Assembly (NCBI GenBank): GCA_029582155.1 | Contig: CM055909.1 | Span: 14,604,616-14,668,615 of the forward strand | Reading direction: 5' to 3' | Source of the DNA: Panopea generosa | Lineage: Eukaryota > Mollusca > Bivalvia > Adapedonta > Hiatellidae | DNA: 64,000 nucleotides | The notes under the pieces: generated by a model | Database searches by the model: none | What the model was told of the DNA's origin: nothing | The model's input: only the letters and a program-made list of their open reading frames with translations | Shown: positions 1-64,000 of the stretch, in pieces | How the letters are laid out: each line of letters begins with the position of its first letter | Position numbering within the stretch: the stretch's first letter is position 1 | Made by a program: the position numbers and the translations under genes

Positions 1-689
1 ATCATCCCAACAATATGCATAATTATTGTAGTTAATATAGTGCTCAACAGTTTATATCTTCCTTCGATCGATATACATAATCTCCTACATCAACATAATA
101 ACCAATAGTATCATTATCATCCCAACAATACGCATAATTATTGTAGTTAACATAGTACTCAACAGTTTATATCTTCCTTCCACCGATATACATAATCACC
201 TACATCAACATAATAACCAATAGAATCATTATCATCTGAAAGTATTGTATGAGTACCTGATTTAACATACTAATCAAAAGCAGTATCCCTACATTATGCA
301 CAAAGACTTCATCATTACAATACTTATAAGCAACGTTAGTACTGTATAATTAAACACACCCAGCTTCATCAACAAAATAATGGTAAACATCATCAAAACA
401 TTTCGCTTAAATTCATACTCTTCATTATAATACTGATAAGAAACATCATCATCCCAACGTTATACTTCACCCAGCAATATAAGTAAGCAGCTTCATAAAC
501 GTATCTATGTTCACTTTTATCCCAAAATATTACATACTTATTTTCATCAACGTATTGCTCATGAGCTTCATCACCATTCCAACGTTGGACATGTTCATCT
601 TTATCAGAAAAGATACTTATAGTGTATCACCATCATCCCGACAGTATACACCGTCGTCTATATCAATATATTATTTATGTGTATCATCG

Positions 690-737
<48 letters not shown>

Positions 738-1336
738 CCATAATAACCATTATCATCACCATCGTCAAAATATAATACTTTAGCATCTACATCACTATAA
801 TACACATATGTATCATCGTCATCCCAAACATTATACAGTGTCACCTACATCGACATAATACTCGTATATATCACCATCATTATCTTATTATCGTCATTTT
901 ACATATTATCCCTTTATCAACACAATACCCATATGAATCATCAATATCATCATCATCATCATCATCCCAAACAATATACATTATCGCCTATATCAACATT
1001 ATACTCATAAGTATATATCTCATCATCGTCCTCATCTACTTCACCATTAGCAATAATCATCATCATCATCATCATCATCCCAAATATTTTATATCACCTA
1101 CATCAAAATAACCCTCATCAATACATATCTCATCGTCAGCATCATAATCATCATCATTTTCATTGTTAACAGCATCAACACCATCATCATCCCAAACAGT
1201 TCACATTATCACATACATCAACACAATATTCCTAAATATTATCATGATCATCGTATTCCAATATTTTACATTATCCCTATATCAACATAATACTCATTTA
1301 TATCATCATTATTAACATCATCATCAACAACAACAA

Positions 1337-1367
<31 letters not shown>

Positions 1368-1438
1368 TCAGCATCATTATCATCAATTCAAACATTATAC
1401 ATTCTCACCTACATCATCATAATACTAACACATATCGC

Positions 1439-1469
<31 letters not shown>

Positions 1470-1600
1470 GTCATTTCAAACAGTTTACATAATAACCTTT
1501 ATCATCATAATAATCATATGTAGTATCATCGACCCAATACACTACATTGACACGATATTGTCATCACATTGCTATAATAAAAATCACACACATTGACTCA
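1..1600. repeat. CAT-rich degenerate satellite with (ATC)n microsatellites
   Basis: The stretch repeats a loose unit of roughly 60-190 bp built from 'catcccaaacattatacat', 'tcacctacatcaacataat' and 'actcatatgtatcatc', interspersed with pure ATC/CAT runs (about 680-736, 1338-1370, 1438-1470). The first two units are the best conserved: bases 1-115 recur at 116-230 with few changes, a 115-bp period. The Ser-rich reading frame at 507-743 is only the translation of the ATC run. No gene is visible. Confidence 0.85.
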
Positions 1601-2154
1601 TAATTATGTATCATTCTTGTAAGTCATTTCCCACCGCCATAATAATCATTACCAAAATCATCGTTCCAAAATTATACACATCATGAAAATAGTAATAATT
1701 AATGTCAACATTCATCTTAGTAACTGCAGCCGAGCCGACAATGTTCATAATAATAAGCATTGTATACTCTGTATAAACACCATGAACAAGTAATTTATAG
1801 AACAATTCCATCAGTTCAATGTTATATTCATAATCATCTTGTTGACATCAATTTGCTAATTACAACTAATTTTATAGTCGGTAAATCAATGCGTTGGGAA
1901 AGAGTTAATATAACACTGCCAGTATAACAAGCACGTATCACTTGCCGGTCTTCAGTGCGCTGTATGTACATCCAGTCGCGGTTTAATTGTCTATCCATAT
2001 ATGGTAGTGTTTTCTTAAGCATACTGGACTTGGTTGGTCAAACGTTTATGTATAATGCTTTAAAAAGATTAGCAATGTAAAATGTCAGTAGTACACAGTT
2101 GACTTTGTCTATGCTAAATTCATAGATATTAAAATATACATATCACTGAGTACA
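1601..2154. other. AT-rich sequence 3' of the ORF1
   Basis: This stretch lies downstream of the minus-strand ORF1 and is where the LINE ORF2 would be expected. I see no reverse transcriptase or endonuclease motif, no poly(A) or poly(T) tail and no recognised repeat. Short reading frames at 1611-1811 and 1834-2022 (minus) have no recognisable content. Confidence 0.5.
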
Positions 2155-2976
2155 TCATTTTGACTGTGAGAAAGGCAATAGGTCAGTTTCAGTCATAATC
2201 CGATGCACATTGTTGTGAAGATCCTTTATAAGAACTGTACCATCTGATGACCAGCAGCCCTGTATAACTTTGGACTTCACCAGACAGCCGGCCTGATAAA
2301 GTAACGATCCTCGATAACGGGTTAAGTCCTCGTTGATATAGACTTTTGCATAGCCATGGTCTTTAGCGAGCTTCCTTTGATTGAAGAGCTTTTGTCGCGC
2401 TCGATATGTGGCCATCTTAACGATAATGTCACGTGGTCTTGATGCTTTTGTGCTTCCAACCCTGTGACTCCTGTCAATCTCATCAAGAGATATGTTGGCA
2501 TTTACAGCCTTTGCCAGTTCAAGAACAATAGAGTCGGTAGATTCGCTTGGGGATTCCTTGATGCCTGAAACTCGAATACAGTTTCTGCGACTGTATTGTT
2601 CTGCTGCATCTGCAGCGGACTCAAGCTTAGTTATTTTGGACACGAGCTCCTTATTAGTTTGTTTAAGCTCTGTGTTTTCGTCCTGAAGCGCAGACAGCTT
2701 TTCGTTGAGGCCCTTTACCACACCGTCGACGATAAAGGTGATCATTTCAGTGATCTGGTGTTGGAAGGTATTTCTTAGGACATCCGCAATACCTTTTATG
2801 TCGCCCTCACTCAATGATATTTTTGTTTCTGTTTCCATCGCAGAGATTTCAGAAACTTCGGATGCGTCGAACGAGGCTGACGATACTCTGTTTTTCTTAA
2901 GTTCAGTATCGAATTCGGGGGAGGAGAGTTCTCTCTTTTTCTCGTTGGGTTTGTTCGGCGTAGACGAGTCACTCAT
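2155..2976 (-). CDS. LINE-type ORF1 protein (coiled coil, RRM-like and C-terminal domains), intact, no ORF2
   Basis: Uninterrupted 273-codon frame from ATG (2974-2976) to a stop at 2155. It resembles ORF1 proteins of L1/CR1-type non-LTR retrotransposons, nucleic-acid-binding chaperones that coat the element RNA. Residues 1-60 are Ser/Glu/Lys-rich and probably disordered. Residues about 85-125 form a Leu/Glu/Lys coiled coil (LNEKLSALQDENTELK). 'EQYSRRNCIRVSGIKES' at about 125-142 matches the conserved entry into the RRM-like domain. 'VYINEDLTRYRGSLL' and 'WSSDGTVLIKD' in the last 80 residues match the C-terminal domain. Family membership is inferred from these motifs. No endonuclease or reverse transcriptase follows within the 2.1 kb available downstream. 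It could be a 3'-deleted LINE, an ORF1-only element like mammalian HAL1, or a captured copy. The intact frame suggests recent activity or selection. Confidence 0.72.
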   Translation of the reverse strand: MSDSSTPNKPNEKKRELSSPEFDTELKKNRVSSASFDASEVSEISAMETETKISLSEGDIKGIADVLRNTFQHQITEMITFIVDGVVKGLNEKLSALQDENTELKQTNKELVSKITKLESAADAAEQYSRRNCIRVSGIKESPSESTDSIVLELAKAVNANISLDEIDRSHRVGSTKASRPRDIIVKMATYRARQKLFNQRKLAKDHGYAKVYINEDLTRYRGSLLYQAGCLVKSKVIQGCWSSDGTVLIKDLHNNVHRIMTETDLLPFSQSK

Positions 2977-3690
2977 TATCTGAAGGGGACTATATCTTTT
3001 TTGAACAGTATACTATTTAAAAAATATAGCGTGACCTTGTATAGTTCATTCATATATCGATTCCCATTCACACAGAGATAAAGTCAATGTAAACAAGCAT
3101 TGCACTAAAGGTGATACTGCAATAAAAGTACAGGTAGCTTCAGAGAATCGGCAAACATGGCTCTCATGGAAGAAGTTGTGCGATCACATTTATAACCGGG
3201 TCGTCATCATTACTAGCTCAATCATTGCACGAAAGCTGCCGCCTCAAAAAGTTCGAAAACGTTAGCAAATTACATTATTTCCTTCACCTTGTTTAAATTT
3301 TAAACACTCGCCGCCATTGATCACGTGATATATCTGTTTGATAAAAGTATACCTAAGTGTTTGTGTGATTGTACTTCTGATATTTGTTGGTTATGCATAT
3401 ATAGTGGTGGATACTCAAACATGTCGGGTGTTTTCATCGTTAACAAAAGTATCTCGTCACACTGTGACCTCAAATCATAACTTCCAATTATTTTGATTTA
3501 AACTATGTTACATCTTTAAATGTCGCAACCGTTTCATTTTTCATTCCTGTCATGAATCGTAAAAATCTACCCCCAAATAATTTTTGGCCGACCCACAAGA
3601 ACTTCATGGTTTCTGGGAAATATCTCATTTGCCTTAATCATGTGTATCAAACAATTCTACCAAACAGCACCGTAGTTGAAATGAAATGTT
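2977..3690. other. AT-rich sequence 5' of the ORF1, nothing recognised
   Basis: This is where a 5' UTR of the minus-strand ORF1 element would lie. No poly(A), target duplication or inverted repeat bounding the element was found. 'tgatcacgtgat' at about 3318 is a short palindrome containing an E-box (CACGTG). A short plus-strand frame at 3552-3779 has no recognisable domain. Confidence 0.4.
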
Positions 3691-3692
3691 GT

Positions 3693-4090
3693 TCAAAGGG
3701 ATTTGTTTTCTTTTACTTGACTGAAGAATTTTCTTATCACATTCCCCTTACCCACTTGTTCCTTTATTCCTATAGGTAGACTGTCATACAGTTCATCATT
3801 TTCAGATTTGTTCTCATCTTCAATGTTGGAAATTTCAAGTATACTTAGATTATCGATTCTTTCTTCGTAAGATTGATAAAATAAACTCTTTTTACAAGAT
3901 TTGTGTTCATGTTTTGGTGTCGAAGTTTTCTTGATCACTGATTTTGTCGAAGGTATTGATGTTGAACATTTATATCGTTTATGTAACGGAGATTCTGCAG
4001 ATGTACAGCCAAGTCTCTTTCTTTAAGGTATGTTATCTTTTTAACTCTAGATAATCTCAGTCGTCTTTTTCCAAAATCATTTGGAACCTG
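3693..4090 (-). CDS. possible coding exon(s) of an unrecognised gene, or a decayed one
   Basis: On the minus strand a frame runs from about 4020 to the stop at 3693. It is rich in Lys, Ser, Glu and Asn (for example STKSVIKKTSTPKHEHKS and LEISNIEDENKSENDELYD), which is more protein-like than neighbouring frames. A possible 3' splice site (pyrimidines then 'ttgcag') sits near 4091 and opens a second frame beginning 'VPNDFGKRRLRLSRVKK'. That frame is one base out of register with the long one. A possible donor 'ggtaag' lies near 3752. Either two exons overlap here, a one-base indel breaks one exon, or this is chance. I do not recognise the protein; an acidic and basic low-complexity nuclear protein would fit the composition. 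Confidence 0.22.
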
Positions 4091-4635
4091 CAACATTGAA
4101 GATAATAGTCCGTAAACAATTGTTTAAGCCATTATGTTTATAAATGTACAAATATCGGACATTGTAACTTTGTTAAATAAAGATACTTTTGCATCGATTC
4201 TTTCTAACAGACAAGTGTTCTGTTGAAAGTGCATTGCAGTTAAGATTTAACATCAATCTCGCTACGATCACATTGCTGCTAAAATAAATGTGCATACAGT
4301 TATTGAATTTAAAAGAGCATTTCATTAAGACTGTTGTTTTTTTTTGTTTTTGTTTTTTTTTTTTCGAGTTGATAACGGCATTGTAATACAGTTTAGTATA
4401 TATTTATTTGACGTTGTTCACAGTTTACAACATATTACAATAATCAGTTATTATTACAGGAATAAACAATATGGAAACAATACACAACTTAGTCTGTAGA
4501 ATGGAACCACTCTCCAATTTGGTCGGTTAAAAAGCAATATTGGGAAAGACACAATTGAGCACGTTGATTGGTCAGTTGCTTCAACTGAAAGTTTGAATGA
4601 CGTCACAGTTTAGTAATTGACCTCTTCGAAATCCA
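4091..4635. other. AT-rich noncoding stretch
   Basis: It contains a T-rich low-complexity run at about 4335-4365 and no recognised gene or repeat. Confidence 0.4.
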
Positions 4636-4740
4636 GAATTCTCGTCGCGTGCGAAAGCGAGATTTCGCCCGAGACTATGAGCTCAGGGGAATTCGTTTCA
4701 CCGCGGTCGCTGCTGAAACAATGTAGATTTCACTTAAGTA
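4636..4740. repeat. CpG-rich dispersed repeat, copy 1
   Basis: A GC-rich island in AT-rich DNA. Bases 4641-4669 (ctcgtcgcgtgcgaaagcga and onward) recur with few changes in direct orientation at 6708-6736. 'gagctcaggggaa' at 4680 recurs in inverted orientation at 6677-6690. The mixed orientation suggests two ends of, or two copies of, a transposable element with internal palindromes. Confidence 0.5.
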
Positions 4741-6650
4741 AATTGAATTTTCATACATTAACAACACAAATATTTATTAAAGCAGTTTAATAAAGTTTAA
4801 TTTGAGAGAGTATGCTAGTATCAATGATGAACATAAGAAATGATGCGGTTGTTGACAATGATTACCTTTTTATTGTGACTTTTATTACTGTTGTAAGTGG
4901 GTTGTGTTAGCATAATGCTAATTTCATATTATTTTAAAGTAAAAAGCGTTGTTGTGTGGTATTTTTAATATTTGCATAATTTGGAGTTGTTTTTTTTTAT
5001 CATATTGTGTATTTTACCTATAACTAGCCCATATGACATCGTTACCCAGTCTACTAGTTACCTGGACAAATAGGATTTTTAACCTTTGATGGATAGTGTC
5101 ATGTGGAATATATTTGCCTACAGGCATATTGCACACAATGTACGCTACTGTCCCGTTTTTGGCATCCTGCTGAGCTTTCATAATTCACCAACACTACAGT
5201 CACACCATGTGGTAATGAGAAAAAAACATGCATATTGTACCCCAATTTGCATAATTCACCACATGTTTTATGACCCCAGGGTTTAAGATAGGATGTATGT
5301 TATATTGCATAGTATTATGGACAATTACTTAATTTAAACATTTTCAGTTATTTATGGGATCAATACCAATGGTAAGAAATTATGTAATGTCCGTCCCCTT
5401 TTTGTAACGTTCATCCCCTATATTAGAGCGACATTAAACAAAATATCTAATTTTTTGTTCATTTTTTTTTAATAAATTATTCATATCTTAGATGCACTCT
5501 GCAAACATAAAGTACATTGAAAAAAAGTGAATTGATTCTATAAATTAAAAAAAAATAGAATGTGTATGCAGGTGGGGGAGGGGGAGGCGGACGTTCATTT
5601 CCAAAATTACCAATTTTTTTACAATTTATATAGTACCTCGGTATAACAACAGGTGAATGTGTATCATTCTATTTATCTTCTTGGAAGAATATATACCAGG
5701 GATGCAGTTTTTTTGTCACAAATTGACATTTTCTGAGTTTATGTATCATTTCACAAATACAATTTTATTAAAGAAAGCAAAAATATGCCCTCGTGGTCAT
5801 GCATTACAATGTGATACACGTAAATGTTATAAATATGATAAAATCAAAATTGTATGTATATTATTTTGTGTGATTTGTGTCCGTAGTGTATGGTGTAAAT
5901 TTACAATAAATATATCAAATTTCTCGTTAATACAATAAATGTATAAACAAAATAAAATGTATTTTAGTTATGTTTCAACCCCAAATAATAACAATCCAAT
6001 ACTATCACACATTACAAACAAATACCATAAGTAAATGATTGTGACACCCAATCATGGTGTGAAATACTGTAAAGTGTATGCATTAACATATGTGTGGTAC
6101 GAAACCTCAATCTGGTGGTACGAAACGTCTGTAATTCATTCAAAGCTCTCTTAAATAAAAGAAAATCATAGTTTTTTGCAAAAAACTACATTTAGATTAT
6201 ATTGATATGTTATAGTCATAATTTTTTTTTTTAATCATTTACCTACGTTTTAAACAAAAAGGCCCATTAACTATGCAACATGCATGTCGTCAGTTGGGTC
6301 CGAAATTTGGTAGATAATACATCTATAAAAAGACAAGAATTATTAATAAAATCCGTCATGTCGCATGAACTATAAAACAAATAAAATATAACCATTCCCT
6401 ATTTGTAAATGGTAGTAGGGATATTGATAAAAAAATTAATACAAAACTTCTCAAGTTTACAAATTATCCCACCCATCACCAGAAATCAAGCATTAATTAA
6501 AGTATACAAACACGCACAAAACGATAAAAAGTAATTTTATTTTATCATGAGAAACTTATTTTTTTAATTTTCTTTCATATCTTGTATTGTTTTCTTTCTT
6601 TTTATGGCTGTTTTATGTAACTTTGTTGTAATTAACTACTGTCAGAAGCA
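4741..6650. other. 1.9 kb AT-rich stretch between CpG-rich repeat copies
   Basis: No gene, tRNA or clear repeat was recognised. A purine-rich 'ggtgggggagggggaggcgg' lies at about 5570-5590. If the copies at 4.65 and 6.7 kb are the ends of one transposon, this would be its interior, but no transposase motif is visible in either strand's short frames. Confidence 0.4.
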
Positions 6651-6654
6651 CCAC

Positions 6655-6790
6655 TGCGGTTTGTTATGGTGTGACGCGATTCCCCTGAGCTCAAGTCTCG
6701 TACAGATCTCGTCACGCACGAGAGCGAGATTTCACCTTTTCGAATTGGAGAATTGTGCCGGACAGATTCCCTGCTCGCCAAAATGTCCAT
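6655..6790. repeat. CpG-rich dispersed repeat, copy 2
   Basis: Bases 6676-6700 contain 'cccctgagctcaagtctcg', the inverted counterpart of 4670-4696. Bases 6708-6736 contain 'ctcgtcacgcacgagagcga', the direct counterpart of 4641-4669. The following 'gagaattgtgccgg' is also GC-rich. It is related to copy 1; the family is not identified. Confidence 0.5.
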
Positions 6791-7109
6791 ATCAAAGCGC
6801 GGGGATAAATAAAAACTTAAACTTTACTCAGTTCCAGCTTATTTCATCTGGGGTTAATACACCTGATTCGGGAGATACCAGGTTCTGAGATAGAAGACGT
6901 GTCGACAGTTTCTTTGCACGCAGCTTGACATGATTATTATACACAACTCATAGATCTATAATTATTTCGTTCTTATTTTCATAGGTAACGTGTTCTGTAC
7001 TACATCCTCGCTCTCTGTACCGATCACACTTTGGCGTTTTTCTTTTTACCATGTTTTTTATCGTCGGAAAATTTAGTCTTATTATACATTTATATGTTAT
7101 TTGTTAATA

Positions 7110-7380
7110 TATAAATAGGTATAAGGATTGAATTCGGGATTAAAACAACGACACAGGCCGATTTGGAAGGCGAAGCAGAGCTCTAAATGTCAAACTCGCC
7201 TCACGTCTGAACAGAAGAAAAACGATTTCCAAATAAACGGTACACCCGATGTTTATGAGATATCGTCCACAAGTTTAAGCTTAAAAAACGGGTCGAACTA
7301 TGGATTTAGATTTTTTAAAAACAATTATGATATTAAAAAATCACATATTTCTTACCTTCCATGTGTTGTTCGCTGAACCG
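7110..7380 (+). other. possible exon-like segment, unrecognised
   Basis: A plus-strand frame (about 7128-7376) begins just after an acceptor-like 'aaataggtataag'. It has higher GC and a protein-like composition (KQRHRPIWKAKQSSKCQ, TPDVYEISSTSLSLKNGS). It has no ATG at its head, no recognisable domain and no clear donor. It may be chance. Confidence 0.13.
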
Positions 7381-8740
7381 GAAGTTGCACGTATGGTACA
7401 GGCGTCTGTACCATTAGTGCGTTCAGCAAGCGTGATGATAATGTATGGTAAATCTTTTATCAAAGACATTTTTTTAAGATAAATCAAGAATAAACACAAA
7501 CACACTTAAATTAAGTGTAGTTTTAGCATGTTTGCGATAGTATGTGGTAGTATTGGGTAGTATCTGGTAGTATTGGGTAAATCGTGCCGCTGGTTTTTGA
7601 ACAACCAACTCCTCCTGAGTTTATGTAAATCCTTTTTAAATAACCATCTATTTAATATATTACGATATGCTGAACCCATACCAACGGAAATAATAACAAA
7701 ACCAAGCAGCTACAATTGTTTATTTTACTTGATATGTAACAGAAATATATTTTCTTTAAAAACACGATTGAAAAAAGGGCAAGTTTACCAGTGTGGCGTA
7801 TTCTCAGCACATTGCAAGAATCAGACATATCTCCGAACATGCACAAGTTAGTTTTTATTTATTTTTTTTAGATTATATATCAACAAACTATTTTAAAGTA
7901 TAATATGATCACAGTAGTAAATAACATAATATTAAGTTTGTTAGAAAATATATAAGGTAAGTTTCAAGACATGTTTTTAAATATGCAAATCGAAATGCAT
8001 AATGATTGAGATTAGTTCATTTAAACATCAAAGTTACGATTAAGCACACCACGTTTGCCTTTTCCCTGCATCCAGAATTTGACCGTGTCACCTGGAACCT
8101 GGTCGGAATTTGGTATCACCAGTGTATTTTAAATTAAATATGTTGTTTCACTCAAATTCTGCATCTTTACATCAATAAACAAGCCTATTTCGTACAAACT
8201 CAAACATATACATTCATCAAATCTATTTACCACCTCTTTTATAAGACCTAACCATTGGATGTTTTTTTAAAAGCAGCCAACTTGTTTCACTACTGTATAA
8301 TTTAAGGGAAGTAACTCCTTAAAGATTTTTTTTATGCGAACCATATATTATTTCCCATTTGTACATTTTTCACTTAGCAAGTTTCTCCATTTTATTAAAT
8401 GTCAAAACAAATAGACTATAAAACTACTTCTGTTTTATTGATATTGAAGTAAAATTAGTATGTGTTATTGCAGCGAGGCAATTTAACGTAACCACACTAT
8501 CATATTATTATATCATGGCTTTTTGCGTTATCTAGAATAAGCTTCTTTACAAAGAATCCAAAGGACAGAGGTCAACAATGATTTTTTTTAAATTTGAATG
8601 TTGTTTACACAAGGTCTATATTTTTTTTAAAATTTGTTATAATATTAAGGAACTCTAGAAGATCTATCTCTCATTCTTGATATGCAGTATTGCCTGGTGT
8701 GTGTTATTATTTATTACCGACGTTTCGGCTTATCGCCTTA
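7381..8740. other. AT-rich noncoding stretch with a small tandem duplication
   Basis: The only structures I see are a short repeat of 'tagtattgggtagtat' at about 7540-7578, a palindrome 'ggtacaggcgtctgtacc' at about 7395, and 'agggaagtaactcctta' at about 8307, a phrase common in mollusc repeats. No gene was recognised. Confidence 0.4.
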
Positions 8741-8751
8741 ATCATGGAATG

Positions 8752-8752
8752 A

Positions 8753-8783
<31 letters not shown>

Positions 8784-8784
8784 A
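8752..8784. repeat. (ATAA)n microsatellite
   Basis: About eight perfect 'ataa' units. Such runs often mark the tail of a retroelement, but no clear element body was recognised immediately upstream. Confidence 0.9.
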
Positions 8785-8835
8785 CAACGGAAATTACGTC
8801 GAATAACGTGACGTTAAAATAGCGGGAAAAGCAAT

Positions 8836-9150
8836 TGAGCCGCGTCGCGCGAACTTCGACTCAAAAATATTATCCCTTGTATACCTAATACCGCGATAAA
8901 CCTATTACCGCGAATGCCAGTATAATAACAATCTGGGGAGACATGCGCAAAGCTCCAACTTCTGTTAGCGTCGGCATTTGTTTGCATTTCGTATCGGTAA
9001 CTGTTTTTTACTCAGCACACTTAAGTAGATCTAACCTTATTATTGTTTAGTATTGATGCCATTCTTTACATTGTTGAAATTTTTTAGACTCGCGGTATTA
9101 GGTATGACCAGTATAATTCAGGAGTCAAACACGCAACAAGACGCGGCTCA
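8836..9150. mobile_element. MITE-like element with long imperfect terminal inverted repeats
   Basis: The ends are 'tgagccgcgt' at 8836 and its complement 'acgcggctca' ending at 9150. Inward, the arms diverge and then match again exactly over 15 bases, 'atacctaataccgcg' (8881-8895) against 'cgcggtattaggtat' (9091-9105). The arms are therefore about 60 bp. Total length is 315 bp with no coding capacity. The 'tgagccgcg' terminus is one I associate with abundant clam MITEs; superfamily and target duplication are unresolved. Confidence 0.65.
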
Positions 9151-9234
9151 TGTAAAATATTGTCGCAATCACAAGTACATGGAATATCGGATCGAAACGA
9201 TGCTTAAATTCCTATAATGGTAGTAAAAAGAGAA

Positions 9235-9410
9235 ATAGGAACATACGATAGTACATATAACTGTTAAATGAAAGCATCTCTACATATCATATAGTTGTTT
9301 TGCATTAACAGACATATGACAAACATTGTATCATTTGGACTTAAAACAGCTATATGATATGTAGAGATGCTTTCATTTAACAGTTATATGTACTATCGTT
9401 TGTTCCTATA
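9235..9410. mobile_element. near-perfect 66-bp foldback (hairpin) element
   Basis: Left arm 9235-9302 and right arm 9345-9410 are reverse complements over about 66 bp with only about two mismatches. They read 'ataggaacatacgatagtac' inward to 'catatcatatag'. They enclose a 42-bp loop. The high arm identity implies a young palindrome or an actively corrected one. It could be a foldback MITE or a small inverted duplication; no target duplication is clear. Confidence 0.8.
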
Positions 9411-10270
9411 ACCTTAGATATCTAAATATCTGGCTGGCGAGCTTACCGAGGCAGATGGAGTAACAGTGAGACTTTATGATAGGCCGTAGGAGCCTGGGGG
9501 TTCAGGTTCAATATTCAATTCAATATTCAGGTTCAGCATGTACTTTGGGGCCTGAACGTATGTATCCTCATACACACTCTCTTCAGTTCCCCGTGAATAT
9601 CGGATCATTTTCAGTAGTTACTGTTCTTTCTCTTTATAACTTCTCCTTGTGTCTATTTTCACTCACAATTTCAACAGGAAGTGGGAAGTTTCAGACGTTG
9701 TAAGAGAAACAAAACAAAACTTTAACTGAGATAAATTGCTAATTTCTTCCGTTTTCTAAGGTATGCATGTAACAGGAGTACACTTCGTTGACAATTTTCC
9801 ATTTTGAAATGATTGTCATTTACCAAGTTGATTACATTTTATTTTCTACACTAATTTCACACTTCGCGTTATAAAACTGAAATATACAGAAACGATGGGT
9901 GGGGTAACATTTTTATGCTCGCAGTACCATGGTTCGATATGCTAACGTACAAATTCAAAACAATAAATGATTTCAGTCATTTCACAAGCAAATTTCTACT
10001 TACTATTTGAATAATTCCACCTCCCTCTAAAAAAATGTTCCAATAAATAATATTCACTAAAAAGACCATGGAATATCAGTCAAAAAACAGTCATGTAAAT
10101 AATATATCAGTCTAAATACACAACCTCAGAACAGAACAGATTGCCACTTTAATCACATGACTTGAAAAGTTGAACACATTCAATACTATTAATTATGATT
10201 TTTTTTTTAATTTGATCAATTAAAAAATACATTTCAAAGCAATGAAGTCTTTTAGCTGGTAGGGTTTTTA
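9411..10270. other. AT-rich noncoding stretch
   Basis: It contains a short repeat of 'caggttcaatattca' at about 9500-9535. No gene or element was recognised otherwise. Confidence 0.4.
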
Positions 10271-10274
10271 GGGT

Positions 10275-11273
10275 ATCGGGTCCGTTCGCCCTAATAACAT
10301 GTTCACCTTAGGTCCATTCACGGTGGGTTCTTCACACATGGAACCCGTTTTAGCCCTGGGTTTGTTTGCGCTATATTTTTATATGAATTATTAATGGTAT
10401 TTAGGCTTTATAGCGGAGAAAAAATATTTATATCAAACTTCAAAAAAAAAAACGTGGGGAAACGGTGGAAATATTTAAAACTAATTATTGTTTGTTTAGG
10501 AGTATTAATTGCATGGCTTTTTTAATTATTATATTTCATATATAGTGCTCTTTAAAATACATGGTTAGGACATGATTGGTAGATGTGAATGAGTTTGTAA
10601 GAGGCATGCAAGAGTTGAGTTTTGTTATATTGTAATGATTGTTAAAATGGTAAAAATAAAATAAATACTTACAGAAAAACTAGTTTTCACCTTTTTTTAT
10701 ATATAAGATCTTTCGTATATCCCTCCACTTCACAAGATCAGTGAAAATCAAGAAAAATTCATCTGGTAGCAGCAATACAATATGAAAGTCCGTGAAATAT
10801 TCAACAAATCTAAACACCATCTTATATAATTATATGAAACAAGACAAAAAAAAAAAAAAATCAGGGCTTAAACAGTACAAGTTAACAACATTCCTAAGTT
10901 GTATTCCTGTCCACTTCAGTGAAAATCAGAAACAGTTATTAGTGGTGGTTAACATGGTTAATGAGCAGTAAAACATAAATGTATAGTTGACGAAATTTTC
11001 AACTATAAACCAAAAGAAACCTCAACATACTCGTATCAAGGAATTATATATCATGTTATAAAACCACGTGTATAATACAAGACAACACATTTAAATCGTA
11101 TCAGAGCGATTATATACTTACAGATAACTGAAAATATACAGCAAAATAAGATAAATAGTCGGCGAAACTTCCAACAAACAATAAATAATAATCAGTGCGA
11201 ATGGACCCAGGGCAAACAGGTTTTAGCGCGAATGGTCCAAGGGCGAACGATAATCAGGGCGAACGGACCCAGA
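10275..11273. mobile_element. 1-kb nonautonomous element with degenerate ~90-bp inverted repeats
   Basis: 'gggtccgttcgccct' at 10278-10292 is exactly complementary to 'agggcgaacggaccc' at 11256-11270. Inside each end the same order of submotifs follows (ggtccattca, gttttagc, ccctgggt, tttgcgct on the left, with their complements on the right). Each terminus is thus a run of 20-30 bp subrepeats on the theme 'gggtccattcgc'. The interior is AT-rich and noncoding. It is consistent with a MITE or foldback transposon; the superfamily is not assigned. Confidence 0.7.
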
Positions 11274-13138
11274 TTCGCTTTTTAGTCTTATGTGTTTTCC
11301 ATTTTGCTAAATAGAGGACATACAAATATTTCACCTCTTTTAAACATAAATACAAAAGTGCTGCGAATACATTGGGCGTAAATATTTAAACGAGTTTCCA
11401 TTATTCAGAATATTCCATTTAGAACGTGAATAATTGCTTCTGACTGGCTGCGAGTAGACTTTAAAAATAAGAAAAAAAGTAAAAAATATAAAACTTGGGC
11501 AAAGGGTTATCGGTACGAAAAACACATTTTTTTTTACTTGACCTTAATAAATATTTCAACTTCTGCCATGTGATCACCATTGATAAAATGGCGACAGAAG
11601 CAGACAAAGACATTTCAAATTTTAAATTTTGGGTACAAAAATGAGGGGTTTTAGTGACCATAATTTGGGAATAGTGTTTTAAGGTAAATTTTCAACTATC
11701 CATAAACATTTTGATAACTTACCTCCTTAGAATGTATTTAAAACAATTTGACAGGTTTGCATGGTTGAGTAACTTTGTAGTAAAACATGATGTAATTATG
11801 GCGCGTGCACTGTGAAATCTCGTGAGAATAGCGAGAAAATAAAAATGGCCTCGAACCAAGGTTTGTCACGATTTAAGGGTACACCGATATAGATTTGAAA
11901 AATACGGCCGCATTTTCCTTTCTATCAAATGTCATGATACTTTTTTGGACAACTTTCTGACATTTTTAAGTATATTAATAAATGTTTTTTTTTAAGAAAA
12001 CAACTTGTAAATGGTAAATTACGTAATTTCACCTCTGATGGTGTAAGACAGAACTTGATGGGTCCATCGAAACAGCCCAAAACATAAACAAAAACTATTG
12101 GAAAATATATAAATGTGTAAAAACACCTTTAATAAACTTTGAATGTTAAACAGTTAGACTCTTTTATCAGAGAAATTATGTTTTAGAGTTTCTAACAGAG
12201 AATGTTTGCCAGAATCCACAATAAATGTGTTTCGTTATATCATTTTGTTTTTATACCTGTAGAAAATTTCTTGAAACATATTGCACCAAACCTCATAATT
12301 GTTTAGTTAGGGACATTGATTTTCCTCTATAGCCCTGGGGCCCATTTCACGTACTGCCACGTTTTGAAGCTAATCATTTTAGTGAGCAAGATAAGCTGGT
12401 TACGTAACCAGTGGACAGCATCGGCAGATTAGGGACCTCTCCAGGTGCTGCACCACTAGCTGGATAAGTTTATTATTTTTCTCTAAGTCGGTTGAATTGT
12501 CATTAGTCGCTTTGGACAATTAAATTTTTTAGTTTATTTGTCCATGGACAGACAAGTGATTTTTCTGTTTCCAATTGAAAAAAAAAAGAAGATAAATGTT
12601 CAGTGTTTGTGTTTCCAATAACCGGTAAATAAGTTATTTGTTATCATATCAAGTCATGTCATTCAAAAACATCTTTTCATTGAGTGTCTTCTGTAAGCTA
12701 TAAGGGGAAGGTTCTTCCTCATTTGTTTTACCGACCCCTCCAGTTTTGTTTTTGGGGAATGGAGACGAGCTGCCTTTAATAAATAGTCTCGTAAATATAG
12801 GAAAATTTCAAAACATTGCAAACTGTAAATTTAATTTTTTTTTTCAATTTTGAGTGTTATTGATTTTTCTGTTATATTAGGGAAAGAATATATACATATT
12901 TGCATGTGGGATTGGGTCATATTTTGGCTTCTTAACTGAAAAAAAAACACTCATTACACTGTCAGTATAGCTTAGTCTGAAAGGAAATGCTTCTTCAATA
13001 TCACAAGTTAATTTGTTGATATTTGTGTTGCAATTGGTCATCTACAAACATGGTGTAGTCTTGATTGTTTTTAGTGAAACCAAATCTGGAAAAAACTGAA
13101 TGTTCGTTTCTTTGGTTATTTAGCATCATTTTTATGCT
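11274..13138. other. AT-rich noncoding stretch
   Basis: No gene recognised. 'cctggggcccatttcac' at about 12344 resembles 'cagggtcccatttcac' at about 27485, the start of a dispersed repeat common in molluscs. Short minus-strand frames at 11340-11661 have no recognisable domain. Confidence 0.4.
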
Positions 13139-13340
13139 ATCTCTGCAAGTAACTGATAAATGTCTAACTTAAATCAGCAATGAGAGATGAATGACAATGA
13201 GATGCAATGTTGTATATATCAGTCATCACGAAGATTGAGTATGGAAAGAGATTCAAATTCACGATCCCAGGATTGATAGTCAGAAGCGCTAATGACTGAG
13301 TTGACTGGGTAAATCTGAATGCACTTCGCCTATTACCGGA
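13139..13340. repeat. dispersed repeat D, copy 1
   Basis: Homologous to 26970-27130. Both contain 'aacttaaatcagca' (or close), 'gtgagag..gaatgac', 'tgcaatgt', 'tatatca' and 'gattgatagt' in the same order and spacing. Probably an old SINE or MITE copy. It also explains the short minus frame here. Confidence 0.55.
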
Positions 13341-13574
13341 AATACATAGGTTTGTTGTTATGTCTCTGTGCATTCATTCAAGAATGATCAAATGAACTAA
13401 TATGGTTGTTGTTGTAGACGTTGTAATGGGTTGCAGTTATATAACAGTAGACAATACCTCATCTTCTAACCACAAAATCAATATTACGGAAGCAGTAAAA
13501 AGACATGATTCGTAGCAAACATATCATAAAAGAGCATTATTTATATGTTTATTAGATTGCATTATTATTATAAC

Positions 13575-13975
13575 AAGAGGTTGCCACTAACGAGGTCATA
13601 TCCCCCGCCAGACATTTGACCTTAAGCTATGACCTTGACCATTGACAAACAGAACCAAGTCATTTGCATGACACATTGTCTTGTCCTACTGAATGTTTGT
13701 GCAAGGATATTTAAAATTCCAATCACAGCTAAGGAAGATAAGGTATGGACAGACGGATGGAGCTGTGACCTTGACCTTTGACGAACAGAACCAAGTCAGT
13801 TGCATGACACATCATCTTGTCCTAGTGAACATTTGTGCCAAGTTATTTAAAAATGCAATCACAACTAAAAAAGATACGCTCCAGACAGGACAAAACACAG
13901 TGCATACATTAGATTTTCAAACACTTGACCTTGAGGTATGACCTTGACCTTTGACAAACAGACAGGAGTCTGATT
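13575..13975. repeat. tandemly organised mollusc-type repeat with 'tgaccttgacc' core
   Basis: 'tgaccttgacc' occurs at about 13630, 13766 and 13939. The 13.63 and 13.77 kb units share 'gaacagaaccaagtca', 'gcatgacaca' and 'cttgtccta'. The core is the reverse complement of the TCAAGGTCA core in the repeat at 58.5-59.2 kb, so the two loci may be one family in opposite orientation. Confidence 0.65.
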
Positions 13976-16390
13976 TCTGTTAGCGCTGGATATCATAAAA
14001 ATGACACTAAATTGTCAATCATTCAGTCAATCATCCTCACTCGCCCCTATTTTTTTTACCCACTCCGACATTTTACTGTAAAAAGAATATTTTTAAAAAA
14101 AGATTACGGTAGATAACAGGACTGTAATTTGTCCAAACAGCAAAACAACATTGTTTTGATCTTTAAAAATTTCTCTTTCATGCTTAATAAAACACAATAT
14201 AACAACAAAAAAATTGCTCTCTACCCCAATATTTTGAAACAAATTTGGATGAAAATCTAGGAAGAAATATATTGTGGCCTTACTGGTATTTTTCAGTTTT
14301 TCCTAAAAAAGTAGTATTTGTAGGTGATGCCTCTAAATCAATTAAGCTAATATAAAGAATTGTGTAGGGAGATACCAAATAAACTATATTTGATTGGTTT
14401 CTAAAATGTTTGCAGTCTCTGTAAGCAGAGAAAACTTGTTCAATATTATGATATCGCATCTTGTGTTTGATCTAGACCCAATACTGCCTGCGATAGGAAA
14501 TTACGTTATACACCATCTCAGGAGAATGCGAGACCCGCCATTAATTATATTTGTGTTTCTTGATGGGCCGATATTAATCGTATTTGGATTCAAATTGGTA
14601 ACTTTTTCATCACATGCTGACATAAAGAGTAAATAATTATATCTTCAAACGAAAGTTTGTCCTACAACAGCAGCTGAAAATAGACCGAGATGTGTGTAAT
14701 TCGTAACTATGCAACTATTCGTAGCAATTTCAACTTTATTTTGTACAATAGATGCAGCGTTACAGGCATCAGGGGGTTTAGAGTGGGTGTGAATGCTTGC
14801 AATGGCATGTCAGGTTTAATTTCTTTATCTGTCATTTTAATATGTTGTGGTGTTGCTTTTTTTAAATAAAGGTCAAGGTCAGCGTAACCGCAATATTATC
14901 AACATGGAAACATTTTCACTGCTTATATGAGCTACATTTAAATTCTTCTTGAAAAATTGCCATAATTTTTAGGCAGGTGTTTCACTCGCTTTTGTATTGG
15001 CAACGAGCATTTGTCAAACAGGATATCATGGAACTGCGCTGTCATGTATTCAGCTGTCACAGTGTACAAAATGAAGTGCAGCAATTTTCTTTGCGTCACA
15101 TTTTTTTGTTTATTTCAAAAATACATATAGATTTAATTTATTTGAGTATTTAGTGTCATTTTTATACTACCGAGGGCTACCAGAATGATGATTTAACCTA
15201 TTCACTCTCTTTTTAATATAAATTTGATATTAAATCCAGGGGTCATGAGTTTGAATCGTGCTCGGCCAGTCTCCATTACAATTGATATATGACAGTATGT
15301 CTCGTTGTCATTTGTCTGTCACCGCTAATTCAGGGATCTCAGGAAAGAGTGATTAAGTTAACTGGTTGTCTGTTAGCCTTCAGTGGCATAAAAATTAATG
15401 ATGCTAAATATTCAAGCAAACAAAAATCATGTATACAAGTTTGTAACACATCAACTGAAAATAGCCACCTGTATGCTGGTAATACCTTATACCTCTGTCT
15501 GTGGTGGATCCGTAAACATATATTCTAGATTTTTATTCACTGAAATTAATTGTTGCATTTTATGAAAATCTCATGTTACTTGCATCATTAATTTGTTGTA
15601 ACAATGCCATTTCCTGGTAATTTACTGCCATAAAATTATTGCAAAAACATAAAACACTACAATATAGAAATATTTTACGATTGTTACAAGTGTCTCCTAA
15701 TTGCTAAGAAATTGCTTATAATTGATAAAGTGTGTAGAGGTTGATATAGGATCTGTTTTGAAGTGAAATAATGGTTGAGGATTGTGTCGCTGATAACAAA
15801 CTTCCTGTCATAACATGTGATTTTTATGGAGTACCAGTGCCAAAAGGTGATTGTTCTTCTCTTGGTACTGGTACTTATAAAAGTTCTGAGGTCTGTTCCT
15901 CAAGGAATTTTAGGAGAAATAAAATTTAAAAAAAAAGAAAATTAAGCTTACTAAAAGTATATATTCTGTTTACTTCGTCCAAATAATATAAATTGTGTGT
16001 TTTTCTGTTTTGCTATAAAGAAATAAAATGGGTTTGTCGGTCAGTCAGCTTTTTATTATTGTTTTTTTTTATCAATTTTAATTACCAGTTCTCTGTTATG
16101 CAAAGACACTGAGCTGTGGTCAAGGCCCTTGTTTGTCTATTTTAGGGGCCAAAACTCAACCCCATTCCTCCTAACCTAAAGTATATTTTTTCCTCAATTT
16201 TTCTAAAAAATCTCCCGAGATTGTTTTTATTATTTGTTTTTATGCTGCTGACTTAATTCATTTGAGAGTTATTTCCCTTGCACTTAATTTTCTAGTAATG
16301 TGAATTTCTGTAGATGACTTGAAACTTGATACTTTATCAACATCAACACTTTGATATTTTATTTGGTCTTGTCTGAATACGTTTGTATAT
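13976..16390. other. 2.4 kb mostly unique AT-rich sequence
   Basis: No gene recognised. An isolated 'aaaggtcaaggtca' occurs at about 14870. 'ccaggggtcatgagtttgaatcgtgctcgg' at about 15236 resembles a decayed tRNA-like B-box region of a SINE. Frames at 14394-14636 and 15289-15528 have no recognisable domain. Confidence 0.4.
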
Positions 16391-16396
16391 AACTTG

Positions 16397-16510
16397 AGAA
16401 GCAGGGAAGCAGTTTAGTGGATGGAGTGTTGGCTGTTCAAGCCAGAGTTTGCGGGTTTGGCCTCCAGCTCGACCCCAGAAACAACACTTAGAACTGGTTT
16501 CACTCTAGTC
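16397..16510 (+). mobile_element. tRNA-like SINE head, family C
   Basis: 'gcagtttagtggatggagtg' resembles a tRNA box A region, and 'gcgggtttggcctcc' about 40 bp later a degenerate box B. It is followed by 'caacacttagaactggttt', matching the body of the copy at 46250. It is joined directly to a second tRNA-like head (family A) at 16525, giving a dimeric arrangement. Confidence 0.6.
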
Positions 16511-16524
16511 TGATTAAATATGGT

Positions 16525-16700
16525 GGAGCGCGTGATCCAGTGGTAGAGCACTGAACCAATGATCGGAGGGACGTTGGTTCCATCCTTCACCATGGGTGTG
16601 TGTTGTGTCCTTGAGTAAGACACTTTTCTGATGTTGCTTAGTACTGGTTCTAACCAGGAAAACTTTGAGCGTGATTTACCTAAGTTGTAAGAACAAGTTG
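16525..16700 (+). mobile_element. tRNA-like SINE, family A
   Basis: Box A-like 'tgatccagtggtagagcac' and box B-like 'acgttggttccatcc' are followed by the body motif 'gtgtccttgagtaagacac', then 'actggttctaacc'. The same head and body appear antisense at 57885-58017 and, amplified, in the 50.1-52.9 kb array. This makes it a useful single-copy reference for that array. Confidence 0.65.
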
Positions 16701-16821
16701 TAAGAAGTTGAATATCAGAAATGGTATGCCTGCTGGGTGCTTGATATTCTGAAGCAGTATCTTTCAAAGACCTGTTTTTTATGCTTCCTGAAGGGCTAGC
16801 ATGTAGCTGCCACTTTGTCTT

Positions 16822-16980
16822 CCTGTGTGTCCGTTTATGCACGTGTCCGTTTATGCACGTGTCCATCTATGCACATGTCCTTTTATGCACGTGTCCATCT
16901 ATTCATGTGTCCTTTTATGCACATGTCCGTCTATGCATGTGTCTGTCTTTGCACGTGTCCGTCTATGCACGTTTTCGTCC
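16822..16980. repeat. 16-bp minisatellite carrying E-boxes
   Basis: About ten units of 'tatgcacgtgtccgtc' with variants (cacatg, catgtg). Four perfect CACGTG hexamers lie at 16840, 16856, 16888 and 16952, spaced by 16, 32 and 64 bp. The short frames on both strands here are translations of the repeat. Confidence 0.9.
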
Positions 16981-17047
16981 ATTAGAATTATTTTATTATT
17001 TTGAAAGGATTCCAAGGACACTTTGAAAATGGATAAATATGTGTGGA

Positions 17048-17369
17048 GACCGCGGCGTGGTCTAGTGGTAGAGCGTCCGCCCCACATGCGGAAGGTCGTG
17101 GATTCAATACCCGGCCGGGTCATACCAAAGACTTTAAAAACGGTACTAGAAGCTTCCTAGCTTGACACTCAGCATTTAGAGGAGAGTTCTAGATCTGGTC
17201 GGCCCGGTGTCAGTATAATGTGACTGGGTGGGGTATCATACCATGTGTCTGCGGCATGATACTCTAGTGTGACAGCGCTCAGAATACTGTCTCAAGTAGA
17301 CACCGTCGCGATATGACTGAAAAATTGTTGAAAGCGACGCTAAACACCATACAACAACAACAACAACAG
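17048..17369 (+). mobile_element. full-length tRNA-derived SINE with 11-bp target site duplication
   Basis: The 322-bp element begins with a tRNA-like head: box A 'tggtctagtggtagagcg', box B-like 'ggattcaatacc'. It continues through a conserved body ('ctgggtggggtatcatacca', 'gtctcaagtagacaccgtcg') and ends 'gctaaacaccat' plus (acaaca)n. It is flanked by identical 'atatgtgtgga' at 17037-17047 and 17370-17380, the signature of target-primed reverse transcription. Two further copies lie at 30228-30547 (antisense, full length) and at 23959-24809 (split by a MITE). Mobilisation would depend on a partner LINE recognising the 3' tail. Confidence 0.93.
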
Positions 17370-17584
17370 ATATGTGTGGAATTCCAGATTGTTGGTTTAA
17401 AAATATTTATAGGAATCAATTGTAGAGTGCTGAATAAAAAAATCAACTCTTTATCTTGAATAATGAATGAATTATCTTCCTGTTTGTACCTTGTTTTTAG
17501 TTATTTTTGCCTGTGGGAGCATATCTTCAAAAGTATTCGAGGGAATGTACAGCAAGTAAAGTGTGGAAAAAATCAACACATTTC

Positions 17585-17795
17585 ATGTAAAATTTGATAT
17601 ATCCAGATTTATTGGTGGAGGAAAACCTTAGACTGAATCTAAGTAGAACCACTGTCCTTTCTACAAGTAATTGGCAATCTTTCTCACATAAAGTTTTGGA
17701 GCGAGTGGGACTCAAACCTTTGATGTTAGTGGTGAGGGGTAAGTGATCTTGAGACGATGCCTTAGACCTCTTGCCCGAGGGGGATCCTGTTTAAA
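17585..17795 (-). mobile_element. tRNA-Leu-like SINE, family B, copy 1
   Basis: Read on the minus strand, the head contains 'ggtctaaggc..cgtctcaagatca', close to the D-arm and anticodon-arm pattern of tRNA-Leu/Ser (type II). The body has 'gtgagaaagattgcca', 'acttgtagaaagga' and 'ggttttcctcca'. Related copies lie at 22505-22705 and 27670-27875. The flanking DNA is itself duplicated: 'tcttgaataatga' followed by 'attatctt' occurs at about 17454 and 17870. Confidence 0.7.
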
Positions 17796-17799
17796 TTTT

Positions 17800-19035
17800 A
17801 TCTTTAAAAATATGAAAGGAAATCCATTGAGTTTGGAACGTCAATAAAGGGCATCGTGCCATAAGTCTGTCTTGAATAATGACAAAATTATCTCCCATTG
17901 GTACTTTATTTTGGTTGTATTTGCTTGTTAGGAGTATCCCAAGTCTTCAGTGTAAGAGAGAGGTTATCTACTCCGTCAAGCAGTCAAATATTTTTTTGGG
18001 TGCATCCATGAGTTCTGTGTCACCCTTGTCACTTGTAAGAGAAGATTATCTTACATGCATACATAACTTGAATACACCATGGATGCGTTTTTTAAAAAGA
18101 GGCGTTTATTTATTTGGGTCTGAAAATAAAAATTTAAACTTTTTAAGGAGTGTGCATAAAACACATTAAAGCCCCAACATCCAATCAGACTACCGGATGT
18201 GAATAAGTTAATCCATAGAGCGTGTTTTATGAGAGTGTATAAAAAGGTCTATAAATAGAACAGTATAAAATAATTGCACCAAGCAAAAAATTGTAACTGA
18301 TACAGGAATGTTGGTATCACATCTCACTTTAGCATATAAGGAGCTATAGGGTATTTAATTAATGTTGTTGATTGATATCAAAGTAATAATATACAGAACA
18401 GAACGTCCTATCTATTTACCATACAAAAATTCAACAAACAACAGACACTGTTTTTTGCGATTTGCGAGACGCATGTATATAGAGTGACGACATACGTTTA
18501 ACTAGATAAACCATATATACATATATATAATCAGGTGCATAAAACATAATACACATATGTTAAGGAACAATCTTTGAAATACATTTCACATTTTTTAAAT
18601 GACAGTCATAAAAGATTTTCAAAACGTGGTCGACTCGCCCAGGAAAAACCAAAGACGGTAAACTCTGGAAACGTGTGCCCGTTTATCAAATGTCTTTTAC
18701 CACTGAATGTCGAGCTTCATTCTTGAAATTTTTTTATGAACAATACGCCTGCATAATAACTTGAATAACTTGGTAAATGACATTTATCTCATTGCTGTTT
18801 CATATTTTTATGTAAATGAAATACATTTAACAATAATATTTCTCTGTAATTTCGAGCATTGAATTTAAATTTAATTTTTGCCGATGTTGTCGTTCAGAGT
18901 GAATCTCTAGAACTGATTTCTTACTGCCAAAAATCTATATTTATATGTAATCTCGAATCACTCGAGTGTTCAAAACAGGTTTTGTATAACAATAACGCCA
19001 GGACAAAGGTACTCCGCTATACGATGTAACGCGGG
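17800..19035. other. AT-rich noncoding stretch
   Basis: Apart from a direct repeat of sequence near 17454-17540 at 17870-17950, no gene or element was recognised. The frame at 17879-18169 has no recognisable domain. Confidence 0.4.
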
Positions 19036-19260
19036 GCACAAATAATATATTTTATTAAACTTAAGCATTACAGCTCATAGTCATACATATATACAAAATC
19101 AATACATACGTTGAAATAAGGTGGTATATGATTATCGTTTCATTAAGTTGATATTTTGTGAGTGTTATCTTGGTTTTTAGAAAAATCATACAAAACTTAT
19201 TTCAAGCATAAACTCGATACAAATTTAAATTACAAAACAATGTATTCTACATTAAACTAT

Positions 19261-19527
19261 TTAACGAGAGTCCCTGAGTTTGAAACCCTTAATACAATAA
19301 GTTGCAAGTTTGTTTAAAATAGATTTTTTGTCAATATTAAGAAGGTTAATAAATTTAAACATACTTGGATGAGTTGAATAATATTTAGGTGTATATAATT
19401 TTCTCAGATCATTATAAAATGGGCAAATAAGTATGAAATGGTATTCGTCTTCGGTGTCATTTAAGTCACAACATAAACCTTTTTCTTTGATTTCTTGCAA
19501 TTTTTTTATGTCATCCTCATGTTTCAA
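19261..19527 (-). pseudogene. LINE ORF2 C-terminal region
   Basis: 'CCDLNDTEDEYHFILICPFYNDLRKLY' followed by 'PSMFKFINLL' matches the Cys/His-containing region at the C-terminus of many LINE ORF2 proteins (zinc-finger-like, D.ED..HFL..C..Y..LR). About 630 bp between it and the RT core holds only decayed sequence. It is the 3' part of the LINE at 19.0-22.0 kb. Confidence 0.6.
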
Positions 19528-20159
19528 TAGCTAGTTATGTGATGATGACCTTATTTTATCTGTAGTGTTTCTATAATTTGCATTTTCTAAACTTAAATAA
19601 GAAGAAGGTTCAAATGTCTGTTTTAAATGTCTGCATACCGGTATATATAAAAAGATGTACATGTGATCATACATTCCCGCCAATTTGCAATGTATATATC
19701 TCTAAGCCTAGTCCGTAATAATGGTATGAAACTGTTAATATTGACTGATTCTGGAAACATCCAAACGTCTGCATATCCTGCATTGGACTTTAAAGGCCCA
19801 ATTTTGAAAATTGTGACTCGTCATTTTGTCTTCTTTGACTATGTATTATTGACCGTAGAATACAATTATCTTGCTTAACCCATTGTAATTTAATGAAGTA
19901 TTTAACAATTCTCAGATATCTTCATATATAGTAGAAATCGAAAACTCGGAATAAAGAGATAAAGAATTTGTAGATAATTTTACATTAAGGACCCAATTGC
20001 AAAGCTTTCTATGAACACGTTCAATGTTGTCTGCTTTTGCAAAACCCCATATTTAACAACTATAATTTAAAACTGATAAAACATATGCATCAAACAGATG
20101 AAACATTATATGGTATGGAACTTCCATATTTTTTGTCATAATAAAAAGCGAACTCCTAG

Positions 20160-20830
20160 TTCAAAGTGCTTTACCTGAAAGTGTATTTGTTGCATGAACA
20201 ATAGACCCCCCACTTAACATAACCATTCCTAAAAAGTCAAAAGTACTAACATTTTGTATCTCCTTTCCATCATATAACCATTTATCATCAGCACTTAATA
20301 CCCCAATACGGAACACTACTATTTTTGTTTTATTAATATTAACCATTAAGTTCCATTTTTTACAAAAGGATATCAATTATTTAAACATTCCTGGAGTCCT
20401 TCTCTTGTCTGCAACATAATACGGTATCGTCCACAAACAACAACAGAAATATTGATAACTGTTCAACAGAAATACCAACATTAATATTCTGTTGGAGGTG
20501 CATTTCAATATCGTTCAGAAAAAGAACATAAAAACGAGGAAGTGATCTCGCTTGCAATAGTCCAATGATACACTCGAATACATCTGATAGACTGTTCAGG
20601 TGTTTTACAATTTGACTTGTTATACATAGAACAAATTAGTGCGAATAGTTTACTGTCAATACCTGATTTGACCAGTTTAAACCACAAGCAATCACGTTTT
20701 GTAAATCATATGCTTTTAAATAATCCACGAAGCAACAGTACAATTTCTTCTTAATACATAAATGCTGTTCAATGAGTGAGTTCCATATAAATATTGCATC
20801 GACGGTACTATAATTAGGTTTAAAACCAAA
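20160..20830 (-). pseudogene. LINE reverse transcriptase core, broken
   Basis: Minus-strand pieces in order: 'FGFKPNYSTVDAIF' (about 20830-20790); 'VDYLKAYD' (20728-20705), equivalent to the first catalytic Asp motif; 'GIDSKLFALICSMY' (about 20670-20630); 'LLLFVDDTVL' (about 20450-20420), the F/YxDD catalytic box; and 'FCKKWNLMVNINKTKIVVF' followed by 'FDFLGMVMLSGGS' (20376-20200). These are the RT palm and the region after it. Several frame changes and stops make it non-functional, although the DD pair is retained. Confidence 0.75.
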
Positions 20831-21292
20831 TTATGAGCCGGTTAGAATGTCATTTTGTGAAGACAGTTTTTTTAAATGCTCATTTAATATAACGGTAAAA
20901 TGCTTTGCAAAGCAGGTAGTAATTTTTGTACCGGTATACTGTAAAATTGTCATGATCTGTACTAACTTCCAGTGGATGTCAACTATTTCCTTCGGGAATT
21001 GATCTCCAATACCATGCTGGGTCCCTTTAAGCTCCTTGGCTGATTTTCGCACACCCTCCCTGTCAGGGTAATAGGCGAATTTGGCAACGATGGGTCTTAT
21101 CTTTTCATTTGAAAAGGCACCGATCTTGTGTGCGCGGTGGAGTTTGAATTCCGCTTTCCCATTTACAAGCTTCAATTCATGTTCAATAAATTTGAGGATT
21201 TTTGTGTCACAGTTTTTGCCTTTTTCTTCTGGAAGTTTGTAAAACATCAGATTGTTGCGCATACTGTGACAATTTAGGTCCGTAATATCCAA
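20831..21292 (-). pseudogene. ORF1 C-terminal part fused in frame to reverse transcriptase
   Basis: A 153-codon frame. Residues 8-25 ('CHSMRNNLMFYKLPEE') and 'FKLHRAHKIGAF', 'RPIVAKFAYYPDREGVRKSA' are typical of ORF1 RRM and C-terminal domains. From about residue 125 the sequence ('HFTVILNEHLKKLSSQNDIL') is instead the N-terminal part of a LINE reverse transcriptase. It continues past the stop at 20831 as 'FGFKPNYSTVDAIF' in the same reading direction. The deletion joining the two domains therefore lies at about residues 114-125 (about 20920-20950). The final stop looks like a point mutation of a codon that is usually Gln. Confidence 0.65.
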
Positions 21293-21416
21293 CTTATAAC
21301 TATCCTCCCACTGTCGTTATTGCTCATATTTTTTCATGCTTTTAACCAAATCTTCTATTTGTTGTTGTTTTTTGCTAACATTATCAATTAAGCTAGCATC
21401 AAAAGTATGACTATTT

Positions 21417-21890
21417 TCAATGTCTTACATTTTTCTCTCCGTGTTGTTGATCTTCTGATCCATAATGCAATCTCGCTGTTATAGCGCTTGCGCTTGACAG
21501 ACTAGTGTCTAATGTAAACAGCTTTCTATCCACGGAGTCTATCCGTTGAAATAACATAGACATGATATCGTTGTTGAGTAAAGAATTATTTGTCGGTGTT
21601 GATGTATACTGATGAAAATTTAGAGACACTGAATTCATAGCCATATTTTGATTATAATTATAACTTGGTGGCGGGTGCGTTGGAGTCATAGGCTGTGATA
21701 TATTGAATGACTGACTTGCTTGTTGATGTCCAAAGTTCTCACTATGCCCATTATTTATAACTGGAAAAACGGGTTGTTGAGTTGAACTCGCGCTATTTGT
21801 AGCCATTTTTTCCTTGTCCTTTCTCACTTTTGATTCAGGTTCAACTTTAGTTTCCCCAGGCGATTCCTTCTTTTTCCTTTTCTTTAACAT
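21417..21890 (-). pseudogene. LINE ORF1, N-terminal part
   Basis: A 157-codon frame. Residues 1-30 are Lys/Glu-rich (MLKKRKKKESPGE). Residues 30-95 are Gln/Asn/Pro/Ser-rich and disordered (QPMTPTHPPPSYNYNQN). Residues 105-135 (FQRIDSVDRKLFTLDTSLSS) look like the start of the coiled coil that should run into the RRM-like domain. The frame is lost after 21417, and the remainder of ORF1 resumes in the frame ending at 20831. It is the start of the broken ORF1 of the LINE above. Confidence 0.65.
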
Positions 21891-21960
21891 GAAGATGCAT
21901 TCACTGACCCTTTAAGATAAAATCCATCTTTTAAAACTCAGTTAAAATTGATAAAACTTT

Positions 21961-22504
21961 ATTTTTTCTTCACCGATTCAAAACTTTACCACCATTTTTC
22001 ACACATGCGCAGTAACGTTCAACAATGTATATGAACATATGTGTCTATTTATTCACACAGCCAGTAATGAGGCATAAATGTAAACTTGGAATATATGGTT
22101 TGTTCAGTGGTATATAATATGTACATGTTTAATTATAATCTACAAGAGACCAAAATTGTTTAATGCATGTCATTAAACAATTAACTGTAGTAATTAATTA
22201 AGATAAATGTTATGCCTTGACTGTCATTGTTGAAGGTGATTTATGGTTCTGGATCACCAAAAGAGGATTTCAAAAGAATTGCAAATTATAGTGTTTTCAT
22301 GCCTATAAAGGAAATAATAATAATTCATGATAATTATGAGAGAAAGAAATCTATTTGATGAAGGAGAACAGTCTCACCCTAATTTATTCATCACTGGTAA
22401 TTCTAAGGTCATAATTAGGTCATATAACTTATGATTTAATGATGAGCTTTATTTAAAACAGACGAATAGAGGAAATGATAAGACTGTTTGCTCTTGTATT
22501 TCTT
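21961..22504. other. AT-rich noncoding stretch
   Basis: 'cacacatgcgcagtaacg' near 22003 may be LINE 5' UTR or flank. Nothing else was recognised. Confidence 0.35.
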
Positions 22505-22705
22505 TGATGGTTTAGCCAGTTTATCCAGTTTTATTGATGGAGGAAGACCTCGGAATGAATCTGAGTAAAACTAAAGTCTCTCCACAAGTAACTGGCAAAC
22601 TTTCTCACAAGTTTTTTTGAGTGAGCAGGACTCTAACATACGACCTTAGCAGTAAGTGGTAAGTGATCTTGAGACGGCGCCTTAGACCACTTGGCTGCAG
22701 AACTT
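22505..22705 (-). mobile_element. tRNA-Leu-like SINE, family B, copy 2
   Basis: The minus-strand head reads 'gccaagtggtctaaggcgcc', then 'gtctcaagatcactta', a clear tRNA-Leu/Ser-like D arm and anticodon arm. The B-box region is decayed ('gttagagtcctgctc'). The body shares 'gtgagaaagtttgccagtta' and 'gaggtcttcctccat' with the other copies. This copy has the best preserved head of the three. Confidence 0.75.
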
Positions 22706-23168
22706 CTTTTATTCATTCATTCATTTGCAGCTTTACTGGCCAGAAGTGGTGATGCGATGTCACAATTTGTTTTTCATCTGTTGGCAGCTCTCTTTCTCCA
22801 AATGCACTAGGCCAGTTAAAAACTTGGCTGTTTCTCCTCTATGTAAGACTATACACAAGATTTTGTTTTCGACCAAAAATTAAAACCTTTTCTGGAAATA
22901 GTAAAAAACTTGAGAAAAAAGATTATTTTCATAAACTGCCAAACAGTTTTTAAAAATATCTTTTAAGAAATCGAAACCAAATATAGGTACATTAGTTTTG
23001 TACAAATGATTTTGCCTAAATTTTAACAAAAAGCATTGTTTAGCCAAGGAGTTTCATATAATTTGAAAATGACTGGTAGAAAATAGGGAATTTTCAAAAA
23101 CCTTTTTCTTATTAAAGAAATGGTTGGTCCCTATGTTACAGAGGGAATTGGAAGTTTATATGAATCAA
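22706..23168. other. AT-rich noncoding stretch
   Basis: A short (attc)n run lies at about 22712-22724. No gene was recognised. Confidence 0.4.
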
Positions 23169-23400
23169 GGGGCTGATATTCATAGGGAAGGTGCTAGTAT
23201 ATATAGGGGAGGGGCTAGTACTTATAGGGAAGGGGCTAGTATTTATAGGGGAGGGGGTAGTATTTATAGGAGTGGGGCTAGTATTGATAGGGGTGGGGCT
23301 AGTACTTATAGTGGGAGGGGCTAGTATTTAAAGGGAAAGGGGCTTCTTTTTATAGGGGTGGGGCTAATTCTTATAGGGAAGGGGCTAGTATTTATAGGGG
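23169..23400. repeat. 21-bp G-rich minisatellite
   Basis: About eleven units of 'ggggctagtatttataggga' (21-22 bp). Each unit has one or two G-runs of 3-5, so the plus strand could form G-quadruplexes. Because 21 is a multiple of three, the first seven or so units translate as a heptad GASIYRG with no stop, but the phase is lost later and there is no gene context. Confidence 0.9.
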
Positions 23401-23958
23401 CCTTGTAAAAATTGATTCCAACATTGCTGTGTGTACCAATGATTGGAACAACTAAACAAATAACTTTATTTTATTTGGCCTAACATTAAACATTGATATT
23501 AGACACATATATCATTCTGAAATGCTATAAACTTGACATAAGTTGTAAAAGTAGTTGTAGTATTACTTATAATATAGTTTGTAGATATTGGAATAATTGG
23601 GCCTACGGCACCGGATTTTTGTTTTACTTTGATTTGAATACTATAACAATCTGCTCTTTGTATACTCTTGGTAATAAAGTAGCAAATTTGCCTAAGGTTT
23701 AAGAGTTTCACGATACGAGAGGTGTCCAAGAAGTCTATATATTAAATATTGTTAAAGAATAAAAGTAGTTGTGTAAGTAATTAAGCTATTTAACACTATC
23801 TGGCCCACGTCACGTGCTGTGGCCATGTTACAATTTTATGTGATGTCATGGAAATGTGGCCTAATCATCACACCTGTTTGAGGTGTTCACCATTGGGTAT
23901 TTTGTCCTTCTGGTGAAACATGACTCACTTAGACTCATATGTCTTGAAGTTGCTAGAA
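23401..23958. other. AT-rich noncoding stretch
   Basis: No recognised gene or repeat. 'cacgtcacgtgctgtgg' at about 23807 contains a CACGTG. Confidence 0.4.
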
Positions 23959-24809
23959 CACTGTAGCAATGGTCAATTGGTAGAGTGTCCACATTGTATC
24001 CAGAAGGCCGTGAGTTTGATCCCTGGCTGGACCGCACCAAAGACTTAAAAATGATACTAGAAGCTGAACACACTTGGTGCTAAGCATTTAGAGAATAGTT
24101 CTAGGTCCGGTTGACTTGGTGCCATTTTAAAGGGATTATATCAGGAAGAAACATTTAAAATGCCTTAAAAATTAAAATTATTTTTAAAATGGATAAGCAT
24201 CTTGTTATCATCAATAAATAAAATGTAATGGTTTGGTATGTCAAATCCATCAAAATGTGACAAAATCAATACTTAAATCGGAATGGTAAACTTCAAATGA
24301 AATTCCCATTCTAAAAATAGACCGCGCTTAAAATGCTGCTTGAACACCTTTGCATCATCATTCTGACTATTTCTATATAAGCAATTTTACTAAGAGTAAA
24401 CCTGGCCGAATGTGTAAGAGATCAAATTAAAATCAAAATCAAATCCCATTTAATACGTCACAAAATATGTTGCATTTTAAGCGAAATCTATTTTAGTCTA
24501 ACCTAGGCGCGTAGCCAAAGTTAGAATAGCCCTTTTCCATATATTAATATTATTTTGGCATGTTTAAACAGATATCCTTGGCAACACGGAGCCAATGAGT
24601 TTATACAAGCATGCTGTATTGGAAAAAATGTTTTCAACCAATGTTAACATTTTGAAAAATTCTGATATATTCCCTTTTAAGAGTCGGTTGTCATATCATG
24701 TGTCCATGGTACGATACTCCAGTGTAGCAATACAATACAATACTGCCTCAAATAGACACCGTCCCAATATGACAGAAAAATTGCCAAAAACACCATACAC
24801 AAACAACAA
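23959..24809 (+). mobile_element. tRNA-derived SINE split by a MITE
   Basis: Bases 23959-24126 match the head and first body of the SINE at 17048: 'tggtcaattggtagagtg', B-box 'gtttgatccc', 'ccaaagactt', 'ctaggtccgg'. Bases 24681-24809 match the remainder: 'catgtgtcc', 'gatactccagtgt', 'tagacaccgtc', 'aacaccatacacaaacaac'. The two halves are collinear around an inserted 546-bp element, so the SINE is older than that element. Confidence 0.85.
24131..24676. mobile_element. TTAA-flanked MITE nested in the SINE
   Basis: The 546-bp insert starts 'agggattatatcag' and ends with the near-complement 'ctgatatattccctt'. It is flanked on both sides by TTAA (24127-24130 and 24677-24680). TTAA duplications with short inverted repeats are characteristic of piggyBac- and Kolobok-type elements; which one cannot be decided from termini alone. 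The interior is AT-rich and noncoding. Confidence 0.82.
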
Positions 24810-24940
24810 GATCAGTGGGCAAATGTGATTTGAAATCATTTTGAGTGTAGATACTGTTTTGGTTCTTGTTAACACTGGACCTGGTAATCAAATAAATTGA
24901 TTTGAAATTATGCTGAGTATAGATGCTGATTTTTACAGTA

Positions 24941-25122
24941 CAGTCAAACTTGTATTTAGTGGCCAGTGAAGGGAAGAAGCAAAAGTGACCTTTTAAGACA
25001 GGATGATGCTTAATACAGGTGAATTTACATTGAAAGCATAAAGTTGGGATATATCAAATATCACAGGCTGCTTAAGACAAGTGGCTGCTTAATAGAGGTG
25101 GTAGCTTACACAGGTTTAACTG
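24941..25122. mobile_element. Tc1/mariner-like MITE with TA flanks
   Basis: The 182-bp element begins 'cagtcaaacttgtat' and ends with the imperfect complement 'acaggtttaactg'. TA dinucleotides lie immediately outside both ends (24939-24940 and 25123-25124). The interior repeats 'gcttaatacaggtg' and 'gcttaatagaggtg' in the way the arms of such MITEs do. The superfamily is inferred from the TA target and terminal sequence. Confidence 0.72.
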
Positions 25123-25490
25123 TATTATCATTAGTTGTTTTACAGTTGCCTTGTATCCCTGTAAATCAAATGGGAATACATTTATGTACCCCCCTATAAA
25201 CTCGCATATTTTATTAAAATCCACTATATTTCTAATGAAAAAAATGTGTGCCCGTTCAGATTTTGTGTTGCACCACCGCCCAAGTCCACCCCCTCTAAAC
25301 TGAAATCCTTGATCCACGCGTGCACATGTAGGGTGGCATCAGATGCATTCTCGGTAACAAATTTCATTAACAGCATTAACTTCTTACTCTGTTTCTATGC
25401 TCAGCTTTCCTTTGAAATTCATATATTATATTCAGGTGTGGTGTTGATGTAGGGTGTTAGCCACTTCAGTCAATAGCCTATTAAGAATAA
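25123..25490. other. noncoding stretch
   Basis: Contains C-rich 'accaccgcccaagtccaccccctc' at about 25271. Overlapping short frames on both strands (25072-25317 minus, 25246-25452 plus) have no recognisable domain. Confidence 0.35.
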
Positions 25491-25494
25491 CTTC

Positions 25495-25640
25495 AAATAC
25501 TGGTTCTACCATGGATATAAAATCAAGAGTTCTTGATAATACACGACATATAGCTGTGGCGGGGGATTGAACACTGGACCCTCAGACCTTTGGTTCAGTG
25601 CTATATCTCTAGACCCAACAAGTCCATGAATCGAGCCCCA
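25495..25640 (-). mobile_element. tRNA-like SINE family A, decayed antisense copy
   Basis: The minus strand reads 'tagcactgaacc', 'tgagggtccagtgttcaatcccccgcc' (B-box region) and a body including 'aagaactcttga' and 'ggtagaaccagta'. The order matches the family A copies at 16525 and 57.9 kb. Confidence 0.55.
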
Positions 25641-25707
25641 CTCTTAAAAGTATGTTTCAAGATGTTTCACCTATTACCATTATGGCATAAAATAATAATG
25701 TTACTTC

Positions 25708-25867
25708 AGGCCATAATAAATTAATTGCTAGATTATCAACCCCGCCCGCCCCATATTTTTCGTGCCAACCCGACCTTTTTTTTTATTTCAATCCTCGCTT
25801 CCACCCTATCTCACCACTTTTTAAGAAAAATTTGGACGATAATCTAACAATTAATTTATAATGGCCT
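25708..25867. mobile_element. AGGCCAT MITE, copy 1
   Basis: The 160-bp element has about 30-bp inverted repeats: 'aggccataataaattaattg' then 'ctagattatc' on the left, and the complement with two mismatches ending 'aatggcct' on the right. The interior is C-rich ('cccgcccgcccc'). A second copy lies 763 bp away. Confidence 0.8.
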
Positions 25868-26470
25868 CGCGTTTTAAATATTATTCTTTAACAAATCTAG
25901 ATTGGTCATGGATTAGTACCAGCGGTATGTTAAAGAACAAGTCAAAATTGTTTTGTTTTCTTGCATTTGTTTGTCAGAGGGTGGAATATGGTCTAGATTT
26001 GGACGGTTGCAAATTTAATGGGTGGAGATATAATTGCACACTTTATCAAATCATATCATAAGATGCATTGTAGAATTTACATTAGTTTTATATTTGTAGC
26101 TCTACTGGGATGAAGATTTAGAAGAATTGTTTGTTTGTGTTCAATATTTGATCTGTCAGTTAGAGGCTTTGAAGTTGGTGTCTATTAACAATTAATTAAT
26201 CTCTCAGAATTTGTAAGATCAATATTGGCTAATATTCAGCATGAATGATATCCTGATTACAAAATTTATACAATAATGGTAATGAAACTATTTATCCAAG
26301 ATGGCTACTGTTGCTATAAATAGCCATAACATTTAACAATCTATAAAACTGAATTTTTGTCACCTACACTTTTAGAGAAAGTGGGGGGTCATATAGTAAT
26401 GGTTCCCATCCATTTGTCTGTTACTGTTTGTCAATTCACAGAAATATGTAGTTTATGGCATATTCTAATT
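25868..26470. other. AT-rich stretch between MITE copies
   Basis: The plus frame overlapping its start (25861-26061) begins inside the MITE terminus and has no recognisable domain. Confidence 0.4.
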
Positions 26471-26649
26471 AGGCCATAATAAATTAATTGCTAGATTATC
26501 ATCCCTGCCTGCTCCCTAATTTTCATGCCCAGACCCTTTTTAGTTCCATTAAATAAAAAGGATAATAATAATAAAATCCTCCCCCAAACCCTCTCCCCCT
26601 TTTTATGAAAAAAAATGATGATAATCTAGCAATTAAATAATAATTGCCT
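26471..26649. mobile_element. AGGCCAT MITE, copy 2
   Basis: Termini 'aggccataataaattaattg' and, inverted, 'gataatctagcaattaaataataattgcct'. Length is 179 bp with the same C-rich interior as copy 1. The same right terminus, 'ataatctagcaattcattat', recurs at 32674-32693, giving a third partial copy. Confidence 0.8.
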
Positions 26650-26969
26650 TATACCACATAACTATTTTAATTTTTTTTTATTGCAACGTGTTTAAGTCAG
26701 AGAAAGACATCAGGTGTTATGAGATTCTGAAGCTCTACTTTTGTAGAGGAAAACAGGAAAAAGACTTGATTTGTTTATTGTTTTTGTTTCTTTCCATTTC
26801 AGGATGATTAAGTTAAAAAACGAATAGCAAGAAGCAGTTGTGTCAGTTTAATAATGAGACTTAAAGATTTATAAATAAAATCTTCCCCTGCCAAAACAGT
26901 GCATCCAGTATTAAAGGTGAGTGAAAATTGACCTGTCATACTCCGTAAAACACATTCACTAGAGCCCTC

Positions 26970-27190
26970 ATCTTTGCAAGTAACTTTTCCACTTAAATCA
27001 GCAGTGAGAGAAGAATGACGATGAAGTGCAATGTCTTATATCAATCATCCTGGAGACTGGCTGGGGAGCTCATGACCACTAGATTGATAGTTGGACATAT
27101 TAAGATGGCAGAACTAGTATACAGAGCAAACAAGTTCAAATGCTGGTCTGATAAAAGGTGACAATTGGAATGAATGAAAGTGTTAATTTA
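26970..27190. repeat. dispersed repeat D, copy 2
   Basis: Collinear with 13139-13340: 'acttaaatcagcagtgagag', 'agaatgacgatgaag', 'tcaatcatcctgg' and 'gattgatagttgg'. Its 3' part ('gttcaaatgctggtctgat') resembles a tRNA-type B-box region. Confidence 0.55.
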
Positions 27191-27482
27191 GGTTTATATG
27201 AAACAGGCTTGTTTATTGATGCAACATTTGAATGAAAGGGCATAGATAAAAACAATCACACGCAGGGTACCAAATAAATGGTTGGTACTAAATCATAACC
27301 AGGTTCCGACTGACCCAGCCTAATTCCGGCTGCAGAGAAATGGCAAATGTGGTGTGTATACTAGTGATTATGGTGGTTAACCCTTTACTTTGACTTTAAC
27401 AATGACTTTCATGTACTAGAGATATAGCAATAAACCTTATCTTGCCTAGTGTGATATACAGGTAAATTGACAAAGGTCAAAA

Positions 27483-27560
27483 CCAGGGTCCCATTTCACT
27501 AACATTGGTAAATCTTGAAAATTTTGTACGAACAAATTGTGACATCTAGGACTGTTTCAT
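27483..27560. repeat. 'cagggtcccatttcac' dispersed-repeat start
   Basis: Matches a phrase at about 12344 in this window. I associate it with a common mollusc dispersed repeat, but the other end is not clear here. Confidence 0.35.
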
Positions 27561-27669
27561 TTAAGTAGTATTTTTGTAATATTAAAAAAGAATACTATTT
27601 ACAAAGCTTATGAAGTTCATAAAATGATGTAAGCAAATTCTTTCTTTTTTTCATAACTTAAAATTTTAC

Positions 27670-27875
27670 ATTAAGAAGTTAGGTCATAGGTTTGACTCCC
27701 GCTCGTTCCAAAAACTATATGTAAGAAAGTTTGCCAGTTACTTGCTGAAGGACTGTGGTTCTACTCATTCTGACTCAGTCTGAGGTCTTCCTCTACCAGT
27801 AAAACTGGATATGCCATATATAACCTGAAATGTGTTGAAAATGGCGTTCAACCCCATTAAAAAAACAACAAAATT
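27670..27875 (+). mobile_element. tRNA-Leu-like SINE, family B, copy 3 (head-truncated)
   Basis: It begins in the B-box region ('ataggtttgactcccgctcg') and continues 'taagaaagtttgccagttac', 'ttctactcattctgac', 'gaggtcttcctctacc', 'aaaactggat', ending near 'acaacaaaat'. The head present in copies 1 and 2 is missing, consistent with 5' truncation. Confidence 0.7.
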
Positions 27876-27909
27876 ACTAATAAGATATTAGGACTGGGTG
27901 TAATAATTA

Positions 27910-28480
27910 CACACATAGCTTCTTTACGTCATTATTTTAGTAAGAAATATCTCTTTTACACTTTTTGTGTGTCTTGTACACTTTTATGTGTATCTTAAAT
28001 TTGTTGCAAATTAAATTTTCATTCTGCTGATATAACAATTATTATCCCTTGTCAAGAAAGACGTTATTTTATTTCACTATTTTTTTCAAATTTCAACACT
28101 AATTTATGCACACCTTCATTAAAGTCATTATTTCATTACGAAATCCTGCTTTTACACTTTTTGTGTATACGTAAAAAATTTTACAAATTAAATTCTCTTT
28201 CTACAAAATTAATATAGAAATGCTTATTGCTTGTCAACAAAATACAGAATAACAGAAACTGAAGTAAAAAGACTTTATTTCACTTTTTTTAAGTCAACAT
28301 TTCAGTAAGAAAAATTGATTTTTAGACTTATGGTTACAATGTTAAATGTGTTTAAAATAATTTTTTCTTTCTGACAATAAAGTAATTTCCTTGGCAATTA
28401 AATAAGATGATGGTCGAAAGAAAGAATTTATATCAAATTTTGTTTAGAAATTTCAACACAAATTTAAACTACATCTAGTT
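27910..28480. repeat. diverged tandem repeat, about three ~170-200 bp units
   Basis: 'gtcattatttcattacgaaat', 'cttttacactttttgtgtat', 'acaaattaaatt' and 'cttgtcaa' recur in the same order at about 27930, 28130 and, weakly, 28300. Each is followed by a line like 'atttcaacactaattta'. Divergence is high. Confidence 0.5.
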
Positions 28481-30219
28481 CGAAGGTCAACTCTAAATCA
28501 ATTCCAAACGCCATCTATGTTGGATTCCCCATTGAAAAGAAACAAAGGGAACATTCATTATATTGGTAGGGCCATTGTTAAAGATATCTTTGCTGTGGTT
28601 TGACCCAGTATTTTTCATATTGGTTGGTCCAAGGACCTAAAATAAAAATATTGTTTTTGCTTAACTTACATACTTGATAATTTTGCCCCCACTCTTATAA
28701 TTATATCATGCTCCCAAAATGTTTTATTTTTATTGTTTGTCATTACCAAAATGTTTTTTTGTTTTTTCATAGTTCCAACAACAACAAAAATTACACAGAA
28801 GGTGATGAAAATTCAGGAAAATGTTTGTCATTCATAAGTATTTGTTCATTTCTTCGTAAAAATAAACATCTTTAGTTATTGGTTATGCTCACACACAGCT
28901 GCTTTAAAGAGATGTTATGTCCAACAAAACACAAAATGTAATATTAAAATAATAACAAACAGTTTTTTTTTTAGCTACCATAACGTGGCCCGTTTGTTAC
29001 CCCATATGGGTCTGCAGGGGTTGGGGTCATCTCACTGCAAACTGCACAATAATAGCATGTATAGAATTTTAACACATTTTGCAAAACATATAATATCATA
29101 TAATAGTTAAATATTTTTATATCTTGAAACAAGAACACTAACACGTTTATTAATTGTTCATTTAGACTTGCATAAGTGCAAACATTTATGTATACTTAGC
29201 ACTTTCAAATAATAATATTCACACCTGCATGTGTATGTTTGCTTGTTCAGGCTGTAAGAAAATCATATCTCACACACAGGATAGTAATATGTTAATATTC
29301 ACTATATACTGGAATATCGGCTCTTACAAAACGTACAAGATGATCCTAACCAGTATCCCAGCATTTTGTTGAATTATTAATTAGTTTTATTTTTTCTTAT
29401 CTCGAAACAAAACCATTAAAGCATTTATTAGTTACTTCTTTTCAATTTTGCTTAATAATATTGTAATTTAGGCCTGGGTAGCTATTCTTTTTGTCCAGAT
29501 TTTGATTTTTAGTGTCATTTTGAACAAAAAATGGTCAGAAATCATGAAAAAAATATCAGGGATTTGAAAGTCCATCAAAAATGATTGGGTAGCTACAGTT
29601 TGAGTGAGGTTGTAGGAGAAGGGCAAACAAATATTTTTTTAAGAACGGCCTAAAATTTTAAATATTAATCAATAAAAAAGAATCAGATCTGAAACAACTT
29701 AATATGTTATAAGTCAAAACTTAGAAAATATATATAAAGAAAGTAAAGATTTATAACAACGTAGCCTTTTGGAAAATATTGTTTCAAAATTCCAAGTGCT
29801 TCAGAATGCCCAGGTCATTTGTGAAATTCTGTTGCCGTGTTGCCTCTGTGCTATGGACCTGGAGAAGTTTTGTCTTTGGAGTCCTATAATGGTCACTGTT
29901 CACACTATTACGAAATCTTTGTTTGTGTAATTTTTACAACATCACTTCATTGGATAGGTCTTCGTCCTTCTATGTAGTGTTTGACTGTGATGCATTGGTA
30001 TTAAGGCTGCGGTTTGTTTTGTTTCATTGTGAATTAAATTACTAAAACACTGCACATGGTCTGTTAAAAATTTCAAAACCATACATGTGATGGATTTACT
30101 GATTCATCAGTAGATTTAGAATTAAAAAAGAGAAGATTTGATAAAAAAGATTTTTGCTGTCAGTGTTGAAACTACAATAAAATAACACAAAATTTAATGA
30201 CCTATTACTATTTGTATTA
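28481..30219. other. 1.7 kb AT-rich stretch
   Basis: No gene recognised. 'gggtagctat' and 'gggtagctac' bound a small imperfect repeat at 29465-29600. No long frame occurs. Confidence 0.4.
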
Positions 30220-30227
30220 ATGTTTGT

Positions 30228-30547
30228 TGTTGTTGTTGTATGGTATTAGAGTAGCTTTCAACAATTTTTCAGTCATATCGCGACGGTGTCTACTTGAGAC
30301 AGTATTCTGAGCGCTGTCACACTGGAGTATCATGCCGCAGACACATGGTATGATACCCCACCCAGTCACATTATACTGACACCGGGCCGACCAGACCTAG
30401 AACTCTCCTCTAAATGCTGAGCGTCAAGCGAGGAAGCGTTTAGTACCGTTTTTAAAGTCTTTGGTATGACACGGCAGGGGATCGAACCCAAAACCTTCTG
30501 CATGCGAGGTGGACGTTCTACCACTAGACTACACTGCTGTCGTATAC
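30228..30547 (-). mobile_element. full-length tRNA-derived SINE, antisense, with 8-bp target duplication
   Basis: Read on the minus strand it has head 'tagtctagtggtagaacg', box B 'ggttcgatccc', 'ccaaagactttaaaaacggt', 'ctggtcggcccggtgtcag' and tail 'aacaacaacaacaac'. It is collinear with the copy at 17048 and about the same length (320 bp). 'atgtttgt' occurs immediately outside both ends (30220-30227 and 30548-30555). Box B matches the consensus better here than in the 17-kb copy. Confidence 0.9.
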
Positions 30548-32450
30548 ATGTTTGTAATTTTAGTTGAGCTTTCAGCTCATGAGAAGGCACTCTGTTTTAT
30601 AATAGACTTCTGGTCTTGATTTACCCTGGCTTCCTATTTATATACTTCTTAGCAGGGAGTTTAACTGAAACATGATATGAATTGATATAGAAAATGATAC
30701 TCTGAAATCTAACCTTCAATGCCTTACCCCCCACACACTTTTTTACGATTTTCTCAATCATACACGCAGTAAATATGATCAATATTTGTATTTTTACAGA
30801 AAAAACATTTACATGTACATACATTCAGTTCCAATTTTTGTAAATGTATGAAATGTTTATAAAATTACCAAAAACTAGTGCTGACATTATACATAAATCG
30901 ATCTATGTTGAATTCTTTATAGAAATATATTTGGCATCTCAAGGGGAGATAACAATGCTAGTAACTTTCTTTATGGGTCAGAGTACTAGACATTTCCTAA
31001 ATTGTCTATTTCTAAAATTTTTGGAACCCGCTATATTTAGATCAAGTGATACTCCGCTAATGTGACAATTGCTTTGTTTATTGATTGTTTATTGGGACAT
31101 GGGAGACAGTGTCAAGGACAAGCTAATATATGCGAAATGCAACAAAACTGACTTCAACACACCACACTCAAATTTCATTTTACCAGTCAGATGGTTATAA
31201 GGTGGACATATTTTACCAACTTCAGCCCTATTAAACTGGCTTGCTGCAGACATCCTTTGGATTCTTTTTAAACTTGTTCATGGAAAACATAAAATCATTT
31301 AATACTTTCATTAAGACTATTGAAATGGAGTTTATATTATGTGCAGTGTGAGGAAAATGGTTGATGCATTTTCTTCCCCCTGTACATACCAGGTAATAAC
31401 AGATAAACAGTCATTAACCCTCTGACAGTCTGGCTCATCCAGTAATTAAATAGTTAATTAAACATTAATTAGGCAAAACCTTACATAAGCAAGTCTTCTT
31501 AAGGACCTGTATGTGCAATGTACATGAAATGAGGAGTTTTACTATTACTTTATGTTACATGTGCAGTAAGGGATTCAGGTTATCTAGTCATGCTAGGTAT
31601 GTCCGGATGTCTGTGCTTACATATTCAGCAGTGATATTTGAGAGAGTACTTTGTGGGATATTTAGGTTCAGCAGGAGTGAGAGTGATATATAATAGGTTG
31701 TTATAGAAGGTTGGGGTGGGGGAGCGTATGCCTATCCAAGCACCAGATGTTCACTCCAGTTACCTATACTATATAACCTAACACCTTTAAATATGTTGGG
31801 AAATAGTCGGTGACTTGCAGAGAAAAGGTGTATTTAGTTGATCCCAGAAACAATGAATAATTAGGTGTGCTGACTGCCATTATAAAACAGATAATGTATA
31901 ATATATAATTTGATGGAAAAATAGGGCACAAATCCACATATATATCACAGAACAAATAAACCCACTTAAATATAAATCATATTTAAAAGATCATTATGCA
32001 AAGCTGCAACTTCTGTTACATTTTTATGTACATTTTATATCAATAATTACAAAATGAATATTCAATATTCTGGTGAATAACTTAAAGGAACATTTACATA
32101 TTTTGTACGTCATTAAGCAAATCTTTTTTAATATAACATTAATTTTATTCATTATAGCATTATTATTTTTTCAACCAGTATGTCAGTTTGTTGTTTTACA
32201 GTGCTCCAGATAAGCTGCATATTCGTGTATTTCAATCAAATGAATCCGTGGAAAACGCAAATAATTTTGTTCTTATATTTGTACCCGTCACGCAAATATT
32301 AATAACAGCTGTTTTGTATTTCCTGTATTTAGGTAAACCTGAAATAGCCAGATTGACCAGTTCCAGATTATAAAGGTTAAACCCCCACCCCCACCAAAGA
32401 TTTCTTCAGTCTAGTTTGAAAAGCTTGATATTTGATATTGATATTTAAAT
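30548..32450. other. 1.9 kb AT-rich stretch
   Basis: Short frames on both strands (for example 30844-31065 plus, 31764-31955 minus) show no recognisable domain. No repeat was identified. Confidence 0.4.
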
Positions 32451-32460
32451 CGCTACCTAT

Positions 32461-32598
32461 TATAGAATATATCATTATTTTCACAGACCATTTGGTGGTG
32501 GGGGAGGGGGGGGGGGGGGGGGGGCTGGCATGTGACATTTACCAGTGACATTTCTTGTTTTCTTTTTCTTTTCTTTTTTTTGTGTGTGTGTAAAAACA

Positions 32599-32629
<31 letters not shown>

Positions 32630-32700
32630 AAAAATAAAAAGGGCCGGACAGCAATTAGGGGGCATGTGGGGATAATAATCTAGCAATTCATTATGGTCTA
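32461..32700. repeat. poly(G)/poly(T) low complexity within a MITE-like remnant
   Basis: A G-run of about 20 (32505-32524) and a T-run of about 26 (32600-32626) lie between two recognisable pieces. 'ttttcacagaccatttgg', 'catgtgacatttaccagtga' and 'catttcttg' match 59600-59660. The right terminus of the AGGCCAT MITE lies at 32671-32699. The Lys-rich minus-strand frame here is the translated T-run. Confidence 0.7.
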
Positions 32701-32888
32701 ATTAATAAGAATGAGTCTGGAATATTCTGTTTTGTTTATACCATTTAACTATTTTTTGTGTCAGAACATGGTAATTTCCCAACTATTTTATTTATAATTA
32801 CTATATTTTTAAACAATAATGAATTAAATATTATAAATGTTGTTCAAAGTAGCTGCAATGAGGATCAGCACACAGTTGCAGTAGTGCA

Positions 32889-35800
32889 GTGGATAGGGTT
32901 CTGACTGTGCCGGCTAGAGGTTGTGGATAGGGTTCTGACTGTGCCAGCTAGAAGTTGTGGATAAGGTACTGACTGCCAGCTAGAGGTTGTGGATAAGGTA
33001 CTGACTGTGCCAGCTAGAGGTTGTGGATAGGGTTCTGACTGTGCCAGCTAGAGGTTGTGGATAGGGTTCTGACTGTGCGGCTAGAGGTTGTGGATAGGGT
33101 ACTGACTGTGCCGGCTAGAGGTTGTGGATAGGGTATGACTGTGCCAGCTAGAGGTTGTGGATAGGTACTGACTGTGCCAGCTAGAGGTTTGGATAGGGTA
33201 CTGACTGTGCCGGCTAGAGGTTGTGGATAGGGTACTGACTGCAGCTAGAGGTTGTGGATAGGGTACTGACTGTGCGCTAGAGGTTGTGGATAGGGTACTG
33301 ACTGTGCCGGCTAGAGGTTGTGGATAGGGTACTGACTGTGCGGCTAGAGGTTGTGGATAGGGTACTGACTGTGCGGCTAGAGGTTGTGGATAGGGTACTG
33401 ACTGTGCCGGCTAGAGGTTGTGGATAGGGTACTGACTGTGCCGGCTAGAGGTTGTGATAGGTCTGACTTCGGCTAGAGATAGGTAGGTACTGACTGTGCC
33501 AGCTAGAAGTTGTGGATAGGGTACTGACTGTGCCGGCTAGAGGTTGTTGATAGGTTTCTGACTGCCAGCTAGAGGTTGTGGATAGGGTTCTGACTGCCAG
33601 CTAGAGGTTGTGGATAGGGTACTGACTGCCAGCTAGAGGTTGTGGATAGGGTACTGACTGTGCCAGCTAGAGGTTGTGGATAGGGTACTGACTGTGCCGG
33701 CTAGAGGTTGTTGATAGGGTACTGACTGCCAGCTAGAGGTTGTGGATAGGGTTCTGACTGTGCCAGCTAGAGATAGTGGATAGGGTACTGACTGTGCCGG
33801 CTAGAGGTTGTGGATAGGGTACTGACTGTGCCAGCTAGAGGTTGTGGATAGGGTACTGACTGTGCCGGCTAGAGGTTGTGGATAGGGTACTGACTGTGCC
33901 AGCTAGAGGTTGTGGATAGGGTACTGACTGTGCCGGCTAGAGGTTGTGGATAGGGTACTGACTGTGCCAGCTAGAAGTTGTGGATAGGGTACTGACTGTG
34001 CCGGCTAGAGGTTGTTGATAGGGTTCTGACTGCCAGCTAGAGGTTGTGGATAGGGTTCTGACTGCCAGCTAGAGGTTGTGGATAGGGTACTGACTGCCAG
34101 CTAGAGGTTGTGGATAGGGTACTGACTGTGCCAGCTAGAGGTTGTGGATAGGGTACTGACTGTGCCAGCTAGTGGTTGTGGATAGGGTTCTGACTGCCAG
34201 CTAGAGGTTGTGGATAGGGTTCTGACTGCCAGCTAGAGGTTGTGGATAGGGTACTGACTGTGCCAGCTAGAGGTTGTGGATAGGGTACTGACTGTGCCAG
34301 CTAGAGGTTGTGGATAGGGTACTGACTGTGCCAGCTAGAGGTTGTGGATAGGGTTCTGACTGCCAGCTAAATTTGTGGATAGGGTTCTGACTGTGCCGGC
34401 TAGAGGTTGTGGATAGGGTACTGACTGTGTCGGCTAGAGGTTGTGGATAGGGTTCTGACTGTGCCGGCTAGAGGTTGTGGATAGGGTACTGACTGCCGGC
34501 TAGAGGTTGTGGATAGGGTACTGACTGTGCTGGCTAGAGGTTTGGATAGGGTACTGACTGTGCCGGCTAGAGGTTGTGGATAGGGTACTGACAGTGCTGG
34601 CTAGAGGTTGTGGATAGGGTACTGACTGTCCCGGCTAAAAGTTGTGGATAGGGTACTGACTGTGCCGGCTAGAGGTTGTGGATAGGGTACTCGCTGTGCC
34701 GGCTAGAGGTTGTGGATAGGGTTCTGACTGTGCCGGCTAGAGGTTGGGATAGGGTACTGACTGTGGCAGCTTGAGGTTGCGGATAGGGTACTAACTGTGT
34801 CGGCTAAAGGTTGTGGATAGGGTACTGACTGTGCCGACTAGAGGTTGTGGATAGGGTTCTGACTGCCGGCTAGAGGTTGTGGATAGGGTACTGACTGTGC
34901 CAGCTAGAGGTTGTTGATAGGGTTCTGACTGTGCCGGCTAGAGGTAGTGGATAGCGTTCTGACTGTGCCAGCTAGTGGTTGTGGATAGGGTACTGACTGT
35001 GCCAGCTAGAGGTTGTGGATAGGGTTCTGACTGTGCCAGCTAGTGGTTGTGGATAGGGTACTGACTGTGCCGGCTAGAGGTTGTGGATAGGGTTCTGATT
35101 GTGCCAGCTATAAGTTGTGGATAGGGTACTGACTGTGCCGACTAGAGGTTGTGGATAGGGTACTGACTGTGCCGGCTAGAGGTGGATAGAGTTCTGACTG
35201 TGCCGGCTAGAGGTTGTGGAAAGGGTCCTGACTGTGCCAGCTAGAGGTTGTGGATAGGGTTCTGACTGTGCCAGCTAGAGGTTGTGGATAGGGTTCTGAC
35301 TGTGCCAGCTAGTGGTTGTGGATAGGGTACTGACTGTGCCAGCTAGTGGTTGTGGATAGGGTACTGACTGTGCCAGCTAGAGGTTATGGATAGGGTACTG
35401 ACTGTGCCAGCTAGAGGTTGTGGATAGGGTTCTGACTGTGCCAGCTAGTGGTTGTGGATAGGGTACTGACTGTGCCGGCTAGAGGTTGTGGATAGGGTTC
35501 TGACTGTGCCAGCTAGAGGTTGTGGATAGGGTACTCGCTTTGCTGGCTAGAGGTTGTGGATAGGGTTCTGACTGTGCCAGCTAGAGGTTGTGGATAGGGT
35601 TCTGATTGTGCCAGCTATAAGTTGTGGATAGGGTACTGACTGTGCCGGCTAGAGGTTGTGGATAGGGTACTGACTGTGCCGGCTAGAGGTGGATAGAGTT
35701 CTGACTGTGCCAGCTAGAGGTTGTGGAAAGGGTCCTGACTGTGCCAGCTAGAGGTTGTGGATAGGGCTCTGACTGTGCCAGCTAGAGGTTGTGGATAGGG

Positions 35801-38800
35801 TTCTGACTGTGCCAGCTAGAGGTTGTGGATAGGGTACTCGCTTTGCTGGCTAGAGGTTGTGGATAGGGTTCTGACTGTGCCAGCTAGAGGTTGTGGATAG
35901 GGTACTGACTGTGCCGGCTAGAGGTTGTTGATAGGGTTCTGACTGTGCCAGCTAGAGGTAGTGGATAGGGTTCTGACTGTGCCAGCTAGTGGTTGTGGAT
36001 AGGGTACTGACTGTGGCGGCTAGAGGTTGTGGTTAGGGTTCTGATTGTGCCAGCTATAAGTTGTGGATAGGGTACTGACTGTGCCGGCTAGAGGTTGTGG
36101 ATAGGGTACTGACTGTGCCGGCTAGAGGTGGATAGAGTTCTGACTGTGCCAGCTAGAGGTTGTGGAAAGGGTCCTGACTGTGCCAGCTAGAGGTTGTGGA
36201 TAGGGCTCTGACTGTGCCAGCTAGAGGTTGTGGATAGGGTACTCGCTTTGCTGGCTAGAGGTTGTGGATAGGGTTCTGACTGTGCCAGCTAGAGGTTGTG
36301 GATAGGGTACTGACTGTGCCGGCTAGAGGTTGTGGATAGGGTACTTGCTGTGCTGGCTAGAGGTTGTGGATAGGGTACAACTATGCCGGCTAGAGGTTCG
36401 GGATAGGGTACTGACTGTGGCAGCTTGAGGTTGCGGATAAGGTACTGACTGTGCCGGCTAGAGGTTGGGGATAAGGTACTGACTGTGCCGACTAGAGGTT
36501 GTGGATAGGGTTCTGACTGTGCTGGCTAGAGGTTGTGGATAGGGTACTGACTGCCAGCTAGAGGTTGTGGATAGGGTTCTGACTGTGCCGGCTAGAGGTT
36601 GTTGATAGGGTTCTGACTGTGCAGACTAGAGGCTGTGGATAGGGTTCTGACTGTGCCAGCTAGTGGTTGTGGATAGGGTACTGACTGCCGGCTAGAGGTT
36701 GTGGATAGGGTTCTGATTGTGCCAGCTAGAGGTTGCGGATAGGGTACTGACTGTGCCTGCTAGAGGTTGTGGATAGGGTACTGACTGTGCCGGCTAGAGG
36801 TTGTGGATAGGGTACTGACTGTGCCGGCTAGAGGTGGATAGAGTTCTGACTGTGCCAGCTAGAGGTTGTGGAAAGGGTCCTGACTGTGCCAGCTAGAGGT
36901 TGTGGATAGGGCTCTGACTGTGCCAGCTAGAGGTTGTGGATAGGGTTCTGACTGTGCCAGCTAGAGGTTGTGGATAGGGTTCTGACTGTGCCAGCTATAG
37001 GTTGTGGATAGGGTACTGACTGTGCCGGCTAAAGGTTGTGGATAGGGTACTGACTGTGCCGGCTAGAGGTTGTGGATAGGGTACTCGCTGTGCTGGCTAG
37101 AGGTTGTGGATAGGGTTCTGATTGTGCCAGCTATAGGTTGTGGATAGGGTACTGACTGTGCCGGCTAAAGGTTGTGGATAGGGTACTGACTGTGCCGGCT
37201 AGAGGTGGATAGAGTTCTGACTGTGCCAGCTAGAGGTTGTGGATAGGGTTCTGACTGTGCCAGCTAGAGGTTGTGGATAGGGTTCTGACTGTGCCAGCTA
37301 GAGGTTGTGGATAGGGTTCTGACTGTGCCGGCTAGAGGTTGTGGAAAGGGTCCTGACTGTGCCAGCTAGAGGTTGTGGATAGGGCTCTGACTGTGCCAGC
37401 TAGAGGTTGTGGATAGGGTTCTGACTGTGCCAGCTAGAGGTTGTGGATAGGGTTCTGACTGTGCCAGCTAGAGGTTGTGGATAGGGTTCTGACTGTGCCA
37501 GCTAGAGGTTGTGGATAGGGTACTCGCTGTGCTGGCTAGAGGTTGTGGATAGGGTTCTGATTGTGCCAGCTATAGGTTGTGGATAGGGTACTGACTGTGC
37601 CGGCTAGAGGTTGTGGATAGGGTACTGACTGTGCCGGCTAGAGGTGGATAGAGTTCTGACTGTGCCAGCTAGAGGTTGTGGATAGGGTACTGACTGTGCC
37701 GGCTAGAGGTTGTGGATAGGGTTCTGACTGTGCCAGCTAGAGGTTGTGGAAAGGGTCCTGACTGTGCCAGCTAGAAGTTGTGGATAGGGTACTCGCTTTG
37801 CTGGCTAGAGGTTGTGGATAGGGTTCTGACTGTGCCAGCTAGAGGTTGTGGATAGGGTACTGACTGTGCCAGCTAGAGGTTGTGGATAGGGTACTCGCTT
37901 TGCTGGCTAGAGGTTGTGGATAGAGTTCTGACTGTGCCAGCTAGAGGTTGTGGATAGGGTACTCGCTTTGCTGGCTAGAGGTTGTGGATAGGGTTCTGAC
38001 TGTGCCAGGTAGAGGTTGTGGATAGGGTACTGACTGTGCCGGCTAGAGGTTGTGGATAAGGTACTCGCTTTGCTGGCTAGAGGTTGTGGATAGAGTTCTG
38101 ACTGTGCCAGCTAGAGGTTGTGGATAGGGTTCTGACTGTGCCAGCTAGAGGTTGTGGATAGGGTTCTGACTGTGCCAGCTAGAGGTTGTGGATAGGGTAC
38201 TCGCTTTGCTGGCTAGAGGTTGTGGATAGAGTTCTGACTGTGCCAGCTAGAGGTTGTGGATAGGGTTCTGACTGTGCCAGCTAGAGGTTGTGGATAGGGT
38301 ACTGACTGTGCCGGCTAGAGGTTGTGGAGAGGGTACTGACTGTGCCAGCTAGAGGTTGTGGAAAGGGTCCTGACTGTGCCAGCTAGAAGTTGTGGATAGG
38401 GTACTGACTGTGCCGGCTAGAGGTTGTGGATAGGGTACTCGCTTTGCTGGCTAGAGGTTGTGGATAGGGTTCTGACTGTGCCAGCTAGAAGTTGTGGATA
38501 GGGTTCTGACTGTGCCAGCTAGAGGTTGTGGATAGGGTACTCGCTGTGCTGGCTAGAGGTTGTGGATAGGGTTCTGACTGTGCCAGCTAGAGGTTGTGGA
38601 TAAGGTACTCGCTTTGCTGGCTAGAGGTTGTGGATATGGTACTCGCTTTGCTGGCTAGAGGTTGTGGATAGGGTTCTGACTGTGCCAGCTAGAAGTTGTG
38701 GATAGGGTACTCGCTGTGCTGGCTAGAGGTTGTGGATAGGGTTCTGACTGTGCCAGCTAGAGGTTGTGGATAGGGTACTCGCTTTGCTGGCTAGAGGTTG

Positions 38801-41800
38801 TGGATAGGGTTCTGACTGTGCCAGCTAGAGGTTGTGGATAGGGTACTTGCTGTGCTGGCTAGAGGTTGTGGATAGGGTACGACTATGCCGGCTAGAGGTT
38901 CGGATAGGGTTCTGACTGTGCCAGCTAGAGGTTGTGGATAAGGTACTGACTGTGCCAGCTAGAGGTTGTGGATAGGGTTCTGACTGTGGCAGCTTGAGGT
39001 TGTGGATAGGGTACTGACTGTGCCGGCTAGAGGTTGGGGATAAGGTACTGACTGTGCCGACTAGAGGTTGTGGATAGGGTTCTGACTGTGCTGGCTAGAG
39101 GTTGTGGATAGGTTACTGACTGTGCCAGCTAGAGGTTGTTGATAGGGTTCTGACTGTGCCAGCTAGAGGTTGTGGATAGGGTTCTGACTGTGCCAGCTAG
39201 GGGTTGTGGATAGGGTACTGACTGTGCCGGCTAGAGGTTGTGGATAGGGTTCTGATTGTGCCAGCTAGAGGTTGCGGATAGGGTACTGACTGTGCCGGCT
39301 AGAGGTTGTGGATAGGGTACTGACTGTGCCGGCTAGAGGTTGTGGATAGGGTACTGACTGTGCCGGCTAGAGGTGGATAGAGTTCTGACTGTGCCGGCTA
39401 GAGGTTGTGGATAGGGTTCTGACTGTGCCAGCTAGAGGTTGTGGATAGGGTCCTGACTGTGCCAGCTAGAGGTTGTGGATAGGGTTCTGACTGTGCCAGC
39501 TAGAGGTTGTGGATAGGGTACTCGCTGTGCTGGCTAGAGGTTGTGGATAGGGTACTGACTGTGCCGGCTAGAGGTTGTGGATAGGGTACTGACTGTGCCG
39601 GCTAGAGGTGGATAGAGTTCTGACTGTGCCGGCTAGAGGTTGTGGAAAGGGTCCTGACTGTGCCAGCTAGAGGTTGTGGATAGGGTTCTGACTGTGCCAG
39701 CTAGAGGTTGTGGATAGGGTACTCGCTGTGCTGGCTAGAGGTTGTGGATAGGGTTCTGACTGTGCCAGCTAGAGGTTGTGGATAGGGTACTCGCTGTGCC
39801 GGCTAGAGGTTGTGGATAGGGTTCTGACTGTGCCAGCTAGAGGTGGATAGAGTTCTGACTGTGCCAGCTAGAGGTTGTGGATAGGGTACTCGCTGTGCCG
39901 GCTAGAGGTTGTGGATAGGGTTCTGACTGTGCCAGCTAGAGGTTGTGGATAGGGTACTCGCTGTGCCAGCTAGAGGTTGTGGATAGGGTTCTGACTGTGC
40001 CAGCTAGAGGTTGTGGATAGGGTTCTGACTGTGCCAGCTAGAGGTTGTGGATAGGGTACTCGCTGTGCCGGCTAGAGGTTGTGGATAGGGTTCTGACTGT
40101 GCCAGCTAGAGGTTGTGGATAGGGTACTCGCTGTGCCGGCTAGAGGTTGTGGATAGGGTACTCGCTGTGCCGGCTAGAGGTTGTGGATAGGGTTCTGACT
40201 GTGCCAGCTAGAGGTTGTGGATAGGGTACTCGCTGTGCCGGCTAGAGGTTGTGGATAGGGTACTCGCTGTGCTGGCTAGAGGTTGTGGATAGGGTTCTGA
40301 CTGTGCCAGCTAGAGGTTGTGGATAGGGTACTCGCTGTGCTGGCTAGAGGTTGTGGATAGGGTTCTGACTGTGCCAGCTAGAGGTTGTGGATAGGGTACT
40401 CGCTGTGCCAGCTAGAGGTTGTGGATACGGTACTCGCTGTGCTGGCTAGAGGTTGTGGATAGGGTTCTGACTGTGCCAGCTAGAGGTTGTGGATAGGGTA
40501 CTCGCTGTGCCGGCTAGAGGTTGTGGATAGGGTACTCGCTGTGCTAGCTAGAGGTTGTGGATAGGGTTCTGACTGTGCCAGCTAGAGGTTGTGGATAGGG
40601 TACTCGCTGTGCCAGCTAGAGGTTGTGGATAGGGTACTCGCTGTGCTAGCTAGAGGTTGTGGATAGGGTTCTGACTGTGCCAGCTAGAGGTTGTGGATAG
40701 GGTACTGACTGTGCCGGCTCGAGGTTGTGGATAGGGTACTGACTGTGCCAGCTAGAGGTTGTGGATAGGGTTCTGACTGTGTCGGCTAGAGGTTGTGGAT
40801 AGGGTTCTGACTGTGCCAGCTAGGGGTTGTGGATAGGGTACTGACTGTGCCGGCTAGAGGTTGTGGATAGGGTACTTGCTGTGCCGGCTAGAGGTTGTGG
40901 ATAGGGTACTTGCTGTGCCGGCTAGAGGTTGTGGATAGGGTACTCGCTGTGCCGGCTAGAGGTTGTGGATAGGGTACTGACTGTGCCAGCTAGAGGTTGT
41001 GGATAGGGTACTGACTGTGCCAGCTAGAGGTTGTGGATAGGGTACTGACTGTGCCAGCTAGAGGTTGTGGATAGGGTACTTGCTGTGCCGGCTAGAGGTT
41101 GTGGATAGGGTTCTGACTGTGCCAGCTAGAGGTTGTGGATAGGGTACTCGCTGTGCCGGCTAGAGGTTGTGGATAGGGTACTGACTGTGCCAGCTAGAGG
41201 TTGTGGATAGGGTTCTGACTGTGCCGGCTAGAGGTTGTGGATAGGGTACTCGCTGTGCCGGCTAGAGGTTGTGGATAGGGTACTGACTGTGCCGGCTAGA
41301 GGTTGTGGATAGGGTTCTGACTGTGCCAGCTAGAGGTTGTGGATAGGGTACTCGCTGTGCCGGCTAGAGGTTGTGGATAGGGTACTGACTGTGCCGGCTA
41401 GAGGTTGTGGATAGGGTTCTGACTGTGCCAGCTAGAGGTTGTGGATAGGGTACTCGCTGTGCCAGCTAGAGGTTGTGGATAGGGTACTGACTGTGCCGGC
41501 TAGAGGTTGTGGATAGGGTTCTGACTGTGCCAGCTAGAGGTTGTGGATAGGGTACTCACTGTGCCGGCTAGAGGTTGTGGATAGGGTACTGACTGTGCCG
41601 GCTAGAGGTTGTGGATAGGGTTCTGACTGTGCCAGCTAGAGGTTGTGGATAGGGTACTCGCTGTGCCAGCTAGAGGTTGTGGATAGGGTACTGACTGTGC
41701 CAGCTAGAGGTTGTGGATAGGGTACTGACTGCCAGCTAGAGGTTGTGGATAGGGTACTGACTGTGCCAGCTAGAGGTTGTGGATAGGGTACTTGCTGTGC

Positions 41801-44001
41801 CGGCTAGAGGTTGTGGATAGGGTTCTGACTGTGCCAGCTAGAGGTTGTGGATAGGGTACTCGCTGTGCCGGCTAGAGGTTGTGGATAGGGTTCTGACTGT
41901 GCCAGCTAGAGGTTGTGGATAGGGTACTTGCTGTGCCAGCTAGAGGTTGTGGATAGGGTACTTGCTGTGCCGGCTAGAGGTTGTGGATAGGGTTCTGACT
42001 GTGCCAGCTAGAGGTTGTGGATAGGGTACTCGCTGTGCCGGCTAGAGGTTGTGGATAGGGTTCTGACTGTGCAGCTAGAGGTTGTGGATAGGGTACTTGC
42101 TGTGCCAGCTAGAGGTTGTGGATAGGGTTCTGACTGTGCCGGCTAGAGGTTGTGGATAGGGTACTTGCTGTGCCAGCTAGAGGTTGTGGATAGGGTACTT
42201 GCTGTGCCGGCTAGAGGTTGTGGATAGGGTACTTGCTGTGCCGGCTAGAGGTTGTGGATAGGGTTCTGACTGTGCCAGCTAGAGGTTGTGGATAGGGTAC
42301 TCGCTGTACCGGCGAGAGGTTGTGGATAGGGTTCTGACTGTGCCAGCTAGAGGTTGTGGATAGGGTACTTGCTGTGCCAGCTAGAGGTTGTGGATAGGGT
42401 ACTTGCTGTGCCGGCTAGAGGTTGTGGATAGGGTTCTGACTGTGCCAGCTAGAGGTTGTGGATAGGGTACTCGCTGTGCCGGCTAGAGGTTGTGGATAGG
42501 GTTCTGACTGTGCCAGCTAGAGGTTGTGGATAGGGTACTTGCTGTGCCAGCTAGAGGTTGTGGATAGGGTTCTGACTGTGCCGGCTAGAGGTTGTGGATA
42601 GGGTACTTGCTGTGCCAGCTAGAGGTTGTGGATAGGGTACTGACTGTGCCGGCTAGAGGTTGTGGATAGGGTACTCGCTGTGCCGGCTAGAGGTTGTGGA
42701 TAGGGTACTTGCTGTGCTGGCTAGAGGTTGTGGATAGGGTACTCGCTGTGCTGGCTAGAGGTTGTGGATAGGGTACGACTATGCCGGCTAGAGGTTGTGG
42801 ATAGGGTTCTGACTGTGCCAGCTAGAGGTTGTGGATAGGGTACTCGCTGTGCCGGCTAGAGGTTGTGGATAGGGTTCTGACTGTGCCAGCTAGAGGTTGT
42901 GGATAGGGTACTCGCTGTGCTAGCTAGAGGTTGTGGATAGGGTTCTGACTGTGCCAGCTAGAGGTTGTGGATAGGGTACTGACTGTGCCGGCTAGAGGTT
43001 GTGGATAGGGTACTGACTGTGCCGGCTAGAGGTTGTGGATAGGGTACTGACTGTGCCGGCTAGAGGTTGTGGATAGGGTACTCGCTGTGCCGGCTAGAGG
43101 TTGTGGATAGGGTACTCGCTGTGCCGGCTAGAGGTTGTGGATAGGGTACTGACTGTGCCGGCTAGAGGTTGTGGATAGGGTACTCGCTGTGCCGGCTAGA
43201 GGTTGTGGATAGGGTACTCGCTGTGCCGGCTAGAGGTTGTGGATAGGGTACTCGCTGTGCCAGCTAGAGGTTGTGGATAGGGTACTCGCTGTGCCGGCTA
43301 GAGGTTGTGGATAGGGTACGACTATGCCGGCAAGAGGTTCGGGATAGGGTACTGACTGTGGCAGCTTGAGGTTGCGGATAGGGTACTGACTGTGCCGGCT
43401 AGAGGTTGGGGATAAGGTACTGACTGTGCCGACTAGAGGTTGTGGAAAAGGTACTTACTGTGCCGGCTATAGGTTGTGTATAAGGTACTGACTGTGCCGG
43501 CTAGAGGTTGAAGATATGGTACTGACTGTGCCTGCTAGTGGTTGTGGATAAGGTACAGACTGTGCCGGCTAGAAGTTGTGGATAGGGTACTGACTGTCCC
43601 GGCTAAAAGTTGCGGATAAGGTACTGACTGTGCCGGCTAGAGGTTGCGGATAAGGGTTGACTGTGTCGGCTAGAGGTTTGGGATAAGGTACTGACTGTGC
43701 CGGCTAGAGGTTGTGGATAAGGTACTGACTGTGTCGGCTAGAAGTTTGGGATAAGGTACTGACTGTGCCAGCTAAAGGTTGACGATAAGGTACTGACTGT
43801 GCTGGCTAGAGGTTGGAAATAAGGTACTGACTGCTGGCTAGAGGTTGTGGATAAGGTACTCACTGTGCCGGCTAGAGGTTGTGGATAAGGGTCTGACTGT
43901 GCTGGCTAGAGGTTGGAAATAAGGTACTGACTGCTGGCTAGAGGTTGTGGATAAGGTACTGACTGTTCCGGCTCGAGGTTGTGGATAGGGTACTGACTGT
44001 G
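32889..44001. repeat. 11.1-kb minisatellite of ~330 units of 34 bp, SINE-head derived
   Basis: The unit is 'gatagggtactgactgtgcc' followed by 'ggctagaggttgtg' (34 bp, with 29-33 bp deletion variants). The left edge is 'gcagtagtgcagtggatagggttctgac'. There the first unit is embedded in a tRNA-like D-arm, and the period starts at 'gtggatag' (32889, then 32923). The unit end 'ctagaggttgtgg' matches the segment just before the B box in family C SINEs ('cagaggttgtgggttcaatcc', antisense at about 57310). Units fall into TGACTG and TCGCTG types. A composite with a shortened 'gaggtggatagagttctgac' unit recurs between 35.1 and 39.9 kb. The core (about 39.7-43.3 kb) is the most homogeneous and both edges are diverged, as expected from unequal exchange. 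No frame longer than about 60 codons occurs in it. Confidence 0.93.
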
Positions 44002-44092
44002 CTTCAAAGAAAGACCATTATTATTATCCCATGATGCCCCTTCAAAGAAAGACCATAATTATTATCTCATGATGCCCCTTCAAAGAAAGACC
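44002..44092. repeat. 38-bp direct repeat, 2.4 copies
   Basis: 'cttcaaagaaagaccattat' plus 'tattatcccatgatgccc' repeats at 44002, 44040 and 44078. It abuts the end of the 34-bp array without a gap. Confidence 0.9.
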
Positions 44093-44722
44093 AGATACAG
44101 GAAAAATTATGATTTAAATTCGAATATAACTGCCAGATGTTGATAGTCCCATCTTCTACAATTATATCGAATGTCATAATTATAGGGGCCATTCAGTTCA
44201 TCATTTTCTTTAGTATAGATTGCAACAGTGCAGTATTCAGCAATTAATGATGCTAATTAATTTTTTAAGTTGCTTATTAAGATGGTACATTATGATCATG
44301 CTTTATTGAGATAAAGACGTGTCTGTTTGCTTCTTTGTTCAAATCAATCATTCTGTCTCCCGATTGGCTGTCAGCAGATGATGATATATGCCATGGCAGT
44401 GGGGGTGAAGTGCATGAATGTTACCGGCTGCAATATATTTGGGGTTGGTTTTTTTGGCAGATTGACTTATAGCTGTTCGAGGAACATGTGACCTGACATT
44501 TATTGTATTTAAAAATCTTAATCTGATTGCATTAATGTCGAAAATATTCCTATGATTTTATATAAATATTGTGATCAAATAATAAGTGACTGTCCTTTGT
44601 TACAAGTTTGTTTTTATGTACTGTTATTGTGATGTCACAGATATTAATATAGATGTCCATATTAAACTCAGTAACATTCTGTGACAGCAGGTGTCAGTGT
44701 GACTTATACTGCAGGTGTGCTC
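44093..44722. other. AT-rich spacer between arrays
   Basis: No gene or repeat recognised. Confidence 0.4.
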
Positions 44723-45315
44723 GTGAAGTTGTCATTGTCACATGTATAACTGAAGTGTTAGTGAAGTTGTCATTGTCACTTGTATAACAGAAGTGTTAGT
44801 GAAGTTGTCATTGTCACTTGTATAACAGAAGTGTTAGTGATGTTGTCATTGTCACTTGTATAACAGAAGTGTCAGTGAAGTTGTCATTGTCACTTGTATA
44901 ACAGAAGTGTCACTGAAGTTGTCATTGTCACATGTATAACAGAAGTGTCAGTGAAGGTGTCATTGTCACTTGTATAACAGAAGTGTCAGTGAAGTTGTCA
45001 TTGTCACATGTATAACAGAAGTGTCAGTGAAGTTGTCATTGCCACTTGTATAACAGAAGTGTCAGTGAATTTGTCATTGTCACTTGTATAACAGAAGTGT
45101 CAGTGAAGTTGTCATTGTCACTTGTATAACAGAAGTGTTAGTGAAGTTGTCAATGTCACATGTATAACAGAAGTGTCAGTGAAGTTGTCATTGTTACTTG
45201 TATAACAGAAGTGTTAGTGAAGTTGTCAATGTCACATGTATAACAGAAGTGTTAGTGAAGTTGTCTTTGTCACTTGTATAACAGAAGTGTTAGTGAAGTT
45301 GTCATTGTCACTTGT
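44723..45315. repeat. 38-bp minisatellite, ~15.6 units
   Basis: The unit is 'agaagtgtcagtgaagttgt' plus 'cattgtcacttgtataac'. Units are highly similar, with recurrent variants gtcagtg/gttagtg and cttgta/catgta. It is unrelated in sequence to the 38-bp repeat at 44.0 kb despite the equal period. Confidence 0.95.
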
Positions 45316-46243
45316 AGTGCAGATTTGATATACTTGTGACAATACCAATGCCACTTGTACAGCTGTGAACAGATGCACATGGTAGTGAAGTGTCAGTGAC
45401 ACTTCTATAACAAGATCCACACTAAATGGAGGCATGTTGCAAGTGATCACATGATTACATTTTCAATAAATGGTTGTTTTTTCCAGATACTGTGAGAAAA
45501 GCACATAATTGTATGTTTCGCCTTTTAAGATGATTGTGCACCATGATTCTATATTGGCAATGACGTTAAGAGACTTATTTAGATTTAAGTGTATGATACA
45601 TTACGGTGCTTTAAATGTGAGATTCAATATGGTGTCATTGTAGATGACCGTTTACTTACCTAAATGGAGGAAAACGTGCCTACTTGTCTACCAAGCCTCC
45701 TAATGTGTTCGCTCTCAAGCTCAATTTGTCTCAGAAAATCATTGATATTGCGGAAGGTAACGGATGATGTCTTGGTAACGAATGACGTCTCGATGACTTG
45801 CCATAATTTGTAAGTGCAGAACACTGTATGTGTTAATTAAATGTGAAGTAAGAAATGTGGAAAATATCCATATAAGTGTCCTTCCCCCTAGGCTCATAAT
45901 ACACTGCTGGCAGACGCCATGTACTTCAATGGTTAGGCCATTAATTAGAGCTGGTTCTGTATGGGAAACCGGTGGTAAAGATCAGGCAGTGGAAGTATTG
46001 GGTTTGATTTATGCTCATTAAATTTTTTTTACTCAAATATTTGAAGAATAAGAAAACTAATGGTATCGCCTTGGTGTCTGGGTCGAGAGTTCAAACTTTT
46101 CAGAATATTTTCTTGGAAGTTAAGTTTAGTTCCCGGCAGTTATAACGCCTAAATTCAATTTCTTTTCTTTTTTTCTTCTTTTATATTCAGTGGAGTGAGA
46201 TATACATTAATACAGATTACTCTGTACATGACGACTAGGATTA
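45316..46243. other. AT-rich noncoding stretch
   Basis: 'ggataatgacgtcttggtaacgaatgacgtctc' type short duplications occur at about 45760-45795. No gene recognised. Confidence 0.35.
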
Positions 46244-46244
46244 T

Positions 46245-46400
46245 TGGGAGAGAGTGGTAGTGTTGTGGGAAGATTGTTGGCTGCTCACACCGGAGTTTCC
46301 GAGTTCAATCCCCAACTTGATCCTATGCCGCTAAAAGATCAACACTTAGTACTGGTTCTACCCAGAAATCTAAGACCTCAGAATGAGTACAAGTTGAACT
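46245..46400 (+). mobile_element. tRNA-like SINE, family C
   Basis: Head 'tggtagtgttgtgggaagat', 'ttggctgctcacaccgg', B box 'gagttcaatcccca', then 'acttgatcctatg' and 'caacacttagtactggttc'. The same order appears at 16397 and antisense at 57230-57370. The open frame across it (46244-46594) is a chance frame. A second decayed B-box-like stretch ('ggtagtaggtttgagcc') lies at about 46590. Confidence 0.6.
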
Positions 46401-46854
46401 ACCATTCATCTGGAAATAATTTGGTTTCAAACCCAAGACCCACATCACCTATGCAGCAAGGGTTAGAAATATTTAGACTGTACCTTAAACTGCTCGGACA
46501 CAGAGTCCCCCTCTCACATTTGCTTTGCATCCAGGGGGTCCTGCATGACCCCAGTGATCATCTTGCAATCATTTGCCTGTCATTGTTGAGGTAGTAGGTT
46601 TGAGCCAAGCACAGTCCAGAGATCCTGATATACTTATGTTATGATATGTTTTGTGTAGCATCACAGGAAGTGTCAAACCCACAATCGTCTATCATCTGTT
46701 TGTCAGAGGATACATTGATACATGTAGTTATAACCACAACTGAATAAACAACAATAGGTTGTCATCTCCAGTAAACAATCTTGTCCCTGTAGTGGTTGGT
46801 ATTTGGAACCTTAACATTAGTGTTGAATGTTTATATTAATTATAGGAAAGGCTC

Positions 46855-47130
46855 AGATGGGAGGAGAGTCAATGGGGATAGGTAAGGTGAGAAAAACCCG
46901 AGATTTAATTTTAAACATTTACAGCTAAGAAAGGAGGGATGGGAGGAGGAAGGGAAGTGGAGGAGAGGGAAGGGAAAGCTAGATGAAAGAGGGAGATTTG
47001 TTATAAACAATACAGTTGGGAGAAGAGAAAGAGAGGATAAGGGAGGGGATGCTAGAGAGGGTTATGTGCAGTTGGGAAGTAGGAGGGAACAAAAAAAAAG
47101 ACTGGGATGGAGGGGAAGAAAGTGGAAGTT
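46855..47130. repeat. polypurine-rich tract
   Basis: Two long plus-strand purine runs occur, 46930-46995 ('aggagggatgggaggaggaa' and onward) and 47018-47125. Pyrimidines are rare within them. Mirror-like polypurine DNA can adopt triplex (H-DNA) structure. No protein is recognised. Confidence 0.75.
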
Positions 47131-47760
47131 AATATTTATACACATGGAGAAAGAGAAATTATAAATTTGCAACTAAGTATTGACCTCTGAATCGTGCTGC
47201 CTACTGGCAGGTATTGAAATGCATATTGAGGAAGCAATTCAGGTTTGTGTATCAAAGAAAAAACAGAAAAAGAGAGATGTTTTCCTAATTCCAACCTCCG
47301 TTATTAAATTACCTATTAGCCTGTGAATTGGTAGAAAATTTTAGACATTGTGACTGCAGAAATCAGTTTATCAGAATTTCATGTGGGTTAAAATATCACG
47401 ATATTGGAAGTTTTAACAACGGAAATGCAATAAGAGCACAAAAACCTAGCAGCAGTTGGACAGTAATTAATTGGTGTTGATAGATTTCATGATGATACAA
47501 GACAACAAATCTCTCTTGTAACCAGATATTTGACATAAATAGAATTGTAACAACATGCATCTTTAATGATGCCAATCTATAGCCATTTATTTTTAGACTA
47601 CCTCCGGAAATTACTTCATGTCTTGTTGGATATTACTTTATGTGTTGTTTTTTTTTGTTTTTTTAAACATATCTCTAAACACCGAGGCGAATATTTTGAA
47701 GTATTACTATTGTACAGTGTTATAATTGTAAACCAAGCTTCAACTCTTTAAAAAAAAACA
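47131..47760. other. AT-rich noncoding stretch
   Basis: No gene or repeat recognised. Confidence 0.4.
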
Positions 47761-47764
47761 CATG

Positions 47765-47870
47765 TGCTGTATTTTGCCAATTATAAGCCACACCCGAGTA
47801 TAATCCACCGGTCATTTTGAAGCCAAAACTATTGGAAAAAAGCTATTATACGTCTATTATATGCAGGCAT
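47765..47870. mobile_element. fragment of a 'ccgagtataa' MITE
   Basis: 'gtattttgccaattataagc', 'cacacccgagtataatccac', 'cggtcattttgaagccaaaa' and 'aaaaaagctattatacg' resemble a widespread animal MITE with 'gcggcttataatccgg' ends. Assignment is from memory of that family; only one side is clear here. Confidence 0.5.
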
Positions 47871-49740
47871 GAATAAGTTGTTTACTACATCTGCCATTTT
47901 GAAATCTGGACAAAAGTGAAAGATGAATTTTGATTGGTTATTTATGGAGTAACAAAATCTAGACTGGTATACCACTTAATTTTGTAAAACATAGGTAAAA
48001 TGTTTTGATGTGTGTTAGAGACAATAAAACTTTATTATAAAAAAATATTTTTATGTTTGTGTATTTGGGTAAAATTTTTATTGATCAAATACTACCATGC
48101 ACAAAATTTTAATTGATAAATTACCACCATGCACTAAATAAAAAAAAAATAGGTTAAAATCCCCTTTCTAGTTTTCTCTTATTGTAACACTTTGCAGAAT
48201 TACTAGTCTTGGTGTTTGCCTACTTTCTTTGAAGTACACCGACATATAAAACTTTTGATGTTATGCCGATTAGCAAGTGATTACGTCACAGTTTTCCAAA
48301 GGTTGAGAATTAAATAAAGAGGCACTATAGAATAACAAAAGAAAAAAAAAGAAAAAGTTATAAAAGGTCAGTGTTTATTTGTAACTGGTTGTCTTCTGAA
48401 ATGCTTAATTGTTAAAAATGATACAATCCGTTAATAGAGTTATATTTATAACTACACATGACTAAATTTATGTACATAATGAACATGCTGTCCCTTTCAC
48501 TAGCACCTTGTGTCAATGTCTGATGAGGTCACTCAGACAGTGAAACAAACATTATTTCACTAAGTGGGCATCTTGGAAATTTTTTATGTAAGAATATCTG
48601 ACAGGAATTTCATGGATGTAATGTACATAAAAGTTCTTGAACATGTCAGACATGTTTGTCATTTCAATTTAAACACTATTGTCAGATTTCTTGTCTGTTC
48701 CTTAATGTGGAGGAAATATATAAAAAATAGATTAAAGTTAATTAAGTCAACAATGATAAACCGGTATGGAAATTTTATTTTAATTTCAAATGCTATATTA
48801 TATTTTGTTTACATTGTCATTGCATCATTGCACTTTTTTATGAAAACACCAGCCAGTCATAACATTTTAATTATACTGCTGTCAGACTCACCATCAAAAC
48901 CCTCATAACCATCTCCTTTGTTATCACTGCCGAGCAACTATAACACGTTCTAAACCCCTTTTCACCAACAAGGTTCTGAACACCTACTCATTGGTGTCAC
49001 TATTGACACTTGTCAAACAGTATTTGTGCTTTTTAATTCAAGATCAAAGAGATGCCAATTAACAGTGATATTCCGACGGCAGTAAAGGACAAGGAAAGTT
49101 CAAGTGGGCGGAGTCAAATAAGCGTTGCCGAACGCATGCACAATTTTGTTCTTCCGAAGTTCTAAATTTGTTTTGTGTCATTTTTAATCAATAAACCGGT
49201 AATAACTTTTCATAATTGTAAAAAAAAGCAATACATAATTGTAAAAAATAGTAATATATATTACATTATCATTAAAAGGAGAGTGTAAAAACAGCAAATT
49301 TAACAGAATTTGAATATTTGCACCAGTCTAGTGAATAAATAGAAGACTTCCAGTTTAGTGAAAAGTTTTGTTGTTTTTCCATTTGGAAGTTACAGAATAC
49401 ACAATAATACCAAAAAGGGTTTATAAACTTTGTTTATTAAATAGAAATCATAAAATATAAAGCATGTCAGACATTTTTAAAACTTCATGTGCTTTTTGCA
49501 ATACATTCAAGATGATAGGCATCAGAAATACTGTTCTCGACTGGCTTTTGTTGAGGATCACAGTGTTAGTAGGAAACTCTGATGAAACCTGAAAAATAGA
49601 ATTATTTTTTTCTATACCTTAGTATAATACAGACACCAGTTTTAGACTTTAAAAACTTGGGAAAAAACTGCAGATAATAATCATAGATTAATGGTAATAA
49701 CAAGCTTCCCAGCCAAGATGGAGATTGGTTTGGAATTCCA
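47871..49740. other. 1.9 kb AT-rich stretch
   Basis: 'attgataaattaccaccatgcac' repeats 'attgatcaaatactaccatgcac' at about 48080-48135. The plus frame 48564-48908 is hydrophobic near its end but has no recognisable domain. 'agtgggcggagtca' at about 49103 is an isolated GC-rich phrase. Confidence 0.4.
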
Positions 49741-49745
49741 GGTAA

Positions 49746-50053
49746 GGTGTGGTTACTCTGTGAACTACGGTGCGGTTACTCTGTGACGTACAGTGCGGTT
49801 ACTTTGTGACCTATGGTGCAGTTACTCTCTGACCTACAGTGCAGTTACTCTCTGACCTACAGTGCGGTTACTCTCTGACCTACAGTGTGGTTACACTGTG
49901 ACCTACGGTGCGGTTACCCTTTGACCTACAGTATGGTTACATTGTGACCTATGGTGCGGTTACTCTGTGACCTACGGTGCGGTTACTCTGTGACCTACGG
50001 TGCGGTTACTCTGTGACCTACGGTGTGGTTACTCTGTGACCTACAGTGTGGTA
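49746..50053. repeat. 23-bp minisatellite, 13.4 units
   Basis: Unit 'ggtgcggttactctgtgacc' plus 'tac'. Thirteen units of exactly 23 bp can be laid end to end. Variable sites include cctaCGgtg / cctaCAgtg / cctaTGgtg and gtgCGg / gtgTGg / gtgCAg. The last partial unit runs straight into SINE body sequence. Confidence 0.95.
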
Positions 50054-50083
50054 GACATGAAAGTTTCTTGCTTAAGAATACCT
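50054..50083 (-). mobile_element. SINE body fragment bordering the 80-bp array
   Basis: On the minus strand 'gaggtattcttaagcaagaa' plus 'actttcatg' corresponds to the body motif that follows the head in family A SINEs (compare 'gtgtccttgagtaagacac' at 16600 and 'gtgtccttcagcaagacac' antisense at 57.9 kb). It occurs once, at the array edge. Confidence 0.6.
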
Positions 50084-52860
50084 CACATAGCCGTGGCAGA
50101 GGATCAAACCCACGACCCTCAGATCATGGAGCTGAGGCTCTACGACTGGACCACATGCTCCACACATAGCTGTCGCAGAAGATCAAATCCACGTCCCTCT
50201 GATCATGGAGGTGATGCTCTACGACTGAACCAAGTGCTCCACACATAGCTGTCACAGAAGATCAAACCCAAGACCCTTCGATCATGGAGCTGAGGCAATA
50301 CGACTAAACCACGTGCACCACACCTAGCTGTTGCAGAAGATCAAACCCACGGCCCTCAGATCATGGAGCTGATGCTCTACGACTGAACAACGTGCTCCAC
50401 ACATAGCTGTCGCAGAAGATCAAACCCACGACCTTCTGATCATGTAGGTGATGCACTACGACTGGACCACGTGCTCCGCACATAGTTGTCGCAGAAGATC
50501 AAACCCACGGCCCTCCATGATCATGGAGCTGATGCTCTACAACTGGGCCACGTGCTCCACACATAGCTGTCGCAGAAGATCAAACCCACGGCCCTCCATG
50601 ATCATGTAGGTGATGCTCTACGACTGGACCACGTGCTCCACACATAGCTGTCACAGAAGATCAAACCCACGACCCTCAGATCATGGAGGTGATGCTCTAC
50701 GACTGAACCACGTGCTCCACACATAGTTGTAACAGAAGATCAAACCCACGACCCTCTGATCATGTAGGTGATGCTCTACGACTGGACCACGTGCTCCACA
50801 CATAGTTGTCGCAGAAGATCAAACCCACGGCCCTCCATGATCATGGAGCTGATGCTCTACAACTGGGCCACGTGCTCCACACATAGCTGTCGCAGAAGAT
50901 CAAACCCATGACCTTCTGATCATGTAGGTGATGCTCTACGACTGGACCACGTGCTCCACACATAGTTGTCACAGAAGATCAAACCCACGGCCCTCCATGA
51001 TCATGGAGCTGATGCTCTACAACTGGGCCACGTGCTCCACACATAGCTGTCGCAGAAGATCAAACCCACGGCCCTCCATGATCATGTAGGTGATGCTCTA
51101 CGACTGGACCACGTGCTCCACACATAGCTGTCACAGAAGATCAAACCCACGACCCTCCGATCATGGAGGTGATGCTCTACGACTGAACCACATGCTCCAC
51201 ACATAGCTGTAGCAGAAGATCAAACCCACGACCCTCCGATCATGGAGGTGATGCTCTACGACTGAACCACGTGCTCCACACATAGTTGTAACAGAAGATC
51301 AAACCCACGACCCTCCGATCATGGAGGTGATGCTCTACGACTGAACCACGTGCACCACACCTAGCTGTTGCAGAAGATCAAACCCACGACCCTCCGATCA
51401 TGGAGGTGATGCTCTACGACTGAACCACGTGCTCCACACATAGTTGTCGCAGAAGATCAAACCCACGACCCTCTGATCATGTAGGTGATGCTCTACGACT
51501 GGACCACGTGCTCCACACATAGCTGTAGCAGAAGATCAAACCCACGACCCTCTGATCATGTAGGTTATGCTCTACGACTGGACCACGTGCTCCACACATA
51601 GTTGTCGCAGAAGATCAAACCCACGACCCTCCGATAATGGAGGTGATGCTCTACGACTGAACCACATGTTCCACACATAGTTGTCGCAGAAGATCAAACC
51701 CACGACCCTCCGATAATGGAGGTGATGCTCTACGACTGAACCACATGCTCCACACATAGCTGTCGCAGAAGATCAAACCCACGACCCTCCGATCATGTAG
51801 GTGATGCTCTACGACTGGACCACGTGCTCCACACATAGTTGTCACAGAAGATCAAACCCACGGCCCTCAGATCATGGAGCTGATGCTTTACGACTGAACC
51901 ACGTGCTCCACACATAGTTGTGACAGAAGATCAAACCCACGGCCCTCAGATCATGGAGCTGATGCTCTACGACTGGACCACGTGCTCCACACATAGTTGT
52001 CACAGAAGATCAAACCCACGGCCCTCAGATCATGGAGCTGATGCTCTACGACTGGGCCACGTGCTCCACACATAGCTGTCACAGAAGATCAAACCCACGG
52101 CCCTCAGATCATGGAGCTGATGCTTTACGACTGAACCACGTGCTCCACACATAGTTGTGACAGAAGATCAAACTCACGGCCCTCAGATCATGGAGCTGAT
52201 GCTTAACGACTGAACCACGTGCTCCACACATAGTTGTGACAGAAGATCAAACCCACAGCCCTCAGATCATGGAGCTGATGCTCTACGACTGGGCCACGGC
52301 TCCACACATAGTTGTCACAGAAGATCAAACCCATGGCCCTCAGATCATGGAGCTGATGCTCTACAACTGGGCCACGTGCTCCACACATAGTTGTCGCAGA
52401 AGATCAAACCCACGGCCCTCCATGATCATGGAGGTGATGCTCTACAACTGGGCCACGTGCTCCACACATAGTTGTCACAGAAGATCAAACCCACGGCCCT
52501 CAGATCATGGAGCTGATGCTCTACGACTGGACAACGTGCTCCACACATAGTTGTCTCAGAAGATCAAACCCACGGCCCTCCATGATCATGGAGCTGATGC
52601 TTTACAACTGGGCCACGGCTCCACACATAGTTGTCACAGAAGATCAAACGCACGGCCCTCCATGATCATGGAGCTGATGCTCTACAACTGGGCCATGGCT
52701 CCACACATAGTTGTCACAGAAGATCAAACCCACGGCTCTCTGATCATGGAGCTGATGCTCTACGACTGGGCCACGGCTCAACACATAGTTGTCACAGAAG
52801 ATCAAATCCACGGCCCTCAGATCATGGAGCTGATGCTCTACGACTGGGCCACGCTCTCCT
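50084..52860 (-). repeat. ~35 tandem copies of a 79-82 bp tRNA-like SINE head
   Basis: On the minus strand each unit reads 'tggagcacgtggtccagtcg', 'tagagcatcacctacatgat', 'cagagggtcgtgggtttgat', 'cttctgcgacagctatgtg'. The box A-like part (tggtccagtcgtagagca) differs from TGGYNNAGTGG at one position; the box B-like part (gggtttgatctt) is weaker. A solo copy at 57.9 kb has the canonical 'tggtccagtggtagaaca'. Subtypes with 'ccatgatcatgg' are 3 bp longer. Units alternate between 'gtagg' and 'gagct' types, and some blocks of several units are duplicated. Many short open frames on both strands are translations of the repeat. Whether Pol III recognises any unit is unknown. Confidence 0.92.
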
Positions 52861-53560
52861 CACATTAAGCCAAGTGTGTTTGTCACACTGAGTACCTGGT
52901 GATAAATGATCCAATCAATTTGAAGACATTGCTTCCATCAGCAGTGCATCCATTCATGTAAGATGTCAGCAATTCTTTTTCAGTTCTTTCCACAGATCTG
53001 GAAGTAGTTGCTTGGTATAGCAGTATAGAATAGTATAGCAGTGTTGAATTTTAGCAATCATTATATGACAACATTGTTAATCAAACATCAATTGGCCGAT
53101 TCTCAAAAACCATGCTTTAATCTTCTGTCTTGTCTATAGCAGAATTGTATGACAGAGTGCAATTACGTGGAGTGGACAATTATTGATTGGCCAATTAACA
53201 ATGGCAGCAACCAATCTTTTGGTTGTTGCAATTGCTGCGTTTTACTACTTTCTGTTGTGTGACTGGGGTCCATTAGGAGCATTGTTTATCCAGAATAAAA
53301 CGGTTTCACGAGAAACTTGGGTAAGCGATACTGTAAACTGGCCGTCACTTCAAACGACAGGCATTTACCGATTTATTAATTGCCTATTAATTGCCTATGA
53401 ATTGTCCGCATTTGTCGCTCTGTTTCTTAGAAAGATACTTATGTAGTTATCATAAGTGACAATTGGTAACTTTCACAACTCAACATTCTTAATTATGATA
53501 CCATCTTATATAGAGATGTGCATACTACAGTTTTGTCCTTTTTTGTCATCAAAATAGTTT
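52861..53560. other. AT-rich stretch with one small hydrophobic frame
   Basis: No repeat recognised, apart from 'agtatagaatagtatagcag' at about 53020. The small frame at 53201-53446 is listed separately. Confidence 0.4.
53201..53446 (+). CDS. possible small membrane protein, unrecognised
   Basis: 81 codons from an ATG with good context (aacaATGg). Residues 4-30 (NLLVVAIAAFYYFLLCDWG) and 58-80 (FINCLLIAYELSAFVALFL) are hydrophobic enough to span a membrane. A short polar middle carries 'NKTVSRETWVSDTVNW'. No homologue is recognised and there is no promoter or poly(A) signal that I can tie to it. It may be a chance frame or a single exon. Confidence 0.15.
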   Translation: MAATNLLVVAIAAFYYFLLCDWGPLGALFIQNKTVSRETWVSDTVNWPSLQTTGIYRFINCLLIAYELSAFVALFLRKILM

Positions 53561-55345
53561 TTAGCTGTACTGGCAATTTAGGCCAGAAGGACTTATGCGA
53601 TTGTGGTTAATCCATCGTCTGTCGTCTGTCATCCGTCGTCTGAAACCACTAGGCCAATTAAACTGAAACTTCACACGAATGTTTTTATTGCATAGGAGAC
53701 TATACAGAACATTTTTTTTTTTCGATTGGAAATTCAAGATGGCAATGATACTAAAAATATTCCAAAACTTAAAAGATCTTCTACTCATGAACGGCTCAAC
53801 AGATTTTCAAAATGTTTATGTAGTAACGATAACCAACACGAATGTTTTTATTGCATAGGAGACTATACAGAACATTTTTTTTTTTCGATTGGAAATTCAA
53901 GATGGCAATGATACTAAAAATATTCCAAAACTTAAAAGATCTTCTACTCATGAACGGCTCAACAGATTTTCAAAATGTTTATGTAGTAACGATAACCAAC
54001 TATAGTTTTGTTAGAGCTGTTCAAATTGTGTCCCTAGTATTAAAAATAACCCCGCCTCGAGGGTTCAAGTAGGGGACACAATTTTTTTTTTAAATTGAAA
54101 TGATTTTGTCTATATCTTCACAGAAGCATTGTTTGGTGAAGGAGGTTCAGATTTGTAAAAATGACTGGGTTCCACTGTCTTAAGGGGTCAGGAGGGGCCC
54201 CAAAGGGTAAAATTTGGGAATTACAAAAATCGTTTTCTTAAGAACCGGTTTGTCAAGATTTTTTCATATTTGGCATAAATTATCCGTATGTGTTGAGACT
54301 CTGCAAGGGAACTTAGAATTTTACATAGGAATACTATGGGAAAACAGAAAATTCTCCTTTTTTTCATCTATTTAGGCAAAAATATTATTCAATTTAAGTT
54401 CTGAAGTATTGTCTAGTCATAGGAAATAAGATTTGGCTCAATAACAAATATGATTTTGTTTGATATGAAGGATTGACTTTCTAAAAGGGGCTAGGTAGGG
54501 GTCACAAAATGAGTCATATTTGTTCATATTTGATATAAATTATCCCTATGATTAAGAGTTCTAAGTTTGTACAAATCAAAGGACACTGTGCTGTATAGAG
54601 GCCCTGTAAGGGGTCTTTGAGTTTAACATAGGTATACTATGGGAAAATGGAAAATTCTCATTTTTTTTTTGTCCATTTGTGTAAATATGTTGTTCAATTT
54701 GAGATCTATAATGTTGTCTAGTAACAATAAATTTGATTTTGTTCAGTAAAGAGGATTGAATTTCCAGAAGTGGCCAGGGGACGACGGATGGGGCAATAAG
54801 GTTAAAATTGGGAATTTTCACAAATTTCCTCTCAATAACCTTTCAGTCAAACTAGTTCATATTTGATATAAATTATCCTTACATCAGCAAGGATTGAAGA
54901 TTCTGCATATCAAGGGGCTGGGATATATTGGGGCCCTTTAAAGTGACTTTTACTTAGGAATATTATAGGGAAAATTGAATTTTATCATTTTGCATCCATG
55001 TGTACAAAAAAACTTCTTTTTAAAATTTGAATCATTTCTGCTAATAACAAATCGCTAAGAGTGGGTGATTGAAGTTCTGACAAATTAATGGGCTGGACTG
55101 TATAAGGGTTCTGTATAGGGAACTATATTTTTTTAACAGATGAATGGTATGGGAATTTAAAGTATTTCCTTTTCATAACAATTAAATTTTTGTTCAGTAT
55201 GGGTGTGGTTGGGGTATTTATCCATTAGTTGTTAAGACGACCACCCAAAAGAGGGTACCGGTAAATATTGTGGAATTTCAAAAAGTGCTTTGGCCACTAT
55301 GAGTCAGTAGGGCATCCTCAGGCCCTCTTGGGCCTCTTGTTTTAA
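53560..55345. repeat. long mollusc-type dispersed repeat
   Basis: It begins near 'ttttagctgtactggcaatt' and includes 'ccatcgtctgtcgtctgtca'. It contains repeated phrases 'tatttgatataaattatcc', 'catagg.atactatggga' and 'aaaattgggaatt' at 400-500 bp spacing. It ends 'caggccctcttgggcctctt' plus 'gtttt', a terminus I know from mollusc repeats. It appears to be a diverged array of related subunits. Noncoding. Confidence 0.65.
53673..53998. repeat. exact 163-bp tandem duplication
   Basis: Bases 53673-53835 and 53836-53998 appear identical on reading, including the 11-base T-run. The period is 163 bp ('cacgaatgtttttattgcat' at 53674 and 53837). This is either a very recent duplication or an assembly artefact. 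Confidence 0.93.
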
Positions 55346-57010
55346 TAGCCATCTGGTTTAGTCTTGGGTTGTACTGGCAGCCTCATGCTTGAGAAGCCTA
55401 TGCTCTGTCCACTGCACTTCCCCCATACTTCGTGTAAGCTTAACTTTAATACCAACTCTTCCCTTATGTTATCAATACCTAACTGATACAGAAATAATTT
55501 TTATCAGTTGTTTTGACCTTTAGACATATATAGGTGCAGGATTTATCTAGTTGTACCTTTCTGGTCATTATGATGTCTCTTCAGATGTATGGAATTAAAC
55601 CAAATTATCACCCCTCCCACCCACACATCCACTCCTGCATTTATAAAGAAAATAATTAGGAGTCATTGAAATAGCAGATGTGCTCTGTGTGTAATTGTTT
55701 GTGTGTGTGTCTTCTTTACTATCACTAGAATAAGTATGTCTTTTTGATGGTATTAAATGGCTTAAAATAAATTAATTTTGTAACTGCCATTTTGTGGTTG
55801 TGTTTAGAGTAGGGTAAATATTCCACATAAATGATTGCACCAAGGGCGTAAGGATAAAGATTTCGTTCAATTTTGATGAATTAAAACTTAACCATATTTC
55901 AGCTGAAATTTTTTCAATGTTTTTTTTATACATTACTTATAAAGTACTTTTTGAGCGAGTCTTTGCAAGCTTCTTGTTTCCTTTGTGCGACTGACAATAA
56001 ATCAGTTCCGCACCATTTGCGTAACCGCCAAAATGATTATCCCTGAATTTAATAACCGAGTGAGGATTAATCAGAATGAATCTGTAGTAGTTGCTGATGA
56101 AGATAAAATTTATCACCCACTTTGTTTCTTATTTTACAGTAATTCATTTGTAAATTAATTGTTTCCATTGTTAATTCTGATTTGATTGTTTAAATTTAGA
56201 TTGGTAGGTCAGTCACAAATGTTTAAAGTACTAATTGTTGATTGTTGAAACTTATCAAAGAAATACTGAAGACTTGCATGCCGATTTCTGACGTTCAGAG
56301 AGTTCACCGTTTGTCAGAATCCCACATGCCTATGATTGCAGTGCATGTGATCGCTTATCATTAAACATTCTGTGCCTGTTATTTTAGGTGATAAATTATG
56401 ACAAATCTTCAAAGAATTTCAAACCGAATGCAATTGCACCAATGATTTACAGGATGATGTGGTATTATTCTTAAATTTCCATTTCTAAGGTTAAAGATTT
56501 TTTTTAACTCGATTTTAAATTCTTATTTTTTGAAAGTCTATTTTGTTTTTTCAGTAAAAGAATTGATTCTGTGATGATCACCAGCATGTTAAATAGGTTT
56601 ACATACTTGACTATAACCTACTTAATAGATTTCTAAAGTCAAGCATCTGCAACTGCTTGTGGTTAATATCTTATATACAGGGATTTAATACAATAACTAG
56701 ATGGGTCGTCAGCAGTGGCCAAGTTGTCTATAACACTTACATCTCTCACCACCAGTGGGTTCCAGTTTCACCATGTCAAAACATTTTATATGGGAAAGTT
56801 TGCCATACTGGTGGTTCTACTACAATTCATTTTGAGGTGTTCCTTTTTGAAACCTTAAAAATGGATGGCATTAATCACTTTTCAAAACTTTTATAAAGAA
56901 TGACAAAAAAAAACAGTGATATTAATAAGTAGAATAGTAACTACATACCTAGATTATGTTATGCCGATGGTGTAGTCGGTAGAGAAAGTAGAACTTTATA
57001 AAATTTTGTC
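55346..57010. other. 1.7 kb AT-rich stretch
   Basis: No gene recognised; the plus frame 56657-56896 has no recognisable domain. '(gt)n' is short, at about 55700. Confidence 0.4.
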
Positions 57011-57200
57011 ATCAAACTAAAATAAATTGGTATAACTCAAATGATGAAGTAGAGCTTATAATAACCCATAGCACATACTGACCCTATTACACTAAATAAA
57101 CACTCCTCTAATAACCAAGCCACCCCTACTACCCATCTTTATGAAAAATAAAAGTAGATTTCGAGTCTGGTTAGTTTGTACTAATTTATTTTAGTTTGAT
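57011..57200. mobile_element. 190-bp MITE with 22-bp inverted repeats
   Basis: 'atcaaactaaaataaattgg' plus 'ta' at 57011 is complementary (one mismatch) to the sequence ending 'attttagtttgat' at 57200. The interior is AT/C-rich and noncoding. The element abuts an antisense SINE. Confidence 0.8.
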
Positions 57201-57229
57201 TGCAATGACAGCTCAGAGGTTATAATTAT

Positions 57230-57375
57230 GAACTGCTCTCAAGTCTGCAATATGGGTAGAACCAGTATTGAGTATTGTTCTATGAAAGGCATTGGGTCAA
57301 GCTGGGGATTGAACCCACAACCTCTGGTGTGAGGGGTAAACACACTATCAATTAAAATACAGCCCCGCTTTGTCA
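57230..57375 (-). mobile_element. tRNA-like SINE, family C, antisense
   Basis: The minus strand reads 'tagtgtgtttacccctcaca', 'ccagaggttgtgggttcaat', 'ccccagcttgaccc', 'caatactggttctaccc'. 'agaggttgtgg' here is the same string that ends each unit of the 11-kb minisatellite, and here it continues into a proper B box. This supports the proposed origin of that array. Confidence 0.65.
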
Positions 57376-57884
57376 AGTCTGGCTAAACAGTTGAAGTTGA
57401 ATAAGACATTTTGTGAATGACTGCATAGTGCGCTGAGCTTGATAGTTTGCAGGTTTCATTTATTCATAATATTTTATAATCAAAATTTAAATTTTGATTT
57501 TTAGCACCTAAATAAATGACCCCAACCCCCTTTGCTAATATACATTGTCCAGGGGAGGTTTATTTAGCTGGAGTTTGGCAGTTTATCGTTCTGTTAATAA
57601 ATGTCATTTAATAAATATTTATGATACAATATAATATCTATAACTGACAAATCAATACATTTCTCCATTTAATTAATGACCTCATTAGCGAAACAAAGAA
57701 AAAACGTCTGCTAGTATCGCATGTCACCGGAAATCGAAAAGCATTAATTGAAGTAATAACAGGGAAATTTGATTAATTCAAATGTGGATAGGATTTCAAA
57801 TCCATTTGGAAATTTCTAATGAAATACAAGTGCATTTCAAGCTGTATGCACATTTTATGTGCATGTGACAACAAATCACGCTCT
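57376..57884. other. AT-rich noncoding stretch
   Basis: No gene or repeat recognised. Confidence 0.4.
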
Positions 57885-58017
57885 GGGCAGAATCAACACA
57901 TACAGAAAGTGTGTCTTGCTGAAGGACACCACACATAACCCTGGCCATTGATAGAACCCACGACCCTCTGATCATGGGGGCTGATGTTCTACCACTGGAC
58001 CACATGCTCCATGTGAA
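57885..58017 (-). mobile_element. solo tRNA-like SINE, family A (single-copy relative of the 80-bp array)
   Basis: The minus strand reads 'catggagcatgtggtccagt', 'ggtagaacatcagcccccat', 'gatcagagggtcgtgggttc', then 'gtgtggtgtccttcagcaag' and 'acacacttt'. Box A is a full match to TGGYNNAGTGG. The first 60 bases align unit-for-unit with the array at 50.1-52.9 kb. Confidence 0.75.
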
Positions 58018-58244
58018 AATGCACATATTTGAAAATATTAAAATGAAACAGAAGGACGATTTCTACTTCTGTTAGGAATTTCTATAAAAAAATCTTTGTC
58101 GTCATCTTTCAAATTTAATATGGCTACCTTTTCTAGATATAGCCTAAAGGTTAATCATGACTGCCATGATAAAAATAATGATGACACAAAGTATATAGCC
58201 ACTGGCAATGGTCACAATCTATAATAATTAACTGATATGGTTTT

Positions 58245-59500
58245 ATTATACCACCCCGCTATTCAAAGAATGGTGAAAGTGCATTAAGTGTCCATCCATC
58301 CATGCCTCTGAGGTAAAAAATAGATTTATTTTTTGGGTGGCATATAGTAATCGCAGAGTTCGTCTGTCTGTCAGTTTGTCTGTTCTTCCCTCTGGTATTT
58401 CATGTTCGGCCTGCAAGTTTGTCATGCGTTAATGGATTTTGAAATGATCAACATAACATGACGACGTGTCACAAGTTAGAGCCACACCCGTACCTCAAAG
58501 ATCAAGGTCACACTTTGTGTTTGTTTGACAACACTTTGAGTCTGTGTGAGATTTTGTGTCCGGGCTGTAACTTTGTCATGCATAGATGAATTTAATAAAT
58601 ACTTGCTACAAATGATCAACATAACATGACGACGTGTTACGTGCAACACTCAGACTCCCATATTGAAGGTCAAGGTCACAATTTAACTTTGTTTGACAAC
58701 ATTTAGAGTCTGTGTGAGATTTCCTGTCCTGGCCTGTAACTTTGTCATGCATAGATGAATTTTATAAAGACTTGCTACAAATGATCAACATAACATGACA
58801 TGTAACGTGCTACTCCCAGTCTCCCATTTCAAAGGTCAAGGTCACAATTTAACTTTGTTTGACAACACTTTCAGTCTTGTTTGAGATTTCGTGTCCAGTC
58901 TGTTACTTTGTCACCTATGGATAAATTTCAACACTTTGCTAAATCGATCAACATGGCATGATGAAGTGACACATGTAAGACCCAGAACCTTTCCTCAAAG
59001 GTCAAGGTCACACTTCCAATTTGTTTGATATTTCATGTCTGGTCTGTAACTTTGTATTCAACTTGGCTCAATTGATCAAGATGACATGACAATGTGTCGC
59101 ACGTAACTTTTTTTATTGTATTAAACTAAACAGTTTATTCAACTTTGTCAAGACCCAGACCCATACCTCAAAGGTCAAGGTCACACTTAAAGTTTGTTTG
59201 ACAACACTTTGATTTCAAGTCTTGTCTGTAATTTTATTATACATAGATGGATTTAAAAAATTATCAATTAATCAACATGACATGACGACGTTTCATGATA
59301 AGACCCAGAACCTTACCTCAAAGTTCAAAGTCACACTTTCAGTTTGTTTGATATTTCATTTTTTGTAACTTTGTCTTGAAATAGCTTGAAACAAGTGGTC
59401 AATATGTTATGATGATGTTTCACCTGCATTTACCTGTAGAAATACCCAGACCTTTACATCAGATGTCAAAGTCAAGGTTACACATAGTTCAAAGTCACAC
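58245..59500. repeat. mollusc-type dispersed repeat, ~168-bp units with TCAAGGTCA core
   Basis: It opens with 'taccaccccgctattcaaag' and 'gttcgtctgtctgtcagttt'. Then come units with 'gtctgtaactttgtcatgca', 'gatcaacataacatgacgac', 'gaccca..cc..cctcaaaggtcaaggtcacac' and 'tttgtttgacaacac'. Perfect TCAAGGTCA lies at 58502, 58670, 58836, 59002 and 59175 (spacings 168, 166, 166, 173), then decays. Noncoding. It is widespread in bivalves as far as I recall. Confidence 0.8.
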
Positions 59501-59579
59501 TTTAATGTAAATAAAACCCCATAAAATTGCGTGTTTAGTCTGAAATGTCAGCCATTACTTTTGATATTCATGGATACAT

Positions 59580-59665
59580 TGCTGTCTATTATAAAATATA
59601 TTGTTATTTTCTCAGACCATTTGGGGGGCATGTGACACTTACCAGTGACATTTCTTGTTTGTAAT
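59580..59665. repeat. fragment shared with 32461-32560
   Basis: 'tttctcagaccatttgg', 'gggcatgtgacacttaccag' and 'tgacatttcttgtttg' match the 32.5-kb copy. The G-run there is 'gggggg' here. This shows that the long poly(G) at 32.5 kb is an expansion of a short run. Confidence 0.65.
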
Positions 59666-60137
59666 TAATTGATATTTTGTGTGTACCTGTATAATCATAA
59701 ATTACAGGTCAATTTTGATAATTGTCAGCATCAGGCAAATTTAACAGGAGTAATGACCCCTTTCTGACTTAATTTTGGTAAAGATTGGTTTCCGATGAAT
59801 AGTGGGGGAACATTCGTGTTGACAGACATGTTTCTAGTTAGTTTAAAGTTCCCAAACACCATCTTGTTTATCACTTAGGTAAAAGGTCAAATTATATTTA
59901 TCTTTTTCAATTGTATGCAATATATCACTCCTCTAAAATAGCTTTTGTTACAATCGTCAGATGTATTTCTCTTTACTACAAATATTTATTTACGAAAAAT
60001 TATGCCCAAAATTCTACCCACAACAAAACCAACAACCACGTTCAGTCAAGAAACTATACTTATAACGAATTTACATATCTTGCATTGTTTAATGTTATTG
60101 TTCAAGCTTTAGTGAGAAATTCTTGAAAACCAGTTTG

Positions 60138-60485
60138 TGACCATTACATTGCACATATTATAATATAGAAGGAATGTGAAGCTTTAAAGGAGTTGTGACC
60201 ATTACATGGCATATATCATAACATAGAAGGAATGTGTAGCTTTAAAGTAGTTGTGTGACCATTACATTGCATATATCATAATATAGAAGGAATGTGTAGC
60301 TTTAAAGTAGTTGTGACCATTACATGGTATATGTCATGTTAGAAGGAATGTGTAGCTTTAAAGTAGTTGCGACCATTACATTGCATTTATCATAATATAG
60401 AAGGAATGTGCAGCTTAAAAGTAGTTATGACCATTACATTGCATGTATCATAATATAGAAGAAATGTGTAGCTTTAAAGTACCTG
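60138..60485. repeat. 58-bp minisatellite, 6 units
   Basis: Unit 'tgaccattacattgcatata' plus 'tcataatatagaaggaatgt' plus 'gtagctttaaagtagttg', starting at 60138, 60196, 60256, 60314, 60370 and 60428 (period 56-60 bp). Confidence 0.93.
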
Positions 60486-61535
60486 GTTGTGATATGATAA
60501 ATTAAAGCTAATTATTTTGGTTAAAAAAATTTACATATGGTTTACTATCTTAATTTCTTTGTTGTTTCCTTACTGGATATATGTCTGCATTACCAAGTGC
60601 TATATGCCACAATAAATCACCTTTATGAGATAAGGCAGATGGAAAATTACTAGGCCAATCATTATCAGACCGGTGGCATTATGAATTTTTGAAATCTAAA
60701 CTCCCATAATTAGATTTCAAGAATATCATGACTGTGAAAGAGAGTTTATTTCAGTGTAGAATATTAGGGATTGACTTGATAGGGTGGCCAGTGGGGGAGT
60801 GTGTGTGTATAAGTTTTTATTTATCCTCGCGCTTTGAACAAGTCATTTTGGCGAGCAGGATAGGATGATTATTAAAAATTAAAAGATGATTACACATTTC
60901 TGTGATGATTAATGTGTGATAAATGGAGATGATTCCCATAATAAGTCGTGTCTTTATTCAACTTTGAAGTTTATTATTAACTGAGTTGTTTAATACTACA
61001 ACTATTTTATATTTTTGGATTCGGTGCTTACTGATTACTAACATTGTTTATACTCATATTTTTAAATTTGTAGATTTACGACCAAAGTGTAGATTAATCA
61101 ACTAAGAATATTATTATTTCTTTTTGTATTTACCGATTGCAGCCATATATTGCTTATTAGTGCATGTAATTGATTAATTTAAATAAGGTGCACTTATGGT
61201 TGTTCACCAATATTTTAAGTTAAACAACGCTGCTCATAGCGCAAATTTTTTTGCTTATAACGTCAGCGATATTCAACCTAACTATAAACCTTAGATAAAA
61301 ATTTAATTTTATCCATGGTGTTATCTGAACACATTAATTGTGTGTGGTTACAATGGTAAAATAAAAGTACTTATCTTATGTAACCATGTATCCAGCGTAC
61401 CACCAATAATTGTCAATAGTAAACCATCAACAAATTATGGTGTGCCGTAAAACCCCAATCATAGTGTCTGATGGTATAAATGAACTGACCTAAATGGTTT
61501 GGCTGCAATGGAATTTATGGGATGTGTCTTATTTT
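60486..61535. other. AT-rich noncoding stretch
   Basis: No gene or repeat recognised. Confidence 0.4.
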
Positions 61536-62331
61536 CAGGGTTCGAATTTAACCAGATTTTCTACTTGCATTTTTTCGCAAGTGGTATTTTTTCTTACTTG
61601 CTAAATGAGAAAACAACTTGCAATTTGCATTTTTCCAACTTTATTACACATTTTAACTTAGAATAAAATTCTAAAACAACACAGTATTAACTGACATTTT
61701 AAATATGGTCATTGGGATTTTTGTTACATTGTCACCTTCACCATCATACTCGAGATCAATATTGAACTCCTTCATCCATTTTTTTACAGTTTTTAGGCTG
61801 GCAGATACACCCTTGGCATTTTTCAACTCAACTTTTGCCTTTTTCTCATCGGCTTCTGCACTGCTCGTGCTTGGTCTTTTCAAAAATTTGTCCATTTGTT
61901 ATTTTGCCGGTGCAGCGAGCTGTGAAATTTAACCTTGGGAAACCCCAATACAACCACGTGACTAGTCAAGCCTATCGTATTTGCGCTATAAATAGTAACT
62001 AAAAATAGATTACCGAAAAACATCATGCATGCGGTAAACGTCATCATTATTTGCACAGGTACTTCCTAAAGGACATGCGCACGGGACATGTATCGATTGT
62101 AAACTTCCGTTAATGACAAAAGTTGAATCATTCGTTCGGCGAATGACAAGAATGCGCTTAAATGACCGCGAGTTGTCAAAGAAAGAATTTGTAAAGACCG
62201 ACCATTAGAAATGAGGATTATTCAGCCCAAAATTTTCACTCGCAAAAAAATGCTGGTGTCTGAAATCTCTACTCGCAGTTTGCAATTTGCACTCGCTTTT
62301 CGCGAGTATGCGAGCTTAAATTCGAACCCTG
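61536..62331 (-). mobile_element. hAT-like transposon, internally deleted
   Basis: The ends are 'cagggttcgaatttaa' (61536) and its exact complement 'ttaaattcgaaccctg' (ending 62331). 'attt' plus 't' lies directly outside both ends; hAT elements make 8-bp duplications, so this 5-bp match is either a decayed duplication or chance. The subterminal DNA repeats 'acttgcatttttcgcaagtg' on the left and 'actcgc', 'ttttcgcgagtatgcgagc' on the right, typical of transposase-binding subterminal motifs. A minus-strand transposase N-terminus (61671-61895) lies inside. At 796 bp it is far short of an autonomous element. Confidence 0.78.
61671..61895 (-). pseudogene. hAT transposase N-terminal fragment
   Basis: 74 codons beginning 'MDKFLKRPSTSS' and continuing 'LKTVKKWMKEFNIDLEYDGE'. 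This resembles the N-terminus of hAT-derived proteins of the ZNF862 / KIAA1586 / C17orf113-like type, where a short basic tail precedes a Trp-containing motif and a zinc finger. The frame leaves that pattern after 'GDNVTKI', just where the first zinc-finger Cys would be expected, so no zinc finger, RNase H-like core or dimerisation domain remains. It fits a deletion derivative; family placement is by motif resemblance only. Confidence 0.55.
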
Positions 62332-62742
62332 ATTTTTGTACATATTTTAATTGTCACAGCTACTTATCATGCTATTTGTATATATTTGTAGTATCAGCTG
62401 AAGAGGGTATTATCCATCAGCATATCGCACGTTATTTAAAAACTGACCAGTCACTGTTAATCGTACCATTCTGCATCAATAATGGTAAAGAATGGTTTAA
62501 GAGTGTGTTAAAATAAAGTGTCGTTAAACTGTGAAATATGTATAATGGGGCACCCGGCAGCTCGCGCATACCTTAAAAGCGCCAATGATAAAAAATATTT
62601 TAAGAAATCAGATATCATCTCAGATCAGATCTGAAATGAACTGATTAACAGTAACTGGTCCCAAATATTTAGAATAAAAAATAGTCTTTTGTAACTCTAT
62701 ACTGAATATCAGGGTGGTAGTAACCATAATATTCCCTACAAC

Positions 62743-62801
62743 CGCACTCATTAGTGTATATTGAGTGCGATGAGCCATATAATCCCGTACCAACGGGTAC
62801 G
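62743..62801. other. two adjacent hairpin-forming palindromes
   Basis: 'cgcactca' (62743) pairs with 'tgagtgcg' (62762-62769), and 'cgtacc' (62786) with 'ggtacg' (62796-62801) around a 4-base loop. They lie about 250 bp upstream of the promoter-like module. Function unknown. Confidence 0.6.
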
Positions 62802-63049
62802 TTATTATTTTTATGCTATGTATTGCATATTGTTTACATATTAAAAGACTGTATATTTTATATATGATTTTTTAAACGTATAATCATATAATTAATTATA
62901 AACATGTTAATTTCATGTCCATATTAAATGTATAAAAGTGTATTAATGCCATACATTTGGCAAGATTCATCTCACGGTTATTGTTTTCCATCTACAATTA
63001 TGGATAATACAATTATTTTGATTTGTCAAAGCTATTTGTTATCTTGGCG

Positions 63050-63170
63050 CTGATTGGCCGAATTTCAATCCGATTTTCGCTTTAAGCTCAATGCATTGAA
63101 AACCGGCCAATCAGCAGCAAGTACCGTGAAATCCACTGATTGGATGGATTTCAATCCGGTATATAAGTCT
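63050..63170 (+). promoter_or_regulatory. Pol II promoter-like module: three CCAAT modules and a TATA box
   Basis: A composite motif, ctgattgg then about 4 bases then 'atttcaatccg', occurs at 63050 (plus), 63095-63114 (inverted, 'attgaaaaccggccaatcag') and 63136-63159 (plus). Each holds a CCAAT box (ATTGG) in a context typical of NF-Y sites. 'tatataag' at 63160-63167 is a good TATA box, predicting initiation near 63190-63195. It is the clearest promoter architecture in the window. It could belong to a host gene lying downstream or to a transposable element. Confidence 0.55.
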
Positions 63171-63221
63171 AGCTCGGCAGTTTTTAGAATATACTAGATT
63201 CTGACATACACTACAATACAG

Positions 63222-63308
63222 ATGCCTTCCATGCGGTCGGCGCTCTGTCTTGGAGATGCATGTCAGGCTAGTAAATGTAAATATTATATTTGCAGGACCG
63301 TGAGATGA
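63222..63308 (+). CDS. 28-codon frame downstream of the TATA box
   Basis: The first ATG after the predicted start opens a 28-residue frame beginning 'MPSMRSALCLGDACQAS' and ending at TGA (63306-63308). It contains four Cys (residues 9, 14, 19 and 24). Near its end, 'ctagtaaatg' and 'atatttgcag' could be read as splice signals but are only about 30 bp apart, too close for a normal intron. It may be a first exon, a short upstream frame or nothing. Confidence 0.2.
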   Translation: MPSMRSALCLGDACQASKCKYYICRTVR

Positions 63309-64000
63309 GTATTAGTAATTCACTGGTGTATCCAGTGAATTTGGATGGAGTTACACAGAATACCTATAAAAGTATGCGATATGGGATAACAGGCTGTCAC
63401 TCTAGTGCAGAAATATCATATTAAAACAAGATGCATGTAAAAAGTTGCTAAAAATATTTTGAAAAACTTCCTATTCCCTGTTTTACTGAAACGGCCCAGT
63501 TTAGTGTATTGTTAAAATAGTATATTGTTATTATAATAAAATTTGTACAGTATGTACATTATATTTACAATAAAATATCTTATAATTCTGCACCAGAGGG
63601 GCTGCCTGCCTCCACTTGAGCTTATATTGGCTCAAGCCTAATGAATAATATTAGTTTTGTTTTTCCACCAGGGGCGGGGGCCCTACATGTTATATCATTC
63701 CCCATTTTTGTCGCACTGAGCCAAGTTCCCAGGTAATGTATGATGTATCACCTGTTCCAGGGTCAGCCATTATTATGTTTATTATTGATTATTTTGTTTT
63801 TGTTTTTGTTTTTGTTTTTAAAATTATGTATAAATTTTACTATTTATTTACCCCATTCTAGTTAAACAACTAGTACTCTGGGGACTTAAATAAAAACAAT
63901 CAAAATAAATCTTGTTTTGCATTTAGAATATGCATATTTATTTATATTTTAAAAGATTGTTTGGTTAATTGCTAAATATAAGCAATAAAAAAACAAACAA
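63309..64000. other. AT-rich stretch to the window end
   Basis: If the promoter at 63.05-63.17 kb is real, this would be transcribed. I see no long frame. (tttttg)n occurs at about 63795-63822 and 'ccaccaggggcgggggccc' at about 63666. An 'aataaa' is present at several AT-rich sites and is not informative. Confidence 0.35.

Follow-up and report, generated by a model that had tools for sequence, protein, structure and literature searches.

The 34-bp tandem array at 32889-44002 on the forward strand of the window, by which we mean the whole 64,000-nucleotide stretch of the Panopea generosa genome analysed here, very probably grew from the front part of a dispersed tRNA-like SINE copy through a 34-bp duplication bounded by GTGG words. 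We propose the following course of events. A copy of the SINE family would have inserted at the site of the array, carrying one GTGG in the D loop and a second in the T stem, 34 bp apart. Because of this 4-bp repeat, we infer that slippage or unequal exchange at GTGG doubled the 34-bp stretch; further unequal exchange or slippage would then have produced about 330 units, partly homogenised in multi-unit blocks. The SINE 5' end is retained at the left edge, and the B box, the body and the 3' end are unrecognised at the right edge.

The array is a real and highly regular structure. Tandem Repeats Finder (TRF) reported a period of 34, 329.6 copies, an 89% match and a score of 16869 at 32889-44002, and wrap-around alignment resolved 330 units, in agreement with a sequence-only reading of this DNA that had placed about 330 units of 34 bp at 32889-44001. 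The unit length falls within the minisatellite range of roughly 10-100 bp. Exactly 34 bp are found in 283 of the 330 units, which have a mean pairwise identity of 89% and 101 distinct aligned forms; the majority form is GTGGATAGGGTACTGACTGTGCCGGCTAGAGGTT. Among the variable positions are position 12 (A in 201 units, T in 117) and position 24 (G in 164, A in 162). With up to three mismatches allowed, GTGGATAGGGTTCTGAC has 310 matches in the window, compared with a mean of 0.06 in shuffles. Multi-unit blocks recur within the array as exact repeats of up to 215 bp; the commonest offset between 100-bp exact repeats is 439 bp, about 13 units, and the mean distance between units is also smallest at a lag of 13 units. 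Such recurrence would be the usual sign of unequal exchange. The inner units hold no complete Pol III box; therefore, no function would be expected of the array beyond that of an unstable, length-variable non-coding locus. The sequence-only reading had supposed that both promoter boxes were discarded, which is true of the inner units; the left edge, however, keeps its A box.

A SINE origin had been suggested from the sequence alone, and it is supported by a profile match at the left edge and by a spacing within the SINEs equal to the array period. At the left junction, the A-box-like TAGTGCAGTGG (32882-32892), formed by the SINE remnant and the next four bases, leads into the first unit, followed by the return from GGTTGTGG to GTGGATAG, as the sequence-only reading had quoted it. 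Positions 32870-32888 (forward strand) are what remains of the SINE from its 5' end as far as the D loop, and 32889-32922 (forward strand) is the first 34-bp unit, from the GTGG of the D loop through the GGTT before the T stem, as delimited by the junction reading, the unit alignment and the profile. The SINE profile most independent in its selection was body-anchored: its copies were picked by a body motif, without regard to the array motif or the D arm, and ten of 30 rows were removed before it was built (nine from four array-bearing loci, L048, L051, L052, L056 and L069-L073, and L058, in which the head is missing), leaving 20. Profile positions 19-76 match 32870-32927 over 58 columns without a gap, a stretch that extends from the 5' end of the SINE as far as the T stem, with E=0.001 in 64 kb. 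The score is 11.6 bits; when the left edge was dinucleotide-shuffled 2000 times, the highest score was 2.2 bits (0/2000 as good). A head-anchored profile (26 of 30 rows; L011, L019, L020 and L031 left out as duplicates) matches 32877-32926 with E=2e-6, its copies having been preselected by part of the motif and hence biased toward the array; again, none of the 2000 shuffles equalled the real score.

The left edge is identical to the body-anchored consensus at 38 of 58 positions, and 41/58 are identical in the best head-anchored copy with 34-bp spacing. The likeness of the left flank to the SINE D arm therefore survives a proper alignment. At positions that the search pattern leaves free, agreement with the head consensus is 11/22 (shuffle p ~0.012). 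This consensus comes from 20 rows, among which the L018 head appears a second time under L019, and L010 is nearly the same sequence as L011. The first unit agrees with the SINE head consensus at 23 of 34 positions, against an array mean of 22.4 and a best unit of 24; it is not clearly the closest to the SINE, and many other units are as close. An A at unit position 9, which matches the SINE consensus, occurs in 12/330 units; the 12 units listed as closest to the SINE all have it.

The family from which the array would derive is abundant. We searched a genome of 1.47 Gb in 39 contigs, in which the window is G000:C16:14604616-14668615. The head pattern AGTGGATAG-N19..25-GGTTGTGGGTTC, which runs from the end of the A box to the start of the B box with the GTGG words fixed and a free spacing of 31-37 bp, occurs at 155 places and at none in the reversed control; SINEs with a homologous 34-bp segment are thus present in the genome. 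The distance from GTGG to GTGG is exactly 34 bp in 19 of 30 fetched head-anchored copies, which makes the array period the commonest spacing among those 30. It was at a shared GTGG that the sequence-only reading had placed the start of the array; the words lie where it predicted, and the event itself remains a plausible reconstruction. The SINE body motif has 2895 exact places, with 0 in the control, and the 100 places listed correspond to 82 loci. These are dispersed copies with an A-/B-box-like head, a body and a common 3' end, and the body-anchored consensus proceeds from AAGCGGGGCGGTAGTG through TAATGGATAG and GAGGTTGCGGGTTCGATCCCC to the body and an AT-rich end. This consensus has ATGG and GCGG where the parent of the array had GTGG and GTGG; therefore, the 4-bp GTGG repeat would be confined to a minority of SINE copies, one of which would be the parent, perhaps having reached this state through CpG decay.

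The window itself contains three copies of this family, referred to as family C. The copy at 57164-57374 (reverse strand) is nearly full-length (E 2.4e-49 with the head-anchored and 8.7e-52 with the body-anchored profile) and reads ccagaggttgtgggttcaatcccc, as had been noted for a copy at 57.3 kb; those at 46251-46384 and 16396-16505 (both forward strand) are partial, with head-anchored E values of 3.6e-25 and 1.2e-19. Of four SINE loci compared with covariance models, one matched a tRNA-clan model (tRNA-Sec), with E=0.34 and a score of 24.5 bits where the gathering score is 47; a tRNA origin of the head may be weakly suggested. Elsewhere in the window, a tRNA reading of the 79-bp array at 50097-52865 found no support.

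The array appears to have no relatives at other loci. All 86 genome copies of the exact 17-mer GTGGATAGGGTTCTGAC lie inside it, and its version of the 34-bp segment, in exact form, was not found elsewhere in the genome. The left-junction pattern has four genome places, all within the array; VAGAGGTTGTGGATAG has one, likewise inside it, and each of its two reversed controls gave 1; and GGTTGTGGATAG-N19..25-GGTTGTGGGTTC, expected of an array still joined to a B box, has none. The junction word AGAGGTTGYGGATAG occurs 231 times in forward orientation across the genome, equal to the 231 in the window, and once in reverse (L080), at a SINE start without tandem units; its reversed controls gave 1 and 8, so that this single reverse place does not exceed the background. 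With these four exact patterns, which diverged sequences could escape, we found no intermediates of the D-to-T-arm segment elsewhere, and by exact patterns the window array would be a single locus.

Other segments of the same SINE do form arrays. Of the states with 2-10 units that the sequence-only reading had anticipated, none was found for the D-to-T-arm segment by exact patterns, and examples exist for other SINE segments. Five arrays were mapped in copies of the family (22 units of 34 bp, 5 of 30, 4 of 30, 31 of 34 and 18 of 44 bp), four of them (L051, L056, L074 and L075) flanked by both SINE ends and one (L048) without a SINE head. In a comparison of flanks for target-site duplications, one of these loci, L075 (C1:56650693), has the 9-bp word TAAAGGAAA on both sides; the other four loci tested share only 6-bp words. 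Tandem arrays of a body segment within the SINE occur in 4/25 loci (L048, L051, L056 and L069), these 25 loci being the first 30 body-motif places and the rate being inflated since arrays offer the motif more places. A 15-bp doublet is present at L044. TRF on the 30 head-anchored loci gave no array overlapping the SINE match, and a 30-kb genome sample contained three SINE matches and no array overlapping them.

The breakpoints of the body arrays recur. Three breakpoint pairs, as read on the consensus, each share 2 bp, and the same breakpoints are found at loci without flank similarity, for the 34-bp arrays at L048 and L074 and for the 30-bp arrays at L051 and L056. The 30-bp junction occurs at 279 genome places and nowhere in the control; the 100 listed places fall into 39 loci, with at least two junctions in 19 and one exact junction in 20, and five of these 39, spaced 59-71 kb apart on C4, may represent one segmental duplication. 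For the 34-bp body junction there are 220 places, against 0 in the control; the 100 listed places fall into 32 loci, with at least two junctions in 21 and one exact junction in 11. These loci were clustered from the listed coordinates of the first contigs, and the sequence itself was read at the five mapped loci only. More broadly, the family seeds minisatellites repeatedly.

These body arrays bear on a variant of the best explanation, in which the first duplication took place during retroposition, through RT slippage or the retroposition of a SINE that already had two units, and not through DNA slippage after insertion. In its favour, arrays of body segments share their breakpoints between loci whose flanks are dissimilar (L048/L074 and L051/L056), and single exact junctions are common (20/39 and 11/32 of the listed loci). 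The junction of the window array, however, was found nowhere else, and no spreading lineage of the D-to-T-arm segment was seen. We regard retroposition as an unlikely source of the first duplication, about one chance in several, with odds that overlap those of the best explanation.

At the right edge, the SINE is no longer recognised. The units at 43510-44002 (forward strand) are the most diverged of the array by per-bin differences and the unit list: the bin that starts at 43510 averages 4.27 differences per unit, and the remaining 21 bins lie between 0.67 and 2.2. The boundary is abrupt and gives way at 44002-44093 (forward strand) to an unrelated 38-bp repeat of 2.4 copies (TRF). We searched 43981-45000 with both SINE profiles and did not recognise a SINE 3' part: the best match had an E value of 1.2 and a negative score, the body-anchored profile gave none, and a SINE 3' end in this interval was rejected. 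A target-site duplication around the array was likewise rejected, the longest word common to 43981-45000 and the 100 bases left of the array being 9 bp. The right flank at 44003-44500 matches itself alone in the genome. With no SINE 3' part and a flank of this kind, the right half of the founding SINE would have been lost, replaced or decayed.

The missing 3' part leaves room for an origin of the array from a tRNA gene or tRNA pseudogene, which would share with the SINE the layout from box A to the T stem, and the best-conserved stretches are indeed the tRNA-like ones. Against this, the left edge runs ungapped to the SINE 5' end, with the family head GTAGTG(C/T)AGTGGATAG; the SINE copies, with their 2895 exact body-motif places, are abundant and seed tandem arrays; and ARAGORN found no tRNA gene in the window. 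We thus consider such an origin quite improbable. More improbable still is a chance resemblance, in which an unrelated 34-bp unit would have GTGGATAG and AGAGGTTGTGG in common with the SINE by accident: identity to the consensus is low (38/58), the right-hand part is absent and only 11/22 positions match outside the pattern, but the left-edge match is ungapped and colinear, no shuffle out of 2000 reaches its score with either profile, and the commonest spacing in the 30 fetched SINEs equals the array period.

Growth from a SINE front part places the window array beside several known systems. According to PMC10702118, the SINE-derived satellites of squamates (sSats) have tandem units taken from part of a tRNA-related SINE and can number as many as 1000 units; at one end, a longer terminal unit reaches the SINE terminus. 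Most primary duplications there stay single instances, and some SINEs are mentioned that carry internal duplications of about 30 nt. All four features (unit from part of a SINE, longer terminal unit, single instances and internal duplications) have their likeness here. The unit of the window array derives from a SINE segment in the same genome; it is present 330 times, where at least four units define an sSat, and at the left edge 32870-32888 continues to the 5' end of the SINE. The major squamate variants, though not all of them, occupy several loci whose units are shared and homogenised; exact patterns found no such further loci here. The two also differ: the unit is 34 bp long here and 143 and 151 nt in squamate variants of known unit length, and the window array comes from a segment between the Pol III boxes, at one locus, in another SINE family and host. 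The suggestion that this array is among the longest SINE-derived minisatellites does not hold against the 1000 units reported there. According to PMC11121367, PcH-sat of the limpet Patella caerulea is a 179-bp satellite that makes up about 10% of the genome and derives from the 3' part of Nin-SINE. Like the window array, it is a tandem repeat whose SINE segment contains neither of the Pol III boxes; unlike PcH-sat, the window array is a single minisatellite locus and comes from the 5' part of its SINE.

In the titles and abstract openings of open-licence papers, we found no 34-bp minisatellite from a D-to-T-arm segment described before. The SINEs B1 and Alu derive from 7SL RNA, and the window array, unlike the B1 and Alu minisatellites, was seeded by a tRNA-like head segment. 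Minisatellites from mouse B1 and human Alu are listed in review PMC6947457, and they resemble the window array in being SINE-seeded; the review describes short direct repeats on either side of the motif that is duplicated first. In the model of Haber and Louis, as this review gives it, flanking repeats of 5-10 bp enclose the first duplication; the bounding repeats here are shorter, 4 bp for the window array and 2 bp for the body arrays, and the fit to the model is therefore loose. The window array is a well-resolved new case of SINE-derived satellites, which are already known in squamates and a limpet.

Old arrays erase the traces of their own origin, which makes it difficult to observe how tandem repeats begin. 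The window array is still attached to the 5' end of its parent, whose family is abundant in the same genome, and for other segments this SINE family presents a graded series that starts with a single exact junction and reaches dozens of units, frequently within an otherwise complete SINE. The first steps of satellite birth are thus testable in one species and its relatives. It is possible, and we offer it tentatively, that the family is a genome-wide minisatellite generator, in which head and body segments bounded by short repeats duplicate repeatedly, some copies are retroposed, and local growth follows. If this is true, minisatellites would be dispersed by retrotransposition and then grown locally, and the window array would be the single head-segment case found and the longest array examined.

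Five genomic copies of the SINE, the dispersed tRNA-like family from which the 34-bp array of the window is read to have grown, themselves contain arrays made from segments of the SINE body, with units of 30, 34 or 44 bp (loci L048, L051, L056, L074 and L075); both ends of the SINE are retained in four of these five. By its listed coordinates, the locus G000:C4:43451193-43451649 (contig C4 of the P. generosa assembly G000) is a mixed array, in which 30-bp and 34-bp body junctions, the joins from one unit to the next, are interleaved. At L018, a locus anchored on the SINE head, the head is duplicated in tandem at about 1455-1650 of that locus, with a spacing of 107 bp and with its 5' flank included.

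The window holds a second tandem array at 50097-52865 (79 bp x 35, TRF), which on the minus strand carries an A-box-like GTGGTCCAGTCGTAGAGC and a B-box-like GGGCCGTGGGTTTGATC, spaced as in a tRNA. A tRNA reading of the array is not supported: none was detected by ARAGORN, run on the consensus, or by the Rfam models. A further minisatellite (TRF; 38 bp x 15.6, 94% match) lies at 44723-45316, 0.7 kb to the right of the 34-bp array. At 53673-54000, a 163-bp stretch is present twice; the two copies match at 100%, so that the pair either arose by duplication very recently or is an artefact of the assembly. The 285-codon open frame at 2155-3012, on the minus strand, presumably resembles LINE ORF1 proteins; against Pfam, its sole match was DivIC, under the cut-off of that model.

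Among three blindly sampled stretches of the genome, L079 (G000:C9:40000001-40010000) has tandem arrays at high density, which measure 51 bp x 24, 49 bp x 30, 49 bp x 54 and 69 bp x 15, and the remaining two have few. The density in L079 thus suggests that minisatellites may be abundant in this genome.
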